Positions 1 through 64,000 of a stretch of 64,000 nucleotides of DNA are shown here, piece by piece. Position 1 is the stretch's first letter. The number at the start of each line of letters is the position of its first letter. A program made the translations under genes and the position numbers. Source of the DNA: Branchiostoma floridae (lineage: Eukaryota > Chordata > Leptocardii > Amphioxiformes > Branchiostomatidae); the NCBI RefSeq assembly GCF_000003815.2, contig NC_049990.1, positions 20,256,218-20,320,217 of the forward strand, read 5' to 3'. Under the pieces are notes generated by a model. That model saw only the letters and a list, made by a program, of their open reading frames with translations, did not search any database and had not been told where the DNA came from.

Positions 1-189
1 TAAGAGAGCGGAGAGATGTCAGAGCAAAAACTTCATGCCCCTTGCCTGTGAGCGAGCCAGCGAAATGCTAGAGTAGGCAGTTAGTTTTCTATTTTTCTTT
101 TGGCCGGACGAGGAAAATGTAGCACTGAATTCAAGCTAGTATCTTATATTAACATCGCAACATCCACAGACAGTGCATACGGAAGGTAA

Positions 190-370
190 AGGTAGTCTTT
201 TCTTTTACCTCCCCGACCGAAGTCAGGTACTTATTCTTACATACACCTAAATGGAGTGAGGAGGGTCGTGTAAAGTGCCTTTCCCAATGGCACAACGTCG
301 GGGGAACGGTGGTTATCGAACTCGGGACCTCTAGATTTTGTGCCGAACACTCTACCATTTACGCCACACA
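190..370 (-). repeat. tRNA-derived SINE, minus orientation
   Basis: Read on the minus strand, a tRNA-like head (A-box-like tggcgtaaatggtagagtg near 365, B-box-like gagttcgataacc near 320) is followed by a tail containing gttgtgccattgggaaaggc and a cctcactcc motif. The same tail (gttgtgccctt..aaaggcacttta) follows a tRNA-like head at 3088-3215 on the plus strand, so this is a dispersed family and not a tRNA gene. No clean cloverleaf can be drawn. Confidence 0.6.
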
Positions 371-2140
371 ATACGCCACGCTAAATCCTTTTGCTAAAGG
401 GTCGGTCGGGCCTTTTCATAGGCCCAGCGAAAATGCATCAATCAAATTCCCAGTCAGAATGAGTAGGCGCGATCCTGACTTACAAAGAGGAAATCCACCT
501 TGAGACTAAGATCCCATTCTTACGACGCGGGTGGATGAAAGGTAGCAACATGCGTCATCTACCCGCCATATCACCTCGGCAACAGAAGTCAATCCTATCC
601 ACATCTGTCTCTACTCAAGCTTTAGTAAACCACTTAGATATTGCCCAGAGGCTGGAATTCCATGTGTATGGAGACAGCAATGCTATAGCTTTAATGGTAC
701 TATTACGGCCCTACCTGGACTTACAAAGTTACGGCCTTCCTTGGACGTACAAAAGCAACTGAAGTAGACCATTATGCAGTAGGATTTCCAAAATAAAGAC
801 GGTCTGGGATTTAGTCAAGAGTGAATTGCATCAACCTTTTTTATTCAGGTAAACCCGTTCGAACAAAATTCCAGTCCGCCAAAAGGAGTTACTCAAGCAA
901 CTGGATATGGTTTTGGAGTCATATTCTGTTGGTTGAGTAACTCCTTTTAGCGTATCTTATTACCTGGATGTCTAACCTTTATCGACGTAAAATTTCAGTA
1001 AAATTCCACATGAGTTTGAAAGTCCAGTTTAATGCATTCTACCAACAGAATACATTCAACCAACATGGACGAATTTTCAATCTCATAGGAACTCAATACC
1101 TTCATAGACTTCAGTGGAAAACCCGTTCGTTATCTTACCCATACAGATCACCAAAGTCATTATCTAGCCACCCCATCAGTTAGTTTTGAAGATTAGAGTC
1201 TTTATTACTGAGTTATCTCTGGCCGTAACGGGTTAACAACGCTAAACCCTGGCTCTATAAAATATGGATGGCCACTTTTCGGCCACAACAAGGGTGTACT
1301 TCACTCTCTGTAGAGTCAGAGAGCAGGCAATCCTGGTAGGCACGTCAATTATACAGCTTCTAAGAAGTGGGCACTTTAATCAAGGTAAAAGGAAAAGTAG
1401 GAAGATGTGCACGTACCGCTGCATACTGATGTCAAAACAATATATGGAGCACTCTTAAGAGAAGATGGAACACTGTACTCTTACCATATTCTCAAAGGAC
1501 GCTTGTAAACCATTTAAAACCATATCCGCGACATATCCTTAACTCCTACTTAATAGGGTCTTCACACTGAAACCAAGTAAGCAGGAATAAAGCGGAAGCA
1601 GCCGGAATGAAATATTTGCAAAATTCGTGCCGCATTCGGGTAGGAATTCCAAATGGACCTTATATCCCCTTCACACGACACAAGAAGAAATGAGCTAAAA
1701 TGCCGTCAGAATGAAAAGTCTTTCCTATTCCTGGGAATTTGTAGTGTATTTTCGACGATCTAATATTGCTTTTAAGGGAAGAGGGAACATTGAACTCTTA
1801 TCATATTCTCAAAAGATGCTTGTAAACCCTTTAAAACCATCTCCGTCACAACTCATACTTAGCTGAGACACAGACTCTTTCAAGAGCTAGAGGTAGACAG
1901 AATCCCAAAGACGTGCTACACATGACCTCAAGTATTCAAAGTAGCAACACTTTTTTTGCCAAATCTTTATTCTTAAAAAAATGATTTTGTCAAAAAGTAA
2001 GGAACTAAAACTAGTACTTTTACCATCTACAACTATTGCACTGGGAGTGATAAAAGTACTTGTGTCTCCTATCACATCACTTGTCAAGTACAAGGAAGTA
2101 AATACTAGTATTTCTACAGTCTACAACTATATTTCATAGG
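371..2140. other. Gene-free stretch with small repeats
   Basis: No ORF above about 75 codons and no convincing exon was seen. Two approximate copies of one sequence lie about 320 bases apart (1461-1530 and 1780-1845, sharing catattctcaaa and gcttgtaaacc). An inverted repeat sits at 880-951. Nothing else was recognised. Confidence 0.5.
880..951. repeat. Inverted repeat (hairpin)
   Basis: The sequence aaaaggagttactcaa at 881 is mirrored as ttgagtaactcctttt at 933-948, with a loop of about 36 bases. It is probably a foldback MITE remnant. No target duplication was identified. Confidence 0.6.
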
Positions 2141-2146
2141 TAGTCA

Positions 2147-2440
2147 TGAAAAGTACATATGTCTCTTAAGTAGAAACGTCCTCTTTCAAGACGAGAGAAT
2201 GCTTCAAAAATGCTAGCAGCACTCCGCAAGTCAACATCATCGAAATGACATTGTATCATTTTACAACTATCTACCCTATTGCACAGGTAGTGAAGATAGT
2301 ACATGTGTCTCTTAAGTAGCAACGGCTGCTCTCAAGACGAGAGAATGCTTCAAAAATGCTAGCAGCACTCCGCAAGTCAACGTCATTGAACTGACATTGT
2401 AGTCTATCAGAAAGTTTACTTACCATAGGTACGCGTGAGG
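2147..2440. repeat. Tandem duplication, 146-bp unit
   Basis: Two adjacent, highly similar copies share the block from acgagagaatgcttcaaaaa through gctagcagcactccgcaag, starting at 2191 and 2337, which gives a period of 146. The duplication produces two similar minus-strand ORFs that are not considered genes. Confidence 0.75.
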
Positions 2441-3087
2441 TATCAGTCTGTAGGTGACATGTTGACTGCTGCACTTATTAATTTTGGCTGGAGCTTGCTA
2501 CGATCAAGTTAATCTATTTTCCGTCACCTCTATACAACTGTTGCTGACATTTAGAGGTAACCTTACGCCTACGATCAGTGCGTGCATTTTCTTGCACCAG
2601 ACAGATATATTAGCGCGTGGGTGTTTGAACCCCGTTCCATCAAAGTTTGCTGGCTACGAAATGTCATTCGTCGCAATCCCATATAGATCAAGGATTTGGC
2701 TTTTAAAACAACGTCTGATGGAAAGGAAGAGGTTGCTACCGCAATAAACTATGACGCACACGTAAAAGGTCAAACCATGGATGTCATTAGACATGGAGAT
2801 TGTAAGCTAGGTATATTAGTTACGCCAAAGAAGCACATATGGCCTAGCCTGGGCACCATCCGGATAGTAGTTCGCTCCTATTTTCGCTTCTGCTATCCGT
2901 CTGGAGACTTGGACATTCAAACCGTTTGGTGGTAAAGTCAGTTAATGAGCGAATGTCAGAGCTAGAAGCGACTGTATATAGTATATAACGAACGTCGGAG
3001 CGAACTACTTTCCGGATGGTACTAGGCTACAAATGGCCGGTATTGCCGTTTGCAGTAAAAAAAAAGTTATCAGATAAAGTTTTCGTG

Positions 3088-3215
3088 TCGGCGAAACGGT
3101 TAGGATGTTTTGCCCAGGGCCTAGAGGTTCTAAGTTTAAATCTCCTGATATACCACCGACGTTGTGCCCTTGAGAAAGGCACTTTACACGAATGTTCTTC
3201 AGCTTCACACATCAG
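3088..3215 (+). repeat. tRNA-derived SINE
   Basis: A degenerate tRNA-like head (gcgaaacggttaggatgtt as A box, ggttctaagtttaaatctcc as B box) is followed directly by the tail gacgttgtgcccttgagaaa ggcactttacacga. The tail matches the element at 190-370 in opposite orientation. Confidence 0.6.
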
Positions 3216-3559
3216 GTAAAAAAATAAATACCTAGCAGCTTTGCTCCCTCTCGTGTTTGAGTAGATTCACACCTCCAGCACATAAAACGTGGATTCCATA
3301 CTTATAGGAAAGGAGTAGTGGACCAGCCAGGTGAGTGGTTAAAAAAATTCTGTCCGTATATACAGCTTAAACTCTTCAGTTTACAAACCCGATGTGTGAA
3401 GCCTTCGGGTGGTTTACCGGAATTGTAATGCTAACCTACAAACATAAAACACAATTTAGATTGCATGGCAATACGAATTGATCTGTACCGAAGGCGAAAC
3501 ATAAAAGTTAGAGATCTGTTTGACTGTTCGTTTAATTCAAACTGCATCTTTTGAGAAGG

Positions 3560-4760
3560 TCCCTCTCAATCCATCGCTGTCCCTGGTACTGAAGTAGTAA
3601 AAGTGGCTGTTGTGTATGGAAAGTGTCGACTGGAAAGTCCATCTTGAAGCGCCATTACTGCGGCTCCATGGAATAAACAGCCCATCAGTAGGCTTCAGCA
3701 TTGAATGACTGTCCTTGGTTCTAAACTCCAAGTGATGGTTGTGTTTAACAAGTGTCTAATGGAAAGCCCATCATACTAAAGCTCCATGAAATAAGCTGCT
3801 CATCAGTAGGCTTCAGTATTGAATGACTGTCCTTGGTTCTGAGGTACAAGTGATAGTTGTGTATAACAGGTGTCTACTGGAAAGCTCATCATACTAAGGC
3901 TCCATGAAATAAGCTGCTCATCAGTAGGCTTCAGTGGTGAATGACTGTCCTTGGTTCTAAACTCCAAGTGATGGTTGTGTATAACAGGTGTCTAATGGAA
4001 AGCTCATCATACTAAGGCTCCATGAAATAAGCTGCTCATCAGTAGGCTTAAGTATTGAATGACTGTCCTTGGTTCTAAACTCCAAGTGATGGTTGTGTAT
4101 AACAGGTGTCTAATGGAAAGCTCATCATGCTAAGGCTCCATTAAATAAGCTGCTCATCAGTAGGCTTAAGTATTGAATGACTGTCCTTGGTTCTAAACTC
4201 CAAGTGATGGTTGTGTATAACAGGTGTCTAATGGAAAGCTTATCATGCTAAGGCTAGTCGGATCCGTGAAATAAAATGCTTATCAGTAGGCTTCAGTATG
4301 GAATGACTTTCCTTCGTGTTGAAGTCCAGGTGATGGTTGTGTATGGAAAGAGTCTGAATGAAAGCCCATCTTACTACGTTTCCATTGGATAAATCGCCTG
4401 ATAGTAGGCCTGAATGTTGATAGCCTGTCCTTGGTGCTAAACAACAAGTGATGGTTGTGAATGGCAGGCGTCTACTGGAAAGCCCATCTTACTAAGGCTC
4501 CGTGGAACAGCTCCACAACAGGCTTGGATATTGAGTGGCTGTCCTTGGTTCTGAATTAGAAGTGATGATTGTGTATAACCGGTGCCGAATGGAAAGTCAA
4601 TCTTGCTAAGACTCCATGGACTAAACGGCACGTCAGTGGGCTTGAATTTTGATAGCCTGTCCTTGGTGCTGAAGTACACGTGATAGTTGTGTATAAGAGG
4701 TGTGGAATGGAAAGTCCATTACACTGAGGCTCCGTGAAATAAACTCCAGTCCCTAGGCTA
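3560..4760. repeat. 118-bp tandem satellite, about 10 copies
   Basis: The phrase tcagtaggcttcagta recurs at 3685, 3803, 3921, 4039 and 4157 with an exact 118-base period. It continues more degenerately at 4283, about 4401, about 4516 and 4633. Each unit contains gactgtccttggttct and aggtgtctaatggaaag. The central units are nearly identical and the flanking ones diverged, as expected for recent unequal exchange in the middle of the array. The ORFs across it are short and shift between units. Confidence 0.9.
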
Positions 4761-4879
4761 AAGTAACATAGATTGTGATAATTCTTACTATGGATAGGGG
4801 TCAGTGACACTGTAGCCCTGGTAATTGTAATCGTCTGATAAGACATTCGCTGCACGAAACCCAATCTTTATTCATGTCT

Positions 4880-5035
4880 CAAAGCTTGCGTAAAGTGCAT
4901 TTTTCTTTATGAATGTTATACTTTACGTATGCTTTACAAATGCTATATGTGTGCTTAAAGCTTGCGTAAAATGCGTTTTTCTTCATGAAAGTAATATCTT
5001 ACGTATGCTTTACAAATGCTTCATGTACTTAGAGA
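4880..5035. repeat. Two-copy tandem duplication, about 78-bp unit
   Basis: aaagcttgcgtaaagtgc near 4880 and aaagcttgcgtaaaatgc near 4958 each lead into tttttctt.atgaa and acgtatgctttacaaatgct. There are two copies only. Confidence 0.75.
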
Positions 5036-6075
5036 TCAGATTTCGTGTAGTGAACTATGTGGTAGTCTTTCCTAATACAGCACCACCCTACGAAATAAAC
5101 AACGGATAAATCTAAATGCGCACAAGAAAAACTCTCTGAATCTTGTTTTAAAATCTTTTGAAACTACCTCCTAAATCTGTATCACAAGCACGTTTTGGTG
5201 GATGTTTTATTCACATCTTCAGACAAGCGTACATGTTGACATAGCCCTGACCTGTAGTTCCGCTCGCCTCCCGGGAGACTATTTACACTCACAGCAATCA
5301 TCTATCAACAGGCCTAACAGTCTACTCTCCACACCGGGAACGTGCAAATGTCAACACTATTTTCATTTCAAAGTCACAGAGCGGAGAACGCGCTGATGTT
5401 GGTGTATGTAAAGACTGTCGTGTCAAATAGATATAAATTGTGCTGCATACATTGTGTATGTGGGTAAAAGGGTGCTGTATGATTCATACTGCGCAGCTGT
5501 TGAATTTTCTTAGATATCTTCATACTGCCCAATATGTGCCGTATGTGATTGTTAATTCGCGTTTCGCAGTTGCAATGCGTTCTTTTTTAGCTAGGTCATG
5601 TTGATTGAATCATATGGATAAAAACCACATTTCGAACAAATCGATTTAGAAATGGAAAAGACAACCCGTAGTCTATTCAAAAGTCAGACAAGAAGAACAA
5701 ATATGAAGCATACCATACCCCGTGTGTTTGTTCAACATTTCCGGCCACTTGAAATCTATTATTTGTTTTACTTCACGCATACCTATTCAATGCTATAATA
5801 CACAGTCTACGCACGTCTCTTATATTTTCATATTAGAGACGATAAGATTTTGCTTTTTTTTCCTTGTGGACAATCTTGTAAAAGCGTATACATTACAGAT
5901 TTGTGACCCGTACACTAATTCACCGCCACAGTCTGTTCTGGCATTTTGCCTTTTAGTTGTATATATATATATAGCCTCAGTGTAACCACAGTACATGAGA
6001 TAATTACATGCAGATGTAGACGTATGTTTGTAGTGGGCAAGGGGCGTGTGACTTAGAGTAGAGCTGCACTTTCAT
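5036..6075. other. Intergenic, nothing recognised
   Basis: AT-rich sequence with a short (ta)n run near 5961. No exon-like ORF, RNA gene or repeat with clear ends was seen. Confidence 0.4.
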
Positions 6076-6077
6076 CG

Positions 6078-6152
6078 TACGTCGCTAGGTGGCACACTAA
6101 TCCTCCACGAAGGATCAGACTTTCGATCTGTGGGTTGTTTAGTTCTAATCCC
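6078..6152 (+). repeat. tRNA-like SINE head or tRNA pseudogene
   Basis: The 75-base stretch from cgtcgctaggtggcacact to ggttgtttagttctaatccc has A-box-like and B-box-like spacing of a Pol III promoter, but the stems do not pair well enough for a functional tRNA. A MITE lies immediately downstream and probably interrupted the SINE body. Confidence 0.4.
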
Positions 6153-6161
6153 GTTCAGCTC

Positions 6162-6556
6162 TAGCCTGGTTACCAAACCCCAGCCCGATCTCAAGTATCT
6201 ATCGTGCAGGGGTCTGGCCGGATAGGATAGGCCGGCTCCTCAATTTTGCCCCTTATAGTGGGCAAAAAACTCCACCAATAGAACAGCAGCAGGATCAGCA
6301 GAAGGTAATTACACCCTACCATGATTGGTTACAGACACCCAACTGTATTTTTTGAATCCATAACAATGACCACTAAGTACCTGATTCGCTACTGTGATAG
6401 CCTGCTGACCAACTGTGGTGTGTTGTAGCTGGCTACCTGTGGTGTGAGTGGTCATCAATCCTAGGTTCTCCTCCGGCCTTCGAGAAAGTTTCTACAGCCA
6501 TCCTGCCAAACCCCAACACGAAAGATATTTGAGGTTTGGGTATGGTATCCAGGCTA
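6162..6556. mobile_element. Mutator-like MITE with 9-bp TSD
   Basis: Ends are tagcctggttaccaaacccc and, inverted, tagcctggataccatacccaa. The element is flanked by a perfect 9-bp direct repeat gttcagctc at 6153-6161 and 6557-6565. A 9-bp duplication is typical of MULE transposons. The 395 bp contain no transposase ORF, so it is non-autonomous. Confidence 0.75.
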
Positions 6557-6565
6557 GTTCAGCTC

Positions 6566-8239
6566 TAATTCTAATGTTCACCAGCACAGATAAACTTTTA
6601 TGCTAAGATCTAATTATTATTATTATTCTGTCAGGAACAAATCTGAGCTTAGAACTAACGTAAACCAATCAGAGCTTAGACCTGCATCAGAATATCCTTT
6701 GTATGAACATGAACAATTATTGGTTTGAGATAGCGAAACATGTTTTGGCATTTTTTTACTAGCATACTGTCATTCAACGCTGATGATAGGGCAGCCTAAA
6801 GGTACAGTGTTGTGTGCAAAGAACTTGACAAAAGGGTATACAGGGAAACATTCTGCATTTTCGCGAAAATGTTCCTTTTCTAGTCCATTTTACGTTTTCT
6901 TAATGATAGGGATCCATGATGCTAAGCAGACTTAGTTTACATATTCCGGTCCCATTTGCACGCGTGTGGATCAATATCTCACAGCACTACACCATCAGGT
7001 ATACCGTATAATACATTCCAGGCACGTTCCTCCTTATAAACCTATTAGCGAAGAACAAGGCTTATTCCCATGTCTGCTCGTGTAACCTGGCCTGGGACAT
7101 TTCATTTAAATCTTCAAAGGAGAAAGGATAAGAATATAATTCTTTTATGTTAGTGAAAAAATCGAAACAAAAAGGGTTTGCAGTAGATGTTGGATAGCAA
7201 TTTCAACGCTGACTAGTTGTGAATTGGAAAGGAAATTGTGTGTACGATTAAGCAATATCACTTAATGAAGTCTGACACCTTAATTTCTAATTTGCAATGA
7301 GATATTATGAAATGAAATACAATTTTAAATAATCATATCTATGCTTGAGAATCGTCTTCCCATCTTGATTCTAAAATTGATAACTGTGCATCATCTTCCA
7401 TCTAATTATCATTCGTTAGACCTATCTGGGTTAATCTATGATATAGGGCATATACGATATAGCGTCGCTGGGTTACCTCTGGTTTTATCCCAGGAGATAT
7501 CTACAAATTTTTGTCACCTGTTGTATGTGCTAATATTGTCTGTGGCAGTAACACTGTATACATCCATGTACGCTATCAATGACTACCGATGATAAAATTT
7601 TCCGTTAAATCAGTGTCATCAATTTGATCAAGGGGCGGTGCTTCAAAAATGGGTCAATTGCAATTTTATGAGTCAAAATTTGCGGCCGCAATTACAAATG
7701 CTTTTATCTTTTTCACTGCCAAGTTGACACATAAAAACAACATCCCACCTGTTTGGCGTTGTTCCGAGTCCCTGACCGCTTACCGGCCGTGAGGCGGAAA
7801 GCGACCTCAGCCGCCGCCATGTTGGATTTCCTCTTCACCTGCTGTGCTACCTTGTTCCACATGAGGGCGATGTTAAGTCACACGCGCGCGCGCGTGTGTA
7901 TTTGGTTTAATCAGAATAAATGTCCAATCAATATTTGATGTTTCCCGTTAAGTTGATCCAGGCGACTGACACCCTACACGCGGCGGCCATGATTGATAAT
8001 CTGTGGGGCAAAAATACAAGGCCGCCATGTTACACCGGCGCCCCTTATAAGGCAATGCCATCACCTGTGCTATAAATAGCGCAAATAAATCCCAGACACC
8101 GGGAACCCAATAATGTGTTAAAAACGTCAGTAACACCACGTACGTATTAATGGATATAAATTACTTCATCTCAAAGGAAATTAGCAACGCAACACGTGGA
8201 TTGTAACAAATAACAAATGCTGAAATTACAATGACATAC
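6566..8239. other. Intergenic, no supported gene
   Basis: Only short ORFs occur. An alternating CG run (cacgcgcgcgcgcgtgtg, about 7878-7896) is a potential Z-DNA segment. Two blocks with gccgccatgttgg (7815) and gccgccatgttac (8021) resemble YY1 sites in reverse orientation and lie in a more GC-rich patch of about 7780-8050, possibly promoter sequence for an unseen minus-strand transcript. Confidence 0.35.
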
Positions 8240-8272
8240 CTCGTCAGTAGCCAGCAATACCAATCCGGTCAT
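8240..8272 (-). other. Possible first coding exon of a divergent gene
   Basis: On the minus strand an ATG (complement of 8270-8272) opens eleven codons, MTGLVLLATDE, ending at a good donor (GAG|gtatgt). A YY1-like AAAATGGCCGAC lies about 40 bases upstream of that ATG. It sits about 1.1 kb from the MIPEP start in divergent orientation. No downstream exon could be identified within 1-8239, so this may equally be a chance ORF or the 5' end of a noncoding transcript. Confidence 0.25.
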
Positions 8273-8832
8273 GACACTAGCAAACCTTTTTACTCGAAAA
8301 AGACGTCGGCCATTTTGCGTTGACCTTGATGTCCGATATATTTTTGCAGCCTGTAAGAATACTGATTTTGTGAACGCCTGATTGGAAAAATAAACTCGTC
8401 AAGAAAGGCCCTCGTGTGCGATCAACAGGTCTCAATTGTGCAATCATCGATCACGCTATTCCACCTGACGCGCCGTCATATTTCACACATTATGATCTCA
8501 CGGAGACTATAATGAAATTTGATGGATTGCCCTGACGGCACAAATATGCTACTCCGCATGCGTGATTGCGTCACGGGGCGCCATCTTGACATGTTTATTA
8601 TTTACATATGTACTTGTGATCAGCAGGGAGGGTATTGACAATATAGGATCGCTTAGAAACGCATTATGCAACATTACTTCATGAAAATCATATTTCCATA
8701 ATTGATCAACAGAAAGGCATATGTTAGACTACGAAGCATTTGTATCCTTCAAATGTTAAACCTGGTTTATGTTTGAGCCATATCTTAGAGGTGTAACTTG
8801 TTACTGTCGATAATTTAATCAACTGGTGAGTA

Positions 8833-9031
8833 ACATTTCCAAACCGAGGCCCGGCCGAGCTGTTTGCGGGAAGAAAAAAAAATAAAAGTGTATCATTCAA
8901 GAAATGTAAACAAATTTATTCTATTTACTATAACTTACTATTAGTAAGTTATGCGTGTTTTGTTGTCTCCAGTGTCATATTTTACTTTTCGGTTCTCGCA
9001 AACTACCCGGACGGGCACCGGTTTGGAAATA
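8833..9031. mobile_element. MITE, gcccggccgg family
   Basis: The left end atttccaaaccgaggcccgg is mirrored by the right end, ending ccggtttggaaat. Two further copies stand side by side at about 44343-44525 and 44536-44706. The interior is AT-rich with a small palindrome (ataacttactattagtaagt) and has no coding capacity. Confidence 0.7.
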
Positions 9032-9199
9032 AGCCCCTGATATTGGGATTAATCATTATTTTCGCAAAGTTTGTGTAGTAACGTTAACATAGCAAATCCA
9101 TAAATCTGCTTTTCATATTCTTGTTTGAGAGCAATTGAAGTTTTGGTACAGCGGTTATAAATTGGGTTTAATTAGGTCAATCTAATACGTCCAATGAAC

Positions 9200-9383
9200 T
9201 TTTATCAAATCTTGTAGAACGAAACACCCCCATTTCACGAATGGGCTAAGCGAATGACCTTTATGCATCAAACATGGCGGCTTTCCAGGCAAAAACGTTG
9301 CGTAGTGCTGAATAAATAGATTATTTGCCTTACTCTGGTCCCTTAAAGGTAATGCTTACCTATCGTATTTTATTTCCAGCAGC
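9200..9383 (+). promoter_or_regulatory. MIPEP promoter / 5' leader region
   Basis: No TATA box is obvious. A YY1-type element aaacatggcggct lies at 9271-9283, about 110 bases before the MIPEP start; such elements commonly mark transcription starts of housekeeping mitochondrial genes. Its ATG opens a 13-codon upstream ORF (9274-9315) ending before the main start. If transcription begins upstream of 9274, this uORF could reduce translation. An acceptor-like tttatttccag directly precedes the MIPEP ATG, so a noncoding first exon is also possible. Confidence 0.4.
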
Positions 9384-12300
9384 ATGCGGAATGTGCTGAG
9401 ACCGTACAACCGCTTGGTTCGGTTGTTACGAGCCCGTACCGAGTCGTCGCGCGTCCTGTCCTCGGTGGGGAGGGCGGTGTGGGTCCGAGACGTCGCCACA
9501 TGGTCCCCGCTGGGCACTGCCTTCAACACGAAAACCGCCAAGAGACTCAACCTCTTCCGTGAAAATGTGGTGAGTAGTAAAATAGTCTATGGAGCCATAT
9601 GCCCGTGGGTGTCGAAGCGAAACATAATGTGTAGCAACAACAGTACCAAAATCATTTTTATGACATGATAATCTTTATATGATAATCTTTATTGCATATT
9701 CATGCCCGAGGGCTAAATGCACAAAGGGACCACATATGGTCTTATGGATGCAGAGGAAAAAAGAAACTAGACTTATACAAAGATTTTAAACTAGTCTAAA
9801 TGGAAAAGGAACTAAGACACTATGTATTACAATCTCTAATGGCTGCATCTAACATATGCAAAACTTTGTAACACATGTAACGTTAATTACATGTAACGTT
9901 ATATGAGTTTTCTGAATTTCTATTCCTGAGTTCAAACATCATGATCATATAGAGGGGACTATGTAAGCATACAAATAAGTTTGAGAAAACCAACAGATAT
10001 TAAGAACTGAAGAAATCACAATGTAAAAAAAGCCTCTTTTTACGCAAACCTTCTGACTGAGATGAATCTTTTATCTGCTAAATGCTTATGAAATGTACAT
10101 GCACTCTTTATTATGTACTTAACTCACTTGTATGTTTATACATATCTTGTTATGTTATTTCGATTTCTTTAATTTTGTATCATGGACTCCAGGAAGAATA
10201 AATTTTAGTCTAATCATAATGGAGATAGATGTGCAAAAGTTAGGGGTAACGAGTCGTTCGGTGTAATATAACCAGCTGCTGCCGCGCCGCGTGCCTGCGA
10301 AGCTGGTGTGTTACGCCGAACGGCGGTTATACCGGCTATAAAGATACAGATACCAGGGTTGAACAAGTTTTCTAAAATCCACAGTTTGTCCTATCGGGCA
10401 AGCACATAAAAAATGTACTTGCCCGAACCAATTTTTCACTTGCCCAAAATTCAAATGTCACTGTTACTAGTATATGCATTTTCACTTCCAGCAATGGAAT
10501 TCTCTGTAGACAATTGCTTGATGTCATGACTGTAAAAAGTAACAAGTATATCAAAATTGCACTAAAATCAATGGAAAAATCTTACTTGCCCGATCGGACA
10601 AGTGGGGTAGGACATGCACTTGCCCGAACAGCACTTTCACTTGCCCTGGACAATAGGGCTAGTGGACTTGTTTATCCCTGGATACAGATACAGAGATAAA
10701 AAATAAAAAATAGAAAAACTCAAGGGTCTCAGTGGCAAGTGTGCAGATGTTGACACACTGACAGCACCAATTCCGTAGGTGTTTTTTGGCACCTTTAGAC
10801 AGATTAGCCGTGAGGCTCGGTGGGCGTCACTCCACCGTCATGGGGGAAGGGGCATGGCGAGTTTAGAACTCAGGACCTTCTAATTCTGACTCCAACGCTC
10901 TAACCGTTATAATGGAGATAAAGAAACAAAAAAACATAGCTGTCTCAAACCCCTCCCCTCCCCAGGGTCTGTTCGAGGTTCCAGAGCTGACCAGCCCGTC
11001 AGGATTTCAGCGTGCGGAGGCTAAGGTGGCACAGGAAGCATCGGAGCTCGTAACGGCGACCCAGTCCGCGCCCACGGGCATCCAAGTGGTCCAGCTGTTC
11101 GACAAACTGTCGGATACTCTCTGTCGAGTGGCTGACTTGGTAAGACGAATTTCAATGTTGGCTTTGAAATAGAACTTGATCATATTCGAAACAAAACTCC
11201 AGGAATGCCTAGACTATAGGATATATCATAGATACAATATTAGTCTTACTGAAGATGATAAGAATAGTCTAGTCACTTTTGTTACAAAATTACAATTTTA
11301 TAACAATCTTTATTGACACGACAAAAGTACAGCGACTTTCGTAAGGTCTACATGTATAACAACTACTTACAGTACAACTAAACACACATATATGGATATC
11401 TATAGGTATGATTAAATCAACATATAGGGTCTAGCATGTCATTAACACTATTAGTTCTACGGTATAAACATTCGTGGATATATTTGCCTACTTGTACACA
11501 GTGAGGGTTATCGCCTCTCAGAATGTAGTTGAATTTATCTATCGAACAGAGAGTAGCAAATTCTTTAGAACAAGCGGAAAGTAATGTGAACAGCTCTGTG
11601 CGTTTATCATTATATCGAGAACAATCCATAACAAAGTGACGTTCGTCTTCGATCTCATATATGACTTTGTACAGTTTTTGTTTCTAAAGAATGGCACTTA
11701 CTGCATCCCATGCCAAGTGTAGCAGATTCTTTGACCATCATAAAATCCAGATTGAACCAGGATGCCACTACACTGTACTACAAGGTCACTTGCAGTGATT
11801 TTCCCTCAAGAAGACTAGAATACTAGCCAGGAGTCCAGCTTAGTCAGCTCCTGAAGTTTGCTTCTGGTGGGTAGCGACCTTCAGGAATGGACTAAAGCAA
11901 ACAAGACTCAACTCCAGGCTATAATGATACCTCATTTTAAGTTAAAATTCTCTAAAGCACCATTATGATTCCTTTTTGCCCCCATGCAATTTGTTTGTAG
12001 AAAACCCCCTGTATAAGTTGAGTTGTTTTATGTTCAACTCTGAATTCCACATCTTGTTTGTTCATCCAGGCTGACTGTATCCGTGTTGTCCACCCCAATG
12101 CCAAGTTTGCCCATGCTGCACAGCAGACATGTTTCCACATAGGAGCACTAGTGGAACAGTAAGACTCAAATGTTTTCTAATCTACACTGTTACTATGTTG
12201 ATAGGTTAGTTATTTACATGGTTAAGTGACTAGTTAATTGGTCAGAGGTTAAACCTGGTTTTAATTGATTGATCGAATCAGAACTTAGTTTGAATATCAC

Positions 12301-15300
12301 CTGTTATAAAGTTGTTGTTTTTTCTCATGCGCAATACTGTAGCCCAGTGTAGAGTGAGCCTAATGGTATAATAGTATGTATACATTGTTACATAGACACA
12401 ATACTGTAGGGTGGGCCTTATAGTATACAATGTAGTATTGTGCACCAGTATCTTGACAAAAGACTACAGGGAAAACATTCTGCATTGTCTTAAAGATTTT
12501 GTCATTCTAGTTTTAACTATTCATTAGTTAATGTTGGGTTTGTAAACAAATGCTGTATACTGGAACTGTCTTTTGGTGCCATCATCTTATGTTTTTACAT
12601 GTACCATCCAGGTTGAACACAAATATTGGCCTGTATGATGCCTTGAAAAGACTGCTACATGATGAGACAGCTATGGCATCCATGGATGAGGAATCCAGGT
12701 AAGTACAGTGGATTTTAGAATTTTTGCAATGATCTGACCACCATGAATGCTTCTCCATTGTGTTTGTTTGTATTGCATAGCTGGTAAAGTGCCTCATTTT
12801 GTAACACACCAGGTTTGTACTGAACAGTACAAGCTGCATATCTTGAGAGATTTATTTGATCCACTCACACCAGGAAGGGGCCCTACTATTTAACGTCCTA
12901 TCCGAGGGACGTCCCTACCGAAAGGTTGGCACTCATTTACATGTACACCTTAGTTGAGTGAGGAAATTGCCCTAAAATACCTTACCCAAGTCTTTGACTG
13001 AACAGCTCCAGTCTTTGTCAAGGAATGACGAATCCACTGCTTCTGTGACAACACGTTATGTAGATAGAACACGTGACTGGATGAGCAGTTGATCATAAGT
13101 TGCAGGAAGTCTATGGCACCCACCATCTCGATCTGTTACTAGTAAGAACCCCCTTATGGAGCCTTAGTTACAACCATCCCCTAACAGAGATGGTGGGTGC
13201 AATAGACTTTCTGCAACTTATGATCCACTGCTCAGTCGAAAATTTAAATTTGGTTTCATGTTAGAAATTTAGTTAAACTTTTCTAGAACATTGGGAGTGT
13301 CAGGAATTCAAACTCTGTACCTTCATCATGTTCTGAGTTGGCAACCCTAACCCCATAGCCACCGTGCCTCCTATGGTATTCAGGGCTCGAAATTCATTTT
13401 AGGGATTAGGTGCACTGGTGCACCCAGCTTGAAAAATTGGGTGCACCAAAAAATTTTTTGGTGCACTGCTTAAATTTTAGTAATAACCTAATAATAAAAC
13501 TTAGTTACAAGCTATCAAATTTTTAAACAAATACCATGACAGACATTTTTATTATCTTTCTAACACTTATGTCAAAAATATGATGTATACTAGTATACTT
13601 TGATATCTTTACAAACATAAACGTAAGAAAATATTTGGGTGCACCCTGTGCAACCACAGAAAATAATTGGGTGCACAGCTCCAATTTTGGGTGCACCTGG
13701 GTGCACATGCACCCAGTATTTTGAGCCCTGGTATTTCAATGTGTGTACAGACAAATGTGTATAAACAAGCTGTTTTCTTTTCTGCAGACGAGTGGCCGAG
13801 TTGTTTATGTTTGATTTTGAGATCAGCGGGATCCATCTTCCCGACTTACAGCGTGAGATGGCGGTACGGTTGAACGAAGACATTCTAACACTGGGCAGTG
13901 ATTTCAGTAAGGGGGTCAACACTCCTAACGCAGTCCCCAAGTCTGTACTGCCAGACCATCTCAAGTACTGGTCAGTAGCTTTCTGTCTGTCTCTTTGTCT
14001 CTATATCCGTGTTGCACAGCTAAGGGTTTTTCACAGCATAGCGGTATCTTAGTGCAGCAAAGCCATGTAGTAAACCATATGCAGGTTTGAGCAATTGTTT
14101 ATTTTAGCACAATAACAAGCTACATGTACCCCTAGCTGCTTTTTAAAACCTGGTAATACTATACAAACCCTACACTACAAGGAAGGACACTAGTGGGTAC
14201 AGACACTACAGGCATACGGACACTACTTTGTACGGACACTACAGGGGTACTGACGATACAATAAGAAAGTATGAGGTTGTTAAAAAAACAAATAAATAAA
14301 TGAGGTTTTTAAACTCTATTGTTACCAATGATTTACAGTTATAAGAATGAATATTGATTTGGTGTTTGTTTTCCTCCTTCTAGTTTTACAGTGGACGGAG
14401 ACAAGGTCATAGTCCAGAACATGCATTCTGATTCAGGGAGCGATGCTGTAAGTATTCATCAAACATTTCTGACTCAGCAAGGAAGTTGGTCATTTCTTGC
14501 ACTTTGTAAATAATCTAGATTCAAATTTAACGATGATATCATTTCTGGATGTTGTGATTTCTTTTTCATAACCATTAAGGTCCTACCTGCTTATATTTTT
14601 ATGCCTATCAGAATATATAAAAAACATATAAAAATTATGCCTATTTTTATTCTTCAGATCTTCCTCAGAGCTTATGACTGGAGCACGGCATCTTGCCACT
14701 TGCCACATGTAGCCAATGTAGGTGTTCTCATCACAAAAGGGCCACCTACATCTGGTAAGATGTGGCAACGAGAAGCAGCACTCCAGTCAGAAGCTCAGAG
14801 GAAGATGTCTGATGGACATCAAAGCATTTATTAAGTATAGATGAGACTCTACTGCAGGGCTCTAGCCAGCGCCCGTTTTTCCGTCAATTGCCGGAAATTT
14901 GCTGCGTGTGACGGAAAACTTTTAAAACCAATCCGTCAACCTTGACGGACAAAAAATCTGATGAAAGCTCCTTGGTGGAAGCTACAGGCGGCTTGGGGAC
15001 GCCGTGCACGGCTGTAAAAGCCACACACTGTTTGTTTTGATATTGTTATGATTGTTGATACTGTGTGTCGGCACCCGTTTGCATTTGATAATCTCATTAA
15101 AACCGGTTTTTCGAGGTCTCAGTTCAGTCTCGCTAACTCCTGGAATAGTGTTTTCTCGACAATGGGAATTGGCTGGCGGAAAAAAATTTTGAGCTGGCTA
15201 GAGCCCTGCTCTACTGGTTGTGAAAAAGACTCCAATATCCTAAATTAACACCCTCCGGTTTAATTTGGGAATTCCATTATTATTTGGGAGTGACCTCCCA

Positions 15301-18300
15301 GATCTCAGCAACCGTACACCCAGATGGGCTGATATCGCAATCTGAAAGTATAAATGATGTAAGAAATATGTAGCAGCCAATAACGACCCCCTGGGAATTA
15401 ATCTAAATTGGCATAACTGTACATAATTATGCATAACTATGCATAATTATGCATAACTTTTGAGGGTTATGCATAATTATGCATAAGGTTCCAAGAGTTA
15501 TGCATAATCATCCATAAGGTTCCAAGGTTTATGCATAACTATGCTGTTAAAAAGGGTTAGCATAAGGNNNNNNNNNNNNNNNNNNNNNNNNNNNNNNNNN
15601 NNNNNNNNNNNNNNNNNNNNNNNNNNNNNNNNNNNNNNNNNNNNNNNNNNNNNNNNNNNNNNNNNNNATTATGCATAATAATCGATAAGGTTCCAAGGTT
15701 TACGCATAAGTATGCTTGTTAAAAGGGTTATGCATAAGGGTTCTGATGATTATGCATAATTCTTGGAACCTTATGCATAATTATGCATAACCATTGGAAA
15801 CTTATGCATAATTATGCATAACCCTCAAAAGTTATCCATAATTATGCATAATTATGTACAGTTATGCCAATTTAGATTAATCCCTAGGGGGTCGTTATTG
15901 GTTGCTACGTATTTCTTACATCTTTTATACTTACAGCTTACGATATCAGCCCATCTGGGTGTACAGTTGCTGAGATCTGGGAGGTCACTCCCAAATAATA
16001 ATGGAATTCCCAAATTAAATCGGAGGGTGTTAATTGTACTTACTGGTAGTCTGTCTACACCAACTCTGCTGTCCGGGCTGTAACTGGCCACTAGGGAGCC
16101 AGCAGATGTTGGACGGAATGCTATAAGCAAGATGTAAACAGGCTAAAGTTGTACCAACCTGTTGAAATTATTTGAGAAAAAAAAGAAAGTTCTGTTTCTG
16201 TTCTTCTGTATGACAGATCCGTGAAGCAGCCTATAAGCTGTACCTTCACCCCAACCCTCAGCAGGAGAGAGTGTTAGAGACTCTCCTCACAGCCAGGAAC
16301 AAGCTGGCACAGCTCGTCGGGTATCCTACCTTCGCTCATAGGACTCTCAAAGGGACCATGGCTAGAGATCCAGGTAGAGAAAGAGCTATAGGATCAAACT
16401 GTTAAATTCACAACTAAGTCCTGAAAATCCTTTTTAGCTGTTTTAGAGATGGTGATTTCTGCAATGCTGCATTGTTCGCTGTTGATGTCATCAGTTCTTC
16501 TCATCTTTGCCGCTGGCAACAATTTTACTGTTGACTTGAAAATTCAAGCATACTGGTACTGCTTCTCTGATTAGCACTCAGCACTTATGGTTAAGAGTAT
16601 GAAGGCAGACAAACTATAGCTTCATGTTGTAGTATCATCTGTCCTTGTACATCTGTGCGGCCCTACAGTAGCGCTATGGAACCTACCCTGAACACCATAT
16701 TGTGTGGGAAAAACCTAGTACTTAAAAGTTTAATGAATGTGTCGCTCAAGCCTATCTTAAAAATTTTACACAATCTCTTGCTGGCTGGGCTTGATGACCT
16801 CTTCTCTTGTGGGCGGCAACTGTCGAGCCAGCTACCAGGAGCACACTTTAGACAGGCTAGTGACACTCTGGCTGCATGTACAATTCTGTGATTTGATAAA
16901 AGATGACATCCATAGAATACTATCAGCTAACGAGTTAACCTCGTTCTTCTCCACATTTCCCAGAAACAGTCATGAGTTTTCTGAAGGCTACAGGAGAAGG
17001 TCTGATCCACAGGACCATGGAGGAGTTCAGCCTGATGAGGCAGTACAAGGCTAAACACAGCCCCAGTAACCCCAACCTGTACCCCTGGGACCCACCCTAC
17101 TACAGTGCCTTCATCAAGGCAGATAGGTCTGTTTTACTATTACTGTCTATTATAGTAAAATACTAGCCTGATGAGGGAGTACAAGGCTAAACACAGCCCC
17201 AGTAACCCCAACCTGTACCCCTGGGACCCTCCCTACTACAGTGCCTTCATCAAGGCAGATAGGTCTGTTTTACTATTACTGTCTATTGTAGTAAAATACT
17301 AGCCTGATGAGGGAGTACAAGGCTAAACACAGCCCCAGTAACCCTAACCTGTACCCCTGGGACCCACCCTACTACAGTGCCTTAATCAAGGCAGATAGGT
17401 CTGTTTTACTATTACTGTCTATTGTAGTAAAATACTAGCCTGATGAGGGAGTACAAGGCTAAACACAGCCCCAGTAACCCTAACCTGTACCCCTGGGACC
17501 CACCCTACTACAGTGCCTTCATCAAGGCAGATAGGTCTGTTTTACTAATTACTGTCTATTATAGTAAAATACTAGCCTGATGAGGGAGTACAAGGCTAAA
17601 CACAACCCCAGTAACCCTAACCTGTACCCCTGGGACCCACCCTACTACAGTGCCTTCATCAAGGCAGATAGGTCTGTTTTACTATAATTACTATCTATTA
17701 TAGATACTGTAAATGCATTTAAGTTTGCGGGGATTCAATTTTGCAATAGCAGGAAAATTGAGTTTTCCCGGGGTTTTAAGTTGGCGGTAGCGCCGTAGAC
17801 CGTAGCTACATAATATAGGGATATTTAAATATTCGCGGTGAAGTGGCCACTGCAAAAAGCGTGAACATAAAACTACCACGAACAATTCTGCATTTACAGT
17901 AATTGGAGGCATGGTTTGGCTCATTGGTGTGCATCCAGTTACATGTATATTAGAGTTGCAGCATTTAAGGTGGAAGTGTACAATAGAATCCTTGAATCAT
18001 TGCATGGAAGCATGATTTTTCTCATCGTTGTTACCCCGTGAAAACACAGGTGTTGTAAACAGATGATGTGTAAGTTTGTCTTGAACTGTTGGTGTCCACA
18101 GATATGTGAATATAAGAGTGGCAGCAGGTAAGATGGAAGACTTAGTGGTGTGATGGGATACTTAGGGAATTGGAAGCATGTTTGGCTCATTTGGCACATT
18201 TTAAATTGATTCATTCAAATGTTGGGAAATTTTTTGCAAACTACAAGAAAGAAGCTTTAAAGTCTGATTTTCAAGGATTAAAAGCAAGTTCTGCAATTTT

Positions 18301-21300
18301 GATAGAGCAGACTGGCCTAGAGCTAGTCAGCACGTTTGTAAACTTCACAGTACGTAGCTCATAACTCATAATATGTCATATGAAGATTTGTGAATGTGTT
18401 GTAGGAACACATTTTCAGGGTCTTCAGTTGCTGCGCATGTAGATCTGTGGTGGTTAATGTTTCCTTTGATAGGGAATGGATATTAATCATAATGAATTGT
18501 TTTTTTCTAATTCAGGTTCAAGATAGATCCTACTGAGTATGCCCCTTACTTTTCCCTGGGGGCCTGCATGGAGGGTCTGAACTGCCTCTTTAGTCAACTC
18601 TACAGGATCTCCCTACAACCCCAGGAGACCCACAATGGAGAAATCTGGGACTCGGAGGTCAAGAAACTGGTCAGTTCCTATTGAAACCTTAAACTCTTCA
18701 GTTTCTGTAGTCTTATTTGTATTTGACAAAGCTAGATTAAGTTTTTGCATCCACAACAACACTGAACTTTAAGTTTCTTTACTTGCAGGTTTTGCTACAT
18801 TTTTCCTCAAAAATCAGAATGTGTATGCTACATGTATTGATACATAATATGTGTCGATATATATGAATATTATATTTCCCAGGCTGTGATACATGAAACA
18901 GAAGGCATCTTGGGATATATCTACTGTGACTTCTTTCAAAGGCCAGGAAAGCCCCAGCATGTAAGTACAACATTATTGATAATAATTGTTAATTATTGTA
19001 AAAAGTTAACTTGAAATTAAAGAATTGAATTACATGTATTTGATTTATCAAGTAAACAATTTTTCGGAAATTCAATGTGATATGTTGTTTGTATTCATTT
19101 GTCGTATTATTTCAACCCCCCTTTACATGCTTGTGTTCCATTGTATCTCATAGGACTGTCATTTCACCATCAGGGGAGGACGACAGCTAGATAATGGGGA
19201 CTACCAGGTAGGTTTCATTTGTTTTCTTTATTCAGGTCTACCAACCATACATAAGATTTACATTTCTTTCTCATTGGTGGGACTAAAGCTTGTTCTATAG
19301 TTTCAAGATACCTCTACAACAATCTCTTTTCCTGCAAACTCCTTCAACTGATTTAAGTGAAACTGATTACAAAAAAATAGCAGTAAGCTAGTCATCCCAA
19401 TCTATGAATTTGTTTTGCATCATCATCTAAAATATTCATGTATATTTGACTGAAATGTGCCTGTACAGTGAATTGTATTTTTGTTCTTAATCTTCAGATT
19501 CCAGTAGTGGTGCTCATGCTTCACTATCCGTAAGTATCAGATGCCCTAGTAGTATGCGATGTTGCTTTTGTACACATTTTGGAGGAGGAATTTCATGTGG
19601 CCTGTTTTGTGCTACACAAAACCTCTGCTTTTCTGTTTGGTTTTGACATCATGTTGTCCTTTTCTCAGACCTCCTACAATGACCAAACCAACACTGCTGA
19701 CACCAGGGGTAAGGGAGTTCTTTTGATTATTCTTTTGTTTTTCGTATGATTTGATTTGTCTTACCTAGTCTCAAACATATTTCAGTTTAACTACTAAATA
19801 TGCGTTTAAAGGGGCATTCCACTCCAGAAGGGAGTCTTGTTTTACAATTGATAATGTGTCAATGAATACATAATCAGCCGAATTCACCTTGGGATGAATT
19901 GCGCAATGTGTGTTTTGTAAAACAATATGACACTCAATAAACCCATGCATTCCCTATACGCATAGACACTTTGCTTATCGTGCATATTTTCGGAATGAAT
20001 AAGGTTCGCTGAGCACACCGAGAAAGCAAATTGCTCATAAGATAGCAAAGAATACAAGAACAAGACGAGATTTCTAAGCGAACCTGAAATTAGTTTTGTA
20101 ACCGTACCTAAAAGTTTTGCATTGTATTCAGCCATAGGATTAATTCAATTAGAGGGTACTCTGGGAGTTTAGTAGAAGACTGAATGCTTTTGAGGCACGT
20201 GGAGCAACTGGGTACTTGATCGTATAATGTGAAGTAGTATGCATATATTACTTCCTAAAATTGATATCTATCGGAAAATAACACTCCCGTGTGGAGTGGA
20301 ATGCCCCTTTAACACTTTCTTGTCACCTGTTTTCAGATGATGGAAAATCTCTTCCATGAAATGGGACATGCCATGCATTGTGAGTGGAAGAAAATTTCTT
20401 TTCATTTCCTTTTTCTTGGTTTCATTTCTGTAGACTATATGTTCGGAATGTTTAATTAGTTTTGTTTATTTCTGCTAATGATGTTTTTGTTGTGCAGCTA
20501 TGCTTGCAAGAACAAGGTATCAACATGTCACAGGTAAGTCACTTTTTTTTCTATTGTTTGTCCATAAAAATCAATTTTGGACACGTCAAATTTGCATTGA
20601 TAGCTCTTGTACTTGAAGGCATGACTACTGTAATTCACTTTGTCTTCTCGGTACCAAACTTGCATGAGCTGAAAAAATTAAATTTGTTCTCGGAACCAAA
20701 TGTTCACTGTGGTGGCAGGTGTGCATTTAAAAAAGTCTCTTGCTAGCATATTATTTGTTATCAGTAATGATAACTTCACGTTAGTCATCACCGTAAAAAA
20801 CGTGAACATGAAAGTACATTGAAAAAATCAGGAATTACAGTATTTCTTGGTCTTTCCAGAGCTGGTAATACATGTTATAGTAGTTATTCACTCTCTTTTT
20901 TTGTAGGCACCAGATGTTCCACAGACTTTGCAGAGGTCCCCTCAGTTCTGATGGAGTACTTTGCCTCAGACTACAGGGTAACAGAATCTCTTCTTAACAT
21001 ATACAATCTCCTCTTAACATATTGATATTTAAAAGCTAATGTTTATATTTTCATAAAGTTGATCTCTTGTTGGAAAGTTTGGTTGATTACAACTAGGTAA
21101 CTGTGACCTTGTGTCTTTTTGTACAGGTGTTGTCACAATTTGCCAGGCATTATCAAACAGATGAGGTGAGATTCCTCATTACTTTGTTTCTTGCAAAGCT
21201 GTAAATTTTTACAAGAAGATATGGATACTGTAAATGCATTTAAGTTTGCAGGGATTTGATTTCGCGGTAGCAGGAAAAGGGACTTTTCACGGTGGTTTTA

Positions 21301-24300
21301 AGTTCGCGGTAGTACCATGTACTGTAGTCTCTAACTGCCATTGAAAAATGTTCGCGGTGGTTTCGAATTTGCGTTGAAGTGGCCACCACAAAAACCGCGA
21401 ACATAAAACCACTGCGAACATTTCTGCATTTACAGTAACCTGTTGTGAGAATTTTATGGTGTTTTTTGTCGTGGATAGCAAAGTTCTTGGCATACAAACA
21501 AATGTTTTTACCCTAGTTTTCAGTGACTATTGTCACCTTCCTCAGGGTAATACTGAATGACTGGTTCTATTTTGCACTGCAGCTAGGTGTCACTTTTTGA
21601 AGAACACAGTTGCAAACATGACTGTGTTTAGGCTTGCAATTGGTAAAACCACAAAGGAATTTGTAAGTAAGGGACTTGCCAACCCAAAGTTAACTACTGA
21701 CAGATGACTTTGTCTAATCTTCTCAGACACTACCTGAAGACATGCTAAGGAAGCTGTGTGAGTCCAAGAAGTTGTTCCAGGCTTCTGTAAGTCATTGTAC
21801 CTAATACGTTATATCATAGACACTCCTGAAAGTACAATAGATAAAAGTTTGCGGCACACAGGACATGTAGAAGATGAAGTGCACTTCACTGTCGATTGCG
21901 ATATGTAATGCGAATGATAGAAATACTCTATTTAGTTATATAGAAAGTAGATTCCCTCATTTTAGACACATGAGTAGCACTGACAAGTTTATATTTCTCA
22001 TGTGTTTTGACAAACCGACAATAGCGAAACCCATACAGTCCTACATTTTCACTATTACCAAGAAGCGAGAAGAAGCCGAACTTTTGTGTTAGACTAGATT
22101 TGTGACACCTTTATATGTATATATCCTGACTTGTTGTGACCTGTACTTAGCTCGGTTGGGCAAAATTGTACAATAAAGGTCTTCATTCATTCATTCATTA
22201 TATATGTGCCGGATATGTCCAGGTTTGGCAGTTTAAGGGTTAAGGATGTCTTGCCTGCAGTTCAGCATATTTGTCGTTATTCTCTTGAGAAGGATTGCCT
22301 TTAAGGCTAGTTGGCTACAATTACTTTTTTCTTCTTTGCAATCCTAATTTTTGTTACACACAACTCAACCCTGCCCCCTTTCCCTCCCCTCAGGAACTGC
22401 AGCAGCAGGTTCTGTATGCCATAGTGGACCAGGTGTATCATGGGAAACATCCTCTGGGGAAGGTAGGTGTTTTTGAATGATAGTAGAATGCATATTTTTT
22501 TTCAACAAATTCTTTCATTTTGAAGTTCCATTCAGATATACTCAATAAAGATTGATACATGTATTATAGAATAAATGCTATATTCCTGGTTTGCACAATG
22601 CCTAGATTATTTAGCAGAACATGTTGATTAATATGTGCTTTTTATATTTTTCCCCTGCTATACAGAGCACTACGGAAATTTTTGCTGAGTTGCAAAACAA
22701 GTACTATGGGCTGCCACATGTTCAAGGGACAGTATGTATTTGTTGATTTATTCAGTTACTTGACAAGCACATTTTAAGGATGTAAGGCTGTTTGGTAGTA
22801 GTCTGTATTCCTCAGTTTTATAAAAGAAGAAAGAGAAGACCTTTATTGTACAGTTTTGCCCAACCGAGCTAAGTACAGGTCACAACAAGTCTAAACATTT
22901 TTTTTTTTATAATAATTTATACATATAAAAGTATCACAAATCTTATCTTCTCGCTTCTTGGTAATGGTGAAAATGTAGGACTGTATGGGTTTTAGCTATG
23001 GTCGGTTTGTCAAAACGCATGAGGAATATAATCTTGTCAGTGCTACTCATGTGTCTAAAATGAGGGAATCTACTTTCTATGTAACTAAATAGAATATTTC
23101 TATCATGCATGGCATACATGTCGCAATCAACAGTGAAGTGCACTTCACCTTCTACCATGTTATCCCCCAACAGTACTAGTGTTGCCTGCTTGGTAGCGAC
23201 CCTGTCTCTAGAACTAGAAGCCATGAGTTTGGCTCTAGCTGTGTCACTCACCAGTTATGCACACTACCAGAAAGGATTTCAGTCCTCAAGACGGGACATT
23301 TGGCTTTGCTCCACTAGTTCATTGTGCCTTCAAAAAGAGCTAGGAGAAGCTTCCCTGGTACAATAAACCTGTAAATATGTAGCATCTGTCGTTCTTGTCA
23401 TAACGAGGAAAGGTCTTCATTGAGCTAAATTGGTTTAAGATCACTGTCACTTTCATCTGTACCCTGTGTGATCTTGTATCAGGCCTGGCAGCTGAGGTTC
23501 AACCACCTTGTGGGTTATGGTGCCAAGTACTACTCCTACATCATGTCCAGGGCTGTGGCCTCCAGACTCTGGCATCAGTGCTTCAAGGACGACCCTTTCA
23601 GTGGGTAAGTGTTGGAGCAGGGTGTTGTCGGTCGCTGGAATAGACTTTTGACACAAGTATATTGGGTTACCTTTGCGGTGGGAGGGTGCAAAATGCTGTA
23701 CAAATGGTTGTACTGCAAACTGATGATTACTTGCTTGGTACTAGCCACAGCATGCTGTTTGTGTTGCAACAAAAGGTGCATATTTAATTTCATGGAATGA
23801 TATGACCACCTCTAAATAAGAACAACCTGGCTAATGATGTGACCACTTTTTGGTGGTTCTAAGGATCGTCGTTTTCGAATTCCCTAGTGACACAAGCATT
23901 CAGAATCCTGTCTATAGTAACCACCTGTCCACATAGACCAGGTTTTACTAGTCCTGAGCCTTCTTGGTCAGTTTTAACTATACAGTAATGTATGGCCATT
24001 AGACAGTTACTTATAATCTACACTACATGATACTGATATACGTCATTGAGAAAAGTAGCATTTCATCCATGTTAGAATCTGTTGGAAAATTCAACCATTA
24101 AATCAAATGTTTATAACCACATGATATTTAGGTTGATGCTAGTAACCACATGATATTTAGGTTGATGCTAGTTTTGGCAGGCATACTTTGCCTGTTATAC
24201 ATTTTATTTGAGTCTGTGAAATGTAGAAGTGAAGTTTAAAAATGATACCCCTTATACATATCTAATATTGTGACTTGTGTTGTACAGCACTATGGGTGAA

Positions 24301-24880
24301 AGGTACAGGAGAGAGATGTTGGCACATGGAGGGGGAAAGGACCCAAAACTCATGGTGGAAAGTAAGTTTCTAAATTCTATATTACATTTGCTGCTCTCAT
24401 CATTTGTGTCTAGCTATAAATCTGCCTCTTGGTGTGGATCTTTGTATTCATGGGCTATGCCCTTGAAAACTTAACATGTACAATGATAGTCTTGTACTTT
24501 GAAGCTTTGAAATTGTTAAAAAGATCCTTTTTACTTTCAGGTATGCTTCAAAAGCAGCTTTCAACTGAAGACTTGGTAAGCAAAGTTTTAAAGAACTTTT
24601 CCATAGTACATATTAGTAGTAGTTTTTTTATATACATTTTCTTTAGTTTGACTTAGTTTGCAGCATGGAGTTTGCTTTCTTTTTAGTTTTGTTAGCAAAG
24701 GTAAACATCATATTTTACTGAAGGTCATACTTTAAAAACGTTTGAAAGAAGTTAACATGAATTAGCATACCATGGCAATCCAATATTGATAAATATAGAA
24801 GATAGTTTAAGCTATTTTTTTACACTTCTCTAATATGCCAATTTCAGGTGCAATCCTTACTGGATGACTTGGGGGAATGA
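9384..24880 (+). CDS. MIPEP: Mitochondrial intermediate peptidase (M3 metallopeptidase), 24 exons
   Basis: Removes octapeptides from precursors already cut by the matrix processing peptidase; acts in the mitochondrial matrix. Coding exons: 9384-9569, 10966-11139, 12070-12158, 12612-12698, 13788-13970, 14384-14447, 16217-16373, 16964-17126, 18516-18669, 18883-18960, 19154-19207, 19498-19529, 19669-19708, 20337-20379, 20498-20533, 20907-20977, 21127-21165, 21727-21786, 22394-22462, 22666-22731, 23483-23604, 24288-24361, 24541-24575, 24848-24880. They sum to 2109 nt (702 aa), all phases agree, and human MIPEP is about 713 aa. The N-terminus is Arg-rich without acidic residues for about 18 positions, a mitochondrial presequence. 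Conserved blocks include [16 protein letters not shown] (exon 5), WDPPYYS (exon 8), [10 protein letters not shown] (exon 10) and the zinc motif HEMGH at about residues 494-498 (exon 14), with the third ligand Glu in DFAEVPS about residue 523. Exon 8 uses a non-consensus donor (gtctgt) and is followed by tandem copies of itself. Confidence 0.95.
10252..10324. repeat. Small foldback in MIPEP intron 1
   Basis: gttcggtgtaatataaccagct is mirrored by agctggtgtgttacgccgaac with a short GC-rich loop. It is a probable MITE remnant of about 70 bp, with no clear target duplication. Confidence 0.55.
10354..10680. mobile_element. hAT-like MITE, intron 1
   Basis: The left end cagggttgaacaagttt is mirrored imperfectly by the right end acttgtttatccctg. 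A direct repeat gatac flanks it (10349-10353 and 10681-10685); the locus is a gatacaga-rich microsatellite, so the true duplication length is unclear. The interior repeats cttgcccga in both orientations. No transposase ORF is present. Confidence 0.6.
10800..10915 (-). repeat. tRNA-derived SINE fragment
   Basis: On the minus strand, ataacggttagagcgttgg (A-box-like) is followed by ggtcctgagttctaaactc (B-box-like), then a GC-rich body. It lies immediately upstream of MIPEP exon 2 and antisense to the gene. Confidence 0.5.
11290..11660 (-). mobile_element. LINE 3'-end fragment (CR1/L2-like), antisense in intron 2
   Basis: The minus strand encodes a conceptual fragment beginning near [12 protein letters not shown] and containing IDKFNYIL, with [11 protein letters not shown] at the end. 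This pattern resembles the C-terminal tail of CR1/L2-type reverse transcriptases (CP.Y...R..L followed by DKF.YLL and GKFI..AL..R). An aataaagattgtta-type tail on the minus strand follows near 11310. It is truncated and the family is inferred. Confidence 0.55.
12795..13000. repeat. SINE-like repeat shared with 58600-58945
   Basis: acaccaggtttgtactgaac agtacaagctgcatat and ccactcacacc reappear at 58610-58680, and both copies contain a gggacgtcccta block. The 58.6-kb copy carries a tRNA-like end that this copy lacks. Confidence 0.6.
13083..13233. mobile_element. Foldback MITE in intron 4
   Basis: Arms gagcagttgatcataagttg.. and ..caacttatgatccactgctc pair over about 50 bases each; they include accaccatctc / gagatggtgggt. 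A related single arm occurs at about 62350-62400 followed by gtgttctatctgcataacgt, so the 13.0-kb and 62.3-kb elements belong to one family. Confidence 0.65.
13381..13730. mobile_element. hAT-like MITE with tgcacc repeats
   Basis: Ends cagggctcgaaat and attttgagccctg are inverted repeats. A 5-base direct repeat gtatt flanks them (13376-13380, 13731-13735). The interior is rich in gggtgcacc. Minus-strand ORFs across it are translations of the repeat and not genes. It ends about 57 bases before the exon 5 acceptor. Confidence 0.65.
14855..15208. mobile_element. hAT MITE with perfect 8-bp TSD
   Basis: Termini cagggctctagccagc and gctggctagagccctg are a perfect 16-bp inverted repeat. The 8-bp direct repeat ctctactg flanks at 14847-14854 and 15209-15216, the hallmark length for hAT elements. 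The element is 354 bp with no transposase ORF. Perfect ends suggest a recent insertion in MIPEP intron 6. Confidence 0.85.
15249..16029. mobile_element. Long foldback element flanked by TTAA, with internal atgcataatt satellite
   Basis: Arms of more than 150 bp run from caccctccggtttaatttgg to the mirrored ccaaattaaatcggagggtg, and each side is bounded by TTAA (15245-15248, 16030-16033), as in piggyBac-type insertion. The arms continue into repeated gttatgcataattatgcata. The palindromic core is interrupted by a 100-N gap. Mirror-image 64-residue ORFs on the two arms arise from the inverted repeat. Confidence 0.75.
15568..15667. other. Assembly gap (100 N)
   Basis: Exactly 100 N in the centre of the foldback element. 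The round length suggests a placeholder of unknown true size. Confidence 0.99.
17031..17700 (+). repeat. 136-bp tandem array copying the 3' part of MIPEP exon 8 and its donor
   Basis: The first unit (17031-17166) is the genuine last 96 nt of exon 8 plus 40 nt of intron. Four further units start (first coding base) at 17167, 17303, 17439 and about 17576, with periods of 136, 136 and 137. Each keeps the 96-nt coding segment open ([10 protein letters not shown]... WDPPYYS...KADR) with few substitutions, keeps the donor AG|gtctgt, and is preceded by tactag, a potential acceptor. The 96-nt cassette is a multiple of three and phase-compatible with exon 8 and exon 9. Confidence 0.9.
17707..17899. 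mobile_element. TA-flanked MITE (ctgtaaatgca family), copy 1
   Basis: Ends ctgtaaatgcatttaag and ctgcatttacag are inverted, with TA on both sides. The interior repeats gcggta / accgcgaac motifs. Copies at 21238-21435 and 29563-29735 share the ends and interior. TA duplication suggests a Tc1/mariner-type mover. It is inserted in the last unit of the exon 8 array. Confidence 0.75.
17902..18210. repeat. Approximate duplication inside MIPEP intron 8
   Basis: aattggaggcatggtttggc tcattgg at about 17901 and aattggaagcatgtttggctc atttgg at about 18168 are similar and about 268 bases apart. Internal pieces (gttgcagcatttaaggtgga and gtggcagcaggtaagatgga) also match. This is a diverged tandem duplication with no coding signal. 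Confidence 0.45.
19810..20308. mobile_element. TTAA-flanked MITE in MIPEP intron 13
   Basis: Ends aggggcattccactcca and tggagtggaatgcccct form an inverted repeat, each bounded by TTAA (19806-19809, 20309-20312). It is about 499 bp with no transposase. TTAA suggests piggyBac-type integration. It ends only 28 bases before exon 14, the exon carrying the HEMGH zinc motif. Confidence 0.7.
20630..20843. mobile_element. Degenerate TA-flanked MITE
   Basis: tactgtaattcac at about 20628 and ggaattacagta ending about 20843 are inverted ends. The interior has ccgtaaaaaacgtgaacatgaa, similar to the ctgtaaatgca family. It is older and more diverged than the copies at 17707 and 21238. Confidence 0.5.
21238..21435. 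mobile_element. TA-flanked MITE (ctgtaaatgca family), copy 2
   Basis: Ends ctgtaaatgcatttaag and ctgcatttacag with flanking TA; interior ttcgcggtag and accgcgaacataaaacca. It is close in sequence and length to the 17707-17899 copy. Located in MIPEP intron 17. Confidence 0.75.
21846..22200 (+). mobile_element. LINE 3' end (CR1/L2-like), sense orientation in intron 18
   Basis: Conceptual translation gives [18 protein letters not shown] followed, after a frame break, by a segment containing [10 protein letters not shown] and STDKFIFLM, ending at a stop. This resembles the C-terminal Cys/His tail of CR1/L2-type reverse transcriptases. The 3' end is acaataaaggtctt followed by (cattc/attc)n, a typical 3' microsatellite. 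It is 5'-truncated and frameshifted. Confidence 0.7.
22826..23255 (-). mobile_element. LINE 3' end of the same family, antisense in intron 20
   Basis: The minus strand encodes the same segment ([13 protein letters not shown].., [21 protein letters not shown]) with an intact frame over about 100 codons. It extends further 5' than the 21.8-kb copy ([17 protein letters not shown]). About 300 bases appear over 90% identical between the two copies, which are inverted relative to each other and enclose MIPEP exons 19 and 20. Confidence 0.75.
24118..24172. repeat. Short perfect tandem duplication
   Basis: Two adjacent copies of aaccacatgatatttaggtt gatgctag, about 28 bases each, in MIPEP intron 21. 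Confidence 0.85.
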
Positions 24881-25695
24881 AGATGAAGAAAAGGGCTACA
24901 AGATGCAGATCTCTCAAAGATTTAATAATCGTGGAGATCAGCAACAAAATGATATGGCACACACGCACAGATACAGGCAGCAAAATCCTTTAAAAACCTT
25001 CCATAGTTAAATGGATAAAATGAAATATGGTTCTAATGGTTGTGTTTGCATTTCGTACCTACAATTGCATGTTGGAGGGAAACTGGCTATACTGAGTACT
25101 ATATTTTATGTTTTTACATACAAAGGGTACAATTGGATATGGGCTATGTTTGTATTTTAGTGCAAATATTAGGAAAAAAACAACTGTATTTCCATTATTA
25201 TGTGCCATAATGGAGCTGGGATGTGCAAATCAAGTGTCAAATTTCCTTCACTTCCGAGGCAACACATTTTGCACCTCACTGTTAAAGCTATGTATTTCTG
25301 ATGCAGTTTGCCATAATTGTTAAGTAATGCATACGTATACCCGGTATACCTGTAATGCCATTCCTATAGTTTATGTTAAAATAGTTATGGTGGTGTGTAT
25401 CAGCCTCACCTGTTCTACTTAAAAAGAATATGTATATACTACTATTAGATAACTTCATATAAACATTGGATTGGACAAAATTGTGATGTCTTTATTTGTC
25501 TGATGTATCATATCCATATCGTAAATTGCTTGCCTATATAACATCACCAACTCTACACATCTGTATGTATACTGACAACTTTCTAAGATGCCATAAAGTA
25601 CTTATGGTAATACATGCTTATCAGCTCCTTTGCTTTTCCTTTAAAGTATAATATGAGATTTTTAAGATGAGAATAAAGTTTCTAACATAGATTGG
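24881..25695 (+). other. MIPEP 3' UTR with polyadenylation signal
   Basis: After the TGA at 24878-24880 the first canonical AATAAA is at 25672-25677. A second lies at 26035-26040. If the second is used, the MIPEP transcript would overlap the 3' UTR of the convergent gene on the minus strand. Confidence 0.55.
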
Positions 25696-26119
25696 ACATT
25701 AGAAAAAAAGGAAATTCCATCTAAATGCCAGCGTACTATATAAACTAGGATCATAGTAAATTTATTTGATTCAAGAATTTTTACACCATTTTGCGCAGGT
25801 AAATTCATACCTGTAGGAACTTTTTAACAGGAAAAACTGAACTAATACGTTATTCATGTCCTTCATACATGTACATTACTTAAGCACCCCCTTTACATCT
25901 ATATTTAGATTAGCATGAAAGAGGTAACACATCTGTGATGAGTACACAAAAAGTCGTCTTCGTCTACGGCATGTATATTGACTACCAGGGTTGGCCATGT
26001 AAAGTTCAGTAATCCTTATTTCATAATACATTTAAATAAAGCTGAACAAGATCCAAAAGATATTTTATAACATACAAACTGAAACTGGAATTTTTAAGCA
26101 GACTTTTACCCCTTCCTCC

Positions 26120-29100
26120 CTAGTACCCATACACAGCAGTTGGTCCTCTCTGTACACCTGGCCTGTACCCTGCACCTGGTGCTCTCTGTTGTTGTTGTTG
26201 TTGTTGTTGTTGTGCTGTCTGATGTTGTTGTTGTTGTTGTTGTGGCATCTTCTCCCGTGCCCACTGCTGAAGGCTCTGGAAGTGTAACTTCGTGACATCA
26301 TGGAGGTCCTCAAACACTGTGGACAGACAATTTAACCACTTATCATCATCACCATTAACCACTTAAACACATGTAGGGCAAATTTCAGTATTTCCGGACT
26401 TGCACAGATGACCCAGTTTCAGCCTATTCAGAATTCTTAGGTAGCCTTGGCTAAAGTGGCTGTAGAAATGTTTTTCTTGGGATATGTTTGGATTCTGGAG
26501 GTGCATATCATAGGTTAGGGTTGTAGCTTCTATATTGTGTTGAAAAAACAGATTTTTAGCGATATTTGTGGTTGCAGTAGGCCTTAGAAGTTAGGTGTTT
26601 TGGTGTTGTTTACAGACATTGAAATGGGGTGAAAAGGTCACCACCTATGTTTTGATGGCGTATAATATAATTCCGCCGTAATTTTTTTCCGTTTTTTGTC
26701 ATCAAATAACTCTTCAGAGGCCGGACAACCATGCCAATATGAGTTTTTCGTGTTCTAAAAGTCAGGTAGGTGATTTTGACAGCCTCTTTCTCCCATGATT
26801 CCATTGTTAAGAATATGCATAGTAAATACTGCAATGTAGCCTGTAGTATATACATGTATATGTGCATTTTGGATAAGTGGAGGCTGCAATTCAGTCAAAT
26901 CCTGCTAGGTGGTGCTATATGTACAAGAGCAACCTCTGCATGACATCAAAATTGCAAAGAACATCTTGGAATGGACTTTCCTTCACTAAAATGTCACCTC
27001 ACTTGCCCTTCCTTCAAGGTTGCAATTCTGTCACATCCTGCCAGGTGGTGCAATTGCAGTACACAAGAGAAACCTCTGCATGACACCGAAATGATAAGGA
27101 CAAACAGTCAACATTCCTTGTCTAAACTGTCACCTCACTTACCCTTCCCAGTGTACTCCTTGTTCCCAGAGTGTTTTAGGATCTGCTGCAGAAGCCAGAC
27201 CATGGCCCCTGTACTTGTCACCTGATCTGCAAGAGGGAGCTGCTGGAAGTACACCAAGTCCACCGCAAAAGGGTTCCGTGGTGCTGGCACCGTGCAGAGA
27301 TGGACTAGCTCAGCAAGGATGTCCCAGAGGTGGACTTCTGTGTGACAGATTGGTTGGAGAATTGTTGTCATCATGCAGAAAACATAGTATTTTTCTTCAC
27401 CATATCATTCATCATTGCCTGTCTTTATTAAAGTTTATTAAACAATTGCACCTAAATTGTATACCCCTTTTGTCTCGAGTCAAAGGATGATATATTTTTG
27501 TTTATGTCATACCTGGGCCATGATGATGTGATAATTCGGGTCATCACGAAGGTTTCTACTGTTATCACACGGGCTTCTATAGAATCATTTCAACACTAAA
27601 TGTTGAATGTGCCAATGTCCATAATTCGCTGCTGTTTCCATTTTTGTTCGAAGATAACAAATTCTGGCCCAAATTGGCAATCCTACCTAGATTCAGGTCA
27701 GTACCTGGGGTGATATGGAATCCACTGATCATTTAAATTAACAGAAATTGTACACTTAAATTGACGGAAAAACCTTTAGACACAGATGTCAAAATAAAGT
27801 AGGTAGTAGTGTAAGTAGTAAAGTCATACGGGTACAGTGTGTTACAGCAAATATGATAATGGCTAATAGAATATAAACCAGACTGAGTGTGACCTTCTCT
27901 GCCCCAGTTGTTGGTTGCGTTGAGTTTGAGAGGGTTGTCCTTGTCAGCTGACGAGGCGTGCGTGAGGTTGACCAGGCGGTGGTGGTGGGACCGGATCCAC
28001 ACGTACGGACAGTTGTACCTGGCGTAACCAGCTATCAGGAACAGGGTCTGGTCTGGGGCCTGGTGGAAACACAAAGCATTTTTTTCACATTCCATGTCTA
28101 ATATGTAACATGTCCTAAAAAAATTCATTCATACCTTTAACACTTATGCTGTTTCAAAGCCTTCAATCAAACTGCCCCTGCAGTTCCACGGAATGAGCTA
28201 AAGGGCCCAAACTTGCACAAGTGCTATCTTCCACCCACAAAGTATGATGACCATAGCTTGCCAAGAACAGGAGATATCAAAGCCAGAAGTTCTGCTGCAG
28301 TAACCAAAATGCTGCCAGGGGGCTCAAAAACTAATTATAGAACAAGACCTAACCACATTTGAAATTGTATGATAATCCATCCATGTCTTCTTGAATTATT
28401 TTGCTAAATAACATCACGTTACACATACATTGTATATATACAGACCCACATACAAATAAACATACGAATTTTACAAACATACAAATACTACCAAAAAACA
28501 TAACCTTCTTGATGAAGGTAATGAGTGGTCATTAAAACCTGACAATGAGCAAGACATGGAAATTTAGGAAGCTTTTTGATGTGTTGGAACACAGTTTAGC
28601 CACTTGTAGTGTGCACCTGTTAGGCAACTGCCTCATGACCTGCAGTTTGGTCTAATCCTGCCAGGAGGTGCAGCTGCACTGCATGAGAGCTTGTGAATGT
28701 TACATGTTCAGTAAACTTACCACTGGAGTTATCTCTTTGTCACTTGGTGAGGCAGGAGGCAGCCCAATGTTCATATGTGCCAGGCCACTCAACCTGGGGG
28801 AATAAAAGAGGACAGATATAAGACATATATCTTAAGTTAGGCCTTATGATGTAAGCACTTGATGTCACATGCACTATTCTTTTTCCTTAATTAAGAGAAA
28901 GTCCAGTCACTGTGGTAATGTAATATTGTTAGTGTTAGCCTGATTTAATCGCGCTTCTATACGGCCTGTCCTACAATTCACTTGAAGATTAAATTTCTTG
29001 AACAAGATGGGAACATAATGCTTTCCTGACCTTTGTTGTGTTCCAATGGACAGCATAAGTGAACTCCTATGGAAAAGTGCAGTCATAAGTCATACATTTT

Positions 29101-31159
29101 GTTTTATTACGAAGAAATCTTTGTCTTTCGTCTATTTGGCAAACATATAAAATACTCCTGCTGTGTCAGTATGTGTTGTCAGTGAGATGGCATGCATGCA
29201 TTTAGAATGTTTCCTAATACTTCTATGTTTCATGGAGCATGCATCATAGTGTTAGTGCATGTATTTAGGGCTTTTCTTTCTGCATATAGACGTGTCCAGT
29301 ATTATAGTGTTGTTTGGCTTTTTTATGTACTGGGTGATTACTCAGAGAGCACTAGCATTGAGGCCACAAAGTATAAGGGATACACTATATACACTGGGGA
29401 CAGACTGACAAATACAGGACAGAGACCACCATCTAGAGGAGTGATAGTGAATAACCCTTGTTTTTCTGACTTGTTGAGAGGCAGGTCTGAGGACTTCTCT
29501 GTGCAGATGTGGGTACTCAGGGGCACTCCTGCTTCAGGCTGTAACATGTGGGAAATTAAACACTGTAAAAACATTTAATTTTGCAGGGATTTAATTTCGT
29601 GTTTGCTGTGATTTTCAGTTTGCTGTATGCTGTTATCACATATTGTAAATGGAAGAATGTTTGCGGTGGTTTTGAGTTCGCAGCGGCCACCAAGAACATA
29701 AAACCACTGTGAACATTTCTTCTTTTAGAGTACAGTAAACCAGTATACAACATCCATGGGGGACAATATCACTAAAGCCATGTTGCTTAAATTTTATGGA
29801 TGACATCTGTGCATGCATGAATTTTCGGCTGTTTCCAAAAAGAAAAAAATTCTCGATCATACTGTATATCGTACACGCTGCTGTAAAATGAGCACATACA
29901 TGCCGTAAATTGAAATTGCAGAAAAAAATACTACTGTCATAGAATACGATAGAAAGAATATAATACAAAGCCAAAGAAGATCAGAACGAATGAAAATAAA
30001 GATTAAGTATAAACTGACCTTGAGTTCATTGATGATACTACACAGCAGTTCTTCCCTCCCCCTGAGGTACAGAGTGAAGTACTGAAATCCCTGCATGGAC
30101 ACAATGGAAAAAAACTGTAAGGTCCTACACACTTTATAAAACCACTACATTTGACAAAGGCCTCAGTATACATGTATCTGCATCCAATGACAATAACACT
30201 TGATATTCCCAGTCTAGTAATATGGCTATGTAGAGGTATAACAGGTGGTTATATAGAGGTTATGTATAACAGGTGGCTATATACAGATATAACAGTCTGT
30301 GGTTATGTACAGGTATAACATTTAGTTATAAAGCAGTATAGAATGTCGTTAATGGGGATAAATGGGGATATAAGATTATATAAAGGTATAACAGGTGGTT
30401 ATATAGAGGTATAACAGGTGGTTACAAAGAGTTATTTGATAACAGGTGGTTTGAAAAGGGATAACATGTGGTATAAAAAGTTGTAACAAGTGGCTAGATA
30501 GAGGTTTAACACTGTTATGCGGCCTTCCACGTTATATAACGATAGGAGTATAACAGGTGGTTGTGCTGGTATTAACAGGTGATTATAAGGAACAACAACA
30601 GGTGTTCATGAATCATGATCATTTATGACCCACCTTGATAGCTCCAACTCGGAGGATTTCTCCCAGGAAGGCTTGAAGCCGCTTTTTCTCCGCCTTTTCT
30701 CGTTCCTGAGTCAAACGATTTGCCAACAATTTAAAATCACATCAAAAACAGTGTCATATTCAGACAATCATAGTGGGTTAGATTTTATACTTCGTGATTG
30801 TGAATTAATGTCTGGTTTTAGCAGTTTTTAGTTGAAGATATAGACCGTGATACATATCTGCAAAAGCATGCAAATTTTGCTCCAACAAGAATAACAACAT
30901 GTTGCCAATAAGGGGCGTTTCCTAGCGTGATAGGTCCACGTAGAAGTACCAACGCCCCCCCCCCCCCAAACAAATTAGGACATAAATAATATAATACGGT
31001 CTAATTTGAGCTAGTTGAGCTATAAGAATAAAGGCAACATTCAGAGCTAACTGTTTTAGTCAGCATGATATACCAGGACTGTATGTTTTCATTGGAACGG
31101 CGGGAAAACAAGAAAAATGTGACATGTCAACAATGTTTACGTACCGTGGCGGCAGCCAT
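26120..31159 (-). CDS. Unrecognised conserved-looking protein with poly-Q C-terminus, at least 7 exons
   Basis: Coding exons in transcript order: 31145-31159 (MAAAT), 30634-30705, 30019-30090, 28721-28793, 27894-28059, 27143-27337, 26120-26316. All listed junctions have GT/AG and consistent phases, except that one exon of length 3n+2 is missing between 30019 and 28793. The visible part is 790 nt, about 263 codons. The start is the first ATG in a YY1-like aaaATGGCTGCC context. An acidic/basic helix (EREKAEKKRLQAFLGEIL) is followed by FQYFTLYLRGREELL, a mid region with CPYVWIRSHHHRLVNLT, a hydrophobic helical region (VHLWDILAELVHLCTV) and a C-terminus VFEDLHDVT...QQWAREK followed by Gln tracts encoded by CAA codons. 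No signal peptide or membrane span was seen. I do not recognise the family; helical, cytosolic or nuclear is a guess. Confidence 0.7.
26186..26245 (-). repeat. CAA-codon polyglutamine microsatellite in coding sequence
   Basis: Two ttg runs on the plus strand, read CAA on the minus strand, encode Q6-H-Q-T-A-Q9 near the protein C-terminus. Pure CAA repeats are prone to length polymorphism. Confidence 0.85.
26880..27150. repeat. 137-bp duplication reaching a splice donor of the minus-strand gene
   Basis: ggctgcaattcagtcaaatc at 26882 and ggttgcaattctgtcacatc at 27018 begin two similar units, each with aggtggtgc, acctctgcatgaca and tgtcacctcactt.ccctt. The second unit ends within the donor of the exon at 27143-27337 (acttac at 27137-27142). 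A third partial relative (aatcctgccaggaggtgca) lies at about 28645-28690. Confidence 0.7.
29563..29735. mobile_element. TA-flanked MITE (ctgtaaatgca family), copy 3
   Basis: It starts ctgtaaaaacatttaattt and ends with agtacag, with interior gtttgcggtggttttgagtt and agaacataaaaccactgtg shared with the 17.7- and 21.2-kb copies. It is diverged and slightly shortened. Confidence 0.6.
29757..30005. mobile_element. Partial MITE of the atggatgacatc family
   Basis: ttttatggatgacatctgtg, followed by ggctgtttccaaaaag, gctgtaaaatgagcac and catgccgtaaattgaa, matches 37070-37220 in order and spacing. Only the left part is present, next to the exon at 30019-30090. Confidence 0.6.
30215..30610. repeat. Degenerate minisatellite (ataacaggtggtta)n
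   Basis: Roughly 25-base units containing ggtataacaggtggttatat are repeated about 13 times with many substitutions and indels. No coding potential. Confidence 0.75.
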
Positions 31160-32744
31160 TTTGGATTGGAAGTCTCGGGTTTTGAAATCTCGCTCTACAC
31201 GAGATTTGGAACCACCTGTTATTGTTACATACAGGTAAAAGATTATGGTTTATGATTCTCGATTTTATGGTGACAAAAAATAAATCACTGACTTATGACT
31301 GGGAAGCAGCCATGCTTTTAGTTTGGTCAAAGGAAGATGCGATTGATCTTCTTGGTTTGTACACTTTAAATTTTCGATCACTCCAATACGAGTTTAACCA
31401 CAAGACGTTAATGCTAGTTCATCTTTATTTGCGGGGTAACCTATATCCGTTGTTTGTAAAAAGAAAAGAATATCAAGTACTCTACATAGGGATATCAAAT
31501 CTACGGACGTTGTTTTCAAACTGCAATGTTTTTAAAACAACGGATATAGGCTACCACACGGATAAAGTTTTACTTGAAGTTAAAAAGTTGTGGCTTTATC
31601 TGAAAATTCTAGACGTTCTTTTTGTCGATCATGATCAAAATATTTTCATGTGACAACTCAGAAATGACCTTCGTTATACTGTCAAACGTGATTTAGGATA
31701 AGAATTCTAACGACTTAAACAAAGCCAACATCTAATGTGCTTTCAATCTAAAACAATTTTAAACAGAAGATATTTCATCAAGTACAACTACATGTTCCCA
31801 TTCTTGAAAAGTTAGATTATGGGGAGGGGGTGACCTTGGTCACGAAAACAGTCATAATATGATTCAAACACACTGGCTTGTCCTTCGGGCATTTGCATTG
31901 TACGACTGGTCGAGTCACTTGATAGAATGATTCATAAACGTGCACGCCTTGTCTTTGAGTAGAAAGCTACCGGAAGACGTCCAAATACGCTTTTGGATAC
32001 CTTCTAGTGAAGGCATAAATCTGTTTGTGAACCCAGACAAGCAGCCGGTGAACTTCAAGTGATTCAGGTAAGTCCAATATGTCGTCTTCAAAGAAGGATA
32101 TGTAATACGGGTGGTGGTGTACGGGTCGCTATCTTGTTACATATCTTGTATGACCTCGAAGGTAATATGTAAAAATCAGCTAGCTGATTGGCGATTACAA
32201 CATAAGTGCCAAATTCTTCTGATATGTTTCTTAATCTTACGCTATTGGGCGCAGACACTGCCCCATATGTTGAAAATCGCGAATCAGCGCTCCCTCAAAC
32301 AATAACCAACAGCGCTCGCTCGTGAAAGACGGCAAAGGAGGCGAGACCTTGCCCTCGATTCAAGCAAGGACATTCTTAGCAGATCCACTGGCAATAGTTT
32401 GTGTTTTCATTCTGCTTTTTCTTAGTCCATAGTTTTTCCAGAGATCCCATGATTTTGATATGATGTCACTGGTGTAGGGAATGACAAAGGTTAGGAATGA
32501 AACAGATTCAACACGCTTGACTCTCCCCCTTGCACATCGTAAACATTCTGCTTTGACATGAGGAGTGACATGCCCGCAGGCCAAGGTTTCAAGGATGACA
32601 TCTCCTTGTCATTGTTTGTATTGACTGTTTGAATGTTTGTCCGCATGGTGGCGTTGTGGCAAACTGTAGTCAAAATCCTGGCTTTGGTTCGATCTCTTTC
32701 TTTCATTCCTTCGATTTGATTTGATTTATTAGAATTTACTAGAA
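31160..32744. other. Gene-free stretch 5' of the minus-strand gene
   Basis: The first 100 bases are presumably the promoter of the 26120-31159 gene. Beyond that a MITE (31409-31568) and unannotated sequence were seen. A 143-codon ORF (31222-31653) overlaps the MITE and is judged spurious. Confidence 0.4.
31409..31568. mobile_element. MITE of the acctttatccgttgt family
   Basis: taatgctagttcatctttat..aacctatatccgttgttt is mirrored by aaacaacggatataggct. It closely resembles the element at 59820-60045, and more loosely the one at 52436-52675. Confidence 0.6.
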
Positions 32745-33040
32745 GTGCAACAGTACAATACTTCCTTCCTTCCTCTCTTCTTTGCCTCCTTCCTTCTTTC
32801 ATTCCTCCCTTCCTTCGTCCTTTCATTCTTTCCTTCCTTCCTTCCTTCCTTCCTCCCTTCCTTCTTTCTTTCTTTCTTTGTTTCTGTCTTCCTCCTTTTT
32901 CTTTGTTTCTTTCTTTCTTTGTTAGGCCACGTTGTCTTTCTTTCTTTCTGTCTTTTTATCTTTCTATATTCTATAATTCTTTCTTTTGCTTACTTTCTCT
33001 CTATTTTCCCTCTATCTTACTCTCTTTCTCTCTAGTACGT
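32745..33040 (+). repeat. Polypyrimidine tract (ttcc/tttc)n
   Basis: About 300 bases almost purely C/T on the plus strand, with cttccttcctt and ctttctttctt runs. ORFs through it encode F/L/S low-complexity and are not genes. The strand asymmetry could allow triplex (H-DNA) formation. Confidence 0.85.
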
Positions 33041-34442
33041 ATTTCTTTTCTCGTCAATGTTTTGTAAAGCATTTAAATATTTCATGGGTGGTTTATTTGA
33101 CCAATGACAGTGTGTTTGACAACTTCAGCCACAAAGAATGGAAAGCTTTTTCTAAGTTTGCGATGGATCACGCGTGGCCATTTGACACCTGTTTACTTCC
33201 CATTATTGACCCACTACCAACTTAACACCCTTGACAAACAATCACCCACCCCCTCTCCGATTGTCACAGTGGTACAGCCCGATCGGAGCCTTTTTTTGCT
33301 TACACAAACAACAGTCAAAGGTCGTGATTTGTCTTTAAAACAGGCTCCTGACCGGAAGTCATTGTGACCCGTTGTACTCTGTGCCCACTTGTTCGTACGT
33401 AGCTGTTAGCATTGTCTCATCAATGAGGTGAGTTTGGCTTTGTGTGTGTAAACGTGTGTGTTGTTTTCATTATACTAGCTGTCTTTCAATTAATATCTGT
33501 GCCCGGCCATTTCAAAGTCCGTTTTAGTGAAGCGACGGTTCGTGTTACGTTTTATCTCTGTACACTGGGTTAACCCGGGTGCCAGTCTTTGTAGTCTTTA
33601 TAGCTTTACTCTGCTTTCTCGGTCGCTCTTTGGCTATACGGGATACGGAAGCGACCGAGAGAGGCTTGCACCCAGGCTAAAACTGGGAACACCCAATACT
33701 CATAGAATACAGCACGTTTGATTCTCGTGAAACTGTTTAACAAGTAGTATGTCCAAACAGCTCTATACACAGAGGTCGTCTTGGTATACAAACAACGGGA
33801 CCTTTTTGCCTCGCTATGCAGGACCTCGGTTCACACCTTTTGGTGTTGGGACGAAATGTAGCCACGGTTTGCACAGCGTAGTGTATCAATAGTGGTTCCT
33901 CTTGTGAGTCCGTTTGTGGTTTGACTTGTGGTATATAATCCTTATCTGCGGTCGTTGAAGTATCGTGATTCTAAATATATATAGTGCTGAGATCTGTACA
34001 CGTCGATGATACATAAAAAGTAGGTGTGCCGAAGTTGGCAATCCAGATGACACCTGTTGTCGCTACAAATATGGCCAATGACCAGTATTAATAGTTTCCA
34101 AGCAGATTGATGACTTTATGTGAAATCTGGGCAGTTTATAAGTAGACTGTACTTGCACCAGCAATAAAAAATGACCATATTGGGGTTGTCCACATATGTA
34201 CACCCCCATGAGATACTAGTGGTTGATCCTCGCCAGCATGATGTTTAGAGTCTACAGGACCAATCCAAGGACTGGGGGGGGGGGGTCTATTTGCAGACTA
34301 GCCGTATAGAATTTCTTGGAAATGGGTTTGATGACAGTTGTCGGAACAGGTAAGCATTCCAGGGTAAGTTTCTGTGGTTTGATGTTTTCGGCTTGAAATA
34401 ATGACGTTTTTTCCTCCACTTCCCATTGGATTACACGCATTA
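33041..34442. other. Intergenic, nothing recognised
   Basis: Short ORFs only. A small inverted repeat ctcggtcgct / agcgaccgag occurs at 33618-33660, and a G run at 34275-34285. Confidence 0.35.
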
Positions 34443-34539
34443 TAGCCGCAGAGACGACTGTTGGCCTATTATCGCTTACACTACTAACGCTCGTTGGTCG
34501 GGAGCATAGCGATAAATAGACCAACAGTCGCCGCGGCTA
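34443..34539. mobile_element. 97-bp Mutator-like micro-MITE with 9-bp TSD
   Basis: Ends tagccgcagagacgactgtt and aacagtcgccgcggcta are inverted. The perfect 9-bp repeat cacgcatta flanks at 34434-34442 and 34540-34548. It is essentially two arms of about 34 bases around a small loop. Confidence 0.8.
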
Positions 34540-34770
34540 CACGCATTACTAGTATATAGTAATATACTGGATCTGCGTAGTCCCCCTAGAGATAAATGGG
34601 GTAGCTAACAATGTGACCTCCTTCAGTGTATTAGAATAGATGGTAAATAAATATTGTCATGTAAGACTGGGAACGAATGTGAAGAAATGAAGAAGATAGT
34701 TCAGAAGTAATTCTTAATTTGAGAGAGTTTCTTTTGTCCTACGATCGAAAAATGTTTTGGCATACATGAT

Positions 34771-35092
34771 ACTGTCACAATTGGGAAAGGGGGCCCCGCC
34801 GGTTAGTTTACGAGCTATTTTTGCATAATCGGGCGCGTCCCTACGTGGCCCCTCGCGACACCCTGTGGCTATAAGCCTATTATTTGGCACGGCTGGGCCC
34901 CCGGATTTTTTTTAACCCGAAGTTATAATCAACCCGGGGCCCGGCAATAAACAGACTCCGTGGCCTAATCGTGAGAACACCGAGAGGTACCTTCGCGGTA
35001 CCCGGCAGTCCACCGGGACAAATTTGCGGCTTAAAATCACGGCCGGGGCTACATCCTGTAGGGGCACTGGCACAATTGTGACCGTAGTAATA
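34771..35092. mobile_element. DNA element of the cacaatt / ggcagtccaccggga family
   Basis: The left end gtcacaattggga is mirrored by cacaattgtgac near 35085. Internal cctgtggctat, cggcagtccaccgggacaaa and ggctacatcc recur at 51685-51862 and 61530-61812, and in degenerate form near 56880-57045. It is non-coding. Confidence 0.6.
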
Positions 35093-36104
35093 TACACAGT
35101 ACGTAGCCTACAAGAGTAGAGAGTAGAGTATGTCCAAAGAGGAAATAGATGGTACTTAATCCTGGCTACACTAATGAAGTAAGGAAAGAGTCGTGACTTA
35201 GCATGACTTTGGCTGGAAAAGATTTGCACGGTCACGATCTTTGTCAATCCCGATTATACTAGTAATTACCCCAACATTCTAATGTTACATGGTCTCCATG
35301 GAGAACTAAATGCCAACAATGACGTCAAATCATGCAAATGAACACTAGTACTTGAAACGCAGCGACTACGTTGTAGCCTAGCTACAGGCTAGTTGGGCGG
35401 CCCTGTGCGTGCTGAACAGCCAAAACAATCAATATAAACAAAAGAAACAAAAAATTAAAATAAAATAAAGCAGACCTGTACAATATACCGGATAACGTAG
35501 GGGTGATTTCTGAAATTATTACATCGATTGTAAAAACAGCTACCGCGAAAAAAGCAACAACGTGCATCATCGGGCAACTGCGTGCATAGGACATGCCAAA
35601 CTACATACGAATTCGGCAAAGGGAACATAGAGATACAGATACGAACACTCATCACATCGGTCAAAAACAATACTCTGTCGTCGGAGGTTACCCTCCGTCA
35701 CAGAGTAATAATACTCTGACCATTTTCTATTAATTTTTCTTTTAAACACTTGTAATGAACGGGTGAGGTCTTTTGGCTATTGTTTTTCGTTTAATTTGTA
35801 AAATTTAGTAAAATTCTGTAAATTTGGACGCAATTCTTAGCCATGAGGAACTATACATTTAAAAGCAATCTGGCTCCACGACCCTGTCGACCTTGTTAAA
35901 TATCGGAGTGCCCCTCCCCATGTTGTCATACATCATTACTTTCCCAATTAGAGAGTAGAAATCTCCGTAGTCAGTGATGGGATAGCAGAGCCTGGCTAAT
36001 CAAATTATGATGACGGTTAGGGGGGGGGGGGGTTCTGAGAATGCATGGCTCGTTGACTCGTTGACAAATTAGTTCCGATTTGAAATCAGAGCTAAACACC
36101 CACA
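35093..36104. other. Intergenic, nothing recognised
   Basis: No exon-like ORF. A G homopolymer is at 36020-36032. Confidence 0.35.
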
Positions 36105-36308
36105 TATAAGGCGACGTTAATTTGATTATATGGATGACGTCAAATTGGAACCCCCAAACTGATGCGAGCGTGGGTACTAATTATATATCTACGGCATATA
36201 CGTTTGCCCATGTTGAAGCTGCTTTTTCCAGCATGCACGGTTAAAAACGTCCGAAAATTTATGTGCGCGTAAATGCCATCCGTATAATCAAATCAACATG
36301 GCCTAAAA
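36105..36308. mobile_element. Short MITE of the atggatgac family
   Basis: gttaatttgattatatggat gacgtc on the left is mirrored by atgccatccgtataatcaaat caac on the right. Same family as 37059-37632 and 46905-47467. Confidence 0.65.
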
Positions 36309-37058
36309 AGGTCGGGGATCAACCAAAATGTCGTAGCTAAAAACAAAGGACGTACTATCTCAGCGCTCGCCCCCTTTCATTTTTGTAGACCCATTTCTAT
36401 CCATATGAAAAGCTGTATGATAGTGCAGTCCTCTTGTCGCAGTACCATTCTTGTATCCATCTGTTTGTAGCTTGTTATGATCGTTTATTCTGTGCTAGAA
36501 CATCACAATAGTATCATCTGGGGAGACGACAAAAAATTTAGAACTTTTATTTTTGGATTGCTGCTTGGGTATAGAATTAAAGCTGTCGAGGGTTTTGTTT
36601 CAGCGTAACGATAGTGGCAAGGAAGCATGGCAACCAGTGGGGTGGGGTGGGGGTGATATGGAAGAGGGCATACTGACCACTTAAGGGATATGGTCATATC
36701 TATAGGAGGGTTTTTGTTTGGTTTTACATATTAATTCACAAATCATAAATAACATTGTTAGCTATTTACACTGATCACTATATTACTATACACAACTAAT
36801 TACTACCATTGCAGAACATTTATAATACATAAGAACTTCTTTACCATTGCCATTGCTATCCAACCATTATTCACCAACAAACGCACATGCATCACTTTAC
36901 TGGGTTCTGCGTTCTTGTATCAATGATGAAAAACAGTTGAAGCGCCCACCAAAATGTGGTGACAATGGCCAGGTGGGCGTTCTACACGTACAGAGGTGGT
37001 CACGAGTACATGTTGGTGTGATTGATAGTCACACGGTCCTCGTTACATCTCCGTAAGG

Positions 37059-37632
37059 CCATGTTGATTTCATTATATGGATGACATCCACGCGCATATC
37101 AATTGTCGGCCGCTTCCAAAAATGAAATAAAAGCGTTTGGAAACATGATGTAGATTGAACTAGCCAGCTGTAAAATGGGCATTTATATGCCGTAAATTTA
37201 AGTTGCCGAAAACGATACTAATGTCAGAGAACGCTTAAGTAAATTCCAACTTCGAAGAAGATGTAAAAGAACGAAAATGAAAATCTAGTGTTTGGTATAC
37301 AGTAGAAACCGTTCAATTGCACGCCAGCATTTGCTAGCACATTTGTTCAATTATCCAGATGGTGCAACAAAGCGAAGTTATTCAACTGGACCGCATCACT
37401 ACCGGGCTAGGGCTTTGGGATTCCGTGTAACTGACAGAAGTGTGCAGTTATCCGTTGTACAATTAACTGGCCTCTACTTCTCACTCTGTGTGTTTTGCCA
37501 TTTGTCCAACCTTTTTGACTACTAATATTCTAAAATGCTGAAGGCAAATTCCTCCCTTTTTCACGCGCACGGTCGCATCAGTTTTGGAGTTCCCAAAGGA
37601 TGTCATCCATATAATCAAAATCAGCATGTACG
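37059..37632. mobile_element. MITE of the atggatgacatcc family, carrying a nested element
   Basis: Inverted ends ccatgttgatttcattatat ggatgacatcc and ggatgtcatccatataatc aaaatcagcatg. The interior matches the fragment at 29757-30005. A second transposon (37300-37480) is nested inside, giving a relative order of insertion. Confidence 0.7.
37300..37480. mobile_element. Nested TA-type (pogo/Tc1-like) MITE
   Basis: The left end acagtagaaaccgttcaatt and inverted right end agtagaggccagttaattgt match, in opposite orientation, the ends of the element at 59004-59181. The interior shares ccggatggtgcaac-like and ttgggattccgtg-like blocks. No transposase ORF. Confidence 0.6.
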
Positions 37633-38149
37633 TAAATATGATTTAGATGTATAGGGTTTTACGCACGGTCCCCCCTCATCCGGCCTAACTCCCATATCCT
37701 GTACAATAACGGTGTCCCTGTATTACCAAATGACGACTCAATGTCAGCGAGAATTACATTTGCATGGTGGGGGCGTTGTGACGTGGGTGCGCTCTATCTG
37801 ACGTGGTTTTGGTCATGCGGTACCGATACAGCAGGTGTATAGTCACCGCCCTTCTCTCCGTACTGTCATATTTCTTCATATAAAGCTGAGGATATGTTCT
37901 TCCACTGTTGCTTAGAAGATTTGGGACCACTTCAACTAAGGTAGGATTATGCATTGGTGTACTGTGGTGTTTTGATGCGTTCGTGTTCGATTTGTTTGAA
38001 ACCGTGGGGCATTTTTGGACGGTGTCCCGGCCGAATAAGTGAATGGTAGTGTTGCGTAATATAGGATCAATACGCATTTACGATGGGAAAACCTTTTATA
38101 TAAATGGACAATGTCAGGCTCTCACTTGGTCTGCTTTGTTGAGCTTAAC

Positions 38150-38730
38150 GTTTAGCCGTAGGGGTTTCGGTGTTATAGTGTATAGTGGAGTTTTTCGGTA
38201 AAGTATGATTTTTACAGTGGAGTTTTCCTAATATTATTGTCATTCGTGTGTCTGAAAAGATTCAAAATCACAGGTACCTCTTTCATTTCAACACTCGGAT
38301 AAGTAGATATATATGTTTTATTATTTTGTAGCTTTCCTAGTGTTAATTGTGTGACAAAGTGTGATTTTTATAGTTGAGTTTTCCTAATGTTATTCGTGTG
38401 TCAAAACAGATTAAAAATCACCGATATCTCTTTCATTTGAACACCCCGTTGAGTGTAATTTTATAGTGGAGCTTTCCTAGTGTTATTCGTGTGTCAAAAA
38501 AGATTAAAAATCACAGATATCTCTTTCATTTGAACACCCGGTTGAGTGTAATTTTTATAGTGGAGCTTTCCTGGTGTTATTCGTGTGTCAAAAAAGATTC
38601 AAAATCACAAATATCTCTTTCATCTGAACACCCGGTAAAGTGTGTTTTTTTTATAGTGGAGTTTTCCTAATGTTATTCGTGCGTCCGAAAATATCTCTTT
38701 CATTTGAACTCCCAGTAAAGTGCGAAAATC
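38150..38730. repeat. About 94-bp tandem repeat, roughly 5 copies
   Basis: Units contain tatagtggagctttccta, gtgttattcgtgtgtcaaaa and atctctttcatttgaacacc. Starts of the ttttcctaa/gctttccta block fall near 38226, 38379, 38471, 38565 and 38660. Confidence 0.8.
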
Positions 38731-39859
38731 CCAGTGTTTTTAACAAGTGTTTTAGTGGTTAACAACCTAATTTCCAGTACCTTTTTCTTCATAGAACGTC
38801 CTAACCATAGGGCGTAGTAGTGATGCCCCGTACGGTAAAACGGCCCAACTTCCCCGCTATATCTCACATGGCTGTGCGGACGATACACGGCTAGTGACTC
38901 GGTGTTGTTCGTTACTAGAGTCCTGATAGTTTCATCACGATCACCCGTTCCTCTTCCCGCGGTATACACGTGCAATATCACCGCATGTCGGCACAATATT
39001 GATCCCGTGTTCTGACGCCTAACCGCGGTGTGATCATACTTCAGTACCAAAGTCAGGGTTTGCCACACCTCCGGCTCACTACCAGTTTTTCATTACTCCG
39101 TTTCAAATTACATAAGAAAACCTTAACGTATGTATTCTTCAAATTGCGCTTTGCGATTTAAATATTCCCTATATAATACCGTGATCTTAAGTTTGGACGT
39201 TTGGTATCCGATGGATACATAACAAATATGTTGTATATAGGGGCGGGTACCGGTACAAAAAATCCAGGTCCAGGTACGGTCCATGTCCAGAAGATCACTG
39301 ATCATGTTCAGGACCCGAACCTGGACCTAATTGGCTATGTCAATCAATGAATGGGAAATACTAAAAACAATGGTCCATTTCCTATAGCTACAAAGGAATC
39401 TGTTTGGTTCATTAACTGAGTACCACTGCCGTTTTAAAATCCTATCTTCATGTAAGCAACACTAACTGTCTCTATTAACTTGCACAAAGATTGACTGTAG
39501 AAACTTGGTAAAATGACTATTAACTCTCCTCTACTTCGCTCTTGTCGCCTTCTTGGACCAGTAAGCGCCCAAACACTGGAACGCCTGCCGGTATAACCTG
39601 TCCATTTTTAATCGGTCCAAAGTCCGGTCTACTGATTTTTTTTAGGTACTGTTTTCCTGGACCGATCCAACAAGGAAAAAGGGTTTTGCACCCCCACCCC
39701 TGATTGTATACATTGTACATATATCTTATACAGGGTACTTGTTGTTGACCTTGGGGATCTTGATGAAAAGGAAAAAATGAACGTTTAATTTTCGTCTTTT
39801 TGAGTTCCATCCAAACTAATTAAACAACTATGATGCAGACTAATGACATGAGAGCAAAA
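38731..39859. other. Intergenic with one diverged repeat
   Basis: 39235-39310 (ggtaccggtacaaaaaatcc aggtccaggtac) has a reverse-complement relative at 47245-47310 (tgaaccatacctgtacctgg atttt), so it is dispersed. No gene was seen. Confidence 0.4.
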
Positions 39860-40418
39860 NNNNNNNNNNNNNNNNNNNNNNNNNNNNNNNNNNNNNNNNN
39901 NNNNNNNNNNNNNNNNNNNNNNNNNNNNNNNNNNNNNNNNNNNNNNNNNNNNNNNNNNNNNNNNNNNNNNNNNNNNNNNNNNNNNNNNNNNNNNNNNNNN
40001 NNNNNNNNNNNNNNNNNNNNNNNNNNNNNNNNNNNNNNNNNNNNNNNNNNNNNNNNNNNNNNNNNNNNNNNNNNNNNNNNNNNNNNNNNNNNNNNNNNNN
40101 NNNNNNNNNNNNNNNNNNNNNNNNNNNNNNNNNNNNNNNNNNNNNNNNNNNNNNNNNNNNNNNNNNNNNNNNNNNNNNNNNNNNNNNNNNNNNNNNNNNN
40201 NNNNNNNNNNNNNNNNNNNNNNNNNNNNNNNNNNNNNNNNNNNNNNNNNNNNNNNNNNNNNNNNNNNNNNNNNNNNNNNNNNNNNNNNNNNNNNNNNNNN
40301 NNNNNNNNNNNNNNNNNNNNNNNNNNNNNNNNNNNNNNNNNNNNNNNNNNNNNNNNNNNNNNNNNNNNNNNNNNNNNNNNNNNNNNNNNNNNNNNNNNNN
40401 NNNNNNNNNNNNNNNNNN
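39860..40418. other. Assembly gap (559 N)
   Basis: Run of N of non-round length, suggesting an estimated gap size. It could hide repeat sequence; neighbouring bases do not suggest an exon. Confidence 0.99.
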
Positions 40419-41868
40419 TACAGTCCATTTCCTGGCAACAATTTGATTGACAGATGAGGAACAACTCTCGCTAGGGTGCCCCCCCCAAAAACTTGAAACT
40501 TGCCCGCGTGTCCAACTGTGCAGGAATGGGCAAGTGAACAGGGGTCAAATGACCACTGTCAATGACCGCAAATGACCTGGTCTGTCGTGATTTGTGACAT
40601 TTTGCTATGCTTTTGATTGTCACCAAAACGTGATCTTTTTTTCCTGGGGAGTTGGGGAGGGGGCGTCTTTAACGTTTTCTGGAATCAAATGGAATATCAT
40701 AGTAGAGCGTCAGTTCTCAATGCATTTGTCTACATGGAAAGTTTGAGAATTCTATGGTCTTCTCCTCCTGCTTGTTTGGAGAATAGTACTGTTAAACCTG
40801 TATATTAAGTGACCACCAGTACCTTCACAAAAGGACCACCTTGCCATTTTTTGTTGATAATTTTTACTATTGATCATGACATAAGCATTGATAAGCCTAT
40901 CTTTACTGAACACCTGTCCACTGGATGTTATACCTCCCATGATCTTCTACTACTAGTACTAGGTCAATTTTGACTTTGGCTACTTACTTACAAGTTACAT
41001 GTATGTGACCCCTTTAATACCTGCTATTTGAAGAGGGTCGGGTACGCCCCAGTGTGCTGGGTTCTAACCCAATCAGTTTCCCAACTGTACATGCTGACCC
41101 TCAGGGCACAGCTTTGTTTTCAATGGCACCTTTGGCAATACGCCAACTGTAAGGAGAGTGTGATGAAAATCAATCGTATCGAGCTCCTGAAAAGTTTTAT
41201 AACGTAGCTTGTGTATCAAACGATGACAGTCCTGTATAACAAGCTGTCAATCACATCTATCAGGGGTTCGAATCGGGCAAGATATCAGTAAAAACTTCTA
41301 CAGTTTGTTTTTCTTGGCACGGGAGGGAAGGGGTTGGTTGAAGTATCAGATTTCGGCGGAATCCTTGGAGTGTAGGAAATCTTGAAGATTGGATCTCGGC
41401 AACACCCTGGTCTCACCACGGGTGTGAAACCCGTGAAAATCCCTCCGCATAATTAAACACAGAAGTTTGACCTATTTGAGAAAGTTTCAGAGCCGTAGGG
41501 TTCATGTGTGGTCTACGTGGTACCTTCTTTACGAGTTCTTTTAGCTGTTTTTCTGAAAGAAAAATAGTTTCTGTAGTCCGTATCTAGCAATAGTCTTGAA
41601 TTAGGTACACATGTGTGAGCTTGGCATTGGAACGGTTACTTGTTTTTGTAGTAAAGGTATAGCGCTAACCCCTTTGGAGGCCCAGAAAAGGGTGGGTCTG
41701 AATCTGAATTTTACCTACTTATGCCTTGTCGCACTATCAACACGAACTGACCTCAGAACTGCTTGTATTTTTACTCACTGACAGGTCGAAAGCGAGTTGA
41801 CCCGAGAGACACATAGGATTAGGATCATATTCGTCCTATCCGTGACTAGAAAAGGGGGTGTATTCAAC
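40419..41868. other. Upstream flank of the choline transporter gene
   Basis: No ORF with exon-like features. It presumably contains cis-regulatory DNA for the downstream gene, but no specific motif was convincing. Confidence 0.35.
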
Positions 41869-41952
41869 GTATAAACGAACGACTTGAAGAGTTGAACATA
41901 GCCGTCTTGCCAACTACAACACGTCTGGAAACTGTGAGGACTTCTACTAGCC
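41869..41952 (+). promoter_or_regulatory. Possible TATA element and 5' leader of SLC5A7-A
   Basis: acgtataaacg at about 41869-41879 resembles a TATA box about 80 bases before the ATG, which would give a short leader of about 50 bases. This is motif-based only; a distant noncoding first exon is equally possible. Confidence 0.3.
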
Positions 41953-44900
41953 ATGGCTGTGAACATACCAGGCATCATCGCCATCGTGGTCTTCTACCTG
42001 CTCATCCTCGGGATTGGGCTGTGGGCGGCCCGAAGGGGAGCCCAGAAGAACCCGGACGGGCCCGAGAGCGAAGATGTCATGCTGGCGGGAAGGGACATCG
42101 GTCTGGTGGTGGGCATGTTTACCATGACAGGTACGGCGATATTTTCGTTTGGTCAAGAAATGATTATTTGAAAACAGTTCCTTATTTGAAAGTAGTTCCT
42201 TGCAGCAAATTCTGAGGTATGGATTACAGAAACATATTAAAGGCCATTACCCTGGGAACTAGACTCATACCGGGCCTGGCAGAGAATCCGCTCGGCTACC
42301 AAGGCACTTCTTCCCGAGGACCTTAGATAAGCACTCCGTTGAAGTGTCATGCAGGCGAGGGAAGGGGTGTGATTGCCTATTAGCCTGGATGCCAGACTGT
42401 TTCCAGGGCTAACATATGAAATTTCCTCGGCTCTAGGGCGTACTTGCTCCCAGGGGAATTTCATCACAGACCCTCTGAGTTAAACCAAAAAAACTCGTGA
42501 TAAAATTTCTTGGGCTGTATAGGCCATAGAAACAGTCTGGCATCCAGGCTAGGGGGGCATGTAGACCCTGGAGCCGAGGTGTTAGCCTATGTAGGTCATG
42601 AAAAACAGCCTGGTATCCAGGCTAAAAATTGTCATAAATGCATCCGAGGCGTCAACTGAACTGCAACATAACTAGTATACACACAGTTATACTGCACTGA
42701 GTTTACCGGATCAAGTGTTCATCCGGTTTTTAATAGCCATGGTGTCCTTGACCACATACTGGGTGAGGACACTTGGAAGAAAGCCAAGTCATCGGGTTAC
42801 CCGTTGTTGCTGTTGGTGTCACTGTATATATATAGAACACAACACGGTGTATTCCGTATCGTCCAAGGTATCAGGAGGGCTGAGACCGAGGGTGATGCGG
42901 AATACACCGTGTTGTGTTTTATTTATGTCATACCCACCTGAGAAAAACCATGTTTTGATGCGAAATGCGCCAGAAGTTGAACAAATTTGGTGCCCTCGAA
43001 AAAATAGTAATGTTCCAACGTCCGAATCAGGTATTTGAACGTTCGATGGCGCCACTCGAAACAGTTCGATTTATTCGAATGGAGCCCGTGTGATAAGCCC
43101 GGGCCGTACGGAAAGTTATCAGCCGGTCCGGAACACCCGTATCGAACGTTTTCGCGTCACAGGTATGACATAAATAGCCTTACACACTTTGGGACGCCCG
43201 TCAAGGTCGCTTTACAGCTGTCAGACCAGCTAGGGATAGTTGGAGATATTAAAAGATGGTTGGATTTCAGATTAAAGTGCTCACGCTGATAGTCTTACAC
43301 TGCACTCTACTTTTTGATTAGAGTTCAATTATTAATGTTGTGCTGTTGCTGCCATGTTCTGAGAGCTAAAACTCCAATACTTAGCTAGATTAACCTTGGA
43401 ATCGCTACTGCATATAATGCTATGGTCGCATCTGCTTAGGCTTATGCCTAGGTTACACATAGCCGACTTTGGCTCCCGACTCTCTCCCGACTGTGGTTTA
43501 GGAGTAATTCGGGAGCTAGTCGGCTGTAGTCGGCTGGCGTTCGGCTCAGTCGGCTGGCGTTCGGCTGGCGTTCTGCTCAGTCGGCTGGTGTTCGGCTGCT
43601 CCATCCGAATGTTTTGAAATGTTCAAAACATTCGGCTCTGAACGGCAACTCTGAAATGGGTCGGTTGGTGGTCGGCTGGTGTTCGGCACGGTCGGCTAGT
43701 GTTCGGTTGGTGTTCGGGAGTAAGTCAGCAGTCAAATTAAATCTTAAACACGCCATAAACACTGCTGACTTACTCCCAGCTTGTTTCCAACTAACCAATG
43801 ATTCACCCCAAGACCGTAGAAAAATCTCTGCTAACTCATTCCCAAGCCAAAAGATTATTGCCAGGACGTAGACGAATCACTCCCGAACTTTACACGACCG
43901 ACATCCAGCCAAAAACAAAAAGAACCATAAATACCGTATTGGAGCTATCTGTGATCCAAATTTGATCTCTTGGTGATGTTTACAAAATAGAGAAAAGGAT
44001 AATCTTGATTAAAAACGAAAATGAGCACTCTTTTGAAAATCGCTGATTATGTCTATTTCAAGTCGAGAGAGGGTCGGCAATCGGGTGGGAATCAGTCATG
44101 AGTGATTCGGTAGTCTGCGGCTAGAGGTCGGCATGGTAGGGAATAGGTTGGACAGCATTCAGGACACAGTTGAGAGTAAGTCATTTACTGGTCGGGAGAT
44201 GTTCGGGACATGTTCGGCGCTAAAAAAATAGGCGTGGCCTAAACTGGTCAGACTACTCCCGAACTTCTGCCGACTTGGGTCGGCTAAGAGTCGGCTGGTG
44301 TTCGGGAGCCAAAGTCGGCTATGTGTAACCTAGGCATTAGGTGCCATTTCCATACCGGGGCCCGGCCGGGCTGTTTGCGGAAACGGAAAATAAAAGTTCT
44401 TACCAAAGAATATACACACATCATACCCATTACTAATTTTGTTTACGTTCTGTGCGTTCTGTTGTCTTTTATATCATACTTTTCGTTTCTGAAAGCTACC
44501 CGGCCGGGCCCCCGGTTGGAAATGGGGACCTAAGACCAGGGCCCGGCCGGGGTGTTTGCGAAACGAAAAATGGAAATGTATACTTAAAAATATACACATA
44601 TAATATGATATACACGACTCTTCTCTTTACGTCTTGTGTATTTTGGTGTCTTTTATATTATATTTTTCGTTCCTGAAAGCTGCCCAGCCGGGCCCCGGTT
44701 TGGAAATGTGAAACGATCAATTGAGTTTTTGCCCAGTTGCATCTTGCAGTAAAAAACGTTCCATATTGACTTAAGCTTGAAAATAAATCATTTCTGTGCT
44801 GCCTGGAAAGTGTTTTGGCGTAAAACTTTAAATCTGTCAAACCCGTTATTTACGTGATATTGAAGTAGATTACTATAACTTGAGGGAAAAACCGGCACTG

Positions 44901-47900
44901 GGCCCTTCCTTCGTCTCGGAAACAGACGTGTGGTTGGATAAAAGATAAAAAACATTGCCAAAATACAGCATAGCCTGGTTACATAACTGTTAAGTGAGTT
45001 TAAGTCCCCATCCAGACGTGTCAGATGGATAAAAAATAGAAGAATTTGGCCAAATAGGGAGAAAGTTGCCATGGGATTTTAGTCTCTTGCAGTCTATCCA
45101 GCTATCCGCCGGCCGGTCAGTTCACTCATAGGCCAATTATAAACTCCAAATAGAATTTTATTCCTAACTTGGCCAAACTTGAGTCTCCTATTACTATTCG
45201 GCTAGACCTGAGTCTGGTAGAGACTATAAACTGTTCCAGGGCCAACATAGGCCAATTCCAAAGCCCCCCTTTCCGTTAGACTCTGACAAACATAGAGATT
45301 GGGCGTCTTCTCTTAGCCTGGATCCCGGCCTTTTAGCGTTACTCCACTCTATTGAACATAGAACTTGTCTTTCGTCAATGTGAAACAACTTGGCCACTTG
45401 TGATAGTCAACGACCGTTTCCTGACGATACTGAAACACACTTTACAGGGAACGGCCGTCAATGAAAGGGTTTCTATTAGTGAATGAGTGCTCCCTTTTAT
45501 AGAGGGGAGCGTCAGTAATTCCTATGGGACAGTAAGGCCGTATCTAATAGAGTACTCCTATGGATCGGATTTATCTCTTTTCGAAACCCTTGGTTGGCAT
45601 GACGATAATATTAAACGTACGGTGATACTGTATATATTTATAGCACAGCTGTCAAGATGTTTAATTACGTCCCTACGTTAGGACGTGAAAAGCTGTCAGA
45701 AGGCTTATCAATATTGAAAGTTAAGCTCGAAAGCGAGCCGTAATATTCAATATACCTGTCAGTCATACCGTAACGGTATTTCTGGAGTTTTGCTGTACGT
45801 AAAAACGGAATTGTTGAATTGTAAAGCCATTTGATTCAAAGATAAGCAAAAGCAAAGATAATACATTAGATACATATATAGAAATAGATAGATACAGATA
45901 TACTTGAAAAGTTTTAGTCCAAGCGTTAACTAGATACAAAAAAAGCATTATGAACCGTACGTACCTTTTTTTAACAAGAGATGTTAGCAGTATATGAATA
46001 TGCATGTAGAACATTCTTGGTACGACTATATATATATATATTACAGCAACTCAGCAAGCAAAAAGTGTCAATGAAAAATCATATTTTTCACCACATGATT
46101 CCAAAAATGTTATCCTTTTTCTAGATTGATAATGTTAAATTCTGAATTTTAAATTACACAAATGTTTCATGATAAGTAATGGTACATATTTCAGCGAGCA
46201 GAAAGTATCAATGGAAAATCATTTTTGTTACTAATGTTCTTATCTTTGACGTAAAACTGTATCATCAGTTTTTAGTATCTGTTGTATCCCCAAAGGTGAC
46301 TTCTGGAGTACATCATTGACATGTTTTGACCTGATTAACCGAAAGGTCAGTGCGATAATGGCACTCCATCTTCCTCCTGTCTGCTATGTTTATAATAATC
46401 TTAATGAAAATATGGGGAAAATTAATCCACATGGAGTGGGGGAGTAATATCCACGCCTACGGCTATTGAGTGATTCGGAGTTTGTCCTTCAATGAGGAAA
46501 CTATAAGCTGCGTTTCCATATTTTCGTCTCTTCCACTATGAAACAATGGAGCTTCGACATTGAAATCCCGCGGTCGAAATCCCGCGAGAAATCACGAGAC
46601 TTTCACGCGTAGTGACCTCACATGACCTCAACAATGACCTTGGCATTAACCTTGTACTGATACGCCTTCCGGAAAGGAAATTATGGCGTATTTAATCAAC
46701 TTCAATTCCAATGTTTTGACCTTGTATTGTGATTACGATATTGGTTCTGTACAGCCAATGACAGGCGGTGTTACAACATCACAAGGTCACCCATGGGATC
46801 TATAACATTGCGACTCAATCTATTGTGACGTGTTTCTTGATTTGGTCCTTTTAAAATGACGTCACTGCCGCTCATTTTTACCCAAGATTGTTGTGTACGT
46901 CCATGTTCATTTGATAATATGGATTACCGGTCCGAAAAGAACAGACCTGTAAAAAAATCACTTTAACAGTTTCGCCGAATAGAAAATTGACAGACTTTAA
47001 TATTGACATGCGTTTTGGGGCTTACCGAAGCAAGAAAATAACAAGAGCGAAGTCGAGTAGAGTTATAGTCATTGGTACCAAGTTTCTACAATCAAGCGTA
47101 CAGATGCAGTCAGCCTTGTTTACATAAAGATAGAATTTTAAAACGCCAATGGGAGTCGGATACTCCATCAAATAGAGTCCTTGTAAGAAATTGGACCAAA
47201 TATTTTGAGTATTGCCGGCCCATTCACAAGTTTTCACAGGCAATCAGGTTCGATCTTCTGGACCTGAACCATACCTGTACCTGGATTTTCTGTGCTGATA
47301 CCCATCTCTACCAACAAAAGATTTTGAATTTTTTTATTCTTTCACATCTTATTCTTTGACTTTATATTTACTTTGACACTGTATGACATTAGTTTTGGAA
47401 GCAGACGAAAATTGATGCGCGCGCGGATGTCATCCGTAGATCTACTAGAATAAAATAAACATGGCCTTAAGAGTGTCTCAATATATTGAGTAAGCGAAGA
47501 CGAATATGGCAGCCCCGTGACTTAGATATACCGAGGAGGTTGAAGGCTTTGGACGTACGAAATTATGCACGTTGCTGTCAATTACGCTTTAAATGCTTGA
47601 AGTCATTTGCATAATTTGATTGAGCGAAAATAGCTTCACTTCAAATTAAGATTGTCGTAATTGATAGGAATTGCGTCTTTGTGACGTCAAAATTGACTCC
47701 AATAATCATAAATCCAATCGCCAGAGAATGTCAATGAATTTTTGGAATTTGACGAAATTTGCTTAAAAATTCCTTTGAAACCAGCTAATGTTCGAAGCTA
47801 TACAGTCTTTCCATGAAAAGAGTGAGTCCGCTAATATTGTGGATAGTAGGCAGCAATACGCTATACAGAGCTTGTAATAAAGCATTTTAGATAAAACATT

Positions 47901-50900
47901 GGAGCATGATCAAGTCGAAAAGAATTATTTGAGTCCTCAATATTTCTTGGTTTGTCCCGATATCTCCCATTAATTGTGTGACCCCCCATGTTAACACTGC
48001 AAGCAGACAAGGGCCGTTTTGTTGAAGAACGTTCATATAATATCATACTACTCAAGAAGAAGAAGACTATAGTATTCTGTAGTAGCCTGGATGATTGCTA
48101 CCAATGCCTACAAATGCAAACTTTTGGCCAACACATATGACCAACAAGGCAACATGTGAAACTTTGCCTCGGCCCCAAGGTAAAATCTAGCGCGGCTGGC
48201 TAGCCTTGCTAGGCGGGGTAGAAGCTTGCAATGACCGAATAATCCTAGCCTACAACGGGAGGAGACTGGCAACCAGATTAACAGTGTTGTTACACAGATA
48301 TTCTTGTTTTCTGTGAATTGTTGAGAAATTTAAAACTTTCTTGTGTTACTTCCTGCTATTTATAACTTTACGTCAGGTCTTATTATTGACTTCTTGTTCT
48401 TTAAGCTTCATTTTTTCTTGTCGAATGAGATTTATTCTGCGCAAGATGCCGGTACTTCAAATTGCACTGTATGGATTGAGGTTATTTGCAAAAGTTCCAT
48501 GCGTTAGAATTTAGAAGTATTTCATAGTTTTCCAATAATGTCGGTCGTCCAAATCCGATTAACATCCAAAACTAATCGGTAAGTTCATGTTATTTGGAGT
48601 CAAGTTAGTGATTTCGGTCTGCGGTTGTTTCGATTTTGGTCAGTCTCAATCAATTCTCCTGGAATTTGGAAGGGTCGTGATTACATTCCCGGAACGGCGG
48701 GCGTCTCCGGGTTATTACCTCAGTAATAATTGACAAACCCAGGAGATGAAACCGATTCATCTTCTCGCTTGTGACGTAGGAAGTGACGTCAGGACCCGAG
48801 GACAAGCAGACCGCCGGTTGCTGAAGAAACTTTGCTCGAAAAACGTTGAACAAAGTTTCCACAACTCTCGCTAGAATGAATGAATCACAGCCGCGTGCCA
48901 GTGAATACGGTACATTTGAGATGTACTGCAACGGTCGTGTGGTGTACATAACGATTTATTTCTGCAGTGAATGAATGAATGAATGAATGGTATTTTTCCT
49001 GTTAAACCTTATAGTATTGCAACTGAATTATATTTTACTTACAACGAGTTAAAATTCGATCGCATGACAGTTAAAAACATTCCGTTCCAATAAAGGACAC
49101 AGACGTTTTGCATTTGATTTGAGTAGTTGATTGTAATTGCGTTGCGTAAATACAGAGAAAACAATTATGCAGCCAATAATGGATAAGATATTCCTTATTC
49201 CTGCAGTGTTGTGCCTACAACATTTTCTCCTGTTAAAGGTTGAAGCATGAAATGCAGTGTGTCTGTGTTATTTTTTTTAGTCAAAGCGCATTTTAAGCAT
49301 AATAGATTCAAAATATTGCATGTTATTACCTTGTCTCTTCTTCAGCAACTTGGGTGGGAGGAGGCTATATAAACGGAACAGCGGAAGTGATCTTTGACCC
49401 TGCGCAGGGATTTATCTGGTGTCAGGCGCCTTTTGGGTATGCCATCAGTCTCGTCATAGGTAAGTCCGTTAGCACCATTCAACAAAAATCCCAAATAATT
49501 ACAAATCTTTTAAAACACTGAAACAGTACAGAAAGACTGCTCATAGATTGATAACATAAAAACGCAAAGAAAATTACTATTTGATATTTAACAAACGATA
49601 AAACATTTTAGTTTTCAGTACATGCTGCTCTTAAATTGAAGGGAATATATTTTCTTTGCAAGGATAACTCAGTAACGTTATTTCCTTTTGGAAAAATGGA
49701 ATTTCCATTCCATGTTGATCAGATGTCATCCTTTCATGGTCCTAGCCATGGTACACTGACACATTACAGGCTAACAGTACTTGGGATTCATGAATGTAAA
49801 AAAAATGCTGTCAAAAGTCACCTACCTTAGTTTTAGTCCATTAAAATTCAAAGTAGCAGAGTTGTCCGACATCTACTCGTAATCGGAACATTTCATACGG
49901 TGCGACATGTTTAGAAAATGGACTAAAGCAAACTTGGAGCCTTTGACCCTCTTCACTACTTCCAAACAACATAAAAACACCAAACTTCGAAATATGAGCC
50001 TACGGACACCACAAAATTTTTTCGACACAATGTATAGGTAAATCCAAAGTACCAACATATCCCAAGAAAAAGCTACTAGGCTAAAAGTGTGACCTCTTCC
50101 ATTGCGTGGAAATGGTGATCTTTACCCTCAATGATCTCTCGCTGGAAGGGGCTACTGATTGGGCCCCCTCCTCGAGACCGATAAACGGTTGATTAGGAAA
50201 TCCTAAGTGCATCTCTATAATGGTTCTATCTGAATGTTTGCACAGGAGGACTTTTCTTCGCCAAGAAGATGCGGGCAGCGGGATACGTGACGATGTTGGA
50301 CCCGTTCCAGCAGCGGTACGGAGACAGAATGGGCGGGCTGCTCTTCATCCCCGCTCTGCTGGGGGAAGTCTTCTGGTCCGCCGCCATATTGTCCGCTCTG
50401 GGTAGGTCACAACAGAGAATACACCTTTCTCACGCTGCGGCCATGATAGATCGAAAACGAAGTCAATGAGGTAAACAGACAAAACTTATTCATAAAACCA
50501 GCTCCCATTAAGTTTTCCTCCAAATCACACAAGTTTTCACAAATTATAAGTTCAAATTATAAATATTATGACTTGTGTTATGCACCGAAAGATGTAGCAA
50601 TTTATAGTAGCGTAGACTGATCCCATAGTCCATTAAGAGATGCAAAATAAAATTTGAAAATTAAAAAAAAATAATGCAAATGTTTGACGGACATGCAGTC
50701 ATTCTCGGATGGTCAATTTCCTAACTGCCATGCTACCATCGGTGATGATGATGAACAGTCTTTTGTTTGCCACATTGAACTCGTTTTCGATCTATCATGG
50801 CCGCTGCGCGAGAAAGGTGTATTCTAGAATCTTAGAAAGAAGAGCGTCAACATGCCTGGGTAGCGTGCTTTATGAAAACATCAAAATAGAATAAAAATCA

Positions 50901-53900
50901 TACATTCAGACATTTTTTTTTTCTTTTACTTGCAGGAGCGACGCTGAAAGTTGTCTTGGAGCTGGAGATTAACACGGCAGTCATCATCTCAGCAGCCATT
51001 GCCGTCTTCTACACCTTATTTGGGGGGCTGTACTCAGTGGCTTATACTGACGTCGTACAGCTTATTTGCATATTTCTAGGTCTGGTAAGTAGATCTCTGA
51101 TACCTATACTAACAGTGTAATGATTAGTCTTGAGGATTGTTGTACTATTGTAGTCAAGCTCATGACATGCACATCAGCGGTTACGAAGCATAAGGAGGTA
51201 AGCAGCATGTGTACATTACACAAGGTACTCCTTGCCAGGGAGCCGTCTTTATTGTACAGTAGACTACATTTGGTATCGGGCCAGCATAGTTATCATACAA
51301 GACACGCGGCACGGCAAAACTTAAGAACTGAAAAACCAAAAACAAACAGCCTGAAAAAATCCTTCACATATAGAGCAGCATCAGATTGGAACAAAGTATC
51401 ACATGAGCTGCAAACTGCGAACACATCCAGGAATTTCAGACGGCAGCTGGTGAAACATATGCGAGACTTAGCTAAAGACACATGAGGGGCTTGATGATTT
51501 TTTGGATAAGGCACATGCGTTTTGTTTAATGATTTTTATTGACATGTTGTATGTGTGTATGTTGCAAACTGTATGTGTCCAAGTATTATGTGTATTACTC
51601 GTTACTCGAAGATTAGTTGTTGCATTGAATGTTAACAACTAAAGGAGTTAAAGAACAATGAATAATAAACAAGGTTCCAAAAGGTCTCTCACTAAAATGA
51701 ACACGGGACCCGGTAACAAAGAGACGCTTTGACGGAAGGGAACACCGAGGACGGTTACCTCTGGTATCTGGCAGTCCACCGGGACAAATTTGTAGCTACG
51801 GAGCCCGGCTGTGGCTACATACCTGACGGTCACTTTTGCAATTGGGACCTTAGTCTAGTTGGTGTCAATGAAGTTGAGTTTTGTTTTTCATTCGACTTCT
51901 TTTTCCTTCTGCGCGTTCCCGTAAGACTAACTTCGTCAGATATGGATGCTCGTTAGTGAGTTTTTGTTTCCAGAAGATACCAGAAGATACATGGATATTG
52001 TTGCTGTTCATCTGATGACGTATTTTCTGTTTCTTTCTCACACAGTGGCTCTCTATCCCCTTCGCCCTGACGAATCCCCTGGTGACGGAAATCGGGAACA
52101 CCACCCTGACACGGCTCCTGTACACACCTGTAAACGCCTCCGTCTACAACAGAACCTTCAACGAGACAGAGACGACGGGCTGGTACGGGACGTGGGACAC
52201 CACGTACACAGGGGTGTGGATTGACTTCGCCCTGTTACTGGTGAGGTTTTAAATGCACAGATGATACATGCACTTGCCTATTGAAACAACCTTTCGCTAG
52301 TCTCTTACTCATCCGTTATACAATATTGCAAGTCTAGCTCCTGAGGTCAGTAAGCTTGCTTGAGAGTCCCACAAAAATCATATTTTTTGTAGTTGTTGAA
52401 AATGACTTTTACTGTGAAAGGGACAGTTGTTGTTAAGGTTAGCTGACCTTTATTCGTTGTGTACCTAAATTCGAATTCGTTACTTTCAACAACAGTAGAT
52501 CTTTTGAGGGAGATACGTCGATGAAGCTTTTAGTCAGTGTTCTGAACATTTGAATCTCTCAACTTTGTAATTCTCTGGGTACTACCGATTTTACGCTTAG
52601 ACTGTACCCTCAATATCCTGTTTAAATTTTTATTAAAGAAGCTATTATAGGTACACCACGAATAAAGGTCAACAAACGTCAACCGACAGGATTCTTGAAA
52701 TGGGAATGTCCATGACGCTATACCTTCTCTACTTCTCTTTACTCCCTTCTCTCTAGTCTTGCGGCGGTCTGCCGTGGCAGGTGTATTTCCAGCGGGTACT
52801 CTCCTCTAGCTCCGCCCTGCGTGCGCAGGCCCTGTCCTTTGTCGCTGCCTTCGGCTGTGTCCTCATGGCTATCCCCTCTGTCCTGATCGGAGCCATCGGT
52901 GCTTCTACTGGTAAGTTTCTTCCTTCTACCCCACTTAAATGTTTTACAACGTATCATACATGTCTGTTGTTGTTTTATCTGCTAGATGTGTGGAGGAGTT
53001 CCGTGGCAGGTGTACTTTCAGCGTGTGTTGTCCTCCAGATCAGCGGGCCGTGCGCAGTTCCTGTCGTTCACCGCTGCGATTGGCTGCGTCATCATGGCCA
53101 TTCCCGCTGTCCTGATTGGTGCGATTGGAGCCTCCACAGGTGACCCGGATGTAGATGGAACTGTCATGGCGGTGGTGGCGGTTGCTTGCTCTTCTGAGCA
53201 AATCATCTCAGCACGACTACTTTAACAGCTTCAAATCTCAATTCTCTCCTGTTCTGTTGCAGACAACTTTGATCTGAGCCCTTGTTCTACTTTTCCTTTG
53301 TTCATTTTTGTTCGTTTCGCTCTACTACAAGACTTTTAAAACTTAAATTGAGCATATCTTTCAATTTCACTGGTCTCCCTCTTATCCGTTTTTTTATGCT
53401 TCAATGGGTTTCGAGGGAATTATATTTCTGGGCGTTTTGGCCATTCAGTTATTTTGTAAAGATTTTATACTGGGCAACATTTCAAAAGCTTCATAGACAA
53501 AGACTTCTCCGCACCACGAACTTTGCCTTCTGATGAGTGTGCCTTAGGTTCCAGTTATCCAGATAACACAGTCTCCTACATGACTTATCTGTTACATTGG
53601 TGGCTGCCGATGTAACATTGCACATTTTAGACAATTTCTGTCCCAAGTCGCTCTTTTCTCCAACGCAGTCCGGTCCTATGTAGATGTTTTTTTATATACA
53701 TGTACTATAAAGGATACCACTGACATGCCACAATCCACAATACGTACCAGTTGATGTTGTATTTCTTTCCTACGACATAATATAGCTGCATGGTCTCTAC
53801 CGTAACTGTACACCATTTGTCGTACAATCGTTATCAGACCATCCTCCTACGCAGGAAAATCCAACGCGAAACCGCCTGTCTGGATATACCCTGCTTTCTC

Positions 53901-56900
53901 AACCGTCACCCTTAGTTCCTGACCACCCTGCTTATAATATAATTATTAATGAGCTTATCCTTATATATGCGAGACCCCTTTTAAAAACTGAAAGGCTTAT
54001 TCTCTGATTGGCAGCCAGTCGGTTTTGGGGGGACGTCCACAGGAACTAAGGGTGACGGTTGAGAAAGCAGGGTACGTCCAGACAGGCGGTTTTAATGTTG
54101 GATGTGCCTGCGTAGGAGGATGTATCAGACGTTCTTTTGATTTGATGTTGTCTTATCTTTTTCTTGTAGACTGGCCAGAAACAAGCTACGGCAAGGATCC
54201 TGCCGTTGAGGGAGAAGCCGGTCTGATTCTTCCTCTGGTCCTGCAGCACCTGACTCCGACGTGGGTGTCGTTCTTCGGACTTGGCGCTGTGTCAGCAGCC
54301 GTCATGTCGTCTGCAGATTCCTCCATCCTGTCAGCGAGCTCCATGTTCTCCAGGAACGTGTATAAGCTCGTCTTCCGCCAGAAGGTTTGTGGTCTTATAT
54401 TTGAGTTTTCTATGAATGGGGGTTTCTGCGTAGCCTGAAGAGATAGCCAGCCCAGATAGACAGCTCAGCCTTTTCCGTAAACCCTTTCTGCCAGGAGGAA
54501 GAAAGAAAAAGAACGCACCAGCAAAAACAATATGTTCTCTCCTTCGGGAAAACATAAATATTTTATATTTTATAAAGCTGATGATGAAATCATTTTCGGA
54601 GATTTGTTATCTGTTTCCAAACGTAAAGGTAAAGTCTTTCCCGTTCTGCATAGTGCGGCGCCTATCTCATTTTCCTTTGGGCCACACAGCAGGGTCCACT
54701 GGTAGTGGTGTAAGTTCATCGTTTATTACCTCCATGAAATGTCATGGAGGTTATATTTTACCCCGCGTTTGTCTGTGTGTGTGTCTGTGTGTGTGTCTGT
54801 GTGTAAACAAGATAACTCAAGAACGGCTGGGGGAATTGGTTTCATACTTGGTGTGTTGGTAGTGTGTGATGAAAGCTGGAAATGATTAGATTTTGGACCC
54901 CCTAGCGACTTCCCTTGGTACTGCAGCGCAACTTCCGGTTTTGCTATCTCGGTGTTCTGAACATGCTATGGTCACGATTTTATAGTGTTAGATAGCTCTT
55001 GTGCTCAGGAAGAAGTGACATAAGTTTGGGCTCCCTAGCGTCTAGTTTGGGGATAGCAGGGGCATTTTTGTCAAAAACTTCTGACGAGGATAACTCAAGA
55101 AGGGAACAACGGATTTTCATGATTTTTGGTATGTAGGTACCTTAGACAATGTTTACAAGATAAGATACTGATCATGCAAAAAAGGAGTACATTTGCATAA
55201 TTAATGAGAATATTCTATCATAGCAGTTTTTTCAATGTATCTCTTGTCCCGGACGTGATATGGTCGTGACATTTGGGTGGTAGATAGCTTTTAGCGTCAT
55301 AAAAAAGTGGGGCAAGTTTCAAGTCCCCTAACATTTAATTGTGGAACTGCAGGGGTGTTTTTGTAAAGACACTCCAAAGAGGATAACTGCAGAAAGGAAC
55401 GACGGATTGCCTGCATTTTAGGTATGCAGGTAGCTTGGGCAAAATGTTTTTTCATTTTATTCAAATGAGGACTTAATTTGCATAATTAATGAGGAAATTG
55501 TATAGTTCCATTGTTTTCAATAACTGGACCTCAATACATGTAACACAATGTTAATTATGATATTTGGAATATAAGCAGATACCAAATATGGTAATGAGGA
55601 ACTTATTTGCATAATTTATGTGAAAATTGCAAAACCACTTTATGATTAATAATGGGAATTTTATAATTGTGATATGTGTATGTTTTGTATTCCTATAAAG
55701 CAGTATGCACTGTAAAGTTGTTTGTATGACTCGGCCGGGGATCGAACTCACGACCCCCCTCTCGCGTGCAAGGCTTGTATCCTGACCGCAAACCATTGTG
55801 ACAGTTTTGATTATGTACTTTCCCATTTTTGCCGGGGCATACATTTTGAGAGATAATCTATGGGAAAGTTATAGTTAATTAAAAACCTTTTCTTTATGCC
55901 CAGGCGTCTGAGAAGGAAATCCTCTGGGTGATGCGTGCGGCCATTTTTGTGGTGGGAGCGCTGGCGACTGTCCTGGCACTGACTATAGACAGTATCTACG
56001 GTATGTTCCTTTAGATTTGATCAACTTGATAAGGCCACAGCAAGTAAATTTTATGGATCCCCTCCGAATACATCCTCTGCAGACTCCAAATTTAATGAGA
56101 GTGAAAACAACAAGATTATCAAGATTTTTAAAAAACTGTTCACCATAAACGCTGTAACGAGAATTGAAGCGACAAAACATGGCATCGTAGCCAACAACCT
56201 GATTGTGTATTCAAGAGGTGTGCAAAGTGACACAAGCGTGGTAGACTTGGTATCGCCTACCTATTTGACAACTATGACAACTACAGTCATTGGTGCCACT
56301 TTTACCATCAAACTGAACTACAGTTCTGTACTATACAGATATGGCTACATGTACCTCACTAGTGCCATTTGTATAAGTGCAATCAAGACTACAAAACGAC
56401 ATATTTTCCCATTTTGTTGGGAATTTATTTTTTTTCGAAATCAGGTGAAAATTAATGAGTGCGCTGATGTCATGCATAAAATTTACTTGCTATTACCTAA
56501 GCAGGCTACAGTATTTCACATTCTGCTAGGCAACACTGCTAGATACTAAATGTTGTTGTAGGTACCACATGTTTATGCAGAGCTGAACTGCCAGCGTCTG
56601 TGGACATGGTTTGTGTATTTCTTTGTAAGGGCGCCCGTAACCAATGCGACAATTCCGTGTACTGCAGGGCTGTGGTTCCTGTGTTCGGACCTGGTGTTTG
56701 TGATCCTGTTCCCCCAGCTGATCTGCGTGGTGTACCTGCAGTTCACCAACACGTACGGCTCTCTGTGCGGCTACATCGTGGGGATGATTCTCAGGTTATG
56801 TGGAGGGGAAACGATCATTGGTCTTCCGCCAGCCATCAAGTACGTGAACGTCGCTATCTTGTACTTTGCACATGCACAACTGCGGCGGTGCCCGTCAGGG

Positions 56901-58184
56901 GTCGTAGCCTCGGTCGGTCGACGAAGCCACTAATTTGTCCCGGTGTGCTGCCGGCTACCGTGTCGTTAATGGCGTCTATTAACTCGTTAAAAGAAATCTG
57001 GGGCCCAGTCGGGCCCAAATATAGCCCAACAAGGGGTGGGTAAAAGGCGGCCGGAAGTCGATACTTGCCGCTGCCCTGGTTAGATCTATATAATCACCAG
57101 TAGCTAAGTTATTTATGTAAAGCAATCTAAAATGGTTCCATTTCTCCACACCGTTAGATACCCATTCTTCGATCACTGATTACTGGGATGTATGACGTCA
57201 GGAGTAGGTTAAAGGTGACTGGAAATCGACACCTGCCACCGTCCTCTTTTTCAGGTCTACATAATCACCAGGACTGTACCTAAGTTACATATATAAACAT
57301 TCTAATATGGTTCCATTATTCCACACCTTCATAAAATACTCATTCCTCGAGCACTGATCACCGGGACCTATGGCGTCAGGAGTGGATCAAAGGTGACTGG
57401 AAGTCTATACTTGCCGCTGTCCTGTTTTTTGGGGTCTACATAATCGCCAGGACTGCTTAATTTGCATATGAAAACATTCTAAAATGGCTCAATTTCTCCG
57501 CACCTTCATCAAATATCCATTCATCGAGCACTGATAAACGGGACCTATGACGTCAGGAGTGGGTCAAATGTGATAGGAAGTCGATACCTGCCGCCGTCCT
57601 GTTTTTTAGGTCTACATAATCACATTTAGGGACTGTAGCTAAGTTGCATATGTAAACATTTTAAAATGGTTCCATTTCTCCACACCTTTAGATACCCATT
57701 CTTCGAGCACTGATTACTGGGATGTATGACGTCAGAAGTAGGTCAAAGGTGACTGGAAGTCGATACCTGCCGCCGTCCTGGTTAGCTAGGTCTACATACG
57801 AGTAGTCCATGAGTAGTGTATCTAATCTGCATAAATTATGCAGAATATACAAAAATATATGCAAAATACCCTAAAATGGTTCCATTTCTCCACATCCTTA
57901 GATACCCGTACTTCGAGGAGTCGACGAACACCCAGCTGTTCCCGTTCCGTACCCTGGCCATGCTGTGCAGCTTCATCACCATCCTGCTGGTGTCCTTCAT
58001 CACGGAGAGGCTGTTTAAGGGAGAAGTCATCCCCATGAAGTTCGACATCGCGGGATGCTACAGTCCGGACAGGGCACAGAACGGACCCAAGGCGACGGAA
58101 GTGGCGATGAACGACGCCGGATATCCGGAAACCGCATTTCCGCCAGATGGGAGATACACTCCATATGATACCTCCAAGCTGTAA
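41953..58184 (+). CDS. SLC5A7: High-affinity choline transporter (sodium/solute symporter family), complete gene A
   Basis: Imports choline with Na+ and Cl- into cholinergic terminals, the rate-limiting step for acetylcholine synthesis; a multi-pass (13-helix family) membrane protein. Exons: 41953-42130, 49346-49459, 50246-50401, 50936-51084, 52046-52240, then 6a 52757-52910 or 6b 52986-53139, 54170-54384, 55904-56000, 56668-56839, 57902-58184. With one exon 6 the sum is 1713 nt (570 aa); human CHT1 is 580 aa. Family blocks: GGRDIGL-like AGRDIGL (exon 1), [14 protein letters not shown] (exon 2), [14 protein letters not shown] (exon 3), [14 protein letters not shown] (exon 4), [12 protein letters not shown] (exon 6), [20 protein letters not shown] (exon 7) and [13 protein letters not shown] (exon 9). 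Exon 5 carries four N-glycosylation sequons (N217, N229, N234, N238) in a predicted external loop. The C-terminal tail is shorter than in vertebrates. AATAAA at 58355. Confidence 0.95.
42381..42551. mobile_element. MITE with perfect tagcctgg inverted ends
   Basis: tagcctggatgccagactgt tt at the left is perfectly mirrored at the right (aaacagtctggcatccaggc ta). 171 bp in intron 1 of SLC5A7-A. The ends resemble those of the MULE-like element at 6162-6556, but no 9-bp duplication is seen here. A further half-copy (agcctggtatccaggct) lies at 42608-42626. Confidence 0.7.
42834..42920. mobile_element. Palindromic MITE
   Basis: aacacaacacggtgtattcc g near 42837 is mirrored by cggaatacaccgtgttgtgt t ending about 42918. 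A longer module from tttatgtcatacc (42923) to ggtatgacataaat (about 43162-43175) follows, and may be a second, adjoining inverted-repeat element. Confidence 0.6.
43445..44336. mobile_element. Harbinger-like element with cggct-rich interior
   Basis: Ends tgcctaggttacacatagcc gactttggctccc and the exact inverse at 44303-44336, flanked by TTA (43442-43444, 44337-44339), the usual PIF/Harbinger target. The interior has tandem gttcggctgg/agtcggctgg motifs and two nested inverted repeats (near 43605-43635 and 43720-43780). No transposase. Confidence 0.75.
44343..44708. mobile_element. Two adjacent MITEs of the gcccggccgg family
   Basis: Two copies head-to-tail: about 44343-44525 and 44536-44706. 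Each has ggcccggccgggctgtttgc-type left ends and mirrored gctacccggccgggccc/ggttggaaat right ends. A third copy is at 8833-9031. Confidence 0.75.
44709..46904. other. Intron 1 of SLC5A7-A, unannotated stretch
   Basis: No exon-like ORF. At 46613-46640 three tgacct half-sites occur in the same orientation with spacers of 4 and 6, a possible nuclear-receptor response element. A (ta)n run is at 46027-46040. Confidence 0.3.
46905..47467. mobile_element. Diverged MITE of the atggatgacatcc family
   Basis: The left end ccatgttcatttgataatat gga and the inverted right end catccgta...ataaaataaacatggcct enclose a fragment (47245-47310) related to 39235-39310. Located in intron 1 of SLC5A7-A. Confidence 0.5.
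47468..49345. other. Intron 1 of SLC5A7-A, no recognised feature
   Basis: Only a (gaat)n microsatellite at 48966-48988 and short chance ORFs were seen. Confidence 0.35.
51120..51660 (+). mobile_element. LINE 3'-end fragment in SLC5A7-A intron 4
   Basis: A 121-codon ORF (51120-51485) ends with a segment containing [20 protein letters not shown], then [17 protein letters not shown] and [10 protein letters not shown]. This is the familiar C-terminal end of CR1/L2/Jockey-like reverse transcriptases (HSYNTR...YR.A..WN.LP..L....FK..L..HL). It is 5'-truncated and followed by an AT-rich tail near 51650. It is not a host gene. Confidence 0.7.
51685..51862. mobile_element. Partial DNA element of the ggcagtccaccggga family
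   Basis: It shares ggcagtccaccgggacaaat, ggctacat and a cttttgcaattgggacct end with 34771-35092 and 61530-61812. It lies in SLC5A7-A intron 4 beside the LINE fragment. Confidence 0.55.
52436..52675. mobile_element. MITE in SLC5A7-A intron 5
   Basis: gttagctgacctttattcgt tgtgtacct is mirrored by aggtacaccacgaataaagg tcaac. Its acctttattcg ends resemble those of 59820-60045. Confidence 0.65.
52757..52910 (+). CDS. SLC5A7-A exon 6a (alternative)
   Basis: 154 nt, acceptor cttctctctag and donor ACTG|gtaagt. Encodes [20 protein letters not shown] through the end GAIGAST, phase 0 in and phase 1 out. The downstream exon 6b encodes the same segment with 42 of 51 residues identical. It is the closer of the two to human CHT1 at the SSSSA position (human remembered as VLSSSSATYAQ). 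Confidence 0.9.
52986..53139 (+). CDS. SLC5A7-A exon 6b (alternative)
   Basis: 154 nt, acceptor tttatctgctag and donor ACAG|gtgacc, same phases as 6a. Encodes [20 protein letters not shown] through the end GAIGAST. Substitutions relative to 6a, by position in the exon: 1 S/M, 5 L/V, 18 S/R, 21 L/G, 25 A/F, 29 V/T, 32 F/I, 36 L/I, 41 S/A. No stop and intact splice sites indicate selection as a coding exon. The donor is weaker than that of 6a. Confidence 0.85.
53840..54122. mobile_element. hAT-like foldback MITE with 8-bp TSD next to exon 7
   Basis: Arms of about 80 bp begin catcctcctacgcagg and end with the inverse cctgcgtaggaggatg. The 8-bp repeat tatcagac flanks at 53832-53839 and 54123-54130. 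The right target duplication lies only about 40 bases before the exon 7 start at 54170, so the insertion abuts the branch-point region. Confidence 0.8.
54715..55640. repeat. Complex interspersed repeat with internal subrepeats, intron 7
   Basis: It begins with the hairpin acctccatgaaatgtcatgg aggt. Loosely repeated blocks follow: gaggataactcaagaaggga acaacggatt, ggtatgtaggtacctt and tttgcataattaatgag at about 55082-55210, again at 55377-55495, and partly at 55590-55625. A (tgtgtctg)n run is at 54770-54805. Superfamily unknown. Confidence 0.55.
55735..55800 (-). repeat. tRNA-derived SINE head, antisense
   Basis: The reverse complement contains ggtttgcggtcaggataca (A-box-like) and gtcgtgagttcgatccccgg (perfect B box). 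The acceptor stem and flanks do not support a functional tRNA. Confidence 0.55.
57045..57900 (+). repeat. About 180-bp tandem repeat leading into SLC5A7-A exon 10
   Basis: atggttccatttctccacac at 57132, 57307, 57484, 57665 and 57876 marks five units with periods of 175, 177, 181 and 211. The last unit contains the genuine exon 10 acceptor and start (ttag|ATACCCGTACTTCGAG). Earlier units contain pseudo-versions such as ttagatacccattcttcgag followed by an early stop (cactga). A single related unit occurs in gene B at about 61430-61500, so the sequence predates the gene duplication. Confidence 0.85.
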
Positions 58185-58599
58185 ATAACACATTGTTCTT
58201 GAGAGTCATGATGTCTTTTTAAACTATTTAGATGTTTGAACTGTATACAAATACTTTGACACAATCAAAACGGTTTGATTTATAAGGCTCTGATGTACGT
58301 TACCTGATTACCTCACGGTAAACAAATTGTTCAACATTCCCGATTAATAGTACTAATAAAAGATATCCACAGTTGCCAATCAACTGTTTGATAGCTACCT
58401 ATATTATGTGTTCCCTACAAGAGTTGCAGATGACATCCTAGACATATATTATTAGTCTATTTAAGGTAAATACGTAGTCGGTTGATAAAACGATGTATCA
58501 TATTGTCTAAAATGTGTCCAGAATACAGGGACCAATATGTAAAATCGGATTTCACTGCTGTTATTTTTATTAGTATACATTTGAAGCCCGGGGAAAAAA
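58185..58599 (+). other. SLC5A7-A 3' UTR and flank
   Basis: Canonical AATAAA at 58355-58360, about 170 bases after the stop. Nothing else recognised. Confidence 0.6.
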
Positions 58600-58945
58600 A
58601 CATGGCGTAGCACACCGAGTTTGTACTGAACAGTACAAGCTGCATATGAGGACAGACATATTTTATCCACTCACACCGAGAGGGTCTCCTACTGTTTTCC
58701 ATAAGTGTTGAGGGTTCTTTTACGTCCTCAAGGTACAGGAACCCTTATTTAACGTCATATAAAAGGGACGTCCCTAGCCGCAGTAAAGTAGTGATTATTA
58801 TTGCAGTGAAGTAGGGACAGTCGTGTAGTGTTTTCCCAAGGGCACAAAGTCAATCCGGTTGTCAGGAGATTCGAAACAAGATCCTCCAGTGTCTAGACCA
58901 AATACCCTACCATTACACCAGGACGATGCCACTGGGACCAGTGTT
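58600..58945 (-). repeat. SINE-like repeat with tRNA-like head
   Basis: On the minus strand, tcctggtgtaatggtagggt (A box) and ttgtttcgaatctcctgac (B box) form the head near 58935-58860. The body runs towards 58600 and matches 12795-13000 (tttgtactgaacagtacaag ctgcatat). Confidence 0.6.
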
Positions 58946-59003
58946 AATTCTGTCCCACAAATACATCATATCAGGCAGATTTTACAGAGATTGTGTGCCT
59001 TGG

Positions 59004-59181
59004 TACAATGGAAGCCAGTTAATTGCACAGCGGATAACTGCACACTTCTGTTAATTGCACGAAATCCCAAAGTCCACTAGTGATGTGGCCCAGCTGAATA
59101 ACTTCGCATTGTTGCACCATCCGGATAATTTTACAAAATGTACTGGCAAACGGGGAGTGCAATTAAACGGCTTCTACTGTA
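59004..59181. mobile_element. TA-type (pogo/Tc1-like) MITE
   Basis: Ends tacaatggaagccagttaat tgcac and, inverted, tacagtagaagccgtttaat tgcac. It matches 37300-37480. The interior contains gttgcaccatccggataatt. Confidence 0.65.
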
Positions 59182-59819
59182 TATGACATTACGTCCTCAC
59201 CAATCATACTGGTAACATTGATTCTGCTCATATCGTGCAGAAATTTGTTGTCCTTTTTCTCTTTTCTTGTTAGTGAAAGGGTTTGAACTAACTCACCGTT
59301 CTGGTATAAGGTGTATTTGACACTTACATGACTCGTTCTATGGTTTTAGAATTTTATTTATCTTGTAGAATATGTAATCTGTAACATTTTCCTTATCAGA
59401 AACCAAGTAGTCAAAACAGATGAAAGATAGCAAATGTATTTTATTTTGTTACCAGGAAAGTTTGTATGATATAGATGAAGTTTGGTAGCCTAACGAATAG
59501 GGACATTAGGATTATCAATTTATCAACTTTTTTCCCTTGAAATATGTAAAAAAAAATGTTAAGGCTCTAACACTGTAACCAAACTCCAAAATAGGTTCGA
59601 TTATGAAACTTCATTGTATTTGATATGGCGTTATGTATTCAATGTTACATTTCTCTATATGTTATCAAAGCAACTACTTACAGATGGACATTTGGTTTTG
59701 CTTGCCTAAAGTAATATAAACTCTATATGTTATATAGCATTACGTACTGAAGGAATATAGAGACAATCATGTGAACACATAATAGGAAAACCCTCACGGC
59801 TGCTGTTTTCAAGGATAAA
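59182..59819. other. Intergenic, nothing recognised
   Basis: AT-rich sequence between the convergent transporter genes with no exon-like ORF. Confidence 0.4.
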
Positions 59820-60045
59820 GGTAACGCTAGTTTACCTTTATTCGCGGGATGACCTTTATCCGTTGTCTTTAAAAACAGCACATTTAGGAGTATCAAATCT
59901 GCTGAATGTGGTTTTTAAATTTGCAATATTTTCAAAATGCTCCGATTTTAAACCACTGTCCGCCGACTTTATATCCCTAAATACGCCTTTTTTTATAAAC
60001 AAAGGATAAAGGTCACCCTCGGATAAAGGTGAACCAGCGTTACAT
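59820..60045. mobile_element. MITE of the acctttatccgttgt family
   Basis: gtaacgctagtttaccttta ttcgcgggatgacctttatccgt is mirrored by acaaaggataaaggtcaccc tcggataaaggtgaaccagcgttac. Related to 31409-31568 and 52436-52675. Confidence 0.75.
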
Positions 60046-60990
60046 GTGTAACCGGTCACATATGTGACGTATGTAAATACACTCAAATAAGGAAATACAT
60101 CTGATAATATTTAGACCTTAGGACCAGCAGTTTAATTGATACGTTAAATCCAACATATCGATTCGTTAATATACTTGTAACGTTACGCAGGTTAATTCAT
60201 TTGTATCGACTTACTTACGTGCTTGTAAATAAAAGTTGCAGTAGACCTTACAAAAGTCGGTGTACTTTTTCTGTGTCAATAAATATTGCTTTTGTAACAT
60301 AAAATTTGTCCCTGTATTACTGACACGGTTCTAAATAACATGCAAAGATACGAATTCAGATATAGAATAAAAGATGTCTATGATGCGCTCTTGTCTGTGT
60401 GTGTTGGGGGGAGGGCATCCGCACAACATAGATCGTTTTCAAAAAATTACTTTGGCGACAGGGGGTCATTCATAGGTATCAATGGGAATGCTGAACAATT
60501 ACTTTGATGCGTCGATGAAGGATAGACATCCAGGTACATGCAATAGGATACAACATAAAACAGTTATTGATTATTGACAAGCAACTGGATATGATATTGT
60601 TATCGGTTAGACGTTACAGGTAGCATCAACTACCTTTTGTCAGTGACACAGAAAAGATCTGGGGAAAAAAACATTTTTTATACCCTGACTCTTAATTGAT
60701 ACGCAAACGAGTTGAGAACAAATTTTAGATAGTCTGATAGGAAACAAACCCATTAGACCAGGTTAATGAAAATGAATCAATTAGCAATTTGTTGTTGAAT
60801 TGCTTTCGTGTATCAAAGAATGGGGCAATGAGTAAAATACAAAATATGTAAAATGGAACCTTGTAAATTCCCTAAACGCATACATGTGTACTTTCATTGT
60901 TAGAGCATTTAAGTTCAAACAACCGGGTGTACTCAGCGTACAGCTAACAGACAAGAACAACATCATGAGACTTCAGAACAATATTTATAT
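60046..60990. other. 3' flank of SLC5A7-B, nothing recognised
   Basis: No exon. A clear minus-strand polyadenylation signal close to the stop codon was not found. Confidence 0.4.
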
Positions 60991-63709
60991 CTATAGCTTG
61001 GTGGCATCATAAGGGGTGTATTTTCCTTCTGCCGGAAAAGTGGTATCCTGATACCCGGCGTTGTCCATCGCCACTTCCGTCGCCATGGGTCCGTTCTGTG
61101 CCCTGTCCGGACTGTAGCATCCCGCGATGTCGTACTTCATGGGGATGACTTCTCCCTTGAACAGCCTCTCTGTGATGAAGGACACCAGCAAGATGGTGAT
61201 GAAGCTGCACAGCATGGCCAGGGTACGGAACGGGAACAGCTGGGTGTTCGTCGACTCCTCGAAGAACGGGTATCTGAAGTTGTGGAGAAATGGAACCATT
61301 TTAGATTGTTTTGCATATACAACTTTATGCAAATGAGGCTCTGCTTTGCATAAATATACATATACGTCGCTCAAAAGAATGAAAATTCATCAACGCCTGC
61401 TCGAGTTACACAGTCCTGGTGATTGAATAGACCTAAAAACCAGGACGGCGGCAGGTAGCGACTTCTGGTTGCCTTTGACCCAATCCTGACGTCACACATA
61501 CCAAAGATCTCTTAATGCTGAGGTAGCAACTGGGATAAGGGGGCCCTATCGGGCAGTTCAGGGTCTGTTTTCGGCACTTTCAGACGTAACCCCTTCGTGG
61601 CCCCGTGGGACACCCTGTGGCTATCGGGCTATATTTGGGCCCGGAGTTAAAATCAAACCGGGACACGGTGACAAATAGACGCCGTGACCCACCCGTGAAA
61701 ACACTGAAAGGTACCCCCGCAGTATCCGGCAGTCCACTGGAAAAAAATTTGTGGCTTCGGAGCCTGACCGGGGCTGCATCCCAGACAGACACCGGCGAAA
61801 TTGTGACCTAAGCATGACAAGTGACGAGTTTACGACGTTTACGTACTTGATGGCAGGCGGAAGACCAATGATCGTCTCCCCTCCGCATATCCTGAGGATC
61901 ATCCCCACGATGTAGCCGCACAGAGAGCCGTAGGTGTTGGTGAACTTGAGGTGCACCACGCACACCAGCTGGGGGAACAGGATCACAAACACCAGGTCTC
62001 CGCACAGTAGAAACAGCCCTGCAGTACACGAAATCATCGCACAGGTTATGAGCGCCCTTACAAAGAAAGACACTGTACATTTCCAGAGACTTCAAAGTTC
62101 ATGCTCATACCATGTTGGTCAAGTCGAAATGTAATTTTCAACACAAAAATTGAACTAACCCAATTTCTGTCCAAATCCTGCCTTTGTCAAGGGATGACAT
62201 TTTAGCAAGAGGACCAAAAGAATTGCCATTTATAAATGGCAGGGTGTGGAACGGGACGAAATGTTTGCCATTTACAAATGGGAGTACGTTTTGTTTTTCT
62301 AGCTAAATTTACTTAACATCAGGGCTCTAGAACCATCCCTCAACGGGGAAGGGGGCGCCATAGACTTTCGCAAACGTATGATCCACTGCTCACCGAGCCA
62401 CGTGTTCTATCTGCATAACGTGAAATCACTGAAGCAGCGGCTTTCTAATTCCTTGACAAAGACTGGAGCTGGAAAAATAATAAATTTGGGTAATGTTTTT
62501 TACCGTTACCATTACATAGTTTTTCCTAGCAGAAAAATGAAATCCTGCCAAAAGTTAGTAAGGTGTTTATTACGTCTAAATTAACATACCGTAGATGGTC
62601 TTTATAGTCAGTGCCAGGATAGTGGCGAGGGCCCCCTCACAAAGAATGGCCGCGCGCATCACCCAGATGATTTCCCTCTCAGATGCCTGGACATGAAAAA
62701 AAAAAAAAAACCTTACGCTCAACACACACACACAACTACAACCTTTCCTTCGATCGAATCTTCAAACGTGCGTCCCGGCAAGAATTGACAATCTACGTTT
62801 ACCAACACCGCTACAATGGAAGTGAGGCACGCCTTGCATTCGGGTATAGGCCAGCCAAAGACTTTTTAATGCCTACGACTTTCTGTGCTTATTTTAGCAC
62901 TGAGCACTAAAACTATGAAGGATGATCACCGATATAACACACATTCGCATAATTCCACCAGGTGCCATTATACCGCCACCTCAAAAAACGTTGTTATAGA
63001 GGCCTTCTCAAGATTGTCGTTAACACCTAGATGTCTTAATTGTATTATGTTTAGGATATTTAACATTCGGTGTTCAAGACAATCTTGGGAAGACCTCTAT
63101 ACTAACGTTTTTTGAGGTGGCGGTATTGTGTCACCTGGTGGAATTACTATCGATGTTACTAGTACCCCGCTGTAGTGCTCAGACCACAAGCCGTGTGGCC
63201 GAAGCAAAATAGAAACAGAGAAGCGTCATCCTATACAATTTGACATAATCTTGAAAACAGACCACAGACCTTCTGGCGGAAGACAAGCTTATACACGTTC
63301 CTGTCTACCTGGGCTGGCTATCACGTCAGGCTACTCAGATACCCACATTCATAGAAAACTCAATATAGGACCACGAACCTTCTAGATCTGGCGGAAGACA
63401 AGCTTTTACACGTTACTATCTACCTGGGCTGGCTATCACGTCAGGCTAATCAGATACCCACATTCATAGGATACTCAAATATGAGACCACGAACCTTCTG
63501 ACGGAAGACAAGCTTATACACGTTCCTGGAGAACATGGAGCTCGCTGACAGGATGGAGGAATCTGCAGACGACATGACGGCAGCTGACACGGCGCCAAGT
63601 CCGAAAAACGACACCCACGTCGGAGTCAGGTACTGCAGGACCAGGGGCAGGATCAGACCAGCTTCTCCCTCAACGGCAGGATCTTTGCCGTAGCTTGTTC
63701 GTGGCCAGT
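60991..63709 (-). CDS. SLC5A7: Second choline transporter-like gene (gene B), last four exons, 5' part outside window
   Basis: Exons in transcript order: 63495-63709, 62590-62686, 61847-62018, 60991-61273; lengths 215, 97, 172 and 283 nt, identical to exons 7-10 of gene A, with the same phases and splice sites. Encodes [20 protein letters not shown], the conserved [50 protein letters not shown], and the tail PYDATKL before TAG (60991-60993). Exon 7 differs from that of gene A at about 13 of 215 positions, and the adjoining intron starts also align, so the duplication is fairly recent. The genes are tail-to-tail about 2.8 kb apart. Exon 8 reads [10 protein letters not shown] where gene A has [10 protein letters not shown], placing a Glu in a predicted helix. 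No stop or frameshift was seen in the visible part; whether it is functional is unknown because exons 1-6 lie beyond 64000. Confidence 0.9.
61530..61812. mobile_element. DNA element of the ggcagtccaccggga family
   Basis: gggggccctatcgggcag, cctgtggctat, tccggcagtccactggaa and ggctgcatccc match 34771-35092 in order; the right end is gaaattgtgacct. Located in the last intron of gene B, 34 bases from the exon at 61847. Confidence 0.6.
62955..63141. mobile_element. Foldback MITE in gene B intron
   Basis: ccaccaggtgccattatacc gccacctcaaaaaacgtt is mirrored by aacgttttttgaggtggcgg tattgtgtcacctggtgg. Arms extend through agaggccttctcaagattgt c. Flanked by aatt on both sides. Confidence 0.8.
63245..63520 (-). 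repeat. Tandem copies of the gene B exon 7 donor region
   Basis: On the minus strand the genuine exon 7 end (AACGTGTATAAGCTTGTC..CAGAAG|gttcgtgg) is followed by two further copies at about 63375-63415 and 63260-63295, each about 115-120 bases apart with intron sequence gatagccagcccaggtag and tatgaatgtgggtatctga. The most distal copy keeps CAGAAG|gtctgtgg intact; the middle one has an insertion (agatct) before AGAAG. Confidence 0.8.
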
Positions 63710-63897
63710 CTACGTACAGGAATAAAGACATCTGAACAAGGCAGAAATGGCTGACAGAAACTGTTCGTCTCGTGCTGTACGATGAGCGAATGAATTAATT
63801 TGCGTGTATGATGTAAATTGAGATTGTAGCAATACATCAGAGATATCCCTGATAATGTACAATGGAATAAATATTGGTAGACCTCGCGCGTACGCGT

Positions 63898-63900
63898 GTA

Positions 63901-63953
<53 letters not shown>

Positions 63954-64000
63954 GTGTGTGTGTGTGTGTATGTATGTGTGTGTGTGTGTGTCACGCTCAC
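63898..64000. repeat. (GT)n microsatellite with tatg interruptions
   Basis: About 90 bases of gt dinucleotides at the window edge, followed by cacgctcac. ORFs through it (Thr/His repeats) are artefacts. Confidence 0.95.

Follow-up and report, generated by a model that had tools for sequence, protein, structure and literature searches.

An amphioxus CHT1-type choline transporter gene with a tandem pair of sixth exons, very probably spliced mutually exclusively

The 64,000-nucleotide stretch of amphioxus DNA analysed here (the window; contig positions 20256218-20320217) carries on its plus strand a gene, gene A, that is very probably an SLC5A7/CHT1-type high-affinity choline transporter gene with a tandem exon duplication spliced in a mutually exclusive manner. 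The two versions of its sixth exon, 6a (52757..52910) and 6b (52986..53139), are each 154 nt long and are separated by an intron of only 75 nt (52911..52985), all on the plus strand. They share their phase, 111 of 154 nucleotides and 42 of 51 residues, and 6a corresponds to residues 248-298 of human CHT1, comprising part of TM6, the loop and TM7. The 3' splice site of 6a reads ...TCTCTCTAG|T and its 5' splice site CTG|GTAAGT, those of 6b ...ATCTGCTAG|A and CAG|GTGACC. The initial annotation had described two adjacent exons of this length, spacing, phase and identity with intact splice sites, which are of the GT-AG type, and all of its figures were reproduced upon re-measurement; the end of exon 5 at 52240 and the start of exon 7 at 54170 are likewise confirmed, and exon 5 joins exon 7 in frame through either 6a or 6b. 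Within the window each exon is the sole strong match of the other (tblastn E ~9e-25, blastn E 2e-22), and their nucleotide differences at codon positions 1, 2 and 3 number 9, 4 and 30 (51 sites each), which is the pattern of coding sequence.

CHT1 returns choline to cholinergic nerve endings for the synthesis of acetylcholine (PMC11589582). Compared with solved structures, the product of gene A is closest to human CHT1 (8j74, E 7e-178), followed by 9rws (E 5e-121), which is titled SLC5 member 7 and whose residue numbering fits the bacterial sfCHT described in PMC13220886, whereas SGLT1 matches at only E 1e-7. Pfam finds the SSF domain (PF00474, E 2e-34) and no second domain at E up to 0.1, and the earlier designation of the gene as a choline transporter is thus borne out. 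Exon 1 (MAVNIPG...FTMT; 41953..42130), absent from the initial annotation, was located by tblastn using the N-termini of bacterial CHT relatives (the best 80 of 207; best E 2e-11) and joins exon 2 in frame. Exons 2 (49346..49459), 3 (50246..50401), 4 (50936..51084), 5 (52046..52240), 7 (54170..54384), 8 (55904..56000), 9 (56668..56839) and 10 (57902..58184, including the stop codon) follow on the plus strand. Exons 2-10 form a single frame whose length is unchanged when 6b is substituted for 6a, and the complete coding sequence with 6a has 570 codons. The 207 bacterial relatives came from a scan with a three-row alignment, of which the best 80 served as rows in the comparisons below; a bacterial scan with a single query sequence found no relative. 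All 16 choline-cage, gate and sodium-site residues that were checked are retained in gene A (human numbers W62, Y67, Y91, W141, W254, W406, Y403; Q259, R260, S263; A343, S346, S347, D349, S350, D188), their roles being those given in PMC11589582 and PMC13220886.

The reading frame leaves room for one exon 6 per message. Inclusion of both exons brings a stop at 54207 and inclusion of neither a stop at 54224, each within exon 7 with three exons still downstream, so the earlier argument that the frame enforces exclusivity holds; such out-of-frame transcripts would be expected to undergo nonsense-mediated decay. The short intron between the exons may act in the same direction. Among its 15 adenines the best branch-point candidate is TTTAC (score 5.3), at distances of 36 nt from the 5' and 39 nt from the 3' splice site. 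The matrices behind this score, like those for the splice sites, are human ones and may fit the amphioxus genome poorly. The second-ranked candidate (4.1) lies 8 nt from the 3' splice site, which is too near for a branch point, and the next four (2.6-3.1) are all at most 28 nt from the 5' site, while weaker ones at 46, 48 and 50 nt (2.0, 2.3 and 1.1) are, as predictions, close to the steric limit. The only AG dinucleotides of the intron are at positions 4 and 74. As the steric limit for the distance from a 5' splice site to its branch point is about 50 nt (PMC5740500, PMC7969005), and the best predicted branch point falls below it, the 75-nt intron may itself hinder the joining of 6a to 6b in addition to the frame. 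Of human exclusive-exon clusters, 57 (9%) show possible steric interference and 377 (60%) have lengths not divisible by three (PMC5740500).

A search for other signals that might govern the choice gave little. Long-range pairing between introns, in the form of competing docking and selector stems, was rejected as a means of control, as the duplexes were no better than shuffled controls (40 for two intron pairs, 10 for one). The 60 nt before 6a hold six PTB-like words compared with 1.1 expected; because this stretch is a pyrimidine tract and the controls shuffled its bases singly, the excess is no evidence. Rfam at gathering scores gave no match across the whole window. Intron 6 also contains a long near-perfect inverted repeat (53840-54122) whose arms, of 53 and 26 nt, are 96% and 92% complementary; it has no further copy in the window and may be a small element resembling a transposon.

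The nine residues by which 6a and 6b differ are at exon positions 1, 5, 18, 21, 25, 29, 32, 36 and 41, corresponding in human numbers to 248 S/M, 252 L/V, 265 S/R, 268 L/G, 272 A/F, 276 V/T, 279 F/I, 283 L/I and 288 S/A, the four at positions 18 to 29 being those correctly named before. Exon 6 contains W254 of the choline cage and Q259, R260 and S263 of the exit gate (roles as given in PMC11589582 and PMC13220886), and all four are identical in the two versions. Seven of the differences lie beyond the gate, in the loop and the helix that follow it, and two (248 and 252) precede the gate. A bacterial relative was modelled (35 rows, pLDDT 86.9), and there the helix that follows the gate occupies 202-232. 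If its W189 is equivalent to W254 this is human 267-297, which would assign sites 268-288 to TM7 and 265 to the preceding loop. The changes S/R at 265, L/G at 268 and A/F at 272 alter charge and size. It had been proposed that the isoforms may differ in affinity or coupling; because the choline and gate residues of the exon are the same in both, a change of affinity is unproven and the proposal is weakened.

Both versions fit the transporter family. Scored against a bacterial exon-6 profile of the best 80 of 207 relatives, 6b, 6a and human CHT1 obtain 88.0, 85.4 and 88.4 bits. None of the nine differences falls on a column that is invariant in these 80 rows, the strictest being 252 (I in 77 of 80), and the differing columns are more variable than the others (mean entropy 1.74 compared with 0.93 bits, Mann-Whitney p 0.010, same rows). 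Six of the differences (265, 268, 272, 276, 279 and 283) at first seemed to share one face of a helix (for residues 264-286, a range picked after inspection of the data, R is 0.89 and p 0.0003, or p 0.002 among variable positions). Across eight ranges and three helix angles, however, p varies between 0.0002 and 0.21, and for TM7 as placed from the bacterial relative (267-297) it is 0.03-0.17, or 0.0008-0.02 when TM7 ends at 287; we regard a one-face stripe as suggestive only.

Both copies look constrained, and the pair looks old. By NG86, 6a and 6b differ by dN 0.143 and dS 1.82 (pS 0.684, bootstrap 0.50-0.88), a ratio of ~0.08 that is an average across the two copies. When neutral drift of 6a was simulated (3000 runs), an open frame with at most nine amino acid changes was kept in 40% of runs at 0.10 substitutions per site, in 1% at 0.20 and in none at 0.30. 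Gene B, the tail-to-tail neighbour of gene A, differs from it over exons 7-10 by dS 0.22, far less at silent sites than 6a from 6b (Fisher p 3e-9), and the exon pair thus looks much older than the A/B gene duplication, with the reservation that the A-B dS may have been reduced by gene conversion. If the pair predates the A/B split, gene B should have inherited both exons. Draws of 51 codons from the other exons (5000 draws) reach a pS of at least 0.684 in 0% of cases for A-B, 0.8% for A-C, 6.6% for A-D, 12% for A-E and 26% for A-F, which would make the pair roughly contemporary with the cluster. With the exception of A-B, all pairs are so diverged at silent sites that their ages are only approximate. 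A duplication of another kind and much younger than 6a/6b is seen at 17029-17703, where a peptidase M3-type gene contains five head-to-tail 136-nt copies of an exon end and its 5' splice site, 95-98% like the first, copies 2-5 being without the exon start. The Pfam M3 score of this gene, which we take to be MIPEP, is 26.3 bits, just below the cut-off of 27.

Gene A is one of six clustered CHT genes in the window and the neighbourhood that was read, 130 kb to the left (minus the adjoining 218 bases) and ~58 kb to the right. On the contig these are gene C (~20182445-20189295), gene D (20190432-20196579, exon 1 not found) and gene E (20197787-20204687) on the minus strand, gene F (20216546-20224750) on the plus strand and gene B (20317211-20377384) on the minus strand; stray exon-1 or exon-2 pieces lie at 20206870, 20212269 and 20213738. 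Exons 10 to 7 of gene B are in the window (60991..63710, minus strand, stop codon included; tblastn extents, which may overrun splice sites, 60994-61275, 61843-62088, 62585-62698 and 63495-63710), and its exons 1-3 are beyond it. The assembled sequence contains no exons 4-6 of gene B, the span between exons 3 and 7 consisting of 23,197 N and 30,339 readable bases; assembly gaps lie at contig 20320218-20324839 and 20333274-20351077, and these exons are in gaps or absent. Two further features of gene B are a tandem repetition into the intron of the region of the exon 7 end and its 5' splice site (63272-63524; 115 nt, 2.2 copies), and an exon 8 (62585-62698) that evolves faster than its neighbours, with 24 of 32 residues common to A, dN/dS ~0.4 and charged changes. 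Genes C, D, E and F each have a single exon 6, and the sequence from exon 5 to exon 7 is free of N in all four. The pair is therefore present in one of the five readable genes, and the four others show that a gene of this type can do with a single version.

The paralogues also differ from gene A at the choline site. W406, one of the aromatic residues that surround choline, is retained in genes A and F, in human and in all of the best 80 of 207 bacterial rows, whereas genes B, C, D and E have F at this site. Y91 is replaced by F in gene B and by S in gene F, which also has A in place of S263. Gene A alone has every choline-site residue checked intact, the residues of B-F being taken from tblastn mapping rather than finished gene models and those of B exons 4-6 lying outside the comparison. 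In human CHT1, W406F raises the Km from 12.2 to ~358 uM (~30-fold) and halves Vmax, whereas Y91F and S263A mainly lower Vmax (PMC13220886). Because of this ~30-fold effect, the paralogues with W406F may be low-affinity or carry another substrate.

The exon versions lean towards different relatives. Over the nine differing sites the BLOSUM62 sums with C, D and E are 18, 21 and 14 for 6b and 3, 2 and 4 for 6a. With human, 6a sums to 11 and 6b to -2 over the six sites 265-283, and to 13 and 10 over all nine, near to both; with gene F, the nine sites give a slight lean to 6a (16 compared with 12) and the six sites 9 each. Trees are less telling. That of the exons other than 6 firmly groups A with B and D with E and is weak for the remainder, with human as the sole outside row, and that of exon 6 decides no arrangement for the branching order of 6a, 6b and the paralogues (6a+6b p 0.16; 6b+C+D+E p 0.13; 6a+human p 0.20). 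Over the 51 columns of exon 6 a protein from a Leptospiraceae MAG groups with human (88/62) and then with 6a (93/85), probably by chance on so few columns.

Other readings of the pair have to be weighed against exclusive splicing of two working exons. The one that we consider possible, if rather unlikely, is that both exons are used but are not switched, the choice between near-equivalent exons being left to chance and both proteins doing the same job. It would agree with the placing of the differences at columns that vary in the family, with the unchanged choline and gate residues and with the single exon 6 of C, D, E and F. However, the pair was kept open across a synonymous divergence akin to that of whole paralogues, and 265, 268 and 272 change charge and size at sites where 6a and 6b lean to different relatives. 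We find it improbable that one exon is dead or dying and intact only by recent loss. The crude score of the 5' site of 6b is indeed weaker than that of 6a (6.8 compared with 10.5), and the figure for purifying selection averages both copies, yet three further exons of gene A have 5' sites of 5.3-6.3, at or below 6b, and a dS of ~1.8 with nine amino acid changes and no stop far exceeds the ~0.1-0.2 neutral substitutions per site that the simulations allow.

The origin of the pair is a separate matter. That 6b (or 6a) came from a paralogue of the cluster by ectopic recombination, and not by duplication inside gene A, seems unlikely to us, though the closeness of 6b to C, D and E at the differing sites would be explained by it. 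Exon 5 of A and C (52046-52240; contig 20185640-20185834) has a pS of 0.195 compared with 0.433 over the remaining exons together, and because these exons are unusually close, gene conversion has probably taken place. By residues, however, 6a and 6b are closest to each other (42 of 51, compared with 36-38 with C, D and E), and the exon tree is neutral. An artefact of assembly, by collapsed haplotypes or mis-joined paralogues, is hardly credible; the region does have assembly gaps and tandem paralogues, but the exons differ at 28% of nucleotides, have ordered splice sites and the same phase, and there is no N across window positions 40419-64000. Among the best candidates of a genome-wide DNA search, the 6a query found 6a, 6b and one 72% match (gene C), and the 6b query found 6a and 6b only, and together these observations largely refute it.

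The layout of the pair has precedents. NKCC2/SLC12A1, an ion-coupled transporter with a LeuT-like fold, has the exclusive cassettes A, B and F, and its isoforms differ in ion affinity. The cassettes encode alternative forms of one transmembrane helix with part of the neighbouring intracellular loop (PMC4237776); unlike gene A, where part of TM6 plus TM7 is exchanged, NKCC2 belongs to family SLC12 and has three cassettes, at TM2. Human OGDH, a metabolic enzyme gene, has the tandem exclusive exons 4a/4b, and the branch points of its intron lie 25-41 nt from the 5' site (PMC7969005), having been mapped experimentally whereas that of gene A is predicted. In amphioxus itself exclusive exons were demonstrated by RT-PCR for Fgfr IIIb/IIIc (and IIIx) (PMC5703972), which, unlike 6a/6b, encode a receptor domain and are controlled by Esrp. 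Human CHT1 (SLC5A7), of the same family as gene A, is identical to 6a and to 6b alike at 39 of 51 residues. A search of the open-access literature found no report of an exclusive exon pair in a high-affinity choline transporter, nor in an amphioxus one; the splicing layout is a familiar one, seen here in a gene for which that search turned up no precedent.

Based on these data we propose that the predicted branch point is too near the 5' splice site of 6a for 6a and 6b to be easily joined, that transcripts with both or neither exon would be lost, and that each remaining mRNA would carry one exon 6, with common substrate and exit-gate residues and one of two versions of the loop and TM7. As the splice sites of 6a are the stronger, 6a may be used by default, with regulation acting on the inclusion of 6b. 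The two products would then probably both work and bind choline at an unchanged site, their differences lying in turnover, ion dependence, surface delivery or membrane environment and not in substrate. A wider and more doubtful thought starts from a pair of roughly the cluster's age. C, D and E would have fixed a 6b-like form (basic at 265, aromatic at 272) together with W406F, which B also has, while A stayed intact with both versions, of which one is nearer the paralogues and the other, in the loop and TM7, nearer vertebrate CHT1. Choline handling might then vary in the cluster both through permanent substitutions in the copies and through splicing in the gene that remained high-affinity.

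One gene should thus give rise to a pair of slightly different transporters. With a core loop and helix encoded in two forms and the substrate site held constant, it offers a natural swap experiment on that part of the protein. The cluster moreover combines alternative splicing with tandem gene duplication, which allows these two sources of transporter diversity to be compared directly.
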